DNA of 54,785 nucleotides from a bacterium (GCA_021813505.1 JAKAKI010000073.1:109851-164635); one strand, 5' to 3'. Shown: positions 1 through 54,785, counted from the first letter of the stretch. The notes: a model not told the origin generated them from the sequence alone. Numbers and translations are program-made.

Positions 1-310
1 CATCCGCGGACGATTGTCCCGGGGACGGTTCCTTGCGACCGGTGGCCCGTTGGCCGCCATCGCGGCGATTGTCTTTGAAGGCGTACGAAACTGGGACAAA
101 ATCAGATCGGGCGTCAAGGTCATCGGAATAGTCGGAGTCGACGTGGCGCTTCAAATCGGATTCTTCGGAACAATGATCGGCCTCCTCGCCGCTCTGGCCG
201 GCGGCATCGTGATCCCCAAAAGGCCAATACCACCTCCGATCTCTGCGAAACAACCGCTCCACCAGAACCAAAGCGTACCGCCGCAAGCGGAAGCGACTAT
301 TGCGGGGTGA
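1..310 (+). CDS. C-terminal part of an unknown membrane protein (cut by window edge)
   Basis: The reading frame is open from the left edge to a stop at 308-310, so the true start lies outside the window. About 100 residues are visible. A stretch rich in Gly, Leu and Ile (approximately GIVGVDVALQIGFFGTMIG and the following residues) forms one or two membrane segments, and a Pro/Gln-rich soluble tail ends the protein. The D-x-A-x-x-x-G pattern faintly recalls the last helix of rhomboid proteases, but the catalytic His would be a Gln. I do not assign a family. It could also be a chance frame, since it is short and edge-truncated. Confidence 0.35.
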   Translation, partial: IRGRLSRGRFLATGGPLAAIAAIVFEGVRNWDKIRSGVKVIGIVGVDVALQIGFFGTMIGLLAALAGGIVIPKRPIPPPISAKQPLHQNQSVPPQAEATIAG

Positions 311-370
311 TTCGCCGCACAATCTGGCACCAGCAGACCCAGCGCATTCACAAAGCCCCGGAGCAGCAAA

Positions 371-461
371 GCCCCGAAGGGGCGTACTAATTCAGCCCAG
401 GGCGCAGCCCTGGGTTCGCATCGCCAATTTATCATTCTCTTCGCGCCCCGAAGGGGCGCGA
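371..461. repeat. Interspersed palindromic repeat (GCCCCGAAGGGGC / CCCAGGG family)
   Basis: Two copies of the palindrome gccccgaaggggc flank a second palindrome of the form cagcccagggc-gcagccctggg. Related blocks occur at 3121-3208 and 27465-27576. The gap 311-615 holds only this repeat; I see no gene or clear promoter in it. Confidence 0.7.
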
Positions 462-615
462 AGGAATCGGACCGTATCCGCGTACACTGATACCCATCGA
501 GAATAATGCGGACGGGACACCAGATCTCGATGTCGGCTGCAAGGGATTGCCGACACTTCTATTCCGACCGTGAATTCGAAACTTCCTGCAGCGGAGCTGC
601 AGGGCACCGGGCTGA

Positions 616-2997
616 CTACTTCAATCGTTTCGGGCCGGTCGAGGACCCCAGATCCTCTATACTCAAACCGAACTCCCGAAGTGTTCTGTTAACCCTTCGC
701 CTCGCCTTCTTGGTGGAACCTGCTGACGACTCGACCAATCGGCGAACAATCTCCTCAATTAGCAATCGTTTCGATTTCTCATCCAGTGCTTCTTGCTTCA
801 CTTCCTCAAATGAATCGGAAAGGGCTTTGATCCGAGGGTCAAAATCGTAGCCACGAACACGCGCCTCGCGGAGAATTCGAAGAGTATCTCTTAGATTGGA
901 TCCTTCGTCTGATCTATTCCCAGCCGCGAAACCACGGATAACCTCCTCAAACCCCCCACGAAGATCCCACTCGAGGCGCTCTACGGAAACAGTCCTCAGG
1001 TCCACCCCGATGGACGTCAAAGTGCCAATCTCCTCTGAGATGAGCTCCGCGGCCGCGACTATAAGAGGATCGAAGAGAAGTCGAACCACATCTTCATCAG
1101 AGATTCTCACTCCGCACACAAATTGCGCAAGCTCAGGGATAACGTGAGTCGGCATCACTACACATGGTCGTGGTGACCAATTAGGATGAGATTCCATGGC
1201 AACGAAAGATCGATCTTCGCTCACCAAGTAACCTCTCGCGTTCATATCTCGAACGGAATCATCGTAAGCGGCCAGGTTCATCGCCATTCTAACATCCATT
1301 ACTACTCGTGCCCGCATCTGGTCTTCGTCACGGAATTCGGCCTTCATCCGCTGACGTTCCTTGTTTCTTAGAACCGCCGCGCTTATCACTTCCACATCGG
1401 CCAGCCATTCCTGGGGAATCTCGTCGCACGGAGTAATTTTGCATTGTATCCGGTTCTGCAGCAGGAATCGAATAAACCTGTTTGGTTCGCCGGGATGGTG
1501 GTAGCGCGCCCAATACGAACGCCATGAATCGGCTTTGTCGTTGTGGCAGGCGTAGTAGAATCCTCGGACTACTGTGTGCCAGACATCTGCATCAACCATC
1601 GCAGGCGACATGCGGAGCAGACCATGTTCGCATCGCGTGTAGGTCTTATTTGCACGCGCGATGTGACTGACTACCTCGTCCAATACCGATTCAGCCACTA
1701 AAACCTCAAATCCCTCCGCCACCAGCGCCCGCATCGCCTTCAATAAGGCCGGTTGCTCGGGAAGATCTTCTACCAAGAGATACAGCACAGCGTCAGTATC
1801 TAAGGCGATAACTGATCGTCTGAGTGCGTTTCGTTGCCAGCGCCGACCAAGCGGATCGATGTTGCGAATCGCAATTGTGCTATACGTGCGCACGAATGGA
1901 GCGAGACTGCTCCAGTTTGCAGCAGCCTCGACGTAGGATGCAAGTGCGGCTAGGGCCGCGCGCCCAACCGGAGCAGGCACATCCTTCGACATGATTTTGA
2001 GCAGGTCATGCTCGATCTCCTCCGGGAGTCGGCCCGGATGGGCATCCAAGTCGATTGGGCCGTAACATCTGAAGAGGGAAAGAAGGGCGCGACAGAGGTT
2101 TCGCTCGAGGTAGCCCCGAGTTGCGTCATCGACTCTTTGACCTTTGCAGGCTCCGTCCAGGCAATGCTGGCGCAGCATGTCAAATGCGTTCTTTGCTGCA
2201 GCACTAGCGTGACCGACTGAAATGACTGCCTTTTCGCTTGCAACGTAGGTTCCCTTCCCCATCTCACAATCACCACTCCTGCGCAGTGACATGAGCGAAG
2301 CCTGGATTCTGCCTAGGGGGATATCCTGCTCGGGGAGTAACTTGGCCACACTGTCACTAAGTTGGGCTAGATCAACCTCACCGCTTGCGACGAGCGCTGC
2401 AAGAACAGTCTTGTCGAATAGTGTCTGACGAGTTAGACGCGCACGCGGGCTTAGAACGTAAGCCCCGAGCGAGGCGAGCAGAGCGTGGCGGAGTTTGTCG
2501 GAGGTGACTGCTAAGGGATCCGCCAAACCGAGTAGTATATCCACTTGTTCGCGAATCCCTGCAAAATAGCGGGCGAACAAGGTGCTTCCTGCGTGTCCCA
2601 ACTGAGTGATGAGGTATGGTTGGTCGCGCACGTCAACCGATATCCCAAGCTTGCCGGCCTCCTGCAACATTTCTGTCCGGATTTGGCTAGCCACTGGCTG
2701 ACGGTATACGATTACAAGGTGCTGGAAGGCAATTTCCGCCGCCCGCAGTCGAGACACAGTCGCATTTAGCTTGTCAACCTGCGCCTTCTGGGAAGTAATC
2801 TGAACAACGGTGTCGATACGAGATTCGGATGAATAGAATGCCTCCTGCATCGCATCGATCCCAAGGTCACCCCTCCCGCCAAGTTTTCTCAAACGCGGCA
2901 GATCATCCTGCTGGAGAACCTCTGAGACGAGCGCCTCGAATTTCTCCCAATCGATGGGTGAGGTGATAGCCAGTTCAATTGCATCTCGGCTGATCAT
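616..2997 (-). CDS. Large nuclease-like protein: Mrr-like N-terminal domain plus PIN-like domain (candidate defence effector)
   Basis: This 793-residue protein has three visible parts. Residues about 15-110 resemble a Mrr-type restriction endonuclease fold: a W-x-x-F-E-x-L-V helix, then GGRGDLGIDA (about 40-49) and VVQITSQK (about 64-71), the D...QxT pattern of divergent PD-(D/E)xK enzymes. A mostly helical region with possible winged-helix features follows. A PIN-like domain spans about 395-600: it opens with ALDTDAVLYLL, has ESVLDEVV in the middle and ends near YLVSEDRSFVA, which supplies acidic residues typical of PIN metal sites. The C-terminal 190 residues are helical and charged. I chose the ATG at 2995-2997 because a GGGGGAG ribosome site precedes it; an upstream in-frame start at 3075 lies inside the predicted promoter. 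Base composition looks more AT-rich than the neighbours, which suggests transfer. The domain calls are pattern-based and the defence role is inferred. Confidence 0.8.
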   Translation of the reverse strand: MISRDAIELAITSPIDWEKFEALVSEVLQQDDLPRLRKLGGRGDLGIDAMQEAFYSSESRIDTVVQITSQKAQVDKLNATVSRLRAAEIAFQHLVIVYRQPVASQIRTEMLQEAGKLGISVDVRDQPYLITQLGHAGSTLFARYFAGIREQVDILLGLADPLAVTSDKLRHALLASLGAYVLSPRARLTRQTLFDKTVLAALVASGEVDLAQLSDSVAKLLPEQDIPLGRIQASLMSLRRSGDCEMGKGTYVASEKAVISVGHASAAAKNAFDMLRQHCLDGACKGQRVDDATRGYLERNLCRALLSLFRCYGPIDLDAHPGRLPEEIEHDLLKIMSKDVPAPVGRAALAALASYVEAAANWSSLAPFVRTYSTIAIRNIDPLGRRWQRNALRRSVIALDTDAVLYLLVEDLPEQPALLKAMRALVAEGFEVLVAESVLDEVVSHIARANKTYTRCEHGLLRMSPAMVDADVWHTVVRGFYYACHNDKADSWRSYWARYHHPGEPNRFIRFLLQNRIQCKITPCDEIPQEWLADVEVISAAVLRNKERQRMKAEFRDEDQMRARVVMDVRMAMNLAAYDDSVRDMNARGYLVSEDRSFVAMESHPNWSPRPCVVMPTHVIPELAQFVCGVRISDEDVVRLLFDPLIVAAAELISEEIGTLTSIGVDLRTVSVERLEWDLRGGFEEVIRGFAAGNRSDEGSNLRDTLRILREARVRGYDFDPRIKALSDSFEEVKQEALDEKSKRLLIEEIVRRLVESSAGSTKKARRRVNRTLREFGLSIEDLGSSTGPKRLK

Positions 2998-3064
2998 GAA
3001 TTTGGGTCTCCCCCGACGAAGTCGGTGATCCGGTCTCGCCAAAAAAGGTTTCGAACCACAGTGA

Positions 3065-3094
3065 ATTATTGGCACGGAGACGTGGCTGGGTCAA
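3065..3094 (-). promoter_or_regulatory. Probable sigma-70 promoter of the Mrr-PIN gene
   Basis: On the minus strand, TTGACC (3089-3094) and AATAAT (3065-3070) are separated by 18 nt. Transcription would start near 3058, about 60 nt before the ATG at 2997. Confidence 0.4.
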
Positions 3095-3120
3095 TCATGT
3101 AATTGGGCTCTTAGACCGCC

Positions 3121-3262
3121 CTTTCAGGGCTCCAGCATCGCACTTTCCCCTTTCCCAGGGCTTCGCCCTGGGCTGAGTTAGATTCCCCTTTCAGGGGATA
3201 TGCGAACGGATTTCGCTGTGAATTCGTGGCCTTCTGGATTCCCGCTTTCGCGGGAATGACGC
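3121..3262. repeat. Interspersed palindromic repeats (CCCAGGG/TTTCAGGG block plus TTCCCGCTTTCGCGGGAA)
   Basis: 3121-3208 contains ctttcagggc, cccagggcttcgccctggg and cccctttcagggg, matching the family at 371-461 and 27465-27576. 3237-3262 is the palindrome ttcccgctttcgcgggaa followed by tgacg, found again at 22764-22793. Together they fill the gap between the Mrr-PIN gene and the rRNA operon terminator. Confidence 0.7.
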
Positions 3263-3300
3263 TGGGACGGGGCGGGCATTTCCTGAAAGCGGGAGGGCAA

Positions 3301-3333
3301 AAGAAAAACCCCCGATCCTTTCGGATCGGGGGC
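3301..3333 (-). terminator. Rho-independent terminator of the rRNA operon
   Basis: On the minus strand a perfect 10-bp stem (CCCCCGATCC / GGATCGGGGG, loop GAAA) is followed by TTTTTCTT, just past the 5S gene. Confidence 0.9.
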
Positions 3334-3345
3334 TTTTGAATTACT

Positions 3346-3460
3346 CCCGGCGGCGTTCTACTCTCCCACCCGCTCTCGCGGGCAGTACCATCGACGCTGA
3401 GGGGCTTAACTGCCGTGTTCGGAATGGGAACGGGTGTTTCCCCCTCGCCATTGCCACCGG
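3346..3460 (-). rRNA. rrf: 5S ribosomal RNA
   Basis: The minus strand shows the 5S hallmarks: GGTGGCAATGGCGAGGGG at the 5' end, CACCCGTTCCCATTCCGAAC, and a GAGAGTAGAACGCCGCC 3' end. Its length of about 115 nt is usual. It is the last gene of the rRNA operon, and its ends are estimated to within a few bases. Confidence 0.93.
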
Positions 3461-4052
3461 AAACTCGTAGCGAAACTGAAAACGCCACGCCTGGCACCGG
3501 TGGGTGCGCGTGTCTCGTTCGCTGACAACCTCATACTGGGAAACTAACTCTGTGTTTTCGCGTGGTGTCGTTCCAGACGTTCCTTCACCTTACAATCGAT
3601 CTTGTCACCCAGGGATTTCATTCCCTGCCGGCACCATCACGCTGAGGTTTGCCGGCTTGCGCCGGCGCACCTGCTTTTGGTGCTGGACCCTGCGGGCTTG
3701 CGCTAACGCAGGATGGAAATTTTAATTTCGGTCAAGTCGCACGGCCTATTAGTATCGCTCGGCTGAACCCATCGCTGGGCTTACACCTGCGACCTATCAA
3801 CCCGGTCATCTCCCGGGGGCCTTCAGACTCAAAGAGTGGGAAACCTAGTCTTGGGGTGGGCTTAGCACTTAGATGCATTCAGCGCTTATCCCATCCGGAC
3901 ACAGCTACCCGGCGGTGCCACTGGCGTGACAACCGGTACACTGGTGGTCCGTCCGTTCCGGTCCTCTCGTACTAAGAACAGCTCCCCTCAAGTTTCCTAC
4001 GCCCGTATCAGATAGGGACCGAACTGTCTCACGACGTTCTAAACCCAGCTCA

Positions 4053-4088
<36 letters not shown>

Positions 4089-4102
4089 AACCTTCTCCAG
4101 CT

Positions 4103-4141
<39 letters not shown>

Positions 4142-4165
4142 TCGTCGATGTGAACTCTCGGAGGA

Positions 4166-4202
<37 letters not shown>

Positions 4203-4740
4203 AAGTGACGGCGCTTCCACGTGCTACCGCCAGATCACTAAGCCCTGCTTTCGCACCTGCTCGACTTGTAGGTCTCGCAGTCAAGCTCCCTTATGCCTTT
4301 ACGCTCTTCAGCTGATTACCAAACAGCCTGAGGGAACCTTTGGGCGCCTCCGTTACAATTTGGGAGGCAACCGCCCCAGTCAAACTACCCGCCTGGCACT
4401 GTCTCCGAGCCGGATTCACGGCTCTAGGTTAGACTTCCGATGAAACAAGGGTGGTATTTCAACGTCGACTCCGCCGAATCTAGCGACCCGGCCTCAATGT
4501 CTCCCACCTATGCTACACATGCCACATCAAAAGCCAATACCAGGTTATAGTAAAGGTTCACGGGGTCTTTCCGTCCCGATACGGGAAAACGGCATCTTCA
4601 CCGTTGCTACAGTTTCGCCGAGCCCCTCGTTGAGACAGCGCCCAAGTTGTTACACCATTCGTGCAGGTCGGAATTTACCCGACAAGGAATTTCGCTACCT
4701 TAGGCAGTCTGTTACACGCTGACCTTCCCCCTGGTGCGGC

Positions 4741-4782
4741 CAAGGCGCCTTCGGCGCCTTGCAAGGGGCTGAAAGCCCCTTG
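4741..4782. repeat. Two genomic palindromes inside the 3' part of the intron
   Basis: caaggcgccttcggcgccttg (4741-4761) and caaggggctgaaagccccttg (4762-4782) lie back to back. The second is the same repeat as at 18124-18144, 25915-25935, 26199-26219 and 26270-26290, so a genome-wide element has settled in the intron's P9 periphery. Confidence 0.75.
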
Positions 4783-4911
4783 TCCGCCATTTGCGGATGG
4801 TCATGCGGATCCGATCGTTTCCGTCGGATTCTCCACGTCGCCGTGGAGGTCGGACTATATCTTGAAATCACACGCATGCGACAGTCACTGATGTATCGCT
4901 CGAAGCAGTTG

Positions 4912-5063
4912 CTGTCATGTGACACAGTTCTTGTCATCCGACACAACTCTTGTCATCCGACACACCACTTGTCATCCTGAGCGGAGCGAAGGATCTGCAG
5001 TTTTTCCGCTGGGGGCGGACAACAGATTCTTCGTCGCTTCGCTCCTCAGAATGACAACGAGAG
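4912..5063. repeat. Tandem repeat plus TGTCATCCTGAGCGGAGCGAAGG palindrome in the intron
   Basis: From about 4912 a 19-nt unit of the form cttgtcatccgacacaact repeats roughly three times with small changes. A longer inverted repeat follows (tgtcatcctgagcggagcga at about 4970-4990 against tcgcttcgctcctcagaatg at about 5034-5053). Both lie in the R-S interval of the intron, a peripheral position where extra RNA is tolerated. Confidence 0.7.
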
Positions 5064-5440
5064 CAGTTGCCAGAATGACATAGAGGAGCGCTTGTCAGAA
5101 CGACGCGCTGTGAAACTTATCGTGAAATGTGATTCCTCCGGCGTGTTAGTCTCTGGGGATTTCCCGTTCGTAGTGACACGGGATCTTTCCTGCTGATTGT
5201 CCGCACTCCAGACATTGTCACGGCGATGAATTGTCGTAGTCGGAGATACACGGATGTTCCAGCAAATAGCCGGATTTGTTAACGGCCCTTTCGTTTCACC
5301 GTCCGCAGCGGGACAAGTGCGTGAAACGTTCAGGATAGCGAATCGGAAGTTGGGGGACGTATTTGAACCGTTATAGTTACGGCCGCCGTTTACTGGGGCT
5401 TCGATTCAGGGCTTCGCCTTGCGGCTGACTCCTCCTCTTA

Positions 5441-5476
<36 letters not shown>

Positions 5477-7191
5477 GCGCCTTCTGAGGCTTTGCAGAGT
5501 CATGTGTTTTTAGTAAACAGTCACCCAGGCCACTTTACTGTGACTCCATTCCGCCGGGCATCGCGAGGACGCCGACGTACTTAGGAGCACCCCTTCTTCC
5601 GAAGTTACGGGGCAATTTTGCCTAGTTCCTTAACGAGGGTACGCTCGAGCACCTTAGGATATTCTCCTCACCCACCTGTGTCGGTTTGCGGTACAGGCTC
5701 CTCGCGACACTCACTTAGAGGTTTTTCTCGGCAGCGTGGTTTTGACCGGTTTATGGGCAGAGCCCTCCCCATCGCTTCTCGGAGTATGGAACAGTGGATT
5801 TGCCTGCCGTTCCCTCCTACCAGCTTGGATCCGGTAAGCCAACACCGGACCGGTCGTCCCTTCTGCGTCACCCCATCGTTCAAACGCGTCGCATGGAGGT
5901 ACAGGAATATTTGCCTGTTTGCCATCGCCTACGCCTTTCGGCCTCGGCTTAGGACCTGACTAACCCTGAGCGGATTAACCTTCCTCAGGAACCCTGGGGT
6001 TTTCGGTGGACGGGTTTCTCGCCCGTCTTATCGCTACTCGTTCCGGCATAATCTCTTCCCAACGGTCCAGTCGCCCTCACGGACGGCCTTCACCCCATTG
6101 GCAATGCTCCCCTACCGCTCCATCTTGCGATGGAACCCGTGGCTTCGGTGACATGCTTAGTCCCGGTAATTATCGGCGCAAGATCACTAGACTAGTGAGC
6201 TATTACGCACTCTTTAAATGGTGGCTGCTTCTAAGCCAACATCCTAGCTGTTTAAGTAACCTTACATCCTTACACACTCAGCATGCACTTGGGGACCTTA
6301 GCCGACGGTCTGGGTTGTTTCCCTCTTGGACGTGAAGCTTATCCCCCACGCCCTAACTCCCGCGAAACGATGCGGCGGCATTCGGAGTTTGATTGGGGTC
6401 AGTAGCCTTGTGGGGCCCTTAGCCCATTCAGTGCTCTACCTCCGCCACTCTATTACGCGAGGCTAACCCTAAAGTTATTTCGGGGAGAACCAGCTATCGC
6501 CGAGTTTGATTAGCCTTTCACCCCTATGCACAGCTCATCCCCTAGTTTTTCAACGCTAGTGGGTTCGGACCTCCATCCCGTTTTACCGGGATTTCATCCT
6601 GGCCATGCATAGATCACTCAGCTTCGGGTCTACCGCACGCGACCATAAGGCGCCCATTTCGGACTCGCTTTCGCTATGGCTTCGCCAGTGTTTGGCTTAA
6701 CCGGCCACGTACGAGTAACTCGCCGGATCATTATTCAATAGGCACGCGGTCACCCTCGCCATGGTCCGAAGACCATGGGTCAGGCTCCCACAGCTTGTAA
6801 GTATACGGTTTCAGGTACTATTTCACTCTCCGTCAGGAGTGCTTTTCACCTTTCCCTCACGGTACTGGTTCACTATCGGTCACGAGTGAGTGTTTAGTCT
6901 TATCGCGTGGTCGCGACAGATTCATACGGGATTGCACGTGTCCCGCACTACTTGGGTGTCCACCAGGGAAGTCACAACAATTTCACCTACAGGCCTTTCA
7001 CCTTCTGTGGGGCACCATTCCGGGTGCTTCGGTTATTGTTGTGATTTGTAACTTCCCGGCTCAACGGCAATTGAACCAAGGTAGATCCCACGACCCCGGC
7101 CGCACAACGGTCGCCGCCTTTAACGTGCCAACCGGTTTAGACTGTTCCCGTTTCGCTCGCCGCTACTGGGGGAATCACTGTTGTTGTCTTT

Positions 7192-7230
<39 letters not shown>

Positions 7231-7562
7231 TCCGCTCTGCCTATGGATTCAGCAGAGGGTGGCCCGGTATTAACCGGACCGGGTTGCCCCATTCGGAAAT
7301 CCCCGGATTAATGCGTGTTTGCCGCTACCCGAGGCTTATCGCAGCTTACCGCGTCCTTCATCGCCTACTCGTGCCAAGGCATCCTCCGTATACTCTTAGT
7401 AACTTGACCGAAAAATCCTTGGGTGGCTCGATTGATTTTCTCGGTTGAAGAAAAATCGAGACGTTCCCAGTATGAAGTTGTCAAAGAACGAATCAGCGTG
7501 GCCCCGCATCACGGAACCACCAAGCTTGTGCGGCCGCAGCCGCGGACCTTCCGGGGATGATA

Positions 7563-7635
7563 TGGAGACGACCGGGATCGAACCGGCGACCTACGGCGTG
7601 CAAAACCGTCGCTCTCCCAGCTGAGCTACGTCCCC
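7563..7635 (-). tRNA. tRNA-Ala (TGC)
   Basis: Minus-strand cloverleaf GGGGACGTAGCTCAGCTGGG ... ending in TCTCCA; the anticodon loop TTTTGCAC carries TGC. It lies in the 16S-23S spacer next to tRNA-Ile. The 3' CCA is not encoded. Confidence 0.95.
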
Positions 7636-7818
7636 ATTGCCTCTGCCGCCGGGTTGTGGCGGCGCAAGCCAAATCGATCACGTGCCCAGACCTCCGTGTC
7701 GTCTCAAGAGACAGACATCCCGCCCTTCGTAAGCCGCAAGGCTTTCCAGGCGGGTGGCGGTCAAAAGATCCCCCGTAAAGGGAATGATCCGTTCTGAAGT
7801 TATCAAAGAGCGGTTCAG

Positions 7819-7892
7819 TGGGCCTAAGTGGAGTTGAACCACTGACCTCGCGCTTATCAGGCGCGCGCTCTAACCAACTGAGCTATAGGCCC
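7819..7892 (-). tRNA. tRNA-Ile (GAT)
   Basis: Minus-strand cloverleaf GGGCCTATAGCTCAGTTGG ... TAGGCCCA with anticodon GAT in loop CTGATAA. It lies between 16S and tRNA-Ala, the classical spacer order. Confidence 0.95.
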
Positions 7893-8134
7893 CGGTGGCA
7901 ATCTCATCGCGAGATTGAATCCGTGCAGAGCCTACCGAGATTCGGCAGTCCGGGTGCCCTGTCCGCCGCAGGCGGATTGGGCGTTGGTGAGTTCTTTCGA
8001 ACGACTCCGGACCCCCGGGAATCCCCCGCTCAAACTTGAAAAAATAGCGCGACAGGCCATCAGGAGATCAGATGCGATCGACCTACTGATGATGCTTCCC
8101 AACCGTGAGCTGGGATGCACACCGTACTCCTTAG

Positions 8135-9699
<1,565 letters not shown>

Positions 9700-9885
9700 A
9701 AGAAAACAAAATCCAATATTCTCTTCGCAAAGACGATCCGATTTGAACGTCTTCATTGTTCGAATGGCCTAAGAATTCCCAATGAGAATTCTAGAGCCCG
9801 CATCTAATTCAACTTCAGGCCTGTCTACGCTATTTTGTTTTCAAAGACCAGAATACTGCCAGCCGCCATCTGGCGGCAAACCCCG

Positions 9886-9913
9886 AATATATACCCGGCC
9901 CAAACTCAGTCAA
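9886..9913 (-). promoter_or_regulatory. Promoter of the rRNA operon
   Basis: On the minus strand TTGACT (9908-9913), a 16-nt spacer and TATATT (9886-9891) form a strong sigma-70 promoter. It would give a leader of about 180 nt before 16S that contains the perfect hairpin GCCGCC-AGAT-GGCGGC. The rest of 9914-10232 holds no gene I can support. Confidence 0.75.
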
Positions 9914-10232
9914 GCAAAATTCGTGGTGTGGACGAAGATTTTTTCACGCGTCCATGCTACTTACGGGGTTACCCCCTCTTCGTTGGCGCCACCCATCCAG
10001 ATCCGCAGGTAAAGTCGGCTCTCCACGGCGGGGATTGTGCCCTCGTTGAAGGCCACACCGTACCAGGAATGCCTCGGTAATCGACATGCCATCAAGAGCT
10101 TCCATGCGCTTTGGAACAGAGCGGCCCGGAGCCATCACACGCGTTCACAAGCTTCGAGCAAATGTCGCCGCGCCGGAATGACGGCGAATGAAAAACTGAG
10201 GTGAATTGCCGGTGCTGATTCGGGAGAGGAAA

Positions 10233-10305
10233 AGCCATCGAGCGGGATCGAACCGCTGACCTGACGATTACGAATCGTCTGCTCTACCAGCTGAGCTACG
10301 ATGGC
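10233..10305 (-). tRNA. tRNA-Thr (CGT)
   Basis: Minus-strand cloverleaf GCCATCGTAGCTCAGCTGGT ... CGATGGCT with anticodon CGT in the loop of stem ACGAT/ATCGT. It stands alone upstream of the rRNA operon promoter; CCA is not encoded. Confidence 0.93.
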
Positions 10306-10461
10306 ATCAGCAACAGCAAAGATAATGCAAGTGCCCGCTTGAAGCCAATCGAATTCTTCCAGCAGGTTGTCTTCCTCGCAATCTGGCGCGAGCGAATCTT
10401 GGCTATCGAAAACACGACACACAGATTACCTTGATACCGAGGTCAGATTCAAGGAGTCACT

Positions 10462-12051
10462 TTGCCATTTGAACTGACGCCCGAAAAAGCGCTCGTGTGG
10501 GATTGGACTTGGTTCAAAGCCTGTACCCTCGTGTACCTCGCGGCCGGCCTCGGCGGACTGGTGCTGTCGGCACGCGCCACGGGGAAGCTCCAAATCGCCG
10601 CCGCGCTGGCAGTCCTGCTGATCCTTCTTTGCGGACTCGCCTATTACTACCCGTACACGAACGATGACTCGTATATTTTCTTCCGATACGCAGAAAATAT
10701 AGTGGCGGGGCACGGACCGGTCTACAATCCCGGCGAACGATGCGAGGGGTTTACGAGCCCGGCTTGGTTGGCGCTACTTACGGGCGCGCGATTCGTCGGA
10801 TGGAATGTCCTGCTGGCCGCAAAGGCCGCTGGAATCATACTGGGTGTTTTGACCTTGCTGTTCGTCTGGCGATCGTGCCGGGCACTATGCTCAGACCAGG
10901 TCAGCCTCTACCTTGCCAGTTTCCTGCTGGCCTCCAGTGCGTTTTTTCAGTCGTGGCTTTGCTCCGGAATGGACGTGGCTCTATTCCTCTGCTGGGAAGC
11001 GATGGTCGTCTTTCTCTTTGTCCGCGATGGAACCCCGGAGCTTTATCTATGGATTGCCACCACGATCGCAGGTTGGATTCGTCCGGAAGCCAATATGGTT
11101 ATCGTCGTCGCCTGGGGGTGGCGACTCTGGTCGGCGCGCCGGATCCACACGATGAAGACGACCGTCTTGCGGGCAATGGGAGTCGCCTTGCTGCTCGCCT
11201 TGCCTTTCGTGATTCGGTATTTCGTGTATGGCACCTTGCTGCCGACAACGTTCTTCGCAAAATCAGACCGCACACTGAGAAGCGGCGTCGGATTCCTCTT
11301 CGGCGCTTCACAGAACCTCGGGCCGCTCGTCTGGATTCTGGCTCTGGCCGGTCTTTGGCGGCTCAGACGAACTCATGGCTGGCTCATCATCGTGTGCGGG
11401 TTCTATGCGATCTACTTCCTCCTTGCGGGGGGCGATGTCCTGACCCAGAGATTTTCTCTGTACTGGATCCCGTTCCTCTGGGTGGGCATCGTAACGGGAC
11501 TGTGCGAAACCGGCCAATGGCTCGGCCGCAGGCGGCTCGCCCTGGCCATTGCCCTACTGCTGCTGATCTGTGCCCAGGAGTTGCACCGGATGTATCAAGT
11601 CACGCGAGTGGGCCGGGGATTCGAGGGGTACCTGTACGTTTCATCGAGCTCCATAGGAACTACGGAGACCGATGAGGAACTGGGACGGTTCCTCGCCCGG
11701 CATGGCACGCCGGATCAGAGGCTGGTCACCGACAACATCGGGGCAATTGGCTACTACAGCGGACTGCGAGTGATCGATTACAACGGGCTCACCGATACCG
11801 CCATCGCCGGATACATCAGCCGGGGCCGGCGGGATCTTGCACTGGAGTACATCCACACTCTTGCACCGGAGTGGATTGCCTGTTACCCGGGACCACCCGG
11901 CCATCCCACCGACTTCGGCTTGAATACCGGGCCGCTCGGGCAGTGGGCGAGTGCGAGCTACGAACCCGTGCTGTCACTGCAATCCCAGACCGGGTATGCC
12001 CGGGTCTTGCTGAAACGCCGCGACATCCAGTCGGTCCAAACGCAGAATTGA
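10462..12051 (+). CDS. Membrane glycosyltransferase of GT-C type (mannosyl/arabinosyltransferase-like)
   Basis: A 529-residue polytopic membrane protein with roughly ten hydrophobic segments in the first 380 residues and a soluble C-terminal part. After the second segment comes TNDDSYIFFRYAENIVAGHG (about 74-93) followed by NPGERCEGFTSPAW. This D-D-(S/A)-(Y/F)-I-x-x-R-Y-A-x-N loop is the acidic first-loop signature of GT-C enzymes that use polyprenyl-phosphate sugars, such as the AftB-like family. The likely role is sugar transfer to a cell-envelope glycan on the outer face of the membrane; donor and acceptor cannot be told. I chose TTG at 10462 because AAGGAG lies 5-6 nt upstream. It is a single plus-strand gene between two minus-strand tRNA genes. 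Confidence 0.85.
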   Translation: MPFELTPEKALVWDWTWFKACTLVYLAAGLGGLVLSARATGKLQIAAALAVLLILLCGLAYYYPYTNDDSYIFFRYAENIVAGHGPVYNPGERCEGFTSPAWLALLTGARFVGWNVLLAAKAAGIILGVLTLLFVWRSCRALCSDQVSLYLASFLLASSAFFQSWLCSGMDVALFLCWEAMVVFLFVRDGTPELYLWIATTIAGWIRPEANMVIVVAWGWRLWSARRIHTMKTTVLRAMGVALLLALPFVIRYFVYGTLLPTTFFAKSDRTLRSGVGFLFGASQNLGPLVWILALAGLWRLRRTHGWLIIVCGFYAIYFLLAGGDVLTQRFSLYWIPFLWVGIVTGLCETGQWLGRRRLALAIALLLLICAQELHRMYQVTRVGRGFEGYLYVSSSSIGTTETDEELGRFLARHGTPDQRLVTDNIGAIGYYSGLRVIDYNGLTDTAIAGYISRGRRDLALEYIHTLAPEWIACYPGPPGHPTDFGLNTGPLGQWASASYEPVLSLQSQTGYARVLLKRRDIQSVQTQN

Positions 12052-12082
12052 CCTCATTAATCGGAGGGTAATCCCGGCAAAG

Positions 12083-12155
<73 letters not shown>

Positions 12156-12298
12156 ATGGCGACCCCGACGTTGTTTGCGGGGTCAAATCAGACGCACTTG
12201 ATACCACCTCAATGGGAGGACTGTCAACCGCAATTTGACAATGATCGTGAGTCTGGCGATTTCGATGCGGCGCACTGCACGTCATCACGAACCGTCCT

Positions 12299-12334
12299 GA
12301 AAAACCAGCGGGCCGGACACGCGTGCCCGGCCCA
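12299..12334 (-). terminator. Probable terminator after the secreted-protein gene
   Basis: Minus-strand stem GGGCCGGGCAC / GTGTCCGGCCC (12311-12334) followed within six bases by TTTTTT (12300-12305). It lies about 55 nt past the stop at 12388 and would end the minus-strand run of envelope genes. Confidence 0.6.
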
Positions 12335-12387
12335 TTGAAACCTCCTGCGAATCGGGCCGGTCACTTCCGCCGGTCCGCTACCGATCC

Positions 12388-12957
12388 TCAGATCTTCTTG
12401 CCAGATTTCGCCCCAGCCGACGGCGGCGCTTTGCGAACAAACTCGAATGCCGGATTCACGCTGGCGTAAGAATCGGTCACAAAGAGCAGCACATTCTCGG
12501 GAGGAAGCTGCACCGTGGCCATCTTGATCTTGTCGATCGGGAATTTGCTGTCTGTCCGAAAATAGAATGTCACGAGCGGCCCCTCGCCCGGCGGAATTGG
12601 AGGCATCTTATGCGTGACCGTGTCCGTCTTCGCGATCATGTTCATCAGGAGTGTGGCGTTTTCCGGCTTGTAGAGCGGCGCCGTCATCAGGAATTCCGCC
12701 GCACGGCTTCCGATCACGTCCGCCGAGTCCAAGCGAAGGGTATCTTCCCCGATGGCGAACTTGAATGGCAGCGTGATGCCGATCACCGGGTTGATATTGG
12801 ACATCCAGATCGCAACGATCGCTTCCTTTTCGGTCGCCCCCGGCGTCAGGTAGGCGGTCACCTTGTTTTGCTGTTCCTTGCCTTTTTCCGCCCACGCGGC
12901 CTGGACCAGTATCGCCGCAGCCAGCATCAGGACGAGAATTCGCAGCCAACTCCTCAC
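12388..12957 (-). CDS. Secreted protein of unknown function (cohesin-like beta fold possible)
   Basis: A 189-residue protein starting at GTG 12955-12957, preceded by GGGGAGGAAATT. A clear signal peptide (WLRILVLMLAAAILVQAAWA) is followed by a domain of alternating beta-type segments with AIVAIWMSNINPVIGITLPF near its start. The layout, with a conserved N-x-x-P-V-x-G-(I/L)-x-(F/L) core, recalls cohesin-like or adhesin-like modules, but this is only a resemblance. The tail (PPSAGAKSGKKI) is low-complexity and basic. An upstream ATG at 13020 has no ribosome site and would bury the signal peptide. It follows the TPR-thioredoxin gene with a 160-nt gap. Confidence 0.75.
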   Translation of the reverse strand: MRSWLRILVLMLAAAILVQAAWAEKGKEQQNKVTAYLTPGATEKEAIVAIWMSNINPVIGITLPFKFAIGEDTLRLDSADVIGSRAAEFLMTAPLYKPENATLLMNMIAKTDTVTHKMPPIPPGEGPLVTFYFRTDSKFPIDKIKMATVQLPPENVLLFVTDSYASVNPAFEFVRKAPPSAGAKSGKKI

Positions 12958-13116
12958 AATTTCCTCCCCGGTCCGAACAGTCGGACCATCGTTCAATATA
13001 TCGTCTGGGCGGGGCTCCATCTCGAGTCATGCCCAGCCTCACTGCATTATACACCCGCCGACGCAGGATTCCAACGATTGGTGAATAAGCGACCAGGGCC
13101 GGACGCCCGGCGAACG

Positions 13117-14640
13117 TCAAGTCCGGAGGCGCGGCCTGATGATGTCGCGCCAGGCTTTGGCCGCCTCGGCCCATCGCCCGGAAACCTGGTGCATGAGCGC
13201 CCGCAAGACAGGCAAACCAGGGTCAATCCGATCCAACCGATCCAGGACCGAGATACTGCGTTTCAGCTCGATTGTGTCCCTCGCGTCTGCCGCCAAACGT
13301 CCGTTGATGACCCATCCTGTGGATAGGGTACTGTCGAGCACCATGGCGCGCTTCAGCGCCGCACGCGAACTGTCGGGGTGCACCCGCCGCCGTTCCACCT
13401 CCGCGCGGGCCAGCCACGCCCATGGATCGTTCGGGTTGGCGGTACAGGCACGGACGGCATCACGTCCGGCGCGGGCGGTGTCGCCATTCCAGCAGCGGAA
13501 GACGGCGGACAAGGCATGCGGATAGGCTATCGTTGAACACATCTTCGTGGCACGCGAGATCTGCACCATAGCGGCGGCCTGGTCGGATTGCTCCCAATGC
13601 AGCCAGGCTGTCCCCAGGCGGCGTAATGCGGCCTCACACGTATCGACTGGATTCCTGACCACCTTCTTTGTCGTATCGGTCTTCGCCAACACGCCATTCA
13701 AGACATGGTTCGAGGCCTTCTTTGACCAGCCTGCGATCAATTCATCCACATCGCCGGAGATATTCGCCACCACCAAGGTCGGGACCGTCACCAGTCCGAG
13801 CCGATCGAACAAAACCAAACCGGAGTCAATGGCAACGGTGTCCTTGTATCCCAGTTCCCGAGCCTTCGCGTCCGCCCTGGCGCGGATCGACTGAGTCCAC
13901 TCCCGGCGATCCACATTTACCGGCAACAAATTCCACGAGATCCCTGATTGCGGAAGCTTCTCCATGATGGCTTTGAATGCCTTCAGTGACTGGGGCGACC
14001 ATGTTGCCCAGAACAGTATGAGCGTCGACTTTCCATTGGGTATCTTTGCAGCGCCAGAACCGGTGGTCCTTAAGCGGGTGTGTTGGATGCGGTATCCCGG
14101 ACACACTGGGATGCGCATCAAGTCGTTCGCGCTGAGCTTCTCGTACGCCTGGGAATAGAGCACAGTCGCGGTATCTCCTCCCCCTGTCTGTTCGTGGATG
14201 AGGCCGTTGTAATAGATGGCGCGAGGATTCGTGGAGTCGATACGCAGCGGGAGGGCGAGATACTTTCGTGCCGAATCTGTCAGACCGGAATCGCAGAAGA
14301 TCTCCGCCATCGACTGATGTGCCTCCGTAAAGTCGGGTGAGATCGCCAGCACGCGGCGCAACGCCGCCTCCTGGCCCCTCCGGTCGCCGCGCTCACGGAG
14401 AATTCGGGCCCTGACATTCCATAGGGGAGCGCTGAGCGAGTCGGCAGCCAGACCGAGATCGACGGTTTTAGCGGCCGAATCGGTTAGATGCCGGTCCAGC
14501 AGATTCCGGGCCAGGACAGATTGATTGAACGACTTAACCGACTGCGCACTCGCGGATAAACTGCAGAGAAGTGCGGACAGCGCTGCCATCAACAGTCCGC
14601 TCCGCCACGCAAAGGCGGTTCGCCGCGGATCAGACATCAT
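13117..14640 (-). CDS. Secreted TPR protein with a cysteine-less thioredoxin-like (TlpA) domain
   Basis: 507 residues. A signal peptide (about 10-33, ending LCSLSASAQ) leads into TPR-like helices (about 35-170). A TlpA/AhpC-type thioredoxin fold follows, recognisable by KSTLILFWATWSPQSLKAF (about 204-222), an LPVNVDRR strand and the cis-Pro-like VTVPTLVV. The C-terminal part returns to TPR-like repeats. In a normal TlpA the motif is W-A-x-W-C-x-P-C; here both Cys are Ser (WSPQS), so thiol redox activity is not expected. It may be a periplasmic scaffold that has kept the fold. Its start overlaps the GNAT gene by 11 nt, indicating translational coupling. Start ATG 14640 or 14637. Confidence 0.85.
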   Translation of the reverse strand: MMSDPRRTAFAWRSGLLMAALSALLCSLSASAQSVKSFNQSVLARNLLDRHLTDSAAKTVDLGLAADSLSAPLWNVRARILRERGDRRGQEAALRRVLAISPDFTEAHQSMAEIFCDSGLTDSARKYLALPLRIDSTNPRAIYYNGLIHEQTGGGDTATVLYSQAYEKLSANDLMRIPVCPGYRIQHTRLRTTGSGAAKIPNGKSTLILFWATWSPQSLKAFKAIMEKLPQSGISWNLLPVNVDRREWTQSIRARADAKARELGYKDTVAIDSGLVLFDRLGLVTVPTLVVANISGDVDELIAGWSKKASNHVLNGVLAKTDTTKKVVRNPVDTCEAALRRLGTAWLHWEQSDQAAAMVQISRATKMCSTIAYPHALSAVFRCWNGDTARAGRDAVRACTANPNDPWAWLARAEVERRRVHPDSSRAALKRAMVLDSTLSTGWVINGRLAADARDTIELKRSISVLDRLDRIDPGLPVLRALMHQVSGRWAEAAKAWRDIIRPRLRT

Positions 14641-15088
14641 CGGATTCCCGTTTTGAGAAATACATGATGTCTTTGTGGAAATGGTATCCGCTCTTCTCGA
14701 AGAGCTTCTGGGAGAACGTGTTTTCGCGATCGATCAAGGCCGCGATCACCCGCACGCCCCGGCGGTGCAGTTCCCGTTCCGCAGCGGCAATGAGCCGTCC
14801 GGCCAAGCCGCCCCGGCGGAAATCGGGATGGACTGCCAATCGGTTGATCCAGCCGCGGCGGCCATCGTCGGTCGCCAGCACGCTTCCGACCAGCCGGTCT
14901 TCGAGAAACGCCGCGATGAATCCTTCGCCGTTGGCCATCCACTCATCCTGCAGCTTTTCGCGGGAGTCGCGTCCACGGGGGCGATACTCAAGCTGGGCCG
15001 CATCCCACAACGCGTGGAGCGATTTGATTTCATCGATCCGCATCGTGCGAATTGTGATCTGGCGGTTGCCGGACGGGGAATCATTCAT
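14630..15088 (-). CDS. GNAT-family N-acetyltransferase
   Basis: 152 residues forming one GNAT domain. The acetyl-CoA binding motif A is visible as INRLAVHPDFRRGGLAGRLI (about 81-100, R-x-x-G-x-A/G pattern), followed by the A-x-x-x-x-N/E-x-F-x-x-K-x-G-Y/F element IDRENTFSQKLFEKSGYHF (about 119-137). It would move an acetyl group onto an amine; the substrate is unknown. Its ATG overlaps the stop of the exonuclease gene by 4 nt (ATGA) and its own end overlaps the TPR gene, so the three are one operon. Confidence 0.88.
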   Translation of the reverse strand: MNDSPSGNRQITIRTMRIDEIKSLHALWDAAQLEYRPRGRDSREKLQDEWMANGEGFIAAFLEDRLVGSVLATDDGRRGWINRLAVHPDFRRGGLAGRLIAAAERELHRRGVRVIAALIDRENTFSQKLFEKSGYHFHKDIMYFSKRESDDV

Positions 15089-15960
15089 ATGTCTGCCTCC
15101 GCGTGGGAGTTCGCCGGCTCAGGGGGCGTCCAATCCACGATACGGTCCAGACGAAAGTGACGTTCGGCGTTGCGTTCAAGACATTCCGCTACAAGGTACA
15201 TGTACGAACCCAGCCGCACCACCTTTCGGGCGCGAATCCGCCGCACACTCTTGCCCCCGTTGGCGGTGACGTACTCGATTCGCAATTCACCGCAGCGCCG
15301 GATGATGTCGACCAGTGACGGCGGCACCGAAAGCGCATCCAATTCACTGAGGTCTTCCACAGGCTGGTATGGGAGATCAGCGAGCGACTCGACGATCTGA
15401 TTGAGCAGAACGGACGAGTCGCCATACACTTTCTTGAGCATCTTCTTCAGGATTTGCTGGGTCATCCGCGTGTCGGCGAGCGCCCGGTGCTCCTGCCTGC
15501 TTCTGACGCCCATGGCGCGCGCCACGGCTTCGAGACGGTTCGATGGAAACTGGAAATGCCTGCGGGCCAGCCACACGGTGTCAATCACCGGCTGTTCCGG
15601 GAATCGATGTTCACAGCGAGCGAACTCGGAGCGCAGAAATCCCAGGTCGAAACGGGCATTGTGCGCCACGACGGCGGCGTGATTCAGCAGATTCGAGATC
15701 GGTTCGATCAATTCTCCAAAGCGCGGCGCGCCGGCGAGCATCGCCGGCGTAATGCCATTCACCGCGAATGCACCCGCGGAGATTTCCCGCTCGGGATCGA
15801 CAAAGGAGACGAACTCATGTTCGGAGCCATCAGGCTCCTGGCGGATAATCGCGATCTCGCAAACGCGGTCTCCCCTGTCGGGACTCAGCCCGGTGGTTTC
15901 GACGTCGACAAACGCGAGGGCAACCTCGGCGAGAGGACGATTCAGCAGAGATTCAGACAC
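15085..15960 (-). CDS. DnaQ-type 3'-5' exonuclease fused to a WYL-like domain
   Basis: 291 residues. The DEDDh exonuclease occupies about 12-175: ExoI FVDVETTGLSP (17-27), ExoII HNARFDLGFL (about 101-110) and ExoIII HRALADT (about 158-164) with the catalytic His. After a helical linker (about 170-215), residues about 225-282 match a WYL-type domain: LRIEYVTANG, RARKVVRLGSYMYLVAECLE, then RHFRLDRIVDW. WYL domains bind ligands or nucleic acid and usually sit on transcription factors or defence regulators, so the fusion to a proofreading-type nuclease is uncommon. GTG at 15958-15960 is used, with AAGG upstream. First gene of the exonuclease-GNAT-TPR operon. Confidence 0.88.
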   Translation of the reverse strand: MSESLLNRPLAEVALAFVDVETTGLSPDRGDRVCEIAIIRQEPDGSEHEFVSFVDPEREISAGAFAVNGITPAMLAGAPRFGELIEPISNLLNHAAVVAHNARFDLGFLRSEFARCEHRFPEQPVIDTVWLARRHFQFPSNRLEAVARAMGVRSRQEHRALADTRMTQQILKKMLKKVYGDSSVLLNQIVESLADLPYQPVEDLSELDALSVPPSLVDIIRRCGELRIEYVTANGGKSVRRIRARKVVRLGSYMYLVAECLERNAERHFRLDRIVDWTPPEPANSHAEADI

Positions 15961-15995
15961 AAGCGGCCTTGAGTGATTGTCAACTTAGGAGCTGG

Positions 15996-16463
15996 TTACG
16001 GAGCCATGCCGGCAACACGCCCGGAATCGACCGGGAACCCTGCCGCAATCCACGCATTGGTGCCGCCCTTGACGCTGAAGAGACGCCGGTACCCGAGTTT
16101 GGCGAGCGCTTCTCCGGCCAACATGCTGCGGTGCCCACTGCGGCAGATGAGGTAGATCGGGGTAGTGGAGTCCGCCGGCAAATCGGCCTTCCGTTCGGCG
16201 ATTTCCGTATGCTCGATGAACTTCTTGATGCCCTGCACGCGGACCGCCTGCCACTCCTCGGGCGTGCGCACATCGACCAGAAGAAGCCCTGGGTTGGTGG
16301 TCAGCGAATCGCGCAACGCATCTACGGAGATTTGCGTGACCATGGATGCAGTGCCAAATCCACTGCACCCGGGCAACGCCGAAAGCAAGATCGCCCCCAG
16401 CGAGACAACCCCTCGAACCGCGATCTTCAAGTATTGCGCTTTCTGCACTGGTAACCCGGTCAT
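15996..16463 (-). CDS. Rhodanese-domain lipoprotein
   Basis: 155 residues. A lipoprotein signal (LGAILLSALPGC, lipobox Cys about residue 33) is followed by one rhodanese domain: LLLVDVRTPEEWQAVRVQGI (about 60-79) and the active-site loop LICRSGHRS (about 104-112) with the catalytic Cys. The likely role is sulfur transfer or persulfide handling in the periplasm; the partner is unknown. It lies 15 nt downstream of the lipoprotein gene 16478-17068 on the same strand. Start ATG 16463 has only a weak ribosome site; GTG 16448 is an alternative. Confidence 0.85.
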   Translation of the reverse strand: MTGLPVQKAQYLKIAVRGVVSLGAILLSALPGCSGFGTASMVTQISVDALRDSLTTNPGLLLVDVRTPEEWQAVRVQGIKKFIEHTEIAERKADLPADSTTPIYLICRSGHRSMLAGEALAKLGYRRLFSVKGGTNAWIAAGFPVDSGRVAGMAP

Positions 16464-16477
16464 GGCTCTGGCTCTAC

Positions 16478-17068
16478 TTACATCGTGCGAAAATCCGTGA
16501 CCACCCAGCGGCCGCCACGGTAGTGAAGCCTCATCTTGTTATAGTACTGAACCCGCGTCACGCGGTCGAGAAACGAGACCTCGACCAAAGCGGAATCGCC
16601 GGTGACTTCGGAGCGGCCCAGGACGATTTGATTGTCCGTCATCCAGCGCCGGCGGATCGCCCCCTCGCCGGTCATTTGCCGTAACAGAAGCCGTCCCCAA
16701 TCCTGCGCAACGGATGTGTCCACAGTGGAATCGATGATGTCGCCACGGAGATCGTGGGAAGCGGCCGCCAAGTCGACATTGGCGGCCAGTGCCGATGTGT
16801 CGGATTTGCTCATCGCCTCAAACATGTTCTGCACAGTTTCCTTGGGATCGGGACGGCCAGATCCGGAGCAAGCCAGGCAAAAGAGCGCTGCGCTCAGGGC
16901 TACTGTACAACGCGGACGAAAACACAGGGGAGCAAGCCGCCTCTGGGAGGGCGAGGCTCCTGCCGAGCCTCTTCTCGCGCCGGGGAGCAGGCTCGGCAGG
17001 AGCCTCGCCCTCCCACGCCGGGACCGGCTTTTCTGAAATCGTTTCGAATCAGAGCTTGCCGTATCCAT
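16478..17068 (-). CDS. Lipoprotein with NTF2/DUF4878-like domain; palindromic repeat read in frame at the N-terminus
   Basis: 196 residues from ATG 17068, with GGAG 9 nt upstream. The first 45 residues include the translation of the repeat at 16944-17015 (RARLLPSLLPGARRGSAGAS region). Then comes a lipoprotein signal (VALSAALFCLACSGS) and a compact domain, about 70-196, starting DPKETVQNMFEAMSKSD and ending GGRWVVTDFRTM, a pattern like NTF2-type DUF4878 lipoproteins. Function unknown. Either translation truly begins upstream of the repeat, giving a long signal n-region, or a rare start near the signal peptide is used; I see no good ATG/GTG/TTG after the repeat. It lies 30 nt after the PorV-like gene. 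Confidence 0.65.
   Translation of the reverse strand: MDTASSDSKRFQKSRSRRGRARLLPSLLPGARRGSAGASPSQRRLAPLCFRPRCTVALSAALFCLACSGSGRPDPKETVQNMFEAMSKSDTSALAANVDLAAASHDLRGDIIDSTVDTSVAQDWGRLLLRQMTGEGAIRRRWMTDNQIVLGRSEVTGDSALVEVSFLDRVTRVQYYNKMRLHYRGGRWVVTDFRTM
16944..17015. repeat. Inverted repeat (GGGAGGGCGAGGCTCCTGCC family) inside a coding sequence
   Basis: Arms 16944-16970 and 16989-17015 are perfect complements (27 bp) around an 18-nt loop. The same family lies at 18764-18835. Translated it gives the GEAPAEP...GSAGASPS peptide, which I recall turning up as spurious protein in repeat-rich genomes. Confidence 0.85.
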
Positions 17069-17097
17069 GGGCCTCAACTCCGCAGGAGACGCCTCAA

Positions 17098-18087
17098 TTA
17101 GAACCCCGTATGAAGCGTGAAGCGATGGGTCGAACCGAGCTTGGACATGAATCCGAAGGCGTAATCGATGGTGACCTGCCGCATGGTGAAGCCCGCGCCC
17201 AGGCTCAGTCCGGCCATGTTATCAGAGCTCGTGCCGGTATCGATCTGTCCGGCCAGCGTATTGTATCCGGCGCGGAGCATGAGCGGCTTGGCAACCGCAA
17301 CCTCGGCGCCGATTGCCCCACCGAATTTGCTGTCATAGGACTTCATCACGTCGGCCACAAACAAAGCAGGTGTGCCGCGCAATTGGTGGGAGATCCCCGC
17401 GACTCCGGTAATCGGGAGCTTGTCTTTGGCGCCCTGGCCGAACGCCTTCATCTGCACACCCGCGTTGCGGACGGCGAGACCAAGCTGCGTGTGCCCGTCG
17501 GGAAATCGGTACAGAAATCCAAGATCGAATGCGAGAGCCCAAGAGGATTGGCTGTCGATCGATTCGGTCACCAAGCGTGCCGTGCCACCGATCGCCGAAC
17601 GTGAGGCATCCGGAGCCTCCTCCCCGCCGCCCGAGAGCTGCCGTCCCCAACTAAAGGCCAGGGCGAGATCGGAAGCGCCGAAATCGGGACGGGGTGTGCC
17701 ATCGGCTTTGGCTCCACGGAAATTCCCATAGTCGAGGTACTGCGCCGATACACCAATCCGGTCCGTCTGCCCCAGTTGCCAAGTCCCAGCGATGAAGCCC
17801 GATTGAATGTCCGTCAGCCAGTTGTTGTAGGTCGCCATGAACTGTCTGGGCGCGAGCAGTCCCAAACCGGCAGGGTTGTAGGTGAGCGCTCCGAGCCCAT
17901 CGGCTAATCCGACATAGGCGCCGCCCATCCCCTCGGCACGCGCATCGGTACCAACTTTGAGAAACGTGTACGCCGCTTCGCCGGGACCGGCTGCCTGAAC
18001 AGGAATCGTCGTAGACGCGAACGCCGCGATCACAAGCATAATGCCAGTCAGCGCACTGAACTTGCCCATGTATCGAATCATCTTCAC
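17098..18087 (-). CDS. PorV/PorQ-family outer-membrane beta-barrel protein
   Basis: 329 residues from GTG 18085-18087, with GGAGG 6 nt upstream. A signal peptide (FSALTGIMLVIAAFASTTIP) leads to the PorV/UPF0164 signature: a mature N-terminus with FLKVGTDARAEGMGGAYVGL and LTYNPAGLGLL, then amphipathic beta strands and a C-terminal aromatic residue (TLHTGF). In Bacteroidota PorV shuttles type IX secretion substrates to the attachment complex; in other phyla the family is often present with unknown partners. The protein at 39123-41837 has a matching type A sorting domain, so a related export route is plausible. Upstream ATGs lie in a repeat and are disfavoured. Confidence 0.85.
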   Translation of the reverse strand: MKMIRYMGKFSALTGIMLVIAAFASTTIPVQAAGPGEAAYTFLKVGTDARAEGMGGAYVGLADGLGALTYNPAGLGLLAPRQFMATYNNWLTDIQSGFIAGTWQLGQTDRIGVSAQYLDYGNFRGAKADGTPRPDFGASDLALAFSWGRQLSGGGEEAPDASRSAIGGTARLVTESIDSQSSWALAFDLGFLYRFPDGHTQLGLAVRNAGVQMKAFGQGAKDKLPITGVAGISHQLRGTPALFVADVMKSYDSKFGGAIGAEVAVAKPLMLRAGYNTLAGQIDTGTSSDNMAGLSLGAGFTMRQVTIDYAFGFMSKLGSTHRFTLHTGF

Positions 18088-18123
18088 TGAAATCCTCCGA
18101 GAACTATCGACTCTGTCGGACGC

Positions 18124-18144
18124 CAAGGGGCTGAAAGCCCCTTG
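18124..18144. repeat. Palindromic repeat CAAGGGGCTGAAAGCCCCTTG
   Basis: Perfect 9-bp stem with a 3-nt loop in the gap between the LptE-like and PorV-like genes. Same family as 4762-4782, 25915-25935, 26199-26219 and 26270-26290. Confidence 0.8.
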
Positions 18145-18257
18145 CCCGACCATGCAATATCTGGTGCTACGGGCCGACTAACAATGCCGACTTTCATGGC
18201 CATACGGTAAGTCAACAGCCGGCGCAAGCTTCTGGTTCCGGAATACTTCGGCAAGGG

Positions 18258-18875
18258 CTACCAGCTCTTTACCGTGCGATTAATGATATCCTCAGTGATC
18301 TTCTTGATCGCGCGCTCCTGTCCCACAGTCTCGGCGGTGTCCGCCCCGTAGGTGCCAAATCCGCGAATGGCAGCGGCATTCCACACCGAGCCGGTGCCAT
18401 CCCGTTTGACCAGATCGGCGGCGACGTTGATTTCGACCATATACTCTTTGACCTGATCATTCTGATCGAAGGTGTACGCCTTGCGCTGATAATCCAACAC
18501 CCGCCCATTGAGGACTGCTTCCGCTATGGATGCATCCTCCACTTTTACCTGATTGTCCTCAACAAGGCCATCGATAATTCCCTTGGTCAGCGCCTCGGCG
18601 AGACCGAATTGCGTTGTTTCATTCTCGAACACCGGGACAGCCACCGACTTAACCAGAGCGGTGCGTCCGCCGGAAAAGGAGTAGGGCGTGCAGGAAAGAG
18701 TGATCCCACAGAGAAGAATGAGGAGTCCGATGCCTGGCGAATTTACGGCAAACCAACCGGCGTGGGAGGGCGAGGCTCCCGCCGAGCCTCTCTTCCGCGC
18801 GCGGACACATGGCTCGGCGGGAGCCTCGCCCTCCCTCGACCCAATCGCCGGTGATTCGCTCCGATGCCGGTTCAC
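18258..18875 (-). CDS. LptE-like outer-membrane lipoprotein with an in-frame palindromic repeat before the signal peptide
   Basis: 205 residues. After a lipoprotein signal (GIGLLILLCGITLSC, Cys about residue 62) the mature part matches LptE: YSFSG, KSVAVPVFENETTQFGLAEA, AEAVLNGRVLDYQRKAYTF and a beta-rich rest. LptE plugs the LptD barrel during lipopolysaccharide insertion; lptD is not in the window. The N-terminal 45 residues include the translated repeat 18764-18835 (EGEAPAEP...GSAGASPS). GTG at 18873-18875 overlaps the hutI stop as GTGA, indicating coupling, and no ATG, GTG or TTG is available between the repeat and the signal, so translation through the repeat is likely. Confidence 0.78.
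   Translation of the reverse strand: MNRHRSESPAIGSREGEAPAEPCVRARKRGSAGASPSHAGWFAVNSPGIGLLILLCGITLSCTPYSFSGGRTALVKSVAVPVFENETTQFGLAEALTKGIIDGLVEDNQVKVEDASIAEAVLNGRVLDYQRKAYTFDQNDQVKEYMVEINVAADLVKRDGTGSVWNAAAIRGFGTYGADTAETVGQERAIKKITEDIINRTVKSW
18764..18835. repeat. Inverted repeat (GGGAGGGCGAGGCTCCCGCC family) inside the LptE-like gene
   Basis: Arms 18764-18788 and 18811-18835 are perfect complements around a 22-nt loop. Second copy of the family at 16944-17015, again within the 5' end of a lipoprotein gene. Confidence 0.85.
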
Positions 18876-20137
18876 TTCGCGACTTTCCCGTTCTTGATCA
18901 CCGTGGCCGCCAAATCGACTCCGTAATGATAGGCAATCTCACGATAATCATGGGCATCCCACACCACAAGGTCGCATTGCTTGCCGACCGCCAGCGATCC
19001 GATGCTCTGGGCGCGCCCCAGCGCCCAAGCGGCGTTCAGCGTACCGCCGACCAGCGCTTCCGCCGGTGACATCTTATACAGCACGCAGGCCTGATTCATC
19101 GCCAGAGGCATCGATTCGGTCATATTGCTGCCAGGGTTGCAGTCGGTTGCGACCGCTACCGCGACTCCCGCCGCGATCATCTGCCGTACGGGAGGGCGGC
19201 GCGGGAGGTCGAGGAAATACGCCGTGCCGGGAAGCATGACGGCAACTGTCGGCGAATCGGCGAGCGCGTCAATCCCTTTTGGGGAAATGAACACGAGGTG
19301 ATCGGCGGAGACTGCGCCCATCTGGGCCGCGAGCGCGGCGCCATCGACGTCGGAGAGTTCATCGACGTGGAACTTCAGTCCAAAGCCAAGCGAGCGCGCT
19401 CTGGTCTGAATGCGTTCGGTTTGAGCGCGGTCGAAAACGCCGGTGTCGAAGAAGATGTCATTGAATTCGGCGAGGCGACGGTCGGCAATCGCGGGAAGGA
19501 TCTCCTCAACGATTAGCGTGACATACTCTTCGTGGTGACCTTGATATTCCGCGGGAAAATCGTGAGCCGCAAGCGCGGTCGGCACCCAATCGATCGTATG
19601 GAGCGCGTTAACCTCGCGGATCGCCTCAAGGAGTTTGATCTCGGCCTCGAGCGACAGCCCATAGCCGCTTTTGGCCTCAGCGGTGGTGGTGCCGAGTGCG
19701 AGCATCCGGTCGGCGATGCGCCGTCCCTTGGCGATCAGATCGCCCAGACCATCGGCGCGCATCGCCGCGACGGAGGTCCGGATGCCACCCCCGGCCGCCG
19801 CGATTTCCAGATAGCTCTTCCCTGCCACACGCATCTCGAATTCCAGATGGCGCGGTGCGGCGAAAACCGGATGCGTATGCGCGTCGATGAGGCCGGGTGT
19901 CACTACGCGCCCGCCGGCGTTGCTTTCCGTCGCATCGGTGGTCAGCGTGACGTTACTGCTGGCGTGGTCGGTGGGGCCGGCCCAGACGATCTTGCCGTCG
20001 CGTGCTGCCAGGGCGCCGTCCTGGATAATCGCCAGTGAGGAAAGCTCTCCCCTCCGGCGCGGACCAGGCTCGTTCCGCTCGGTGCCGATACAAACAAGCT
20101 GCCCGGCGTGGACAATCTGAAAGTCGGCTTCAACCAT
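18872..20137 (-). CDS. hutI: Imidazolonepropionase
   Basis: 421 residues, full length for HutI (EC 3.5.2.7), which hydrolyses 4-imidazolone-5-propanoate to N-formimino-glutamate in histidine breakdown. Visible hallmarks of the amidohydrolase family are the metal-binding TPGLIDAHTHPVFAAPR (about 80-96), GTTTAEAKSGYGL, the metal-binding His in LKFHVDELSD (about 254-263), SADHLV, and ATDCNPGSNMTESMPLAM (about 328-345) with the metal-binding Asp and substrate loop. No other hut genes are nearby, so the rest of the pathway must lie elsewhere. It sits 21 nt after the DUF2344 gene and is coupled to the LptE-like gene. Confidence 0.95.
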   Translation of the reverse strand: MVEADFQIVHAGQLVCIGTERNEPGPRRRGELSSLAIIQDGALAARDGKIVWAGPTDHASSNVTLTTDATESNAGGRVVTPGLIDAHTHPVFAAPRHLEFEMRVAGKSYLEIAAAGGGIRTSVAAMRADGLGDLIAKGRRIADRMLALGTTTAEAKSGYGLSLEAEIKLLEAIREVNALHTIDWVPTALAAHDFPAEYQGHHEEYVTLIVEEILPAIADRRLAEFNDIFFDTGVFDRAQTERIQTRARSLGFGLKFHVDELSDVDGAALAAQMGAVSADHLVFISPKGIDALADSPTVAVMLPGTAYFLDLPRRPPVRQMIAAGVAVAVATDCNPGSNMTESMPLAMNQACVLYKMSPAEALVGGTLNAAWALGRAQSIGSLAVGKQCDLVVWDAHDYREIAYHYGVDLAATVIKNGKVAK

Positions 20138-20158
20138 GGTCTGTTCCGGATTACAGTC

Positions 20159-22447
20159 TTATGGAAACTCGAATGGCGATTTGACGCGATCGCCCAGACG
20201 GATCACCATCGCTGACCGTTCCATAACCAGCGCGGCGATCTGTTCGGGATCGAATCCAAAAATCAAACTGGCCCAGTCTGATGGGCGCAGGTTTCCCTCG
20301 GTTCCCAGTCCAACCCGCAATTCCCACCGGGTACCCTCGTCAGTCGACTCAATTGATGTCGATCGCAAATTCACTCGCGGGTCAAATGGCCGGCGATCCG
20401 GACGGTCGGGACGGCTCCAACTGAGATGCTGCTGCGTCATCAGGAATTGAATCGCATCCTGCGCCGGTTGCATGTCGAGCGGGAGAATCGCGGAGTAGAC
20501 CGCCTCGTTCAATGTCTCGGTGAGTGATGGCATCTGCGCGGGCATTCCCTGTGCCTCGATAATCTCGATCCCCGACGGGATGGCGGCTTCGAGCGCCTCG
20601 CTATCCGCTGTCTCCACGCCACGATCCATGACCAGATCGAAGAATTCCGCCTTGGACGTCATTCCAAATGCCAGCGGAGGACCGAACGAGAGCTTCATGC
20701 GCGGATGAAATCCTTCGGAATACGATGCCGGCAGACTCGCCTTACGAATAGCGCGTTCGATCACGCGTACCAAATCGAGGTGGGAATAGAAACGCCATTC
20801 GGCGGACTTGCCCCATTGCACCCGCAGACGATTGCGACTCGGCGAGGACAGACGGCGCGAGAAACCGTTCTTCTTCTGGCGCCGGCCAAACAGATTCCCT
20901 CCACTCGCATTTGATACCGGGGCAGTGGACATAATACCCGCTTCTGAAACTTCAGACGGCATTGTGACCATCGAATCGGGAGTCCGTCGCGAGAAACTCG
21001 TTTGCGGCGGGCCAGTCAGACCGGAGTTGTTCCGCAGCCAACTGCTCCAGTCAAAAGGCGGCGCATCGTCATTGGCGTCGGCGAGATTCAGTGCTTCCAG
21101 CTTTGGCCAGAGATCGACATCGGTTGCCGCCAGCCAGTTGCGGGCAATGACATCTTCGATTCGGAATAAGCCGACCGATGCCACCGAGGAAATGTCGTCG
21201 CGGAAATGCCGGGACTCGGAGGCCAGACGGCGGAAGTCTGCTTCCGCCGGGTATGAAGGCGGATCGCCCCAACGGTCCACCGGCGCCGGATCGAACTGCA
21301 ACCGCAGGGGACGTTTGTCTGCGTAGGTGCCCGCGGCCTTGGCCCAACCCCTGATTGCCTCCAGGGCAATCGGGACCAGGCGCGAGAATTCATCAAAGTT
21401 GGCGAAGGTCAGCACCGCCGTGAGTCCGTGCCATCCGTCATTCAAGGCGCGGGTTCCGGCGGCAATCAAATCATCAATCGTGTCGCCCGCCGTCATGCGC
21501 AACCGCAGGTTCGGCTTCAGAAGGTGCGGCTTGTACGACTTCCAGTAGGTTTCGAATTCGGCAGCGGTCAGCGGCGGCAGGTCAACCTGGACACGTTTCA
21601 TGTTGTGCAGGCGCGACATTTCCATCAACACCGACGCAACAGCCTGAGCACGGCTGTACCCCGAGTCGCAGAATCTCAGTGACTCCGCTCCGGTGGAGCG
21701 CAGGCAGGCAACGGCGTCGGCAACAATCGATGCCACCGGACGCGGATGTAGCGAATCATCGGCGCCGCCTTCAAAGAGCTCAACATCCAGTGCGGCGCCA
21801 TCGACCTCAACTCGGGGAATCCAATTCGGGGTCACCGATTGCGATTGAATCAAAAGCGACTGCCGGGCGGCCTTCCCACTCCAGAATCCCTCCCACTCCA
21901 TACCCTTCTTGTAGCAATCCCGAGTGACCGGTGATCCAGAACTGGAGAGAATCTCCTTCACAGAGTTGGGAAGCCAACCTGAGGTCGCCGGGACGATCCA
22001 GTCAACGTGATCTTTTAGAAAGCGCGGCGCCCACCACCCATCGACAACAACGCCGATCTTCTGGTTGGTAACGCCGATTCGTTTCAGAATCGCTGGAATG
22101 TGGGCAGCGCAGAAGACGTCGGGAACCCAAAAAACGGTTGTACCAGCCTGCCGAAGATCGTGGTGGCCATCGAGCGTAAATGGCGCCAGCGATTTTGCTT
22201 CGAGACGCTGCCACACATCGGCGGCGTACTCGACGGCACGCAACGGCAGGATGCCGGGAATGGACCGGAATTGGAAGAACGCCCGGCGCCAAGCCGGATC
22301 GGTCATGGCGTGATCGTAACGTTCCGGATAAAACCACACGACCTGTTTGGCATCGGCTGCCGGCGCCTCGCCATAGCCATCGACCTCGCCACCGAGGTAG
22401 CGGCCGGGGCGCAGGACGTGGTAGAAGAAGGATGGTGGGAGAGGCAT
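20159..22447 (-). CDS. DUF2344 (TIGR03936-like) protein fused to a radical-SAM-like region lacking its cysteine cluster
   Basis: 762 residues. The C-terminal 240 residues are a clear DUF2344 domain: LRVQWGKSAEWRFYSHLDLV, then SYSEGFHPRMKLSFGPPLAF. In many bacteria this domain is fused to, or follows, a B12-binding radical SAM protein (TIGR03960). Here the N-terminal 500 residues keep traces of that partner (LGGEVDGYG, VVWFYPERYD, RAVEYAADVWQRL, later RFCDSGYSRAQAV), but no C-x-x-x-C-x-x-C motif for a 4Fe-4S cluster is present. The radical chemistry is therefore probably lost, leaving a binding or structural role. DUF2344 proteins are often close to ribonuclease G and ribosomal genes. Start ATG 22447 has a weak ribosome site. 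Confidence 0.8.
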   Translation of the reverse strand: MPLPPSFFYHVLRPGRYLGGEVDGYGEAPAADAKQVVWFYPERYDHAMTDPAWRRAFFQFRSIPGILPLRAVEYAADVWQRLEAKSLAPFTLDGHHDLRQAGTTVFWVPDVFCAAHIPAILKRIGVTNQKIGVVVDGWWAPRFLKDHVDWIVPATSGWLPNSVKEILSSSGSPVTRDCYKKGMEWEGFWSGKAARQSLLIQSQSVTPNWIPRVEVDGAALDVELFEGGADDSLHPRPVASIVADAVACLRSTGAESLRFCDSGYSRAQAVASVLMEMSRLHNMKRVQVDLPPLTAAEFETYWKSYKPHLLKPNLRLRMTAGDTIDDLIAAGTRALNDGWHGLTAVLTFANFDEFSRLVPIALEAIRGWAKAAGTYADKRPLRLQFDPAPVDRWGDPPSYPAEADFRRLASESRHFRDDISSVASVGLFRIEDVIARNWLAATDVDLWPKLEALNLADANDDAPPFDWSSWLRNNSGLTGPPQTSFSRRTPDSMVTMPSEVSEAGIMSTAPVSNASGGNLFGRRQKKNGFSRRLSSPSRNRLRVQWGKSAEWRFYSHLDLVRVIERAIRKASLPASYSEGFHPRMKLSFGPPLAFGMTSKAEFFDLVMDRGVETADSEALEAAIPSGIEIIEAQGMPAQMPSLTETLNEAVYSAILPLDMQPAQDAIQFLMTQQHLSWSRPDRPDRRPFDPRVNLRSTSIESTDEGTRWELRVGLGTEGNLRPSDWASLIFGFDPEQIAALVMERSAMVIRLGDRVKSPFEFP

Positions 22448-22494
22448 GATGTCTTCGCTACAAAGTCGAGTGTGGTCAATCCCGATCCTATGAC

Positions 22495-22793
22495 GTCATT
22501 CCCGCGATAGGACGTACTGAAGAATCCGTCTCCAACGTCGCGGCAGTTGCGCAAGGGCGAGATTGCTTCGTCGCTCCCTCCGCCTTCGGCGGAGACGCTC
22601 CTCGCAACGACAACTGTGCCATTGCGGTGCCAACAACCAATGGGATGTCGTTGCGAGGCGCGGTTCTTTGCGCCGAAGCAATCTCGCCCATGCACAACTT
22701 CCGCCGCTCTTCGAAGGACATCTTCAACACGCCCAATTGCGGGAATTCAGTCCCCCGCGCGTCTGAATTTCCGCTTTCGCGGGAATGACGGCG
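22495..22793. repeat. Palindromic mobile-like element (GATTGCTTCGTCGCTCCC family) with flanking TTCCCGC repeats
   Basis: From about 22527 to 22740 the left half (TCTCCAACGTCGCGGCAGTTGC ... CTCGCAACGAC) is matched by its reverse complement on the right (GTCGTTGCGAGGC ... GGACATC), with a 30-nt unpaired centre. Inner palindrome tccgccttcggcgga. The same element forms the middle of 28442-29003, and a shorter relative lies at 26040-26165. 22764-22793 carries ttccgctttcgcgggaatgacg. No gene is supported in 22448-22934. Confidence 0.75.
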
Positions 22794-22934
22794 GAGGGTG
22801 ATTCCGCACTTCAGGGTGTGACTGGTCATCAGGTCAAACACTCTAACAACAGACCGATCAGTGGGTTGACTCCCCACATGATCGGCCCAATCCGCCAGGA
22901 TAACGGTGTACGTTGCCAACAGCCCAATTGGCCG

Positions 22935-23126
22935 TCAGCCGTAGATTTCCTTGTGATTGCATTTGCAGACAATCACAATTTGATCGCGGAATCTCCACGA
23001 CCCTTTGGTCGGATGCACCTCCGGCCGGACTGCACGAACTGCCGTCATCGCGGTTCCGCAGACCGGACACAAGCGTGCGTCCTTGTCCTTCTTCAGCTTA
23101 TCCTGGAATGTACGTGTCTTGGCCAT
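22935..23126 (-). CDS. Small zinc-ribbon protein of unknown function
   Basis: 63 residues. Four Cys in two pairs (ARLCPVCGTAM at about 18-28 and VIVCKCNHKEIYG at the C-terminus) suggest a single zinc ribbon; the rest is basic (MAKTRTFQDKLKKDKDARL). A good ribosome site (GGGAG, 8 nt before ATG 23126) supports it as real. It lies between pheT and the DUF2344 gene, separated from both by repeat-rich gaps. A nucleic-acid or ribosome-associated role is possible but not shown. Confidence 0.75.
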   Translation of the reverse strand: MAKTRTFQDKLKKDKDARLCPVCGTAMTAVRAVRPEVHPTKGSWRFRDQIVIVCKCNHKEIYG

Positions 23127-23271
23127 AGTCTATCTCCCGCAAAGACCTGTAAGTTATGTTGTTCCGGCCGGAAGTCCAAGGGGTTTTTGAGGCCCAAACG
23201 GCGCCGTGTTAATCAGCCAGCGGGTGGTTTGGGCATCCTCAGAGACCATTATCGTCGTGAATTCGAGAGAC

Positions 23272-23397
23272 CGGACAGGAGTGTCCGGCCTACCGATATC
23301 GCTACCACTCGTTACGCAAGAGGGAGTTGCCCGGACTTCTCACAAGAACGTCGCCAGCCCGCCCCGTAGCCCGGTGGGCAAAGCCCACCCTACTCCC
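23272..23397. repeat. Short palindromic repeats after pheT
   Basis: ccggacaggagtgtccgg (23272-23289) and cggtgggcaaagcccaccctact (23370-23392, running over the pheT stop). The second recurs near 25885-25907 and, inverted, at 25950-25970. Confidence 0.6.
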
Positions 23398-25792
23398 GCA
23401 GCTTCGCGTCGTGCGCCGACTGGACCGCTTCCGTGATCCGCCGGTGCGCCGATTCGGTCTCTTCGTCGGTGAGCGTGCGATCCGGCAGACGGTAGCTGAT
23501 CGAGAAGGCCAGATTGACCTTGCCGGCCGGAATCGGCGGGCCGGTGTAACGATCGAAAAGACGGATGCGGTCGAGCAGCTTGCCGCCGGCCATGGCGATA
23601 GTCCGCTGGACATCGCCGCACGACACCGATTCATCGACAATGATCGCCAGATCACGGTACGCCGCCGGGAATCGCGGCAACGGGACATACTGCGGCACCG
23701 ATTTCTTCTTGCCGGTCCCGCACAACATCTCGAAATCCAAAACCGCCGCCCAGACCGGTTCCTTGGCGCCGAACCGGCGCGCGTGGGCTGGATCGATCAA
23801 TCCCATCTGGCCGAGCGCCATGCTTGAGGCGCGTGGTTCGCTGAAGATCACGAAACCCTGTGATGGGAGGAATGGCGCTGACGCGCCGGAAACAATCGAG
23901 AATCCCATGCCCCATTGTGCCATGAATTCGGTGAGCGTCGCCTTCAGATCGAAGAAGTCATACGCACGGGCCGCTTCGCCCCACCCGGCCGTTGGCGCCT
24001 GGCCGCAAAACGCGAGGATCAGTTCGGTGCGCTCGTCATACGACGGCTCGCCATCCTGAAGCTGGAAGACGCGCCCGAGTTCGAAGATCGAAATCGAATC
24101 GACCTGGCGATTCAGATTATGGACCACGACTGTGAGCAGCGAACCGAACAGTTCGGGACGCAGGATCGACAGATCGGCCGACAACGGATTGCGCAGGACG
24201 ACATGCCGATAGGCATCGACGAAGGTCGACGCCGGATCGGTCATCGAATTGCAAACAATTTCGTCCAGCCCCAGCCCGATCAGGATATCGCGCGTGCGCT
24301 TCTTGCAGGCCGCATCCTGGTCGCGCCGTGTCGGCACCGCACCGGCGGCGCGGCGCGTGACCGGGATCTTCTCATAGCCGTGAATCCGCGCGATTTCCTC
24401 GATGAGGTCGATCTCGCGGGTCACGTCGGGACGGAACGTTGGAACCGTGATCGTCGGCGGTTTGCCGGTTGCCACGCCGAATTCGAGACTGGCCAGCACT
24501 GACACCATCGACGGTGTCGAGAGGCTTGTCCCCAGCACGCGATTAACCTGTTCCGGATCCAAATCGAGCTTGACCGGGTCGATCGGATGCGGGTACGAGT
24601 CCACAATTCGTCCCAGCACCTCGCCGCCGGTCAAATGCCCGAACATCTCCCCTGCCCGATCCAGCGCATAGGGGATTCCGTTGGGGTCGGCACCCTTCTC
24701 GAAGCGCTGCGCCGACTCAGTCAGAAGCCCCAGCCGGGTGCGTGTACGGCGCGTGCGGGCGGGCGAGAAGTAGGCGCCCTCGATCAGAAACGTTGTCGTG
24801 AGCGAAGTTACTTCGGAGTCGGCGCCGCCCATGATTCCGCCAATCGCGACCGGGTCGCGACCGTTGGTGATCATCACTGCATCGGCAGGGAGCTTGCGCT
24901 TGACATCATCGAGCGTAACGAAATCCTCACCGGTCACCGGCTGACGGACCACAACCCGCCCATCGGGGAATTTGCTGAAATCGAATGCATGGAGCGGCTG
25001 GCCGGTTTCGAGCATGACGAAATTGGTGATGTCCACCGCGTTATTGATCGGCCGGACACCAGCAGAGCGCAGGCGGCGCTTCATCCAAAACGGAGACGAA
25101 CGCACCATACCCTTGCGCACCAACCGCGCGGCGTACCGCGGGCAACCCTCGGGATCCTCGATCGAAACCCGGACATGTTTTTCCGCGGGTTCGCGCGACT
25201 CCGAAAGCCGGATTTCCGGACGCAGCATACGGGCGCCGACCATCGCGGCGATCTCGCGTGCAATACCAAAAACCGAGAGGCAGTCGGCGCGGTTGGGCGT
25301 CAATTCGAACGACAGGCTGACTTCATCCAGCGCCAGCACCTGCCAGAGATCGTCGCCGACCGTGAATTCTTCCGGGTCCAATTCCATCAGCGCATCGGCC
25401 TCGGGCGAAACTCCAAGCTCGGCTTCGGAGCAGCACATCCCCTCCGAGGTCACCGTATCAAACTCGCGCGCACCGAGAACTTCACCATGCAATGCCGGGA
25501 TCTCGGCGCCGGGCAGCGCCACGGCAACCATCAGGCCGGGACGGGCATTCGGCGCGCCGCATACGATTGTCCGGCGGCCCGAACGGACGTCGACCGTCAG
25601 AACACGCAATTCGGGACGTGACGGATGCGGTGTCGAAGTCTCAATGCGACCGATGACCACATGCTTGAACCGGTCGAACACCGGCTCAATGGCATTGACC
25701 GCCGTGCCGATCGACGTGAGCCGCTCGCCGAGTTCCGACGGACTCCACTCGAACGCGACATAATCTTTAAGCCAGTTGTATCCGACTTTCAT
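23390..25792 (-). CDS. pheT: Phenylalanine--tRNA ligase beta subunit
   Basis: 800 residues, the normal length of bacterial PheT. Domains in order: N-terminal PheT start MKVGYNWLKDYVAFEWSP; tRNA-binding OB fold (about 40-150) with VIGRIETSTPHPSRPELRVL; B3/B4 editing region (about 215-390) with RPINNAVDITNFVMLETGQP; B5 DNA-binding-like domain (about 400-475); the catalytic-like core (EIARIHGYEKIPVT, SILRPELFGSLLTVV); and a C-terminal ferredoxin-fold anticodon-binding domain (PRFPAAYRDLAIIVDESVS to the end). It pairs with PheS to charge tRNA-Phe and edit Tyr. GAGG lies 8 nt before ATG 25792. pheS lies upstream across a 540-nt repeat-filled gap, an unusually wide separation. Confidence 0.97.
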   Translation of the reverse strand: MKVGYNWLKDYVAFEWSPSELGERLTSIGTAVNAIEPVFDRFKHVVIGRIETSTPHPSRPELRVLTVDVRSGRRTIVCGAPNARPGLMVAVALPGAEIPALHGEVLGAREFDTVTSEGMCCSEAELGVSPEADALMELDPEEFTVGDDLWQVLALDEVSLSFELTPNRADCLSVFGIAREIAAMVGARMLRPEIRLSESREPAEKHVRVSIEDPEGCPRYAARLVRKGMVRSSPFWMKRRLRSAGVRPINNAVDITNFVMLETGQPLHAFDFSKFPDGRVVVRQPVTGEDFVTLDDVKRKLPADAVMITNGRDPVAIGGIMGGADSEVTSLTTTFLIEGAYFSPARTRRTRTRLGLLTESAQRFEKGADPNGIPYALDRAGEMFGHLTGGEVLGRIVDSYPHPIDPVKLDLDPEQVNRVLGTSLSTPSMVSVLASLEFGVATGKPPTITVPTFRPDVTREIDLIEEIARIHGYEKIPVTRRAAGAVPTRRDQDAACKKRTRDILIGLGLDEIVCNSMTDPASTFVDAYRHVVLRNPLSADLSILRPELFGSLLTVVVHNLNRQVDSISIFELGRVFQLQDGEPSYDERTELILAFCGQAPTAGWGEAARAYDFFDLKATLTEFMAQWGMGFSIVSGASAPFLPSQGFVIFSEPRASSMALGQMGLIDPAHARRFGAKEPVWAAVLDFEMLCGTGKKKSVPQYVPLPRFPAAYRDLAIIVDESVSCGDVQRTIAMAGGKLLDRIRLFDRYTGPPIPAGKVNLAFSISYRLPDRTLTDEETESAHRRITEAVQSAHDAKLRE

Positions 25793-25819
25793 CTAACTGA
25801 CCTCGGTGGACGGGTGTTG

Positions 25820-26300
25820 GCAGCATGGGTAGCATGGGTATCCCGCCCATGCTTCACGGCCTGGACTCCCGTTCTAACATGGGAGGTGGGCAAAGCCCAC
25901 CCTACGAGTGACTCCAAGGGGCTGAAAGCCACTTGTCCGCAATGTGAAGTAGGGTGGGCTCTGCCCACCTTTTCCCTCATGCAGCGCCCGGTGCCCCACC
26001 CGGAGGGTGGGTTCATTTCGTAAGGCCTGCGGCAATTCGAACGACGAGATTGCTTCGTCACTCCCTCCGCCTTCGGCGGAGACGTTCCTCGCAATGACCC
26101 CGCAGCTAGTCCGCCCGAAGACTCAGTAGCAGTCATTGCGAGCGAAGCGAAGCAATCTGCGCGCCTCAAGGGCGACGCCATCGCGCAGCCGGAGACTCCA
26201 AGGGGCTGAAAGCCCCTTGTCCGCAAGGTGGCAGCGACGCGGTCCGAGCACTGGGTAGACTCGCGCGGACAAGGGGCTTTCAGCCCCTTGCGCTCCCGCT
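25820..26300. repeat. Cluster of interspersed repeats between pheS and pheT
   Basis: At least five elements are packed here: gcatgggtagcatgggtatcccgcccatgc (25828-25855), gtgggcaaagcccac (about 25887-25901), caaggggctgaaagccacttg (25915-25935), gtgggctctgcccac (about 25955-25969), the GATTGCTTCGTC...TCGCAATGAC palindrome (26045-26150) and two more CAAGGGGCT palindromes (26199-26219, 26270-26290). No gene is supported in 25793-26333. Confidence 0.75.
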
Positions 26301-26333
26301 GGAGAACATTCGAACAACGGTCCATGCCAACTC

Positions 26334-27350
26334 TCAAAACTGCCTCAAGAAGCGCAGATCATTCTCATAGAAAAGTCTGATATCGTCGATGCCGTGCTTG
26401 AGCATCGCGATCCGCTCCATGCCCATGCCGAATGCGTAACCGGAGAAGACCTTCGGATCATAGTCGACAGCCGCGAAGACTGCGGGGTCGATCATGCCGG
26501 CGCCGAGAATCTCGAGCCAGCCTTCGTGTTTGCAAATCGGGCAGCCTTTGCCGCCGCAAAGCAAACAGACGACGTCGACTTCGGTCGATGGCTCGGTGAA
26601 TGGGAAGAAGCTCGGACGGAACCGCAGCTTGGCATCCGGGCCGAAATACTCCATCGCGAAGGCGAGCAGGATCCCCTTGAGGTCGCCGAACGACACGTCG
26701 ACGTCGACAAAGAATCCTTCGACCTGATGAAAGACACAATACGACCGCGCGTTGATCGCCTCGTGGCGATACGACCGTCCCGGCGCCAGTATCCGCACCG
26801 GCGGCCGCTGACGTTCGAAGACGCGCACCTGGACCGGCGAGGTATGGGTGCGCATCAGGTATTCGTCGTTGAGGAAAAACGTATCCTGCATGTCACGCGC
26901 CGGATGGTCGGGCGGGAAGTTGAGCGCGCTGAAATTGTAGTATTCCGTTTCGATTTCCGGACCGTCGGCGATTTCGAATCCCATCCCATAGAAAATATCC
27001 ATGACCTCATCCATAGTCTGGGTGAGGATATGGCGTTTCCCCCGCGGACGGGGACGGCCCGGCAACGTGAAATCGTAGCCCGGCGTGACGGCATTTTCCG
27101 GAGCCGACTCCGAATCGCCGAACAAGGCGGTCAGATTGTCTTTGATCCGATTGGCGCGTTCACCAACCGTGCGGCGATCATCGGGAGGCAGGTCCTTCAG
27201 TCCGCGCAAAATCGCGTTGAGCGATCCTTTGCGGCCAAGGTAGCGCAGGCGGACATTTTCGCGCTCGGGGGCCGGGGCCTCGGACCACTCCCGTTTGGCC
27301 GACTCTTCCAAAGCGTTCAGTTTGGCATCGATTTCTTCGAAGACACCCAT
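26334..27350 (-). CDS. pheS: Phenylalanine--tRNA ligase alpha subunit
   Basis: 338 residues, full length. An N-terminal coiled-coil arm (MGVFEEIDAKLNALEESAKR to about 85) binds tRNA. The class II catalytic core follows: motif 1 region MDEVMDIFYGMGFEIADGPE, NFSALNFPPDHPARDMQDTF, motif 2 VRVFERQRPPVRILAPGRSY, and the C-terminal motif 3 FGMGMERIAMLKHGIDDIR. A Cys-rich loop (VCLLCGGKGCPICKHEGW) may hold zinc, as in some bacterial PheS. GAGG sits 8 nt before ATG 27350. A terminator and repeats separate it from rplT, so it needs its own promoter; I could not identify one. Confidence 0.97.
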   Translation of the reverse strand: MGVFEEIDAKLNALEESAKREWSEAPAPERENVRLRYLGRKGSLNAILRGLKDLPPDDRRTVGERANRIKDNLTALFGDSESAPENAVTPGYDFTLPGRPRPRGKRHILTQTMDEVMDIFYGMGFEIADGPEIETEYYNFSALNFPPDHPARDMQDTFFLNDEYLMRTHTSPVQVRVFERQRPPVRILAPGRSYRHEAINARSYCVFHQVEGFFVDVDVSFGDLKGILLAFAMEYFGPDAKLRFRPSFFPFTEPSTEVDVVCLLCGGKGCPICKHEGWLEILGAGMIDPAVFAAVDYDPKVFSGYAFGMGMERIAMLKHGIDDIRLFYENDLRFLRQF

Positions 27351-27464
27351 CGCAATCGCCTCGATTTGTCACACGGTGGAACGCTGACGCACAGGGAGAC
27401 GTTCCGACGTCGCTTTCCGAACGCCAACGCCCAGCCACGAGAAACACGCGCCTGCAGAAAACAA

Positions 27465-27576
27465 GCCCCGAAGGGGCGCCCTAGACCAGCCCAGGCCGAA
27501 GGCCTGGGTATCGAAGCGGAGCGAGCCGACACCCAGCGCTTCGCGCTGGGCTGAAATAGAACGCCCCTTCGGGGCT
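27465..27576. repeat. Interspersed palindromic repeat block between rplT and pheS
   Basis: gccccgaaggggc (27465-27477) and gccccttcggggc (27563-27575) flank two further palindromes (cagcccaggccgaaggcctggg and cccagcgcttcgcgctggg). Same family as 371-461 and 3121-3208. Confidence 0.75.
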
Positions 27577-27672
27577 ATCGCGTCGCGCCCTCCCTGAATG
27601 GGGGATTCGAGGTCGTCTGTGATGATCGTCACGCGATCCTTCATTCCGCTTTAGTCTCACAAGCCAGATAAA

Positions 27673-27697
27673 GAAAACCCCGCTTTGGAAGCGGGGT
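27673..27697 (-). terminator. Rho-independent terminator after rplT
   Basis: Minus-strand stem CCCCGCTT / AAGCGGGG (27678-27696, loop CCA) followed by TTTTCTTT, 40 nt past the rplT stop. It separates rpmI-rplT from pheS. Confidence 0.8.
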
Positions 27698-27736
27698 CAA
27701 CACTCAATTGCGAACGGCTCGAGTTTCGCCCCGTCG

Positions 27737-28087
27737 TCAGGCGCTCGCCACCGAGCGCACGACAGCTTCAAAACCCTTGGGGTCGGTGGCCGCCAGATGC
27801 GCCAGGACTTTGCGGTCGAGCTCGATTCCGGCCTTCTTCATGCCGTCGATCAGCCGGGCATAAGTCGTGCCGAACTGACGGGCGGCGGCGTTGATCCGGA
27901 TGATCCACAGGGCGCGCATGGTGCGTTTGATATTGCGGCGGTCGCGATATGCGTACTTCCACCCCTTTTCGACCGTCTCGCGGGCGCTGCGGTACTGCTT
28001 GCGCCGGCCGCCATAATTCCCCCGCGCCTCGTCCAAGTACTTTTTGCGGCGGCGGTGGGCGGCTACGTTATTGGTTGCTCTTGACAC
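27737..28087 (-). CDS. rplT: 50S ribosomal protein L20
   Basis: 116 residues, standard length. Typical L20 features: the basic N-terminal arm with HRRRKKYLDEARGNYGGRRK (about 11-30), YAYRDRRNIKRTMRALWIIR (about 45-64) and RINAAARQFGTTYARLIDGM. It binds 23S rRNA early in large-subunit assembly and, in other bacteria, represses its own operon. Translation begins at GTG 28085-28087, preceded by AAGGGA. It lies 33 nt downstream of rpmI. Confidence 0.97.
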   Translation of the reverse strand: MSRATNNVAAHRRRKKYLDEARGNYGGRRKQYRSARETVEKGWKYAYRDRRNIKRTMRALWIIRINAAARQFGTTYARLIDGMKKAGIELDRKVLAHLAATDPKGFEAVVRSVASA

Positions 28088-28120
28088 GACAGTATCCCTT
28101 CGAAATTGCGCTCGACAATC

Positions 28121-28318
28121 TTAGCCGTTCGGCAGCATCCCCTTGACGCGGTTCAAATCCGCATGGGAGACAGTGGTTGTGTGGCGCAGACGGCGCACGC
28201 GCTTGGTGGTCTTGTGGGTCATGATATGGCCAGCAGTGGCGCGTTTGCGCTTGTAGGCGCCGCTTTTGGTCTTCTTGAACCGTTTGGCCGCAGAGCGGTT
28301 TGTCTTCATCTTCGGCAT
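28121..28318 (-). CDS. rpmI: 50S ribosomal protein L35
   Basis: 65 residues, the usual L35 size: [20 protein letters not shown] at the N-terminus, then [18 protein letters not shown] component of the large ribosomal subunit. I start at ATG 28316-28318, the conserved MPKMKT start; the upstream in-frame ATG at 28342 adds residues not found in L35. In most bacteria infC lies directly upstream; here infC is 5.6 kb away and a strong promoter lies 60 nt upstream instead. Confidence 0.96.
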
Positions 28319-28374
28319 CGATGCACCATCCCTAAGTGACAAAACGTGATCCGGCCAACGGACCGGAAACGCCT

Positions 28375-28402
28375 AATATAGGCATTTGGACAGGGCGGTC
28401 AA
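28375..28402 (-). promoter_or_regulatory. Promoter of rpmI-rplT
   Basis: Minus-strand TTGACC (28397-28402), 16-nt spacer, TATATT (28375-28380). The leader of about 50 nt contains the hairpin CCGGTCCGTTGGCCGG. It allows rpmI-rplT to be expressed without infC. Confidence 0.75.
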
Positions 28403-28441
28403 CAAGAAAAAGTGGGGGAATTTGGGGTGCGTTTAGGGCCA

Positions 28442-29003
28442 GGGAGCCCGAAAAGCGTGGCCGCGATCTTTGGGGCCTGTTGAAGAACCGGGCAGACAAG
28501 AGTGTCTGCCCCACTCTTGGTCATGGAAGTTCTTCTCTCTCAGTGGCGCGGACACTCTTGTCCGCGCTCTCGTTTCCAAATGCTGGGGTTTTTCAACACG
28601 CCCCTTTGGTGCCTGTTGAAAAACTCGTCCCCAACGTCGCGGTAGTTGCGTCGGGGGGAGGTTGCTTCGTCGCTCCCTCCGCCTTCGGCGGAGACGTTCC
28701 TCGCAAGGACATCCGTGCCTCTGCATTGCCAGTGAACCTTCTGATGTCGTTGCGAGGCGCGGCTCTATGCGCCGAAGCAACCTCCCCCTTGCTCAACTGT
28801 CGGCGCTCCTCGGAGGACTTCTCCAACGTGCGCCCGAGGGGCGTGTTGAAAAACCCGGGCCTCTGGTTGCGAGAGCGCGGACAAGAGTGTCCGCGCCACT
28901 GAGAGACAAGAGCTTCCATGATCCGGAGTGGGGCAGACACTCTTGGCTGCCCGGTTCTTCAACACGCCCCAGAGATCGCGGCCACGCTTGGGTTGCGCTC
29001 CCG
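28442..29003. repeat. Giant (about 560 nt) imperfect palindrome, nested mobile-like repeats
   Basis: Left arm (about 28442-28715) and right arm (about 28740-29003) match in reverse complement along nearly their whole length, e.g. AGCGTGGCCGCGATCT at both outer ends, GTTGAAGAACCGGGCAG, GTGGCGCGGACACTCTTGTC and TTTTTCAACACGCCCC further in. The inner 200 nt are a copy of the element at 22527-22740. Sub-palindromes such as gacaagagtgtc lie within each arm. The unpaired centre is only about 25 nt. No gene is supported in 28403-29017. Confidence 0.85.
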
Positions 29004-29017
29004 CACCCGGCACCTCC

Positions 29018-29683
29018 CTATTTCGTCAGGACAACATGCGTGGCGTTGTCCGTGTGGGCGTGCTCGGTGCATTTGTAGCCGAGGCTCACCGTGTCGATGC
29101 CGGCCAGGAGATGCTCGCCCCGGCCGAGGAGTACTGGGGAAATCACGAGATGGATTTCGTCGATCAGTCCCGCGGTGAGGTACTGGCGAATGGTGGCAGC
29201 TCCGCCGCCGAGCCGGATGTCCTTGCCGCCAGCCGCCTCCTTTGCGCGTTTCAGCGCGGCATGGATGCCATCGGTCACGAAGTGGAACGTCGTTCCGCCC
29301 TCCATCGCGAAGTACGCACGCGCGTGGTGTGTGAGCACGAAAACCGGTACGTGGTTGGGCGGGTTGTTGCCCCACCATCCCTTCCAACTGTCATCGGTCC
29401 AGGGGCCTCGGATCGGCCCGAACATGTTGCGGCCGAGGATCCAGGCGCCGACGTTCGCGAAACCGCGCGCGGCGAAATCGTCGTCGATGCCTCCTTCGGC
29501 ATCCCTGTCGCCGATCAGCGATTCGGCGAAGTCACCGTGCATCTTCTGGAAAGTCTTCGTGCCGAAGACCCACTGGTGCAGTGCCATACCGCCGATTCCC
29601 ATCGGATTTTCCAGATCCTGGCCGGGACCGGCGCCGTATCCATCAATAGAGATTGCGAATGCGTTCACCCGAAGCTTCGACAT
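29018..29683 (-). CDS. Dihydrofolate-reductase-like (RibD C-terminal family) protein
   Basis: 221 residues from ATG 29681-29683, preceded by AAAGGAG. It has the DHFR-like layout of the RibD C-terminal family: first strand LRVNAFAISIDGYGAGPG, WILGRNMFGPIRGPW (about 86-100), VPVFVLTHHAR (about 116-126), DIRLGGGAATIRQYLTAGLI (about 160-179, the NADP-binding G-G-x-x-x-x-x loop) and EIHLVISPVLLGRGEHLLAG. Such proteins are probable NADPH-dependent reductases; the substrate is unknown and it is not the housekeeping folate enzyme. It lies in the island between infC and rpmI, next to the giant palindrome, transcribed toward rpmI. Confidence 0.88.
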   Translation of the reverse strand: MSKLRVNAFAISIDGYGAGPGQDLENPMGIGGMALHQWVFGTKTFQKMHGDFAESLIGDRDAEGGIDDDFAARGFANVGAWILGRNMFGPIRGPWTDDSWKGWWGNNPPNHVPVFVLTHHARAYFAMEGGTTFHFVTDGIHAALKRAKEAAGGKDIRLGGGAATIRQYLTAGLIDEIHLVISPVLLGRGEHLLAGIDTVSLGYKCTEHAHTDNATHVVLTK

Positions 29684-29932
29684 GAGCGTAACTCCTTTCG
29701 GCGCAGGTATCGCCTGCGCCTTAGCTTCGTGAGTGAAACGCTTCCGGGCTTCGGGGGTCAATTACAAAGTTGGGTGAAGTTGGAATGGGCTCGGTGTCTA
29801 TGCCGTGACGAAAGCCGGCTCAAGTCGGGACGGATGTGACTGTCAGCTTTCGGTCGACCGCTATTGGAGATCGTCGACACACCAGCCCAAGGTCAAGGGC
29901 ATCCGCGCCCGGCGAGAAGTGCCCGATTCAGA

Positions 29933-29961
29933 TTGACAACCCCGTCGACTGTGCTTATGAT
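29933..29961 (+). promoter_or_regulatory. Consensus sigma-70 promoter of the island module
   Basis: TTGACA (29933-29938), 17-nt spacer, TATGAT (29956-29961): five of six at -10 and six of six at -35. Transcription would start near 29968 and drive the genes at 30083 and 31051, with a leader of about 110 nt. Confidence 0.8.
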
Positions 29962-30082
29962 TTACCGTTGCTCCCTTCCCCGAGGGGGCGTAGCCAAATA
30001 TAGTATTTGAAGCCATAGACTGGATGGCCGGGTGTACACGATGAGAGAATCCGAAACGGATTCACTTGGCAAGGAGGATTGA

Positions 30083-31054
30083 TTGGACTCAACCCTGCAC
30101 GACACACTGACTGTTCTCTCAGCGTTCAGAGGGCTCGAAGTTGTACTTCGTGTCGCCCCCAAAACCGCAAAGTGGGTGTGGGAGAGGTTCTTGGATCACG
30201 TCGATTTGCCTGGCAAGCGGCGCGAACTCATCGAGGCCTTGTTCGTCGACAAGCGTGACATTCTGTTTCATCCGGGGACAGATTGGCGACCGGCAGAAGG
30301 GCAAACTGCGCCCCCCTATACGGCGCGGGGTTACCCCCACGAAGTGCGTGCCCTAAGGGCCTTTACACCCTTCTTCCCTGAAGAATCCAGGTACCAAGAG
30401 ACGCTGTTTTTTCCATCTTCCCTGGAGGGCTCGAGCAGGTTGATCTGCACTGGCAGTACGAAGACAAATAACATGGTGAGGAAATACTTGCCCTCCCTCG
30501 AGTTTAAGGATGGCAAGGCGCGTCAGCAATATGCGTCTTTCCTTCGAACTGAGGACCTAACGTACTTGTTTGGAGAAGACCTATCAGCTCCCATGGTTGA
30601 AGTTGTTTCGATGATGTCACCCGGTGCAACGAAGCCCAAGACGCGTAAGATGATCTGGAAATGGAGGGCGGCTGGAGATTTGGACACATGGCAACCAAAG
30701 AATTACATGAGCGGGAAAAGTCTCAATAGCGACTTTCTCCTAATCTCGCGACTCCCACGCACATCCGTCGGTGGGGATATTCTGATCTTCGCAGGAGGGC
30801 ACGGCGCAGGGACCGAAGCTGTGACGCTGCTTCTCAATCAGCTTCCCCTGAGTCAGCTTCGTGACTTGGTCGATCAACTGCAGGATAAACCCTATTACCA
30901 GTTCGTGATTGAAGTTACAGAGGTCAGACATGAGGCAACCGGTACTATACCGATCCAGATCAAAATCTCCGATGAAATGCCACCGGTAAAACTGCCGATC
31001 GGCGCCACAAACCTTCGCGATAAGGCCGTGTGCCCAACGAAAGTGTGGTCATGA
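30083..31054 (+). CDS. Unknown protein, first gene of the island module
   Basis: 323 residues from TTG 30083, with AAGGAGG five nt upstream. I do not recognise a named family. Visible: a helical N-terminus (1-60), a central part with SSRLICTGSTKTNNMVRKYL (about 117-136, a strand-loop-helix with G-S-x-x-x-N), then a DFLLISRLPRTSVGGDILIF strand pair followed by AGGHGAGTEAVTLLL (about 234-269). The combination G-S-x-x-x-N / D-x-L-(L)-I-x-R-L-P / G-G-x-G-x-G-T suggests an alpha/beta nucleotide-like binding fold, which is inference only. It overlaps the HAD gene by 4 nt (ATGA), so they are co-translated. Its base composition looks lower in GC than the ribosomal genes around the island. Confidence 0.8.
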   Translation: MDSTLHDTLTVLSAFRGLEVVLRVAPKTAKWVWERFLDHVDLPGKRRELIEALFVDKRDILFHPGTDWRPAEGQTAPPYTARGYPHEVRALRAFTPFFPEESRYQETLFFPSSLEGSSRLICTGSTKTNNMVRKYLPSLEFKDGKARQQYASFLRTEDLTYLFGEDLSAPMVEVVSMMSPGATKPKTRKMIWKWRAAGDLDTWQPKNYMSGKSLNSDFLLISRLPRTSVGGDILIFAGGHGAGTEAVTLLLNQLPLSQLRDLVDQLQDKPYYQFVIEVTEVRHEATGTIPIQIKISDEMPPVKLPIGATNLRDKAVCPTKVWS

Positions 31055-31749
31055 AAGGGATCGGGCTGGCGTTTGACCTCGAGGGAACGTTGGTAGATCT
31101 TGAGAAAGCCCATCATGGAGGGCATCTCGAGACCGCCAGAGAATTAGGTCTGACGCTCTCGTTCGAGGACGCTTTGAAACTAATTCCTTCTTTGGTGGGA
31201 GGGCCGGATTTTGCCGTGGCCGCAGAAATCAAGAAAGCTGCCGACGCACAAGATTCTGTTGAGGAGATAGTTTCCCGGACGCGTCGACACTACAGACGAT
31301 TGCGGGCTGCCATGGACATTTGTCCGCGACGCGGAGTAGCCGCATTCTTACTCTCGGCACGGCAAATGAACATTCCGTTGGCGATTGGATCGGTAACAAG
31401 TCGAGAGGACGGCAACGCGATTCTTTCAGCCGCGGGCTTACTGAGCTTTTTCCCCCAACACGCACAGGTTTTCATTGAGGACGTTGTACAACCGAAGCCG
31501 GCTCCGGATGTGTATGTCGAGACAGCAAATCGGATGGGCGTTGCTGTCTCGCATCAACTAGTCTTTGAAGACTCACCTGTCGGTGTAAGAGCGGCGATTG
31601 CGGCGAATTCACGAGTAATCGCGATTCCCGCTGTAACGGACTTCAACATTCTGGATCACTTCAGGAGATGTGGTGCTCTTGCGGTCTTCAGTGATTGGAC
31701 GGACTTTTCGATTGAAAGCATTATTAAGCTGTGGAACCCAATGGTGTAG
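31051..31749 (+). CDS. HAD-superfamily hydrolase (beta-phosphoglucomutase-like)
   Basis: 232 residues from ATG 31051, which overlaps the previous stop. HAD motifs: I AFDLEGTLVDLE (about 7-18), II GSVTSRED (about 110-117), III QPKPAPDVYVE (about 148-158, catalytic Lys), IV LVFEDSPVGVRAAIAA (about 170-185, acidic pair ED). A helical cap follows motif I. Motif I reads D-x-E-G-T rather than D-x-D-G-T: the nucleophile Asp is kept but the acid/base Asp is Glu, which could alter or weaken phosphatase activity. The likely role is a phosphatase or phosphomutase on a small molecule or nucleotide; within this module it could act with the unknown protein. Start 31030 (GTG) is an alternative. Confidence 0.88.
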   Translation: MKGIGLAFDLEGTLVDLEKAHHGGHLETARELGLTLSFEDALKLIPSLVGGPDFAVAAEIKKAADAQDSVEEIVSRTRRHYRRLRAAMDICPRRGVAAFLLSARQMNIPLAIGSVTSREDGNAILSAAGLLSFFPQHAQVFIEDVVQPKPAPDVYVETANRMGVAVSHQLVFEDSPVGVRAAIAANSRVIAIPAVTDFNILDHFRRCGALAVFSDWTDFSIESIIKLWNPMV

Positions 31750-31966
31750 TGACCTGCGACTCATCAGCGGCCTCAACCTGATTCTTGGCAACGCGAAAGG
31801 CCCAGGGGCTCGCCTCCTCCATTGTTTATAGCGGGGCCATCTTCTCGCCAACTCGACAACACTGCAGCGGGAATTTCCCCGCGCCTCCGTTTTCAAGATT
31901 CTCTTCGCCTCACGAGATATGTTTGAGGTCTGTTGACGAAGTTCACGGAAGAAAAGGAACGCAATC

Positions 31967-33763
31967 ATGGTACATGGCAACCCACTACCCAGTAATGATC
32001 TGGTCCTCCTAAACGCCTTGCTGGAACAGACGTTGCCTCAATTTCCAGGAGATCTCGATGAGGCTGAGCGGTTCGAATACTTTGTCTTCGAGCAGATCCT
32101 AAAGCCATATGACCTATCCGAAAGCGAGATTCGATATGGTCAAATGTCTGGAGGCGACGACGGAGGAATAGACGGTCTATACACTTTGGTGGACAGCGTT
32201 CTGATCCGGGAGGATACCGACCTTTCTGCTTTCAGGGCAGCTGGAACTGTCGATCTATACGTAATTCAGGCGAAGCGGGAGGGTTCTTTCAAAGAGGAGC
32301 CCATTGACAAAGTGCAAAAGACGGTAAGAGATCTCTTTGCGCTGGCTGGTCCGGAAGACTCACAGAAGATTCGGTACAACAGTGACTTGCTCACCGCGGC
32401 AGGGATCTTCAGGGACTGCTGCAAGAAGCTCGCGGCTGACTTCCCAAACATTCGGCTGACAGTCGTCTATGCCACCAAAGGTGAGACCAATGAGGCTCAT
32501 CCAAAGGTCATGGCGGCGGCGGTCGCCCTGAGAACCCAGATGGGAACGATGTACACTGATGCTGAAGTCGAGGTACGACTGCTTGGTGCACGTGAGCTCT
32601 ATGAGGAAGCGAAGAAGAAGAGAAGATCCAGACTGCGCTTGGTCTTTCAGAAGCTCTTTACCAAGGGTGAAGATGGATACGTCGCGCTTAGCACGATTAA
32701 TGACTTCCATGCGTTCATCACTGACGATCGCGGGAGCATGAGAAAGGATGTCTTCGATTCGAACGTACGTGATTTTCAGGGTAATGTTGAGGTCAACAAG
32801 GACATTTCCGGAACGCTGGCTGCCCGCGACGACGTCGATTTTTGGTGGCTGAATAATGGCATCACCATTGTGTGCACGCGCGCGCGTCTACAAGGGGACA
32901 TAATTCTCATGGAGGATGCGCAGATTGTCAACGGATTGCAGACCACGGTCAGCATACACCGCTATATGAAGCGAGAGAAACCACAGAATGACAAGCGGAG
33001 CATACTGATCAAGATCCTTCAGACACGAGAGAGCCGCACACGGGACAGAGTAATAAAGGCGACCAACTTCCAAACAGCAGTTACGGCCGGCTCGCTAAGG
33101 GCAACTGACCCATTCCAAGCAAAGCTTGAGGATTTCTTCGTATCGCACGGCATGTACTATGACAGAAGGAAGAACTACCACAAAAACCTCGGACGGGCAG
33201 CCTCACAGATAATATCAATCGAGTACTTGGGACAAGCGCTGATGGCGATAGCATTGAGGCAGCCAGATCAAGCGCGCGCGCGACCGACCACATTGATCAA
33301 GGACGACAATGGATATCGGAAGGTTTTCGACCCGAACCGAAGACTTGAGGTGTATTTGTTCTGCGCTAAAACGATGCGAGCCGTCGAGGAACTCGGTAGA
33401 GAGAAAATTGACGGCATGCAAATTGAGCTTAAGGATGAAACAAGATTCAAAGTTAGAAATTACCGCTTTCACCTTGGTCTGTTCTGCACTGCGGGATTTG
33501 TCGGTAGGCTCGATTTCACAGAATCAGCCCTTGACTCCGTCGCTGATAAGGAAGTGGATGCAGGCGTTTTCGGGAGAGCCTTCGACTATCTCGACTTCCT
33601 CCGTAGTAGACACGCTGATTCCTATGATTTCGACTGGGACGAAGATCGCATGGCAAAATCGAATCTCTTTGTCCAATACGCGCTCGACCCTCAAGCTGAT
33701 GAGGATTCAAGCGAGCCAGTTGACCACGTGTTTGCCCGCGTCTTTGGGCTCGATTCGCCTTAG
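31967..33763 (+). CDS. AIPR-family protein (abortive phage infection type) with nuclease-like N-terminus
   Basis: 598 residues. The AIPR core is unmistakable: NVRDFQGNVEVNKDISGTL (about 265-283), FWWLNNGITIVC (about 292-303) and AQIVNGLQTTVSIHRYM (about 318-334). The N-terminal 200 residues carry GGDDGGIDGLY (about 62-72) and LYVIQAKRE (about 97-105), the D...(Q)xK pattern of a PD-(D/E)xK nuclease. The family was named after a lactococcal abortive-infection protein and is often found next to defence systems. The likely role is phage-triggered nucleic-acid cleavage, inferred. ATG 31967 has AAAAGGAA upstream. 217 nt separate it from the HAD gene, and I see no clear promoter or terminator there, so it may be in the same operon. 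Confidence 0.9.
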   Translation: MVHGNPLPSNDLVLLNALLEQTLPQFPGDLDEAERFEYFVFEQILKPYDLSESEIRYGQMSGGDDGGIDGLYTLVDSVLIREDTDLSAFRAAGTVDLYVIQAKREGSFKEEPIDKVQKTVRDLFALAGPEDSQKIRYNSDLLTAAGIFRDCCKKLAADFPNIRLTVVYATKGETNEAHPKVMAAAVALRTQMGTMYTDAEVEVRLLGARELYEEAKKKRRSRLRLVFQKLFTKGEDGYVALSTINDFHAFITDDRGSMRKDVFDSNVRDFQGNVEVNKDISGTLAARDDVDFWWLNNGITIVCTRARLQGDIILMEDAQIVNGLQTTVSIHRYMKREKPQNDKRSILIKILQTRESRTRDRVIKATNFQTAVTAGSLRATDPFQAKLEDFFVSHGMYYDRRKNYHKNLGRAASQIISIEYLGQALMAIALRQPDQARARPTTLIKDDNGYRKVFDPNRRLEVYLFCAKTMRAVEELGREKIDGMQIELKDETRFKVRNYRFHLGLFCTAGFVGRLDFTESALDSVADKEVDAGVFGRAFDYLDFLRSRHADSYDFDWDEDRMAKSNLFVQYALDPQADEDSSEPVDHVFARVFGLDSP

Positions 33764-33893
33764 TCGTGTGGCGGTGTTGGAAGTGCCAAAGTGCCCGGCT
33801 GCCTGCGGTGGGTTGCTTCGCTTCACTGGCGCTAACCTACGCGCTCGGGACAGCCACGATCCCACGGCAACCCGTGGGGCACCCAATACAACG

Positions 33894-33921
33894 AAAAAGC
33901 CCGGACATTACTGCCCGGGCT
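33894..33921 (-). terminator. Rho-independent terminator after infC
   Basis: Minus-strand stem AGCCCGG / CCGGGCT (33898-33921, 10-nt loop) followed by TTTTTCG, 33 nt past the infC stop. It closes the thrS-infC unit, which in most bacteria reads on into rpmI. The 130 nt between it and the AIPR gene hold no recognisable feature. Confidence 0.75.
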
Positions 33922-33953
33922 TCAAGATCGAGAAACTGATTAGTCCGAAATCT

Positions 33954-34610
33954 CTACGCCGACATCCCCTCTGACGCCACCGTGGTGGCTGGCGCTGCCG
34001 GTGGGATTACATCGGATGGAGCGGGGATCGTGCCTTCGGGTTTCTTGGCTTCGGCGTGGTGGTGCTCCTCATCCTTTGTTTTAACTGGGCCGCGCTTCGG
34101 GTTGATAATCAACGACATATGGCGGCCTTCCATGCGCACCGATGGTTCGGGGAGGCCGACGTCGGCGAGGCTTTCTTTGACGCGTTCTAAGATTCGGTAG
34201 CCGAATTCTGTATGGGTCATTTCCCGGCCGCGGAACTCGACGAAGGCACGGACCTTGTGGCCGTCCTGCAGGAACTCGCGCAGGCGGTTGGTCTTGAAGT
34301 TGATATCGTGCTCGTCGATTTTGGGACGGAAACGCATCTCTTTCAATTGGGTGGCGTGCTGCTTTTTCTTGGCACGCTTCGCGTTCTTCGCTTCCTCGTA
34401 CTGGAACTTGCCGAAGTCGAGAATGCGGCACACCGGGGGACGGGCGTTGGGGGATATCTCGACTAAATCCAGCCCCTGGTCCTGTGCCTGTTTGAGGGCG
34501 TCCTTGGTGGCCATGATCCCAAGCTGGGTGCCGTCGGGACCGATGACGCGTACTTGCGGGAATCGAATGCGGTTGTTGATTCGTGTGGAAGGCTGGCGCG
34601 AAACAGCGAT
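33954..34610 (-). CDS. infC: Translation initiation factor IF-3 (non-canonical AUC start)
   Basis: 218 residues if started at ATC 34608-34610. The N-domain is then complete: RINNRIRFPQVRVIGPDG and QLGIMATKDALKQAQDQGLD, followed by ISPNARPPVCRILDFGKFQY, the linker (AKRAKKKQHATQLKEMRFRP) and the C-domain (HKVRAFVEFRGREMTHTEFG, EGRHMSLIINPKRG), with an extra Ala/Pro/His-rich tail. Starting at the only in-frame ATG (34514) would delete the conserved first strand. GGAGG (34620-34624) lies 9 nt before ATC. IF-3 itself discriminates against such starts, the known basis of infC self-control in E. coli (AUU start). A CCCCGC/GCGGGG hairpin (34625-34641) abuts the ribosome site. Confidence 0.9.
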   Translation of the reverse strand: MAVSRQPSTRINNRIRFPQVRVIGPDGTQLGIMATKDALKQAQDQGLDLVEISPNARPPVCRILDFGKFQYEEAKNAKRAKKKQHATQLKEMRFRPKIDEHDINFKTNRLREFLQDGHKVRAFVEFRGREMTHTEFGYRILERVKESLADVGLPEPSVRMEGRHMSLIINPKRGPVKTKDEEHHHAEAKKPEGTIPAPSDVIPPAAPATTVASEGMSA

Positions 34611-34643
34611 GGAAACATACCTCCCCCCGCTCTGGGCGGGGCA

Positions 34644-36602
34644 TTACGGTTGAGTGACGGAATCTCCTGCGGGCCCATCCTGGGAATGAATCAGTTCGGC
34701 GAATTCCGCCACTGACTTGGTTCCCAAATCCTGGCCCCCATGGGCGCGAACCGCCACCGAGTGTGATTGGGACTCACGGTCCCCGACAACTAACATATAC
34801 GGAATTTTCAACGTTTCAGCTTCACGTATCTTCATGCCAATCTTCTCAGGACGGTCATCAAGACGAACCCGCACGCCTGCCGTTTCCAACTCACGCTGAA
34901 GTTGGGCGGCGTAATCGTTGACCTTTTCGGTCACCGACAAGATGATCGCCTGTTCCGGCGCCAGCCAGACCGGGAAGACGCCGGCGTGGTGCTCGATCAG
35001 GATGCCGAAGAATCGCTCCAGTGAACCGAGCAGGGCGCGGTGCACCATCACGGGGCGATGCTTCTTGCCATCGGTGCCGACGTACGTCAAATCAAACCGC
35101 TCGGGAAGATTGAAATCGAATTGAATCGTGCCGCATTGCCATGGCCGGCCGATCGCGTCTTTGACGTGCAGGTCGATTTTGGGTCCGTAGAATGCACCCC
35201 CGCCCTCATCTACTTTATACGTCTTTCCTCGCCGTACGATGGCATTGCGGAGCGCTTCCTCCGCCATCTGCCAGTCGGCCTCTTCCCCGATCGCCTTTGC
35301 CGGACGGGTCGACAGGCTGATACTGACGTCGTTAAACCCAAATGCCCCGTAAATCGAAAGGCAAAAGTCGAGGACGGTACCGATCTCTTCTTCCACCTGA
35401 TCACGGCGGCAGAAGATGTGTGCGTCATCCTGCGTAAAGCCGCGCACCCGGAACAGGCCGTGCAACACACCGCCACGTTCGAACCGGTACACCGTTCCCA
35501 TCTCGGCCCAGCGCTTCGGCAGGTCGCGATACGACTGCAGATCGGACTGGTAAATCAGAATATGGAACGGGCAATTCATCGGCTTCAACTGATGCGGGTT
35601 GTTCTCCACATCGAACGGCGGGAACATGTTCTCGGCGTAGAAACCGGTGTGGCCGGAGACATCCCATAGCTTGAGGCGTGCGATATGCGGCGAGTAGACC
35701 AGTTCGTATCCCGACTCCTGATGCCGCTTGTACCAGAACTCTTCGATCTTTCGGCGAATGAATGCGCCCTTGGGATGCCACAGCACCAGCCCGGCGCCGG
35801 AGCCCTCCTGGATCGAGAAGAGCTTGAGCTGTTTGCCCAAATGCCGGTGGTCGCGTTTCTTGGCTTCCTCGCGACGCTGAACGAATTCTTCGAGACGTTT
35901 CTTGTCGGGGAACGAGACACCGTAAATTCGCTGCAACTGCGGATTCCCCTCGGCATCGCGCCAATAGGCGCCGGCGATCGACAGCAGCTTGAAGGACTTC
36001 AACCGCCCTGTCGAGGGCACGTGGGGACCACGGCATAGATCCTGGAAGCGCGAATGGCTGTACATGCTGGCCTGTTGTTCCTCGCCTTCGATCTTCTCGA
36101 GAATCTCCAGCTTGTACTTCTCCTGGCGGTCTCCGAAGGTCTTCCGGGCCTCGGCCAGACTGCATTCCTTGCGGACAAAGGGCGCGTCCTCGGCGACAAT
36201 CTCCCCCATGCGCTTTTCGAATTTCTCGAGATCGTCGGTCGTGAACGGCCGGGGCGGATCGAAATCGTAGTAGAATCCCTCTTCGATGGGCGGACCGATC
36301 GCCAGCTTGGTTCCCGGCAAAACCTCGGTCACCGCCTGCGCCATCAAATGGGCCGACGAATGCCAGAAAACCTCGCGGCCTTCGGGAGAATCAAAAGTCA
36401 GAATCTGAATCGGCGCATCAGCCGTGATCGGCCAGGACAAATCGCGCACCCGGTCCCCGACCTTGATGGCGAGCGCATCTTTGGCCAGTCGCGCGCCAAT
36501 TGACGCCGCGACATCAGCCCCGGTCACACCGGCGGCGTATTCCCGTACTGACCCATCAGGCAATGTGAGCTTAATCATCGTTCCGGACATACCAATCGTC
36601 AT
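34644..36602 (-). CDS. thrS: Threonine--tRNA ligase
   Basis: 652 residues, standard size. TGS domain (about 9-70, MIKLTLPDGSVREYAAGVTG); second additional/editing domain (about 70-235) with the metal-binding HSSAHLMAQAV and SHSRFQDLCRGPHVP; class II core (about 255-545) with KPMNCPFHILIYQ (zinc Cys), motif 2 VYRFERGGVLHGLFRVRGF, QDDAHIF, and motif 3 HRALLGSLERFFGILIEHHA; anticodon-binding domain to the end. It charges tRNA-Thr. 33 nt before infC. The start is ambiguous: ATG 36602 has its GGGG too close, while ATG 36590 or 36578 may be the real one. Confidence 0.97.
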   Translation of the reverse strand: MTIGMSGTMIKLTLPDGSVREYAAGVTGADVAASIGARLAKDALAIKVGDRVRDLSWPITADAPIQILTFDSPEGREVFWHSSAHLMAQAVTEVLPGTKLAIGPPIEEGFYYDFDPPRPFTTDDLEKFEKRMGEIVAEDAPFVRKECSLAEARKTFGDRQEKYKLEILEKIEGEEQQASMYSHSRFQDLCRGPHVPSTGRLKSFKLLSIAGAYWRDAEGNPQLQRIYGVSFPDKKRLEEFVQRREEAKKRDHRHLGKQLKLFSIQEGSGAGLVLWHPKGAFIRRKIEEFWYKRHQESGYELVYSPHIARLKLWDVSGHTGFYAENMFPPFDVENNPHQLKPMNCPFHILIYQSDLQSYRDLPKRWAEMGTVYRFERGGVLHGLFRVRGFTQDDAHIFCRRDQVEEEIGTVLDFCLSIYGAFGFNDVSISLSTRPAKAIGEEADWQMAEEALRNAIVRRGKTYKVDEGGGAFYGPKIDLHVKDAIGRPWQCGTIQFDFNLPERFDLTYVGTDGKKHRPVMVHRALLGSLERFFGILIEHHAGVFPVWLAPEQAIILSVTEKVNDYAAQLQRELETAGVRVRLDDRPEKIGMKIREAETLKIPYMLVVGDRESQSHSVAVRAHGGQDLGTKSVAEFAELIHSQDGPAGDSVTQP

Positions 36603-36700
36603 CCCCTACCATACGTGATCGGCCAAACCGGTGTTACGCTTGGCCCAAAGATACCATTTGGGACTGGGCATTGACCCGAGCGGTCCGCGCGAGCAGACAC

Positions 36701-36777
36701 TGGTGGGCGATACTGGAATCGAACCAGTGACCTCTTGCATGTCAAGCAAGCACTCTAACCATCTGAGCTAATCGCCC
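36701..36777 (-). tRNA. tRNA-Val (GAC)
   Basis: Minus-strand cloverleaf GGGCGATTAGCTCAGATGGT ... ATCGCCCACCA with loop TTGACAT, anticodon GAC. Unlike the other tRNAs in the window it encodes the 3' CCA. It lies upstream of thrS. Confidence 0.93.
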
Positions 36778-36841
36778 CACTGCCATCGACCTATAATACC
36801 CGGTTCGGTCAAAAGGCGCAAGTTCTTTGGTGGGAAGGTGA

Positions 36842-37262
36842 TCCCGGCAGGCCTGCCGCGCAGCGCCCCACCACACTGGCGGCGACTCGCGCCGGCGAGG
36901 CGCCCTCACCCCCGGCCCCTCCCAGAGGGAGAGGGGGGAAAGCACCGCCATTTGCGCATCACCTGCACCTCAATATCCGGATGCACAACCCGTTCTGCTT
37001 CACGGCAGGTTGCCCCCTCTCCCTCTGGGAGAGGGTTGGGGTGAGGGCGCTCTGTGAGCGGCGGGAGCGGTTGTGGCGCGGCCGCCCTCGGCCGCGTGCG
37101 CACGGAGTGCGCAGCTTCTTCGTCTGGGCGCTTGACAAGCGGGTTCACCGCTGCGCGGTGAACGCGGGCGAGGCGCCCGCGCCACATATGAATCGTGCGC
37201 TGCCGCGCAGCGCCCCACCATCCGTCCTGTCTGCTGCGCAGACTGGACTCCTGGTGGGCCAC
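36842..37262. repeat. Repeat-rich gap between tRNA-Val and the HDOD gene
   Basis: A large inverted repeat pairs gccctcacccccggcccctcccagagggagaggg (about 36901-36934) with ccctctccctctgggagagggttggggtgagggc (about 37015-37049), a repeat type widespread in bacteria. Further on, tggcgcggccgccctcggccgcgtgc (about 37074) begins an element that recurs at 41930. Near-copies of gctgcgcagcgccccacca occur at 36857 and 37201. No gene is supported in 36778-37305. Confidence 0.7.
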
Positions 37263-37305
37263 CAGTGCATTTCTATTGATATCAGGGATTCAGAACTAAC
37301 TTGCG

Positions 37306-38211
37306 CTACGCGCTGCGGGCCATTTCCAGGAACGTCTCTGCACGGCCAAAGTCCTCACGGACCTTGGAGACCAGCTCTTCCATTGTTTGCTCATCCAAAC
37401 GGAATTCGCCATACGTTTCCGGATCGATCGTGGGCAGAACGCCGGCGCCGCGCAAGTTGGTGGGGGATGCGGCATGGGCGAGATAGTCGGCGACATGGAT
37501 CACACGGGACAGCAGGCGATGGTCTGGATTGGCGACGTTCAGGTCGTGGTGATGACGGATCGCAGACAGCAGGATGGGCGGCAATTCCCAGCGTTCGGCG
37601 AGATACGCCCCGATCTCTTCGTGCGTGACACCAATCGTCTCCTGCTCGACGAACCGGTCTTCGAGGACACCGTAGTCGAGATTGGACCTTATCCTCGCCC
37701 GCTCCGCGGGCAGATGGCAGGCAATCACCATCTTGCCGATGTCATGCAGCAGTCCGGCGGCGAAGCCCTCCTCGGAACCACGAATCTGGCCGGAAGAGAA
37801 CCGCGAGCAGAAGAATAGGCGAGCCGCTGAGGCAGTCGACAGCGAGTGGCGCCAGATCACGTCCTGGTACTCCCGCTCCAGCGGCGACGTCGCAAACGCG
37901 TCCATTATCGACACGGACAAAACCAGCGAACGCAACGCATCCATGCCGAGAATGATGATGGCCTGGCGGATTGAGGAGACCGGCTGCGGCAATCCGTAGT
38001 AAGCCGAGTTGGCCATGCGCAGAATGCGGGCCGCGATTCCCGGGTCCTCGGACACGATCGCGGCGACGTCATAAGCCGACGCCTGCGGATCATTGATGAC
38101 ACGATTGATTTGCGTGAAGACGAGCGGCGGAGTCGGGAGTGATTGAATGTCCTTGATGCGGTCCATGACCGGACGACTGGTCCCAACTGTCGAGGTGCCT
38201 TGTTTCATCAC
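37306..38211 (-). CDS. HDOD-domain signalling protein
   Basis: 301 residues, nearly all one HDOD domain: SLPTPPLVFTQINRVINDPQ (about 24-43), VSEDPGIAARILRMANSAYY (about 53-72), QAIIILGMDALRSLVLSVSI (about 83-102), the HD-like GLLHDIGKMV (about 152-161), THEEIGAYLAERWELPPILL (about 195-214) and AIRHHHD. HDOD proteins relate to HD phosphohydrolases and act in stress, motility or cyclic-nucleotide signalling; whether this one is catalytic is unclear. Start GTG 38211 or ATG 38208, with GGGGCGGGAA upstream. The FlgM-like gene lies about 100 nt upstream on the same strand. Confidence 0.9.
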   Translation of the reverse strand: MMKQGTSTVGTSRPVMDRIKDIQSLPTPPLVFTQINRVINDPQASAYDVAAIVSEDPGIAARILRMANSAYYGLPQPVSSIRQAIIILGMDALRSLVLSVSIMDAFATSPLEREYQDVIWRHSLSTASAARLFFCSRFSSGQIRGSEEGFAAGLLHDIGKMVIACHLPAERARIRSNLDYGVLEDRFVEQETIGVTHEEIGAYLAERWELPPILLSAIRHHHDLNVANPDHRLLSRVIHVADYLAHAASPTNLRGAGVLPTIDPETYGEFRLDEQTMEELVSKVREDFGRAETFLEMARSA

Positions 38212-38315
38212 TTCCCGCCCCAGAGTGATTCAGGTGCAACTCTTTTGAAACAACGTCCCAACAGCCCAGAATGCAAGCTAGGAACTCAGACCCTTACGGG
38301 ATCCGAATCCCGCCC

Positions 38316-38702
38316 TCATATCTTCCATTGATCGAGAAGCCGATCAACGATCCCGCCGATGATGTCTTTCCCGCCGTAGGCTCCGGTTTCGAGCTTCTTG
38401 CGGGCTTCATCGACGCGCTGACGGCGGACATCGCCTTCCTCGGCGGCGGCGAGATCTCCTGACTCGATCAGCTTCGCAACTGATTCTCGCAGAGCCGCTT
38501 CGCGGTGGACGGCGTCCTGGTTCCTGGGCGCCCCGGCACCGGCCGACGCGGGAGACTTGGATGCCTGTTCAGCACGTTTGGCAGAAAGCTCTGCCGAATC
38601 AGTGACTGGCGACGACGCTTCCTGCCTGGCGGACGCCTTCCGGGGGCGTTTGTTCGCCCAGTCATTGGGCAGAATCGGGTTTTGCTCGTTTGAGACCTTC
38701 AT
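38316..38702 (-). CDS. FlgM-like protein (possible anti-sigma-28 factor)
   Basis: 128 residues from ATG 38702. The first 75 residues are low-complexity, Ala/Ser/Lys-rich and likely disordered. The C-terminal 55 residues (LRESVAKLIESG, then QRVDEARKKLETGAYGGKDI and IVDRLLDQW) fit the FlgM pattern R-V-x-x-x-(K/R)-x-x-(I/L)-x-x-G-x-Y ... A-x-x-L/I. FlgM holds FliA until the flagellar hook is complete. No flagellar genes are in the window, so the assignment rests on the C-terminus only. Start 38723 is an alternative with its ribosome site too close. Confidence 0.6.
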   Translation of the reverse strand: MKVSNEQNPILPNDWANKRPRKASARQEASSPVTDSAELSAKRAEQASKSPASAGAGAPRNQDAVHREAALRESVAKLIESGDLAAAEEGDVRRQRVDEARKKLETGAYGGKDIIGGIVDRLLDQWKI

Positions 38703-38750
38703 ATTCGCACCGAATCCTCTCATACCTTATATCGGCTGTGTACTGGGAGA

Positions 38751-38984
38751 TTATAGGGAAATCGGGTCATCAGTTCCAGCGATATGGGCGGGCGCTGATT
38801 CCCTGACATACGCCACAGCCGAGCCCGCGCTATTGCAATCCGCATGGCCCCACCCGGAAGTTGCGCTGCCATCGTGAAGCCACTGAGGCTCCATCATGGC
38901 CAAGCCGAGGGCCACGCCGCATTTTGCCATAGCGATGGCCATAACCCCATACACCACTAGCCGCAAGCGAAACAAAACCGTCAA
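38751..38984 (-). CDS. Possible small membrane protein
   Basis: 77 residues from TTG 38984, with GGTGGA just upstream. One hydrophobic segment (about 3-32, LRLVVYGVMAIAMAKCGVAL) then a soluble Ser/Ala/His tail. It would lie 48 nt upstream of the FlgM-like gene on the same strand. No family recognised; another frame is also open over part of it, so it may not be real. Apart from this, 38724-39122 shows nothing I can name. Confidence 0.25.
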   Translation of the reverse strand: MTVLFRLRLVVYGVMAIAMAKCGVALGLAMMEPQWLHDGSATSGWGHADCNSAGSAVAYVRESAPAHIAGTDDPISL

Positions 38985-39122
38985 TCATTCCACCCAGAAA
39001 CTCCTGAGCTCGGGCGATCACTTCACATCCTGTTTGGCAACAACCTCAGCGGCCGTCTTGGATATCAGAGGCAATTTGACTATCTTAAGGCCAGTGGTGG
39101 GCGATGAGGCCACCGTGGTGAA

Positions 39123-41837
39123 ATGCCCGGACGCAGAACTGACACATGGAGTTTGTGCGGGCGCCTGAAGTTGATCTTCGGAATTGTGGCGCTGACCCTT
39201 GCGGTATTGGCCGCATGCCCAGGTTCTCACAATGCCGCGCTCGCCGGCACCGAAGACACACTTTCCATTCAGTCGCCCGAAGAACGGGCGATGGAACAAT
39301 CCGCGATCAGCTTTGATCAGGACCCAGTCGACGTCAACGAAGTCTCGCCACTCGTCACCAATTACCAGGGGATTGTGCGCTTCGAGTTTCCCAGGGGCAG
39401 CCGCCAGACCTATCTGTACAGTTCCCAATTGATGTTCGGCTGCATCCGCGGATTGGACACGCTGGTGAGTCTGGGACCCGGCGTACCGGCCTCCTCACCG
39501 GGCGAGCCGCAGTGGGAAATGAACAGCTACGCCCCGATCCGGGAGATCTCTTCGAACCGTAACAACGCGAAATACAATCCGGCTGCGCGCGCTCCCCAGG
39601 AATTCTACATGGCCTACTCCGATACGGAGATCGTAAAGCCGGGGCGCAATCCGGGGCTCTATTACGATGCGCTTGAGAATCGGCCGCACATCCCGATCGG
39701 CATCGAGGTGCACCAGACAACGTACGCCTGGGCCGACGATTACTCACTGCGGTTCATCATCACAAACTTCTGGATCAAGAACATCGGCCGTGAGACGATC
39801 GAGAAGGGGTGTGTGGGGATTTATGTCGATCCCGACGTGCAATACGTACCCAGCCGGATTCGGAGCTTTACATACCGCCGAAGTACGATTGAGCTGGACG
39901 AATGGCCGCCACCATTGAAATCGACCGATGACCTTTGCGGTTTCCTTCGGGAGGTTCCTGGGGTTCTGCCCGGGACGATCGACACCATCAATACTGCGTA
40001 CGTCATCGATATCGATGGCAAGCCGGCGGGCAGCGTCTATGACAACTCCAGCGTGACCGGCGCGATGGGTGTGCGCGTGTTGCGGTCACCGGGGGGGCCA
40101 TCCAGTTTCAATTGGTGGGTGACCGACGGCGGCCGCAACGACTGGGGCCCGCGCATGGAGCACAACCGGACGAATTTCTTCCGCGTGGAGGGTTCGCCGT
40201 TCGGAGATCGCAGCCGCTACAAGATGATGACCAACGGGGAGCAGGACTACGATCAAATCACCGCGGGCATCGATCACACCGCCAAAGGCTGGAGCGCGCG
40301 ACCGCCGCAAGAGTGGATTTCATCGGGATTCGCCCGTGGGCGCGACTGCCGCATGATATTGTCCAGCGGCCCGTTTCGGAATATTCCCCCCGGCGATTCG
40401 GTGCCGTTCACGGTGGCCTTCATCGGCGGCGGCAAGGTGCACACGGACCCCACGAACTACAATTACAACTGGAGTGCCAGCGACCCAACGGTGTACTTCT
40501 CCAATCTCGATTTCCGTGATCTGATCCGCAATTCGCGCTGGGCGGATTGGGTGTACGACTCGCCCGGCATCGATACGGATCCGGAGGATGGAAACTCATA
40601 CCGGGGCAAGTACTACATGTACAATTGCGCGGTCGGCGATACCCTCGGGTACGACACGACCATCACCGGCGATCCTCCGGAGACCACGATTGTCCCCATT
40701 ACCATTATGAATGGTTGCGACTCGATCTATTACAAGGGTGATGGAATCGCGGATTTCACCGGCCCCCATGCTCCGCCGGGACCGGTCTTTGAGGTCACGA
40801 CGCGGCCAAACGAAGTCACGCTTCGCTGGGACGGAGTCTATACCGAGACTGAACGGGACGTCACTTCGGCGAAACGGGACTTTGAGGGGTATCGCGTCTA
40901 TGCGGCCAGGTACAATCAGGACGATCAGTACTCGCTCATCACCAGCTGGGACAAAGAAGACTACCGGCGTATGGCGTATGACCCCGACACGCACGAATGG
41001 ATAGCGGCATCGGATCCTTACCCGGCCGAACAATGGCGCACCCTGATGCGCGATTCGAGTTTCACGCCGATCAGTTATCTTAACGCGAATCTCGCAAGCG
41101 CCTTCCGGGACTTATATCCCGACACGGTCTGGAACAGCAAGGGACAAGTCGTGAACGTCACCGAGAAAGAGCGCTATTCCTATTGGCATCCCGAGGCCGG
41201 AAATCGGGGCAACACGTATGAGAACGAAGGCAACATCGACACGAATCTGATCCAGCGCGTCGGAGAACGGGACACAGTCATCGGCGGGGAACCGCTCAAG
41301 TTAGGCGTTTATGAATTCACGATGAAACGGTTGCAGGCATCGGTGCCGTTGTTCTTTGCCGTCACCACTTTCGATTACGGCGACTTTCAGAATAATGTCT
41401 CACCGCTGGAGTCCTCACCCTCGACCAACAACCGGTACACACAACCGATCTTCTCGACCGATGTCGTCCAGGATTCCAACCTGAAGGTGGGCGTCTACCC
41501 GAATCCGTACAAGATCCAGTACATTGACGGCACTGGAAACATGAACAGCTACTATCACGAAGGATACGAGGCCATCGGGCAGCCGGAGTACACCGAGTAC
41601 GACCGGCGCATCCACTTTATCAATCTCCCCGACACGGCTCTGATTCGCATCTACTCGCTCTCCGGTGATCTCATTCGGGAAATCCACCATCCCGACCCCT
41701 TCCTCACGACCTACCCATCCTCCGTCGGATGGGATCTGATCACGCGCAATGCCCAGGCCGTCGTCTCCGGTATCTACATCTACCGCGTTGATTCGAGGCT
41801 GGGTACGCAGGTCGGGAAGATCGTCATCATCAAGTAG
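39123..41837 (+). CDS. Large secreted protein with type A (type IX-like) C-terminal sorting domain
   Basis: 904 residues. A signal peptide (LKLIFGIVALTLAVLAACPG) is followed by about 520 residues of beta-rich, aromatic sequence with no named family. A fibronectin-III-like module spans about 560-660 (PGPVFEVTTRPNEVTLRWDG ... EGYRVYAARY). The last 110 residues form a sorting domain: LKVGVYPNPYKIQY (about 787-800), IHFINLPDTALIRIYSLSGD, WDLITRNAQAVVSGIYIYRV and GKIVIIK at the end. In Bacteroidota this domain directs type IX export and surface attachment; the PorV-like protein at 17098 fits that route. Its role may be surface or extracellular structure. ATG 39123 has a weak ribosome site. Confidence 0.88.
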   Translation: MPGRRTDTWSLCGRLKLIFGIVALTLAVLAACPGSHNAALAGTEDTLSIQSPEERAMEQSAISFDQDPVDVNEVSPLVTNYQGIVRFEFPRGSRQTYLYSSQLMFGCIRGLDTLVSLGPGVPASSPGEPQWEMNSYAPIREISSNRNNAKYNPAARAPQEFYMAYSDTEIVKPGRNPGLYYDALENRPHIPIGIEVHQTTYAWADDYSLRFIITNFWIKNIGRETIEKGCVGIYVDPDVQYVPSRIRSFTYRRSTIELDEWPPPLKSTDDLCGFLREVPGVLPGTIDTINTAYVIDIDGKPAGSVYDNSSVTGAMGVRVLRSPGGPSSFNWWVTDGGRNDWGPRMEHNRTNFFRVEGSPFGDRSRYKMMTNGEQDYDQITAGIDHTAKGWSARPPQEWISSGFARGRDCRMILSSGPFRNIPPGDSVPFTVAFIGGGKVHTDPTNYNYNWSASDPTVYFSNLDFRDLIRNSRWADWVYDSPGIDTDPEDGNSYRGKYYMYNCAVGDTLGYDTTITGDPPETTIVPITIMNGCDSIYYKGDGIADFTGPHAPPGPVFEVTTRPNEVTLRWDGVYTETERDVTSAKRDFEGYRVYAARYNQDDQYSLITSWDKEDYRRMAYDPDTHEWIAASDPYPAEQWRTLMRDSSFTPISYLNANLASAFRDLYPDTVWNSKGQVVNVTEKERYSYWHPEAGNRGNTYENEGNIDTNLIQRVGERDTVIGGEPLKLGVYEFTMKRLQASVPLFFAVTTFDYGDFQNNVSPLESSPSTNNRYTQPIFSTDVVQDSNLKVGVYPNPYKIQYIDGTGNMNSYYHEGYEAIGQPEYTEYDRRIHFINLPDTALIRIYSLSGDLIREIHHPDPFLTTYPSSVGWDLITRNAQAVVSGIYIYRVDSRLGTQVGKIVIIK

Positions 41838-41852
41838 TGCCGCCTGGGCAGA

Positions 41853-42030
41853 CGCATGGGCAAGAGCATGGGCAAGATGCCCATGCTACCAATCAGGCGT
41901 TTTCCGCCAGTGAATGTGGCGCGACCGCCCTCGGCCGCGTGCTCAGGCAAAGCCCGAGCGATCTTCATGGAACCTCTCCTGCGAGGAGTTTCGCCGCTTT
42001 GCGGCGAACGCGGGCCAGGGACCTAATGAC
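41853..42030. repeat. Interspersed repeats after the sorting-domain gene
   Basis: catgggcaagagcatgggcaagatgcccatgctacc (41859-41894) resembles 25828-25855. tggcgcgaccgccctcggccgcgtgctc (about 41916-41943) through gcggcgaacgcgggcc (about 42001-42016) matches the element near 37074-37170. Confidence 0.6.
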
Positions 42031-42072
42031 CAATCACTTCGCAGTTGCCAGACTGCAGGCGTATCAGTCATC

Positions 42073-42459
42073 GTGGAGCCACAGCAGGACAAAATTCATT
42101 CCGAATCATTCCTGATCATCTGGGATGGCAGTTGTGGCATTTGCCGCCGGGCAGCAGGCTGGGTCGCACGCTATGATAGCTCCGGATCGATTCGGCTTGT
42201 CCCCTACCAGAACCTCGCGCACGATGCGCTCTCCGAGAAACTGGCCGCGCGGTGCCGCCGGTCAATGCAGGTTGTTGATCCCAACGGAACTGCTATCGAA
42301 GGGGCGGCCGCCGTCGCCGTCATTGTCGAGCGACTCGGTTGGAAGCGAGTGGCGCGCGTCTTGAGGATCAGGGTCGGCGGCGCCGTCGCCGAGCGCTGTT
42401 ACCAATGGCTGGTCCGCCACCGAAATCAGATCTCGCGAATTCTATTCCGCTCGGCGTGA
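42073..42459 (+). CDS. DUF393 (DCC family) thiol-disulfide-like protein
   Basis: 128 residues from GTG 42073. The family signature I-x-x-D-G-x-C-x-x-C is seen as LIIWDGSCGICRRAAGWVAR (about 14-33), with the DUF393 core continuing SIRLVPYQN and ending GGAVAERCYQWLVRHR. Members are thought to have a thioredoxin-like fold and to act on disulfides; substrates are unknown. An upstream in-frame ATG (41914) lies in repeat DNA and gives a non-conserved extension. The stop is 4 nt from the end of the convergent DinB-like gene. Confidence 0.82.
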   Translation: MEPQQDKIHSESFLIIWDGSCGICRRAAGWVARYDSSGSIRLVPYQNLAHDALSEKLAARCRRSMQVVDPNGTAIEGAAAVAVIVERLGWKRVARVLRIRVGGAVAERCYQWLVRHRNQISRILFRSA

Positions 42460-42462
42460 GGT

Positions 42463-42957
42463 TCAGGCGGCGAGCCACCGCTCGATCTGCCGGCGGTGAC
42501 GCAGGATATGGACGATGGCGTGCTCCAACATCTGTTCCACGTCGTAGCGCTGATTCCACCGCGTGGTGAACTGGATCTTCTCCAGTTCGTCCTCGCCCCA
42601 GTCCTTGAACCGGCCCAGTAGCTCGACCATCCTCCCGAATGCCTCCCAGACAGCGGCCATCGCCTCCTGGGGATCGGCATTCGCATAGGAGTGGGTGCGC
42701 CGTCCGCCATCGGTCTTGCGTATGCCATCGTCGATGTAATCGACATAGACGTGCGCGGCGCCAATCACGTGGCCCATGATCACATTCATATTGGCGAAGG
42801 TCTTGTCGCTGAGCGGTGTCTGAGCCGAATACGATTCCTGCGGAATCTTCAGAACCACGGCTTCCAGTTCGTGGATGGACCGTGCGTATTCATCGAGAAT
42901 CGCGCGTAGCGCCCCGGAGTAGTCCGCCCAAGTTTCGGGGTCAGGTCCCGTCGTCAT
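42463..42957 (-). CDS. DinB-like (four-helix, metal-binding) protein
   Basis: 164 residues from ATG 42957, preceded by GGAAGGAAGAAGG. Helical throughout. Likely metal ligands are the His of MNVIMGHVIGAAHVYVDYI (about 59-77) and the two His of QMLEHAIVHILRHRRQIERW (about 141-160), the spacing seen in DinB/YfiT proteins. These are often thiol-dependent transferases or hydrolases in stress response; no substrate can be inferred. It lies downstream of the TRL gene on the same strand. Confidence 0.8.
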   Translation of the reverse strand: MTTGPDPETWADYSGALRAILDEYARSIHELEAVVLKIPQESYSAQTPLSDKTFANMNVIMGHVIGAAHVYVDYIDDGIRKTDGGRRTHSYANADPQEAMAAVWEAFGRMVELLGRFKDWGEDELEKIQFTTRWNQRYDVEQMLEHAIVHILRHRRQIERWLAA

Positions 42958-42986
42958 GATCCTTCTTCCTTCCCTGAATGCAAGTA

Positions 42987-43013
42987 CCCCCGCTCGAATC
43001 CGAACGGGGGTAC
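42987..43013. terminator. Hairpin between TRL and DinB-like genes, possible terminator
   Basis: Stem ACCCCCG...CGGGGGT around gaatccgaa, 35 nt past the TRL stop. There is no long T-run on either side, so termination is uncertain. Confidence 0.35.
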
Positions 43014-43047
43014 ACGGCAATCATGGTGTCAAACACCTTCCGGTGAT

Positions 43048-43377
43048 TTATTCGCCGTACACCTTTACAGTGTACTTCGCCCAGAAGCCGAGAATGCTCT
43101 GGCTGTAGTAGTCAACGTGGTGAATCTTGGTGATTCCGGCGCTCTTCGCGGCGGTGGCGATGCTGGCATCGCCGGTCGCAATCCACCCTAGAATCGACGA
43201 GCAGGACGCCGTGCCCATCTTCGAGGACCCGGAATTGCTGGTCGCCCCTGCCGGCCCCTGAACATCCGTGTATATGAAGCCCGTGACTGGCGCCTGAACC
43301 ATGGCGCAACCGCCGGCCGTCAATGCGGCCAGACCCAGAAGCGCGATGACCACCAGCTTCAAAGACAGTTTTTTCAT
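43048..43377 (-). CDS. TRL-family lipoprotein
   Basis: 109 residues from ATG 43375-43377, preceded by AGGAGAAGGGG. A lipoprotein signal (KLVVIALLGLAALTAGGC) leads into the TRL-like motif series APVTGFIYTDVQGP, ATSNSGSSKMGTASCSSILG, WIATGDASIATAAKSAGITK and VDYYSQSILGFWAKYTVKVY. The family (TRL, tRNA-associated locus protein) is widespread in Gram-negative bacteria; its function is unknown. All family landmarks are present. The upstream extension to 43626 is spurious. Confidence 0.9.
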   Translation of the reverse strand: MKKLSLKLVVIALLGLAALTAGGCAMVQAPVTGFIYTDVQGPAGATSNSGSSKMGTASCSSILGWIATGDASIATAAKSAGITKIHHVDYYSQSILGFWAKYTVKVYGE

Positions 43378-43558
43378 CCCCTTCTCCTCTCGTGCAGGTT
43401 CGTGTTCTCTTCCTAAGCGTTCGATTCCCGATACAACGGCGCTAAGGCAAGGTTTCTGCCAAAGACTGTCAAGATCAAAGACGGGGCCGAATGAAGATTT
43501 CTTTACCCCTCTTGGTACAGGCCCTAAAGCAACCCCGGATTGCCGGCGGTGGTTGGGC

Positions 43559-44614
43559 TCAACGGAGACGGGCATCGGCCATTGACAGGGCGACGTGATA
43601 GGGGGATGCGCCGATCTTCCGGGCACGTCGGTAAATCGACATCAATGTCTCAGCAATTCCGTCAATCTTCTGGGTGGTTTGATCGGCGAATCCGAGATGC
43701 CGGCCAGCGCCTTCAATCACGCCACCGGCGTTCACCACAAAGTCGGGTGCGAGGAGAATACCCCGGCGGTTCAGCGCCTCGGCCACTGACTCGGACGCCA
43801 GAGGATTGTTGGCTGCTCCAATGATGGCTTGGCATTTCAGCCTCGATCTGGACGAAATGATGCCTCCGAGAGCGCAGGGTGAAAGGATGTCGCAAGGCAC
43901 TTCCAAAACGCGCTTAGTCGGCACGACATCCACATCGGGCTTGCTCCGCCACTGGCGGAGTTTTGAGGCATCGATCTCCGCAACAGTCAAGTGCGCGTCA
44001 CCGCGCCACAACCACTCGGCCACGCGCCCACCGATCGCGCCCAGGCCTTGAACTGCGAAGTTCCGGCTCGCCGGTGAGGGATCGCCGTAGAGGAATGCCA
44101 GCGTGGCCTTGATTCCGGCGATGACGCCGCGGGCCGTTGCATCGGAGATGTCACCGGGACCACTCCCCGTCTGTGGTTCGACGACAAACCGGGTCTGGCT
44201 TCGGACTGCCGCGAGATCCTTCTCGGTCGTCCCGACGTCTGGCCCGGTATAGAAGCGCCCCCCGAGCCGTTCGATGGCGCGTCCCAATGCCTCGTAAGCG
44301 GCCTTACGCTTCAGCCCGGGGTGATCGATGATCACCGCCTTTCCCCCGCCGGCAGGAATTCCGGCCAGTGCGGTCTTGCGGCTCATGGCGCGCCCAAGGC
44401 GCATGACATCGGCGAGCGCCTCCGATTCCGATTTGTAGGCGATGCGCCGGATGCCCCCGTGAGCGGCGCCGAGCTTTGTACTGTGAATACAGATGATCGC
44501 CTTGAGTCCGCTTCGTCTTTCCTGGACGAAGATGATTTCCTCGAAATCGCCACTATGCATGTCTTGCAGGATCGACAGCGATGGAAGTTTCCGAGTACGC
44601 GAGTGTGCGGGCAT
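43559..44614 (-). CDS. Leucine dehydrogenase-like amino-acid dehydrogenase (Glu/Leu/Phe/Val family)
   Basis: 351 residues. N-terminal catalytic domain: KAIICIHSTKLGAAHGGIRR (about 37-56), ALADVMRLGRAMSRKTALAG (about 64-83, with the substrate-binding and catalytic Lys), IPAGGGKAVIIDHP. Then GPDVGTTEKDLAAVRSQT. The Rossmann domain opens with FAVQGLGAIGGRVAEWL (about 174-190) and ends with APDFVVNAGGVIEGAGRHLG. The layout fits NAD-dependent leucine/phenylalanine dehydrogenases, which interconvert amino and 2-oxo acids. Specificity is not certain. ATG 44614 is 10 nt after GGAGGG; ATG 44623 is too close to it. Confidence 0.88.
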   Translation of the reverse strand: MPAHSRTRKLPSLSILQDMHSGDFEEIIFVQERRSGLKAIICIHSTKLGAAHGGIRRIAYKSESEALADVMRLGRAMSRKTALAGIPAGGGKAVIIDHPGLKRKAAYEALGRAIERLGGRFYTGPDVGTTEKDLAAVRSQTRFVVEPQTGSGPGDISDATARGVIAGIKATLAFLYGDPSPASRNFAVQGLGAIGGRVAEWLWRGDAHLTVAEIDASKLRQWRSKPDVDVVPTKRVLEVPCDILSPCALGGIISSRSRLKCQAIIGAANNPLASESVAEALNRRGILLAPDFVVNAGGVIEGAGRHLGFADQTTQKIDGIAETLMSIYRRARKIGASPYHVALSMADARLR

Positions 44615-44640
44615 GAGTGACATTCCCTCCTGGAATGCCC

Positions 44641-44669
44641 AATCTAACATTGGGAAAGTGAATGCACAA
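44641..44669 (-). promoter_or_regulatory. Possible promoter of the amino-acid dehydrogenase gene
   Basis: Minus-strand TTGTGC (44664-44669), 17-nt spacer, TAGATT (44641-44646); the start would lie about 20 nt upstream of ATG 44614. Confidence 0.4.
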
Positions 44670-44845
44670 TCGGGAGATCGATTGCAAACCGAAACGGTCA
44701 AGGAATATGGAAGCGTAGGGTCGTATGCCATACGCCCCGAATTCCAAGTGACGTCAATTGAGCGATTCGAGCGGAAGCATTCGTAGCGGCGTATCGCATA
44801 CGCCGTTCCGAATCACGTAAAGGCATGGCCCATTCCACAAGTGGA

Positions 44846-45190
44846 TTAGTATTCCACCGACACGAGTTGGAGGCCGTGGGCCTCCTCGATCTCCTTGGCG
44901 GTGCCGCAGGCGGGACAGATGAAGAGGTGGCCGACCAGGTCGTCGGAGGTGACGACCTGTGAGCGGCCACACGAGGCGCATTTGTGCTCCACCGAATAGG
45001 AATCGATGCGCACTTCGGCGCCCTTGAGCGGTGTATCTTCCGTCAGAACTTCCAGGGCGAGGCGAAGCGGATCCTCGGCAAAAGTGCTGCCACGCCGGAG
45101 GTGAATCGTCTTCACCTGCTGGACACCCTTTTCCCGCAGTTCGCCGGACAGCGTATCAACCAACTGCTTGATGATCGCAAACTCATGCAT
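44846..45190 (-). CDS. hypA: Hydrogenase nickel-incorporation protein HypA
   Basis: 114 residues, the normal HypA size. It begins with the invariant M-H-E (MHEFAIIKQLVDTLSGELRE), whose His binds nickel. It has a zinc domain with two C-x-x-C pairs: HKCASCGRSQV (about 71-81) and FICPACGTAKEIEEAHGLQL (about 91-110). With HypB it delivers Ni to the [NiFe] hydrogenase large subunit encoded upstream. It overlaps the protease gene by 8 nt. hypB, hypC, hypD, hypE and hypF are not in the window. Confidence 0.95.
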   Translation of the reverse strand: MHEFAIIKQLVDTLSGELREKGVQQVKTIHLRRGSTFAEDPLRLALEVLTEDTPLKGAEVRIDSYSVEHKCASCGRSQVVTSDDLVGHLFICPACGTAKEIEEAHGLQLVSVEY

Positions 45191-45656
45191 GGGTTTTCTG
45201 CCTTTGCCAATCGCGAATCTGAAGCACGATACGATCCACAAGCTGCGGGATCACATCGGCCACAGAGGCGCTAATCTGACCGCCAATCGTTGTCATGTCC
45301 GCTGCCTCAACTGCGAAAATCTTGATCTCACTCGGGAAATCTACTTCAAGCTGGCGTGCTAAAGCAAGGATCTCCGGCAGGCCGGAATAGTGCGGTGACG
45401 GTGATAACACCGGGCCCAGGTCGGTAGAATCGAATTCTCGGATCGTTCCCGGCGGGCGCTGCCCGGCGTGAATGGCATCGATCACAATGGCTCGCTCGTG
45501 ACCGGCAAACAGTTCAATCAAGGCGATACCGCTCAAACCGCTTTCGATCACCTCGATTTCCCCATCCAATAGCGCCCTCAAATGGCGCGCCGTCAGAATC
45601 CCGACAGCGTCGTCGGCGATCAGTTCGTTGCCCAGACCAAGAATCAGGATGCTCAT
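45183..45656 (-). CDS. [NiFe]-hydrogenase maturation protease
   Basis: 157 residues. HybD/HycI-type endopeptidase: LILGLGNELIADDAVGI (about 4-20, Ni-sensing Glu and Asp), GLSGIALIELFAGHERAIVI (about 40-59) and DAIHAG (about 60-65). It trims the C-terminal tail of the large subunit once Ni is inserted; the substrate is probably MvhA, whose processing site is intact. It lies 84 nt after mvhA, separated by a hairpin, and overlaps hypA. Confidence 0.93.
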   Translation of the reverse strand: MSILILGLGNELIADDAVGILTARHLRALLDGEIEVIESGLSGIALIELFAGHERAIVIDAIHAGQRPPGTIREFDSTDLGPVLSPSPHYSGLPEILALARQLEVDFPSEIKIFAVEAADMTTIGGQISASVADVIPQLVDRIVLQIRDWQRQKTHA

Positions 45657-45683
45657 CTGCGTTCTGCGGTCAGTGTACGTGGC

Positions 45684-45711
45684 AAAATGGGGCGGGGAAA
45701 CCCCGCCCCAT
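45684..45711 (-). terminator. Hairpin between mvhA and the maturation genes (terminator or attenuator)
   Basis: Perfect 11-bp stem ATGGGGCGGGG / CCCCGCCCCAT with a TTT loop, followed on the minus strand by TTTTGCC. It could reduce read-through so that maturation factors are made at lower level than the structural subunits. Confidence 0.5.
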
Positions 45712-45740
45712 CCGACGAGTTTGGGCGTCGCGTGGAGACT

Positions 45741-47207
45741 TCATCCGTCGCGCCGGATCTCCTTGAGTAACTCGTGATTCTGATTGTAGACCGAAATGAT
45801 CAACGGCATCTGTCCCGGCAGCGCATGCGTGGCGCAGCCGTGGCACGGATCGTAGGCGCGGAAGGCCATCTCGACCAGATTCAGGATACCATCATCGACA
45901 TGGCCGTTCTTGATCACCCCTCGCGCCGCCTTGTCCACTGACATGGCGATGCGCGCGGCGTTGTTCTGGGTCGCCACAATCAGGTTTGCCTTCGTGATGA
46001 CACCGCGGTCGTCAGTCTCGTAATGATGGAACAGCGTTCCCCGTGGCGCTTCGACCACACCGACGCCCTCATGCGGGATTCCGGTCGGAATGGTGCGGAC
46101 ATTGGGATTGATGATGTCCGGATCATTGGCCAGCTCGCGCATGCGTTCGGCCGCGTAGAGCAGTTCAATCAGCCGGGCCCAGTGGTTGGCCAAAGTGTGA
46201 TGCACCGGCTTGCCGCCCAGCGTGGTGAAAAACTGCTCGTAGGCCTCCTGGGCAAGCGGCGTTGCCATTCCGTCAGCCGCATTGAGACGTGCGAGCGGAG
46301 CGACACAGTAGACCCCGCTCTGCGGGCCATCGCCGAATCCACTCCAGCCGACATCCTTCAGATAACAGAACTTGATATAGCTCCAGGGTTCGACGTGCTC
46401 GGCGACGTGCTTCAGATATTCCTGCGCTTTGAACTTCAGATATTCGCCGCCGCCGGGAGAGGTCACGCGGATATCGCCGTCATAGAAGTTGACTTTGTTC
46501 TGAGCGTCGACCACTCCCATGTAGTAGGTCTTATGTGTGTAGGCATCGGAAAGGATCGCCTCGACGTACTTGGGGTTCTTCAGCACAACGTCATTGAAGA
46601 TGCCCAGCGCAAACTGGCCGAATTTGACTGCATGGTCTGCGGCACCAATGAACTTCTCCTGATCCGCCGAAGTGAGTGCCTTGGCCACGCCGCCCGGCAG
46701 TCCGAAGACCGGATGGATGGGCTTGCCGCTCGCGAGCGTCATGAGCGCGCGCAGTTCCTTGCGCAGGCCAATAACCTCCTTGCCGATTTCAAGCCCGGCT
46801 TTGCCGAGTACTCCCAGGATATTCCGTTCTGCCTTGGGGGCACTGGGACCGACGACAAAGTCCGGTCCGCCGAGGAAAAAGAAATGCAGCGCGTGATCCT
46901 CGACGTAAAAGATGCTGTAGACAAGCTCGCGGATCTTTCTCCCTGCCGGCGGCGGCTCCACTTTGTACAAATCGTCCACGGCTTTGGTGGAGGCCATATG
47001 ATGCGCGGTCGGGCAGACACCGCAAATGCGCGAAGTGATCTGGGGCATATCCTCCGCGGGACGACCTTCGGCGAATTTCTCGAATCCCCGCAATTCCGGA
47101 ACCTGCAGATACGCCCGCTCGACCTCGCCGTGATCATCGAGAAAGATGTCGATCTTGCCGTGGCCTTCAAGCCGGGTAATCGGATCAACTGAAATTGTGC
47201 GGCCCAT
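45741..47207 (-). CDS. mvhA: [NiFe] hydrogenase large subunit, Mvh type (group 3)
   Basis: 488 residues from ATG 47207. It contains the Ni-Fe site ligands: L1 SRICGVCPTAHHMAS (about 56-70) and L2 AYDPCHGCATH (about 451-461). The L2 His is followed by a 27-residue tail (ALPGQMPLIISVYNQNHELL...) removed at maturation. The N-terminus ISVDPITRLEGHGKIDIFLD is typical. Neighbouring mvhG, mvhD and hdrA place it in the Mvh/group 3c class, which oxidises H2 and passes electrons through MvhD to HdrA. It lies 2 nt after the mvhG stop. A frame extension upstream to 47414 runs inside mvhG and is not used. Confidence 0.95.
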   Translation of the reverse strand: MGRTISVDPITRLEGHGKIDIFLDDHGEVERAYLQVPELRGFEKFAEGRPAEDMPQITSRICGVCPTAHHMASTKAVDDLYKVEPPPAGRKIRELVYSIFYVEDHALHFFFLGGPDFVVGPSAPKAERNILGVLGKAGLEIGKEVIGLRKELRALMTLASGKPIHPVFGLPGGVAKALTSADQEKFIGAADHAVKFGQFALGIFNDVVLKNPKYVEAILSDAYTHKTYYMGVVDAQNKVNFYDGDIRVTSPGGGEYLKFKAQEYLKHVAEHVEPWSYIKFCYLKDVGWSGFGDGPQSGVYCVAPLARLNAADGMATPLAQEAYEQFFTTLGGKPVHHTLANHWARLIELLYAAERMRELANDPDIINPNVRTIPTGIPHEGVGVVEAPRGTLFHHYETDDRGVITKANLIVATQNNAARIAMSVDKAARGVIKNGHVDDGILNLVEMAFRAYDPCHGCATHALPGQMPLIISVYNQNHELLKEIRRDG

Positions 47208-47209
47208 GG

Positions 47210-48193
47210 TCAATGCGCTCCGTTTCCTTCGTGCCTGTTCCGCTTGTGGAGAATAGACGTGGGCAGACTGTATCGATAGAATGTGCCGACGGGATCCACG
47301 ATCTTGTCCAATACTCCCGCAATTTTCGATTCCTCCGTTGCGTCGGCAATCGACGCCACGGCCGACAGCGCCTTCGCGCCAAAATCGCGCACTCGTCCCG
47401 TCGGCCCGAGACAACCGGTGCAGGGCATGTTCCCTTCAACGCAAGCGGCATCGCAGCCACTGCGGGTCACAGGACCCATGCACAACAATCCTTGCTCGAG
47501 CAGGCACTTCGCTGGATCGATTTGGATCTCATGCGGGCGCTTGAAGGCGCTTACCAAAAGTTTCTCTGGCTTGCTGTCCTTTCTGGGGCAACCAGTGCAC
47601 ATGGCCACATCGGGAGCCAGGACCGATCCTTTCGGCGGCATGGCGCCCTGCAGAATTGCGCTCACGGCGTCCTTGATCAATTTCACCGGAGGCGGACAGC
47701 CGGGAAGGTAGTAGTCCACCGGGATCATCTGGTCAAGAGAGCTCACGGTGTCATGCAACGCCGGCAAGGTGAGGCTGCCCTGTGGCACTTCACACCGCTC
47801 CTGCGGCAGGATACAATCAGGATTGGCGACACTGGGAACTTCCTGATAGACCCGCCGCAGGAGGGTTTCACAATCGGTCATGTTGGCCAGCCCCGGAATA
47901 CCGCCCATGTGTGAGCAGCTTCCGAACGCGATGATGAGTTGCGATTTGAGCCGCATGAGCCGTGCCATCTCTTCTTGTTCTGATGTCCGAACCGCACCGT
48001 TGACGAAACACACCGCCATTTCGCCGTCGGCCATTGCCGCCACGTCGGCACGCTTGAAATCGAGCGCCACGGGCCAGAAGGCGATGTCCACTGCCTCCAC
48101 GACTTTAAGGACGTCCTCCGCCAGATCGACCACTGCTTCCTCACAACCGCCGCAGGAAGCACACCAGTAGAAACCGACCTTCGGCTTGCTCAT
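47210..48193 (-). CDS. mvhG: [NiFe] hydrogenase small subunit, Mvh type
   Basis: 327 residues from ATG 48193. Proximal cluster ligands: VGFYWCASCGGCEEAVVDL (about 6-24), FGSCSHMGGIPGL (about 95-107) and VDYYLPGCPPPVKLIKDAVS (about 160-179). Distal cluster ligands: MCTGCPRKDS (about 203), CLLEQGLLCMGPVTRSGCDA and CVEGNMPCTGCLGP. No Tat signal, as expected for a cytoplasmic Mvh enzyme. The ATG overlaps the mvhD stop by one base (TGATG). It passes electrons from the Ni-Fe site to MvhD. Confidence 0.94.
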   Translation of the reverse strand: MSKPKVGFYWCASCGGCEEAVVDLAEDVLKVVEAVDIAFWPVALDFKRADVAAMADGEMAVCFVNGAVRTSEQEEMARLMRLKSQLIIAFGSCSHMGGIPGLANMTDCETLLRRVYQEVPSVANPDCILPQERCEVPQGSLTLPALHDTVSSLDQMIPVDYYLPGCPPPVKLIKDAVSAILQGAMPPKGSVLAPDVAMCTGCPRKDSKPEKLLVSAFKRPHEIQIDPAKCLLEQGLLCMGPVTRSGCDAACVEGNMPCTGCLGPTGRVRDFGAKALSAVASIADATEESKIAGVLDKIVDPVGTFYRYSLPTSILHKRNRHEGNGAH

Positions 48194-48675
48194 CACGCAC
48201 CTCCGACCACCGCGGCAGCGGTTATGCTGTGCGCATGCGCCGCGACCACCTGCGGGGTTGGTTTGGCAGCCAGATGGAGCGGTCCCAGTGCTCTGACTTT
48301 GGCGACCATATCGTTGACGACCGTGCGCACCTTGTCCCCCTCGGAGGCGGAGATCCATTCGAGGCGGAATCGATCGTCTTCGATTCCCATCTCTCTTAAT
48401 ACGGTTCGCAAAAGGTGCGCGCGGCGCAGTGCTTTGTAATTGCCTTCCTGGTAATGGCAATCGCCGGGATGGCATCCGCCGATCAGGACACCGTCGGCAC
48501 CCTTGGCGAAGGCATCGAGAACGAATTGGGGATCGACCCGGCCGGAACACATCAGCCGGACAACCCGGATATTCGGCGCGTACTTCAACCGTGACGTGCC
48601 CGCAAGATCGGCCGCGAGGTACGTGCACCAATTGCAGAAGAAAGCGACGATCTTCGGTTCAAATTGGTCAGGCAT
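48193..48675 (-). CDS. mvhD: Methyl-viologen-reducing hydrogenase delta subunit (MvhD/FlpD)
   Basis: 160 residues. Conserved 2Fe-2S ligands: IVAFFCNWCTYLAADLAG (about 9-26), RLMCSGRVDPQFVLDAFAKG (about 42-61) and GCHPGDCHYQEGNY (about 69-82). MvhD carries electrons from the hydrogenase small subunit to HdrA and mediates complex formation. The ATG at 48675 lies within the end of hdrA (8-nt overlap). Confidence 0.95.
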   Translation of the reverse strand: MPDQFEPKIVAFFCNWCTYLAADLAGTSRLKYAPNIRVVRLMCSGRVDPQFVLDAFAKGADGVLIGGCHPGDCHYQEGNYKALRRAHLLRTVLREMGIEDDRFRLEWISASEGDKVRTVVNDMVAKVRALGPLHLAAKPTPQVVAAHAHSITAAAVVGGA

Positions 48676-50662
48676 AGGCCAGGACCCCCTCGATTTCATC
48701 AAAGACTTCCACGTCCTCGAACAGATTCTGCACGATCGAACCAGATGGACACGCGGCCACACAGGTCCCGCAACCCTTGCACAAAACCTCGTTGATGGCC
48801 GCTTTCTTCTTGTCCGCGACGAACGAAATTGCCGAGTACGGACACATCGGGATGCACGTCTTGCAGCCCGAACAGAGCTCCTCTTCGATATACGCCGTGT
48901 TTGGCTCGAGCTCAACGGCGCCGGCATCAATGAGGGCGAGTGCTTCTGCCGCCGCCGCTCCCGCCTGTGCGACCGTGTCGGGGATATCCTTGGGCCCCTG
49001 GCAGCAGCCCGCCAGGAAGACGCCGTCGGTGAAAGTGCTCACCGGCGCCAGCTTGGGATGCCGTTCGAGGAAGAACCCTTCGGTGGAAGAGGAGATGTTG
49101 AAGCGGCGCCGAACATCCTGCGCGTCGGACTGGGCTTCCAACCCGACGGCCAGGACGACCATGTCGACGGAAATCTGGCGCACCATGCTCATGAGCGTGT
49201 CTTCCACGCGCATGGTGAGCTGGTTTGTTCCCTCAGTGGGAAAGACATCCGCCACTTTGCCGCGTATGAAGTGTGTTCCCTCCTCAGAGACCCTGTTGTA
49301 GAATTCCTCGAATCCCTTGCCCGGCGCACGGATGTCGATGTAGCAGTTGTAAACCTCTGCGTCGGTTTTCTCCTTTATTAGGTGCGCAAGCTTCAGCGAA
49401 TACATGCAGCAGACGCGTGAGCAATACTTGTTCGTGTTGTCATCGCGGCTGCCGACGCAGTGAATGATCCCAACCGATTTTGGCTTGGTGCCGTCCCGCA
49501 GGAGAACCTCACCGGCCGTCGGGCCGGACGCATTGACCAAACGCTCCAGTTCCAGAGCGGTGTAAACATTTGGGTAGGTCCCGTAACCGTAGTATGGAAT
49601 GCGACTGGCGTCGAAGACGTCGAATCCGGTGGCCAGAATGATCGTTCCGACGTCGATTTCCTCGAATCGCTCCTGCTGCTTGAAATCGATCGCCTGGCGT
49701 TCGGCGCATGCCTCTACACACGTCTTTTTGCAGGTACCGCTCTTGAACTCGATGCAGGATTCGGGATCGATCAACACCAATTGCGGGACGGCCTGCGGAA
49801 ATGGAATGTAGATCGGGCGGCGTTTGCCCAGCCCCAGGTTAAACTCATCGAGCACTTTCGCCTGCTTGTAGACACACGCCTCGACGCACTCAAGACAGCC
49901 GACGCAAACGTCCTCACGGATGTAGCGCGGTTTGCGCTTCACGCTGACTTTGTAATTGCCGACGTAGCCTTCGACCTTTTCCACTTCAGAGAGCGTCCAG
50001 AGTGTGATGTTCGGATGCGTCTTGGCCGCCGTCATCTTCGGCGTGAGAATGCAGGCGGCGCAGTCGAGTGTCGGAAACGTCTTATCGAACTGCGCCATGT
50101 GGCCGCCGATGGTCGGCTCGCGTTCGACCAGGTACACATGCTTGCCGGCATTGGCCATGGTCAGCGCCGCGTGAATGCCGGCAATGCCGCCGCCGACAAT
50201 CAGTGCGTCTGGATTGATCGACACCTGGCGCCGTTCGAGCGGCTTGTGATGCTTGACGCGCCGGACGGCGGCGCGCAGCAGGTCTTTGCCCTTTTCGGTG
50301 GCGGCCACTTTGTCGGTGTGCACCCAGGAGTCATGCTCGCGCAGATTGACCATGTGGAAGAAGAACGGATTGAGTCCGCCTTCCTCGGTCGCATGCCGGA
50401 AGGTCTTTTCGTGCAGGCACGGCGAGCACGCGGCCACGACGATTCGGGTAAGATTCTGCTCGGCGATGTCCTTCTTGATCAGCTCCTGCCCGGGGTCGGA
50501 GCACATGTACTTGTAATCGCGCGCCAGCACCACGCCGGGAAGGGTGGCCGCAAACTCGGCCAGCGCGCGGACGTCGATGGTTCCGGCGATATTCGTGCCA
50601 CAGTGGCATACATACACTCCGATGCGGACACCGCATCCATTGCCGCCGATTAGGTCGGACAT
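48668..50662 (-). CDS. hdrA: Heterodisulfide reductase subunit A (flavin-based bifurcating core)
   Basis: 664 residues. N-terminal Cys-containing region (GVYVCHCGTNIAG, later DYKYMCSDPGQ and VVAACSPCLHEKTFR); FAD domain with LIVGGGIAGIHAALTMANAG (about 154-173) and FDKTFPTLDCAACILTPKM (about 195-213); a 2x4Fe-4S insertion with CVGCLECVEACVY (about 249-261); the second half of the thioredoxin-reductase fold; and a C-terminal ferredoxin with CSGCKTCIPMCP (about 603-614) and CKGCGTCVAACP (about 635-646). HdrA bifurcates electrons at its FAD. hdrB and hdrC are not present next to it; the upstream neighbour is a membrane FeS oxidoreductase. It overlaps its upstream gene by 13 nt and mvhD by 8 nt. 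Confidence 0.96.
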   Translation of the reverse strand: MSDLIGGNGCGVRIGVYVCHCGTNIAGTIDVRALAEFAATLPGVVLARDYKYMCSDPGQELIKKDIAEQNLTRIVVAACSPCLHEKTFRHATEEGGLNPFFFHMVNLREHDSWVHTDKVAATEKGKDLLRAAVRRVKHHKPLERRQVSINPDALIVGGGIAGIHAALTMANAGKHVYLVEREPTIGGHMAQFDKTFPTLDCAACILTPKMTAAKTHPNITLWTLSEVEKVEGYVGNYKVSVKRKPRYIREDVCVGCLECVEACVYKQAKVLDEFNLGLGKRRPIYIPFPQAVPQLVLIDPESCIEFKSGTCKKTCVEACAERQAIDFKQQERFEEIDVGTIILATGFDVFDASRIPYYGYGTYPNVYTALELERLVNASGPTAGEVLLRDGTKPKSVGIIHCVGSRDDNTNKYCSRVCCMYSLKLAHLIKEKTDAEVYNCYIDIRAPGKGFEEFYNRVSEEGTHFIRGKVADVFPTEGTNQLTMRVEDTLMSMVRQISVDMVVLAVGLEAQSDAQDVRRRFNISSSTEGFFLERHPKLAPVSTFTDGVFLAGCCQGPKDIPDTVAQAGAAAAEALALIDAGAVELEPNTAYIEEELCSGCKTCIPMCPYSAISFVADKKKAAINEVLCKGCGTCVAACPSGSIVQNLFEDVEVFDEIEGVLAYA

Positions 50663-52545
50663 TCAACTCGCTCCTTGTCTGGCCGGCAGGATTGCTCCAC
50701 CAGTTCCACCAGATCCTTCACCACAAGCTTGTCTTCCAGTCCTGTCGTCTTGAGGGCATCCTGGAACATCACCAGGTCCTTGGGGCAGCTCACCACGAGA
50801 GTCTCCACACCCGGCAGAGCGGCGGCTTCTCGTACACGGCTCTCCGCCGGCCGCTCCTTGCTGCAGGGGACATCCTCCATCCAGATTCGTCCGCCGCCCG
50901 CCCCGCAGCAGTACGAGTCCGCGCGATTGCGGGGCATTTCAACCATCTCGACACCGATCCGGTTGAGAATTCGTCTCGGGGCATCGTAAACCCCGTTGTA
51001 GCGTCCCAGATAGCACGGATCGTGATAGGTCGCTTTGATGCCCAGCCGTTTCCCGACCGTGAGTTTCCCGTCGTCGATGAGGTGATCCACCAATTGCGTG
51101 TAATGCTGGACATGCCCGTTCGACTCGCCGTATTCGTTCTTGAGCGCCTGGAAACTGTGCGGATCGGTGGTTACGATCCGGTCGAAGGACGATTTGTCGA
51201 ATGCATGCCGGTTCTTTTCCCGCAACATGTCGAAGAGACCTTCTTCGCCGACCCGGCGCACGTCATTGCCCGAATTATTCTCGCCATCGTAGAGAATTCC
51301 GAAATCCAGACTGGCTTCGTGGAAGAGGCGCGCCGTGGCCTGCACGACTGGTTGGAGACGCGCGTCGAAGGAGGCGTAATCGCCCACGAACCACAGGTAT
51401 TCCACTTTCTCCTTGCGGGCATCCTTTGGCTTGAACTCCAGGTTTTGAGTCCATTTGGCGCGTGTGCGCGGCGACGCGCCAAACGAGTTTCCGTAGCGCG
51501 TGAGATTCACCAGCGTGCTCTGCAGATGCGCGTCGACAGTGCCCTGGGAAATCAGGAAGCGTCGCATCTCGACAATGATGGGAATGTGCTCATTGGCGAC
51601 TGGGCAGCGGTCCATGCACGCCAGGCAGGTCCGGCAGCCCCAGATATCCTCCTGCTGCACCTGATTCCCGATGACGCCGTCGCCGTCACGCACCAATGAC
51701 GGGGAGCGCACCAGTTCTTTGAAGTGGTGCATCAGGACCTTGGGGGACAAAGGCTCGCCGCTCTGGAACGCCGGGCAGCCGCGTTCACATCGGCCGCACT
51801 CGGCGCAAGCCAATCCGCTGAACAACTGGCGCCAAGTGAAATCATCACGGAACGACGCGCCCTCCGATGGCGGCGGAATTCCACCCGGCTGGAGCGCGCC
51901 GAACAAGACTCCAAACGGCGACGCCAGCAGATGCAGGTGCTTGGAGTACGGAAGATACGCAAGGAATCCGAGCACCGTGGCCATGTGCACCCACCAGAGT
52001 GCCTGGGCAAGTTGCGGGGAACTCTCCTTCGTTGCCTGTCCCAGCAGTGAAGTCAGCAGGACGATTGCGATCAGACTCAATATGAGCGTGGCATCGCCCG
52101 ATTTTTCCAGACCCGCCGGTGGGAAGATGTAGCGGCGGACCGCCGCAACGATAAGCGCTGCCAGGCCAAGAACTCCCATGACCGTGAGCACCGCCGCCAT
52201 CCACGACACGTCATCGGCGTACGGTATCGGGAGGAAGGGGAGCAATCCGCGAATCAGATTCCAAAAGAAGCTGACCGCGAAAACCACGAACGCCCAGAAA
52301 ATCAGGAAGTGTGCGACACCAATAACCGGCTCGCGCAGAAGTTTGCGCTGGGCCAGGACATCCAATCCGAAAACGCCAAGCCGCCGCGGAATCTGATCCC
52401 AGCGCGGCTCGTTTCTCGCTTCAATCAGAGTCTGAATGTATCGCCAGACCCGGCGGCCGAACAGAAAGAAACTGACCAGGGCAAAAAGCCACAGGTAGGC
52501 GAAACCAGGGAGTCCAAAGTATTCAGCAGCCGCAGGGTCGTGCAT
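50650..52545 (-). CDS. Membrane cytochrome b / FeS (CCG-domain) oxidoreductase, ETF:menaquinone oxidoreductase (EMO) type
   Basis: 631 residues. About five membrane segments in the first 210 residues form a NarI/DsrM-like cytochrome b; heme ligands may be the His in VIGVAHFLIFWAFVVF and in WWVHMATVLGFL / SKHLHLL. A soluble part has two 4Fe-4S motifs, CAECGRCERGCPAF (about 245) and CRTCLACMDRCPVA (about 303). Two CCG-type regions follow, the second being YHDPCYLGRYNG (about 508-519), SYCCGAGGG (about 545) and VSCPKD (about 588). This arrangement next to etfAB is that of EMO proteins that move electrons between ETF and menaquinone. HdrD/DsrK-like alternatives exist, but the fused cytochrome b and the etfAB neighbours favour EMO. 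Confidence 0.87.
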   Translation of the reverse strand: MHDPAAAEYFGLPGFAYLWLFALVSFFLFGRRVWRYIQTLIEARNEPRWDQIPRRLGVFGLDVLAQRKLLREPVIGVAHFLIFWAFVVFAVSFFWNLIRGLLPFLPIPYADDVSWMAAVLTVMGVLGLAALIVAAVRRYIFPPAGLEKSGDATLILSLIAIVLLTSLLGQATKESSPQLAQALWWVHMATVLGFLAYLPYSKHLHLLASPFGVLFGALQPGGIPPPSEGASFRDDFTWRQLFSGLACAECGRCERGCPAFQSGEPLSPKVLMHHFKELVRSPSLVRDGDGVIGNQVQQEDIWGCRTCLACMDRCPVANEHIPIIVEMRRFLISQGTVDAHLQSTLVNLTRYGNSFGASPRTRAKWTQNLEFKPKDARKEKVEYLWFVGDYASFDARLQPVVQATARLFHEASLDFGILYDGENNSGNDVRRVGEEGLFDMLREKNRHAFDKSSFDRIVTTDPHSFQALKNEYGESNGHVQHYTQLVDHLIDDGKLTVGKRLGIKATYHDPCYLGRYNGVYDAPRRILNRIGVEMVEMPRNRADSYCCGAGGGRIWMEDVPCSKERPAESRVREAAALPGVETLVVSCPKDLVMFQDALKTTGLEDKLVVKDLVELVEQSCRPDKERVECPT

Positions 52546-52551
52546 GACGAG

Positions 52552-53526
52552 TCATCCTCTCAATGCTAGCACGGTCTCCTTTAGAGTTGGAATCATGTCC
52601 ATGGCGTCGGCCACGACTCCGTAATGGGCGACATTGAAGATCGGGGCGTCGGGATCGGAATTGACCGCGACGATCAGCGGCGCGTCTTTCATCCCCTCCA
52701 GATGTTCCGGCGCGCCGCTGATACCCAAGGCGAGGTACAATTTGGGTTTTACGTTGAGACCCGACTTCCCCACCTGTCGCGATAGTGGCAACCATCCCTG
52801 GTCGATGACCGGACGTGAGCCACACACGGCTCCACCGAGTGAAGCGGCCAGTTCCTCGGCCAGTGCCACGTTTTCCTGCGATTGAATTCCCCGCCCGACC
52901 GCCACCAGCACGTCCTGTTGCGTGATGTCCACATCACTCGCATCGGGCTCGATATACGACCGGAGTTTGACCGATGGCTGATCGGCGAATGTCACGGTCT
53001 GTGTTTCCACCGGTGGATTCCGGTCGCTTCTCCCCTTGTCGGGGGGGCGCGATCCCGGCCAGAGTCCAATGACCGTCAGATCGCCTCTCGGCGTGACCGT
53101 CGCCTCGATCTTGCCGCCATAGAGCACGCAGTCCGCCACGATGTGGCCGTCGGCTGCGCGCAAGTCCTTGCAAAAGTTGACGACCGGCGCGCCCACCTGC
53201 TCGCCGAGCAGTGTGCCGGTCCCCAGGCTGACGTTGGTCAGCGGGACGATGACGGTGCGCGGCTTCTGTTGCCGGACGAGCTGCGCGAGGGCGCTGGCCT
53301 GCGCCGAAGCACCGGGATCGGCCAGCTCGGTGTGGTCAACGTAGATGACAGAGTCGGCCATGCCGAGCGAGGTGCTCAGATTCTGGACATCGTGTCCCAG
53401 AAGCACAGCCTGGAGCTTGACGCCCAACCCATCGGCGACTTCCCGGCCCAACGCGAGCGATTCGAACGTGATCTCCGAGAGCTTCCCGCGCCATTGCTCC
53501 GCGACAATCCAGATATTTCCAGACAT
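52552..53526 (-). CDS. etfA: Electron transfer flavoprotein alpha subunit
   Basis: 324 residues. N-terminal Rossmann-like half (IWIVAEQWRGKLSEITFESL onward) and the C-terminal FAD domain: VLVAVGRGIQSQENVALAEE (about 205-224), GGAVCGSRPVIDQGWLPLSR (about 230-249), QVGKSGLNVKPKLYLALGIS (about 250-269), GAPEHLEGM, IVAVNSDPDAPIF. It pairs with EtfB and holds the FAD that shuttles electrons between dehydrogenases and the membrane oxidoreductase encoded 6 nt downstream. Confidence 0.95.
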   Translation of the reverse strand: MSGNIWIVAEQWRGKLSEITFESLALGREVADGLGVKLQAVLLGHDVQNLSTSLGMADSVIYVDHTELADPGASAQASALAQLVRQQKPRTVIVPLTNVSLGTGTLLGEQVGAPVVNFCKDLRAADGHIVADCVLYGGKIEATVTPRGDLTVIGLWPGSRPPDKGRSDRNPPVETQTVTFADQPSVKLRSYIEPDASDVDITQQDVLVAVGRGIQSQENVALAEELAASLGGAVCGSRPVIDQGWLPLSRQVGKSGLNVKPKLYLALGISGAPEHLEGMKDAPLIVAVNSDPDAPIFNVAHYGVVADAMDMIPTLKETVLALRG

Positions 53527-53537
53527 ATCAATTCCTC

Positions 53538-54323
53538 CTAGAGCAAACCGCGCTCGGTGAAGATGCCGGCCAGCTTCTTCGAAACGTCCTCTGGCTCGCC
53601 GTCGAGCATTTGGGCATGGCCCGAGACAACGGGTTTTCGCATGTGCGAGACGTCCAACAGCGGTTGCCCGCCATCCGCCATCGTGGGCACGCCGATGGAT
53701 TCAATCTTGCTGGTCTTCATCGCTGCCCGCACTTTTGCCACCGGTACATACCGTGGCGGCTTTTCGGCGGCCTGAATCCCCAGCACTGCGGGCAGGGGCA
53801 CATCGAATTCACCACGCACACCGCCGGCAAACTCGCGGATTGCAGTGACCGACTTGCCCGTAGCATCCGGGGTCACCTTGGTGACGATGGCGAGATAAGG
53901 CAATCCCAGACGGTGGGAAAGTATCGGTGCGACCAAGGCATCGAGATCGTCGATGGCCTGCACCCCCGTCAGAACAATGTCGAACGGCTGCAGGTCTTTT
54001 TCATTGCGGATGATCTCGGCGAACATTCCGGCGGCGGCGCGTGTGGTTACTCCCCCATCACCGCCTTCGATCTTCATCACCCGGTCGGCACCCTTGGCGA
54101 CAGCGGAAAAGAGCACGTCATCCACGTCGGGAGCATCGAGCGCGAGCACCGTGACCTTGCCGCCCTTGCGCTCTTTGAGAATCAGAGCCTGTTCCAGCGC
54201 ATGATCGTCGGACTCGTTGACAATCATGCGCAAGTACTCGGTATCGAGCGTCCGGCCGTCGGGGGCGATTTCCAGCTCCTCCACGACGTCGGGTACCATC
54301 CGTAACAGGACGAGGATGTTCAT
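53538..54323 (-). CDS. etfB: Electron transfer flavoprotein beta subunit
   Basis: 261 residues. Typical EtfB: MNILVLLRMVPDVVEELEIA at the N-terminus, NESDDHALEQALILKERKGG (about 36-55), VTVLALDAPDVDDVL, AKGADRVMKI, FDIVLTGVQAIDDLDALVAP (about 114-133, the D-x-x-x-G-x-x-x-x-x-G/D ETF signature) and ISHRLGLPY-type sequence, followed by LPAVLGIQ. The C-terminal arm wraps EtfA. Whether the ETF is bifurcating cannot be told from sequence alone. The gene lies 11 nt upstream of etfA. Confidence 0.94.
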   Translation of the reverse strand: MNILVLLRMVPDVVEELEIAPDGRTLDTEYLRMIVNESDDHALEQALILKERKGGKVTVLALDAPDVDDVLFSAVAKGADRVMKIEGGDGGVTTRAAAGMFAEIIRNEKDLQPFDIVLTGVQAIDDLDALVAPILSHRLGLPYLAIVTKVTPDATGKSVTAIREFAGGVRGEFDVPLPAVLGIQAAEKPPRYVPVAKVRAAMKTSKIESIGVPTMADGGQPLLDVSHMRKPVVSGHAQMLDGEPEDVSKKLAGIFTERGLL

Positions 54324-54327
54324 ATGA

Positions 54328-54785
54328 TCATACCTCCATCGCTTCTGCCAGCAATTCGGTCACATCGCGGACCGCGATCTTCGAGTCGCAGCCCAAGACC
54401 TTGAATGCATCTTCAAAACGCGACAGCTCGTACGGACACGACACGGCCAGTACATCTGCGCCGGTGGCGGCGGCTTCACGCGCCCGCCGCTCGGAGAGCC
54501 GCTCGTACCCTTTGGCCTTGTAGTAGGTATCGAGCCACATGCCGCCCCCGCCGCCGCCGCAGCAAATGGCGCTGATGCGATTGTGGGGCATCTCCACGAG
54601 CCTCACGCCAGGGATGGCACTGAGCAGGGTGCGCGGTTCTTCGTAGAATCCGTTGTGGCGTCCCAGCGCGCAGGCATCGTGATAGGTGATCTTGTAGTTC
54701 AATTTCTTCCGCATGAGAGGCCGCAGTGAATCCAGTTGATGAGCCAGGAAGGGAGTCGTGTGCTCGACCGGATAATTGAAGCCGG
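54328..54785 (-). CDS. CCG-domain iron-sulfur oxidoreductase, C-terminal part (cut by window edge)
   Basis: The frame is open to the right edge, so the start is outside. About 152 residues are visible: NYPVEHTTPFLAHQLDSLRP, then a CCG domain with KITYHDACALGRHNGFYEE, SAICCGGGGGGMWLD and VLAVSCPYELSRFEDAFKVL. The last element reads C-P-Y-E rather than C-x-x-C, as in the downstream EMO-like protein. It probably supplies an FeS subunit partnering the ETF or the membrane oxidoreductase, similar to GlcF/HdrD/LutA-type proteins. It is 4 nt upstream of etfB, so in the same operon. Confidence 0.88.
   Translation of the reverse strand, partial: GFNYPVEHTTPFLAHQLDSLRPLMRKKLNYKITYHDACALGRHNGFYEEPRTLLSAIPGVRLVEMPHNRISAICCGGGGGGMWLDTYYKAKGYERLSERRAREAAATGADVLAVSCPYELSRFEDAFKVLGCDSKIAVRDVTELLAEAMEV

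What the first reader, a model, noticed from the sequence alone, without database searches (positions are those of the whole stretch)
29933..33763. Candidate new defence module: unknown protein + HAD hydrolase + AIPR protein
A consensus promoter drives an uncharacterised protein (G-S-x-x-x-N and GGHGAGT motifs) whose stop overlaps a HAD phosphatase-like gene, followed by an AIPR protein with a nuclease-like N-terminus. AIPR alone is linked to abortive infection. A nucleotide-binding-type partner plus a phosphohydrolase could form a signal-sensor-effector set.
Basis: inference. Interest (0 to 1): 0.7.

Follow-up and report, generated by a model that had tools for sequence, protein, structure and literature searches.

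The report
Sensor–phosphatase gene pair beside AbiU
Two of the three genes look like a small co-translated module, an unnamed receptor-like protein plus a phosphatase, of a type that recurs in distant bacteria, while the third gene is an unrelated, already known anti-phage gene (AbiU) that happens to sit next to it.

Summary
The three genes are real and lie as described, in a 4-kb low-GC insert between infC and a RibD_C-type gene; a same-genus genome carries other genes at that site. The trio is not one system. The AIPR protein is a full-length AbiU homologue. In 105 AbiU loci (1.34 Mb) none carries the unknown protein's domain, and the only two HAD genes found lie over 3 kb away. The unknown 323-aa protein has no Pfam, NCBIfam, PADLOC or PDB match. 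Its two motifs (GSxxxN, AGxHxxGT) mark an unnamed domain found elsewhere fused to caspase, TIR-like, DUF4062 and probable cyclase domains, to HTH domains, or behind a membrane anchor. In HTH- or membrane-anchored forms the next gene is a PP2C-family phosphatase, often with overlapping start and stop: 6/6 in Chloroflexota, 5/6 in Actinomycetota, 4/5 plasmids examined. The window pair has the same build (4-nt overlap) with a HAD phosphatase in PP2C's place. I read P0001+HAD as a variant of a conserved, mobile receptor–phosphatase module, probably of biological-conflict type. Ligand, substrate and anti-phage activity are untested.

The parts
29778..33800 (.). inserted segment relative to the same-genus genome G130, which has a different 1.7-kb segment at the same place
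   Evidence: blastn: window 33801 and 29777 align to L127 4316 and 6040, nothing between; GC 52.5% against 58.5% for the window, GC3 0.53-0.60 against 0.67-0.80 for neighbouring genes
29933..29961 (+). possible sigma-70-type promoter TTGACA-17-TATGAT
   Evidence: 11/12 consensus match; number of such sites in the region not above shuffles
30083..31054 (+). P0001: 323-aa protein; helical N-terminus without TM or recognised HTH, then the unnamed receptor-like domain (about residues 115-295) with GSxxxN and AGxHxxGT motifs
   Evidence: domain homology by two independent profiles, E 5.5e-8 and 3.6e-7, best of 5000 shuffles 0.12 and 0.25; no TM segment
31051..31749 (+). HAD-superfamily phosphohydrolase (beta-phosphoglucomutase/CbbY-like, class IA), overlapping P0001 by 4 nt
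   Evidence: PF00702, PF13419, TIGR01509 above cut-off; PDB relatives 6w04, CbbY, beta-PGM; catalytic residues in place
31967..33763 (+). AbiU-type AIPR protein (neighbour, judged not part of the module)
   Evidence: PADLOC AbiU 556.6 bits over residues 10-572; PF10592; over 400 relatives
29018..29686 (-). RibD_C/dihydrofolate-reductase-like gene, conserved flank of the variable site
   Evidence: PF01872 E 1.1e-17; 90.5% identical copy in G130
33954..34514 (-). infC, other conserved flank

Best explanation
The finding covers two independent cargo items in one variable island of a Zixibacteria-type genome. (A) P0001+HAD is a co-translated receptor-phosphatase pair. P0001's C-terminal Rossmann-like domain is proposed to bind a small molecule through its GSxxxN and AGxHxxGT loops; in relatives the same domain is the variable-output receptor of caspase, TIR-like, DUF4062, probable cyclase and HTH proteins. 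Its state controls, or is controlled by, the phosphohydrolase made from the overlapping reading frame. In most relatives that enzyme is a PP2C-type phosphatase; here a HAD sugar-phosphatase-like enzyme takes its place. Most likely the phosphatase resets or triggers the switch by removing a phosphate from the ligand or from a partner protein, during invasion by phage or mobile DNA. (B) The AIPR gene is a solo AbiU-type abortive-infection protein with a predicted PD-(D/E)xK-like nuclease N-terminus. Shown: gene layout, the domain homology, its fusions, the conserved phosphatase partner, the variable site, and AbiU's solo distribution. Inferred: fold, ligand binding, direction of the switch, substrate, and the anti-invader role.
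For: Domain homology: a profile of acidobacterial proteins finds P0001 at E 5.5e-8; a separate profile of Chloroflexota and Actinomycetota members only finds it at 3.6e-7. Fusions: caspase C14 (L223), TIR/NDT-like effector next to TIR-STAND and TIR-TIR genes (L194/L207), DUF4062 (L195, weaker, E 0.0097), HTH. Phosphatase partner: 6/6 Chloroflexota and 5/6 assessable Actinomycetota genes and 4/5 plasmids examined have one homologous PP2C family immediately downstream, with overlaps of 4, 7 or 31 nt or gaps of up to 48 nt where measured; leave-one-out E below 1e-27; PF13672 above cut-off in two. The window pair overlaps by 4 nt with an intact HAD active site. Conflict or mobile context: TIR-NACHT-HEAT (L218), HmaA helicase and Ymh gene (L220), FtsK/DUF2637 element (L236), plasmids, and here AbiU at a variable site.
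Against: The HAD partner was seen only once; no second P0001+HAD pair was found. P0001 itself has no close relative in 131 other genomes of its phylum, plasmids, phages, viral contigs or GTDB contigs, so the pair cannot be followed by descent. Many acidobacterial members are probable chromosomal regulators without a phosphatase, and L234 and L222 sit among nucleotide-sugar genes, so the domain is not defence-specific. The single-sequence structure prediction failed (pLDDT 33), so the fold is inferred from motif order only.
Confidence: 0.6

Rival explanations
1. All three genes form one defence module: P0001 senses, HAD processes a signal, AIPR kills.
For: Same strand, same island, similar low GC, 217-nt gap, no clear terminator between HAD and AIPR.
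Against: 105 AbiU loci hold no P0001-domain gene and no PP2C; the only two HAD hits are over 3 kb away. 50 AbiU-bearing genomes have the domain only in 3 acidobacterial ones, as long regulator-type proteins. AbiU relatives stand alone or beside R-M and TA genes on plasmids.
Confidence: 0.08
2. The phosphatase is the effector: once P0001 is triggered, HAD (or PP2C) strips phosphate from an essential metabolite or protein and stalls the cell or the phage.
For: HAD class IA proteins act on small phosphorylated metabolites (established knowledge; relatives); other defence systems deplete nucleotides (general knowledge; PMC12265719 abstract).
Against: The domain when fused carries its own effector (caspase, TIR-like) with no phosphatase needed; PP2C enzymes normally act in regulation.
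Confidence: 0.17
3. The pair is a regulatory or metabolic module without an anti-invader role, for example sensing a sugar phosphate or controlling an element's own genes.
For: Actinomycetota members are HTH proteins carried by plasmids and integrative elements; L222 and L234 lie in sugar-nucleotide operons; HAD resembles sugar phosphatases.
Against: Fusions to caspase and TIR-like domains and neighbours such as TIR-NACHT, HmaA, Ymh and AbiU point to conflict.
Confidence: 0.3
4. P0001 and HAD are chance neighbours with a fortuitous 4-nt overlap.
For: Only one P0001+HAD case seen; HAD genes are abundant; 4-nt overlaps are common in bacteria (general knowledge).
Against: 15 of 17 assessed relatives without an effector fusion have a phosphatase in exactly this position, and apart from AbiU this island contains no other gene.
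Confidence: 0.15

Closest known systems
AbiU / AIPR (PADLOC PDLC02357, PF10592), abortive infection gene first described in Lactococcus
   Same: gene 3 matches the AbiU model over residues 10-572 at 556 bits; same motif set and solo layout
   Different: no experimental test; an N-terminal HEPN toxin domain stated for AIPR in PMC3506569 is not what the motifs here suggest (DGGID...QAK, PD-(D/E)xK-like)
'sigma factor-like HTH protein' + 'protein phosphatase 2C domain-containing protein' gene pairs of actinobacterial plasmids (e.g. WP_330441374/WP_330441372, WP_012476905/WP_012476904)
   Same: same unnamed C-terminal domain and same receptor-then-phosphatase gene order
   Different: N-terminus is HTH there, a helical region here; partner is PP2C there, HAD here; I found no paper describing the pair
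Conflict systems with effector-associated domains (PMC7159879, PMC8195603)
   Same: shares fusion partners (caspase, TIR-like, probable cyclase) and STAND/SLATT neighbours
   Different: no vWA/MoxR, EAD, Death-like or STAND component in the window; the domain is not named in Pfam and I saw no description of it in those papers (text searched by terms only)
Kinase-kinase-phosphatase module KKP (PMC11341870, abstract only)
   Same: a phosphatase inside a mobile anti-phage module
   Different: KKP has two Ser/Thr kinases; no kinase here

Membership tests
AbiU/AIPR | full-length match to curated AbiU profile | tested here: met
   556.6 bits, profile 1-530 of 537
AbiU/AIPR | AIPR domain above Pfam cut-off | tested here: met
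   124 bits against cut-off 25
AbiU/AIPR | nuclease fold at N-terminus | tested here: inconclusive
   D65, D69, Q101 invariant and K103 nearly so; whole-chain model has no PDB match
AbiU/AIPR | abortive infection phenotype | not testable with these tools
   needs phage assay
receptor-domain + phosphatase pair | the unnamed C-terminal domain with GSxxxN and AGxHxxGT motifs | tested here: met
   two independent profiles, E 5.5e-8 and 3.6e-7
receptor-domain + phosphatase pair | phosphatase gene immediately downstream on the same strand | tested here: met
   HAD with intact motifs, 4-nt overlap
receptor-domain + phosphatase pair | partner belongs to the PP2C family of the other members | tested here: not met
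   partner is HAD; the PP2C profile finds nothing in the window; hence 'variant', not 'member'
receptor-domain + phosphatase pair | HTH or TM anchor N-terminal to the domain | tested here: not met
   no Pfam HTH, no TM; N-terminus helical only
EAD/STAND conflict systems | EAD, STAND NTPase or MoxR-vWA core in the locus | tested here: not met
   Pfam scan of the three genes
HAD superfamily class IA | four catalytic motifs | tested here: met
   D9/E11, S114, K149, E173/D174; the DxE first motif is a variant of the usual DxD

The most novel reading that the evidence does not exclude
The unnamed domain is a widespread bacterial receptor for one phosphorylated signal molecule, read out by caspase, TIR-like, DUF4062, cyclase or HTH outputs and switched by a co-translated phosphatase (PP2C, or HAD as here): a previously undescribed phospho-signal immune circuit.
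Probability: 0.2. Interest if true: 0.85.

Novelty: new variant of a known kind. Interest (0 to 1): 0.5.

Why it matters
The domain links caspase-, TIR-like- and HTH-type proteins of several phyla and has no name in Pfam, NCBIfam or PADLOC. Its tight coupling to phosphatase genes gives a concrete, testable handle (substrate of the HAD, ligand of P0001) on how such conflict proteins may be switched. It also shows that screens listing only AbiU at this locus miss the adjacent pair.

Tried and rejected
Single-sequence searches with P0001 failed everywhere (Pfam, NCBIfam, PADLOC, PDB, plasmids, phages, viral and GTDB contigs, own phylum). Other weak hits (L158-L160, L162) were inspected and rejected as chance; only L149 was real. 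Viral-contig searches with A4 and L210 gave nothing. Cyanobacteriota gave no domain hit in 386 genomes, which the tool warns proves little. AbiU model against PDB: no match with E below 0.001. Considered and dropped: P0001 as SLOG/LOG nucleotide-binding protein (no profile support); CapK/CapS-like switch (PMC13373217 shows STAS/GHKL domains, not this one).

Full report
What is there. The window holds thrS-infC-[insert]-RibD_C gene-rpmI-rplT-pheS-pheT. The three genes reported are all real ORFs on the + strand: P0001 30083-31054, HAD 31051-31749 (ATGA overlap), AIPR 31967-33763. Their GC is 51-53% and GC3 0.53-0.60 against GC3 0.67-0.80 in neighbours. In the same-genus genome G130, infC, the RibD_C gene, rpmI and rplT are 90-99% identical, but the interval corresponding to 29778-33800 is replaced by an unrelated 1.7-kb segment with two unknown ORFs. 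In other relatives of the family and order, infC and rpmI are adjacent. So the trio lies in a variable site. A contig shared between G068 and a named record (L004/L025, contig length 11141 in both) indicates the phylum is Candidatus Zixibacteria; this is an inference from matching contig lengths.

The AIPR gene. It matches the PADLOC AbiU model over nearly its full length. Over 400 relatives were found in GTDB contigs and 17 in viral contigs, and 122 plasmid records match. On annotated plasmids it stands alone, among integrases, TA genes, DNA methylases and transposases. In 105 AbiU loci covering 1.34 Mb, profiles of the P0001 domain and of the PP2C partner find nothing, and the window HAD finds only two genes, each over 3 kb from AbiU. 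AbiU is therefore a solo gene. In 27 homologues D65, G66, I68, D69 and Q101 are invariant and K103 and E110 nearly so, as in PD-(D/E)xK-type nucleases (from established knowledge). The model (mean pLDDT 84) has no PDB relative, so the nuclease fold stays a motif-level prediction.

The unknown protein. P0001 has no database match and no detectable relative by single-sequence search in any collection. A weak hit in an AbiU-bearing acidobacterial genome (L149) proved real. Its C-terminal part belongs to a family of acidobacterial proteins with a TM segment and, by inspection, a wHTH-like N-terminus. A profile of that family finds P0001 at E 5.5e-8 where the best of 5000 shuffles reaches 0.12. A second profile built only from Chloroflexota and Actinomycetota members finds it at 3.6e-7, best shuffle 0.25.

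Where the domain occurs. In the window's own phylum: fused behind a TIR/NDT-like domain in a cluster with a TIR-STAND ATPase, a tandem-TIR protein and a SLOG/DUF4231 membrane protein (L194/L207; domain E 7.3e-7), and behind DUF4062 (L195/L208; weaker, E 0.0097). In Chloroflexota (8 of 380 genomes): fused to a caspase (L223, PF00656 E 5.9e-12), to a probable nucleotide cyclase (L221; by inspection, no Pfam match) and as short membrane-anchored proteins. In Actinomycetota (6 of 396 genomes): mostly HTH + domain proteins; 24 plasmids carry homologues, several annotated as sigma-factor-like HTH proteins.

The phosphatase partner. Members without an effector fusion are followed by a gene of one PP2C-like family: all six in Chloroflexota (7-nt overlap ATGGTAG where measured in L217, L218, L220; a 48-nt gap in L222; L219 and L224 by profile only), five of six assessable in Actinomycetota (overlaps 4, 4, 4 and 31 nt, or a 10-nt gap), and four of five plasmids examined. 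The PP2C proteins recognise each other in leave-one-out tests at E below 1e-27; two exceed the Pfam PP2C_2 cut-off; NCBI names two of them protein phosphatase 2C and two 'integrase'. The searches that found the domain genes did not use the phosphatase, so the association is not built in. Exceptions: L234 (nucleotide-sugar operon) and L241; L238 ends at the contig edge. The window pair shows the same order and coupling, with an intact HAD hydrolase instead of PP2C. This is a single case, so 'HAD replaces PP2C' is an inference.

Mechanism. Shown: domain identity, fusions, gene coupling, mobile or variable context. Inferred: the domain binds a ligand and its state is linked to a phosphatase that either resets the signal or acts on a partner. 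The recurring outputs (caspase, TIR-like) and neighbours (TIR-NACHT L218, HmaA and Ymh L220, AbiU here) favour a role against invaders. The HTH versions on plasmids and integrative elements leave a regulatory role for the element open.

Literature. AIPR/AbiU is a known abortive-infection family often tied to R-M (PMC3506569). PMC7159879 and PMC8195603 describe conflict systems sharing the fusion partners; term searches there found PP2C only with a kinase. I found no description of this domain or pair in the open library, which lacks most subscription papers.

Verdict. A two-gene receptor-phosphatase variant beside a solo AbiU gene is the best-supported reading.

Noticed in passing
L127 4395-5072 and 5156-5746 (G130, same genus): Two ORFs without meaningful Pfam match occupy the same infC/RibD_C site in place of the window's island; the site looks like a cargo hotspot.
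   Followed up: partly
G000:C83 996-1712 (L002): The window's own genome carries a second, shortened AIPR gene near a contig end (PF10592 E 7e-32), followed by an unknown 224-aa ORF.
   Followed up: partly
22518-22728 and 28617-28827; arms 28453-28630 / 28812-28989: Dispersed 211-nt repeat (82% identical) and a 178-nt inverted repeat in intergenic DNA, a REP/MITE-like element; a copy also lies elsewhere in G130.
   Followed up: no
L207 691-8800 (G063, same phylum): Dense cluster of TIR-STAND, tandem TIR, TIR/NDT-like + domain, SLOG/DUF4231 and a further TIR-like gene.
   Followed up: partly
L220 (Chloroflexota): Receptor-PP2C pair sits between an HmaA-type helicase with NOV_C and a Ymh-domain gene.
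   Followed up: partly
L242 3869-4705 and L243 3913-4725: PP2C-like partners are annotated 'integrase' in RefSeq; the PP2C profile matches them at E 5e-70 and 1e-71, so the name looks wrong.
   Followed up: yes
31051-31090: HAD motif I reads D-L-E-G-T, with Glu where most HADs have Asp, as in enolase-phosphatase E1 (from general knowledge).
   Followed up: no
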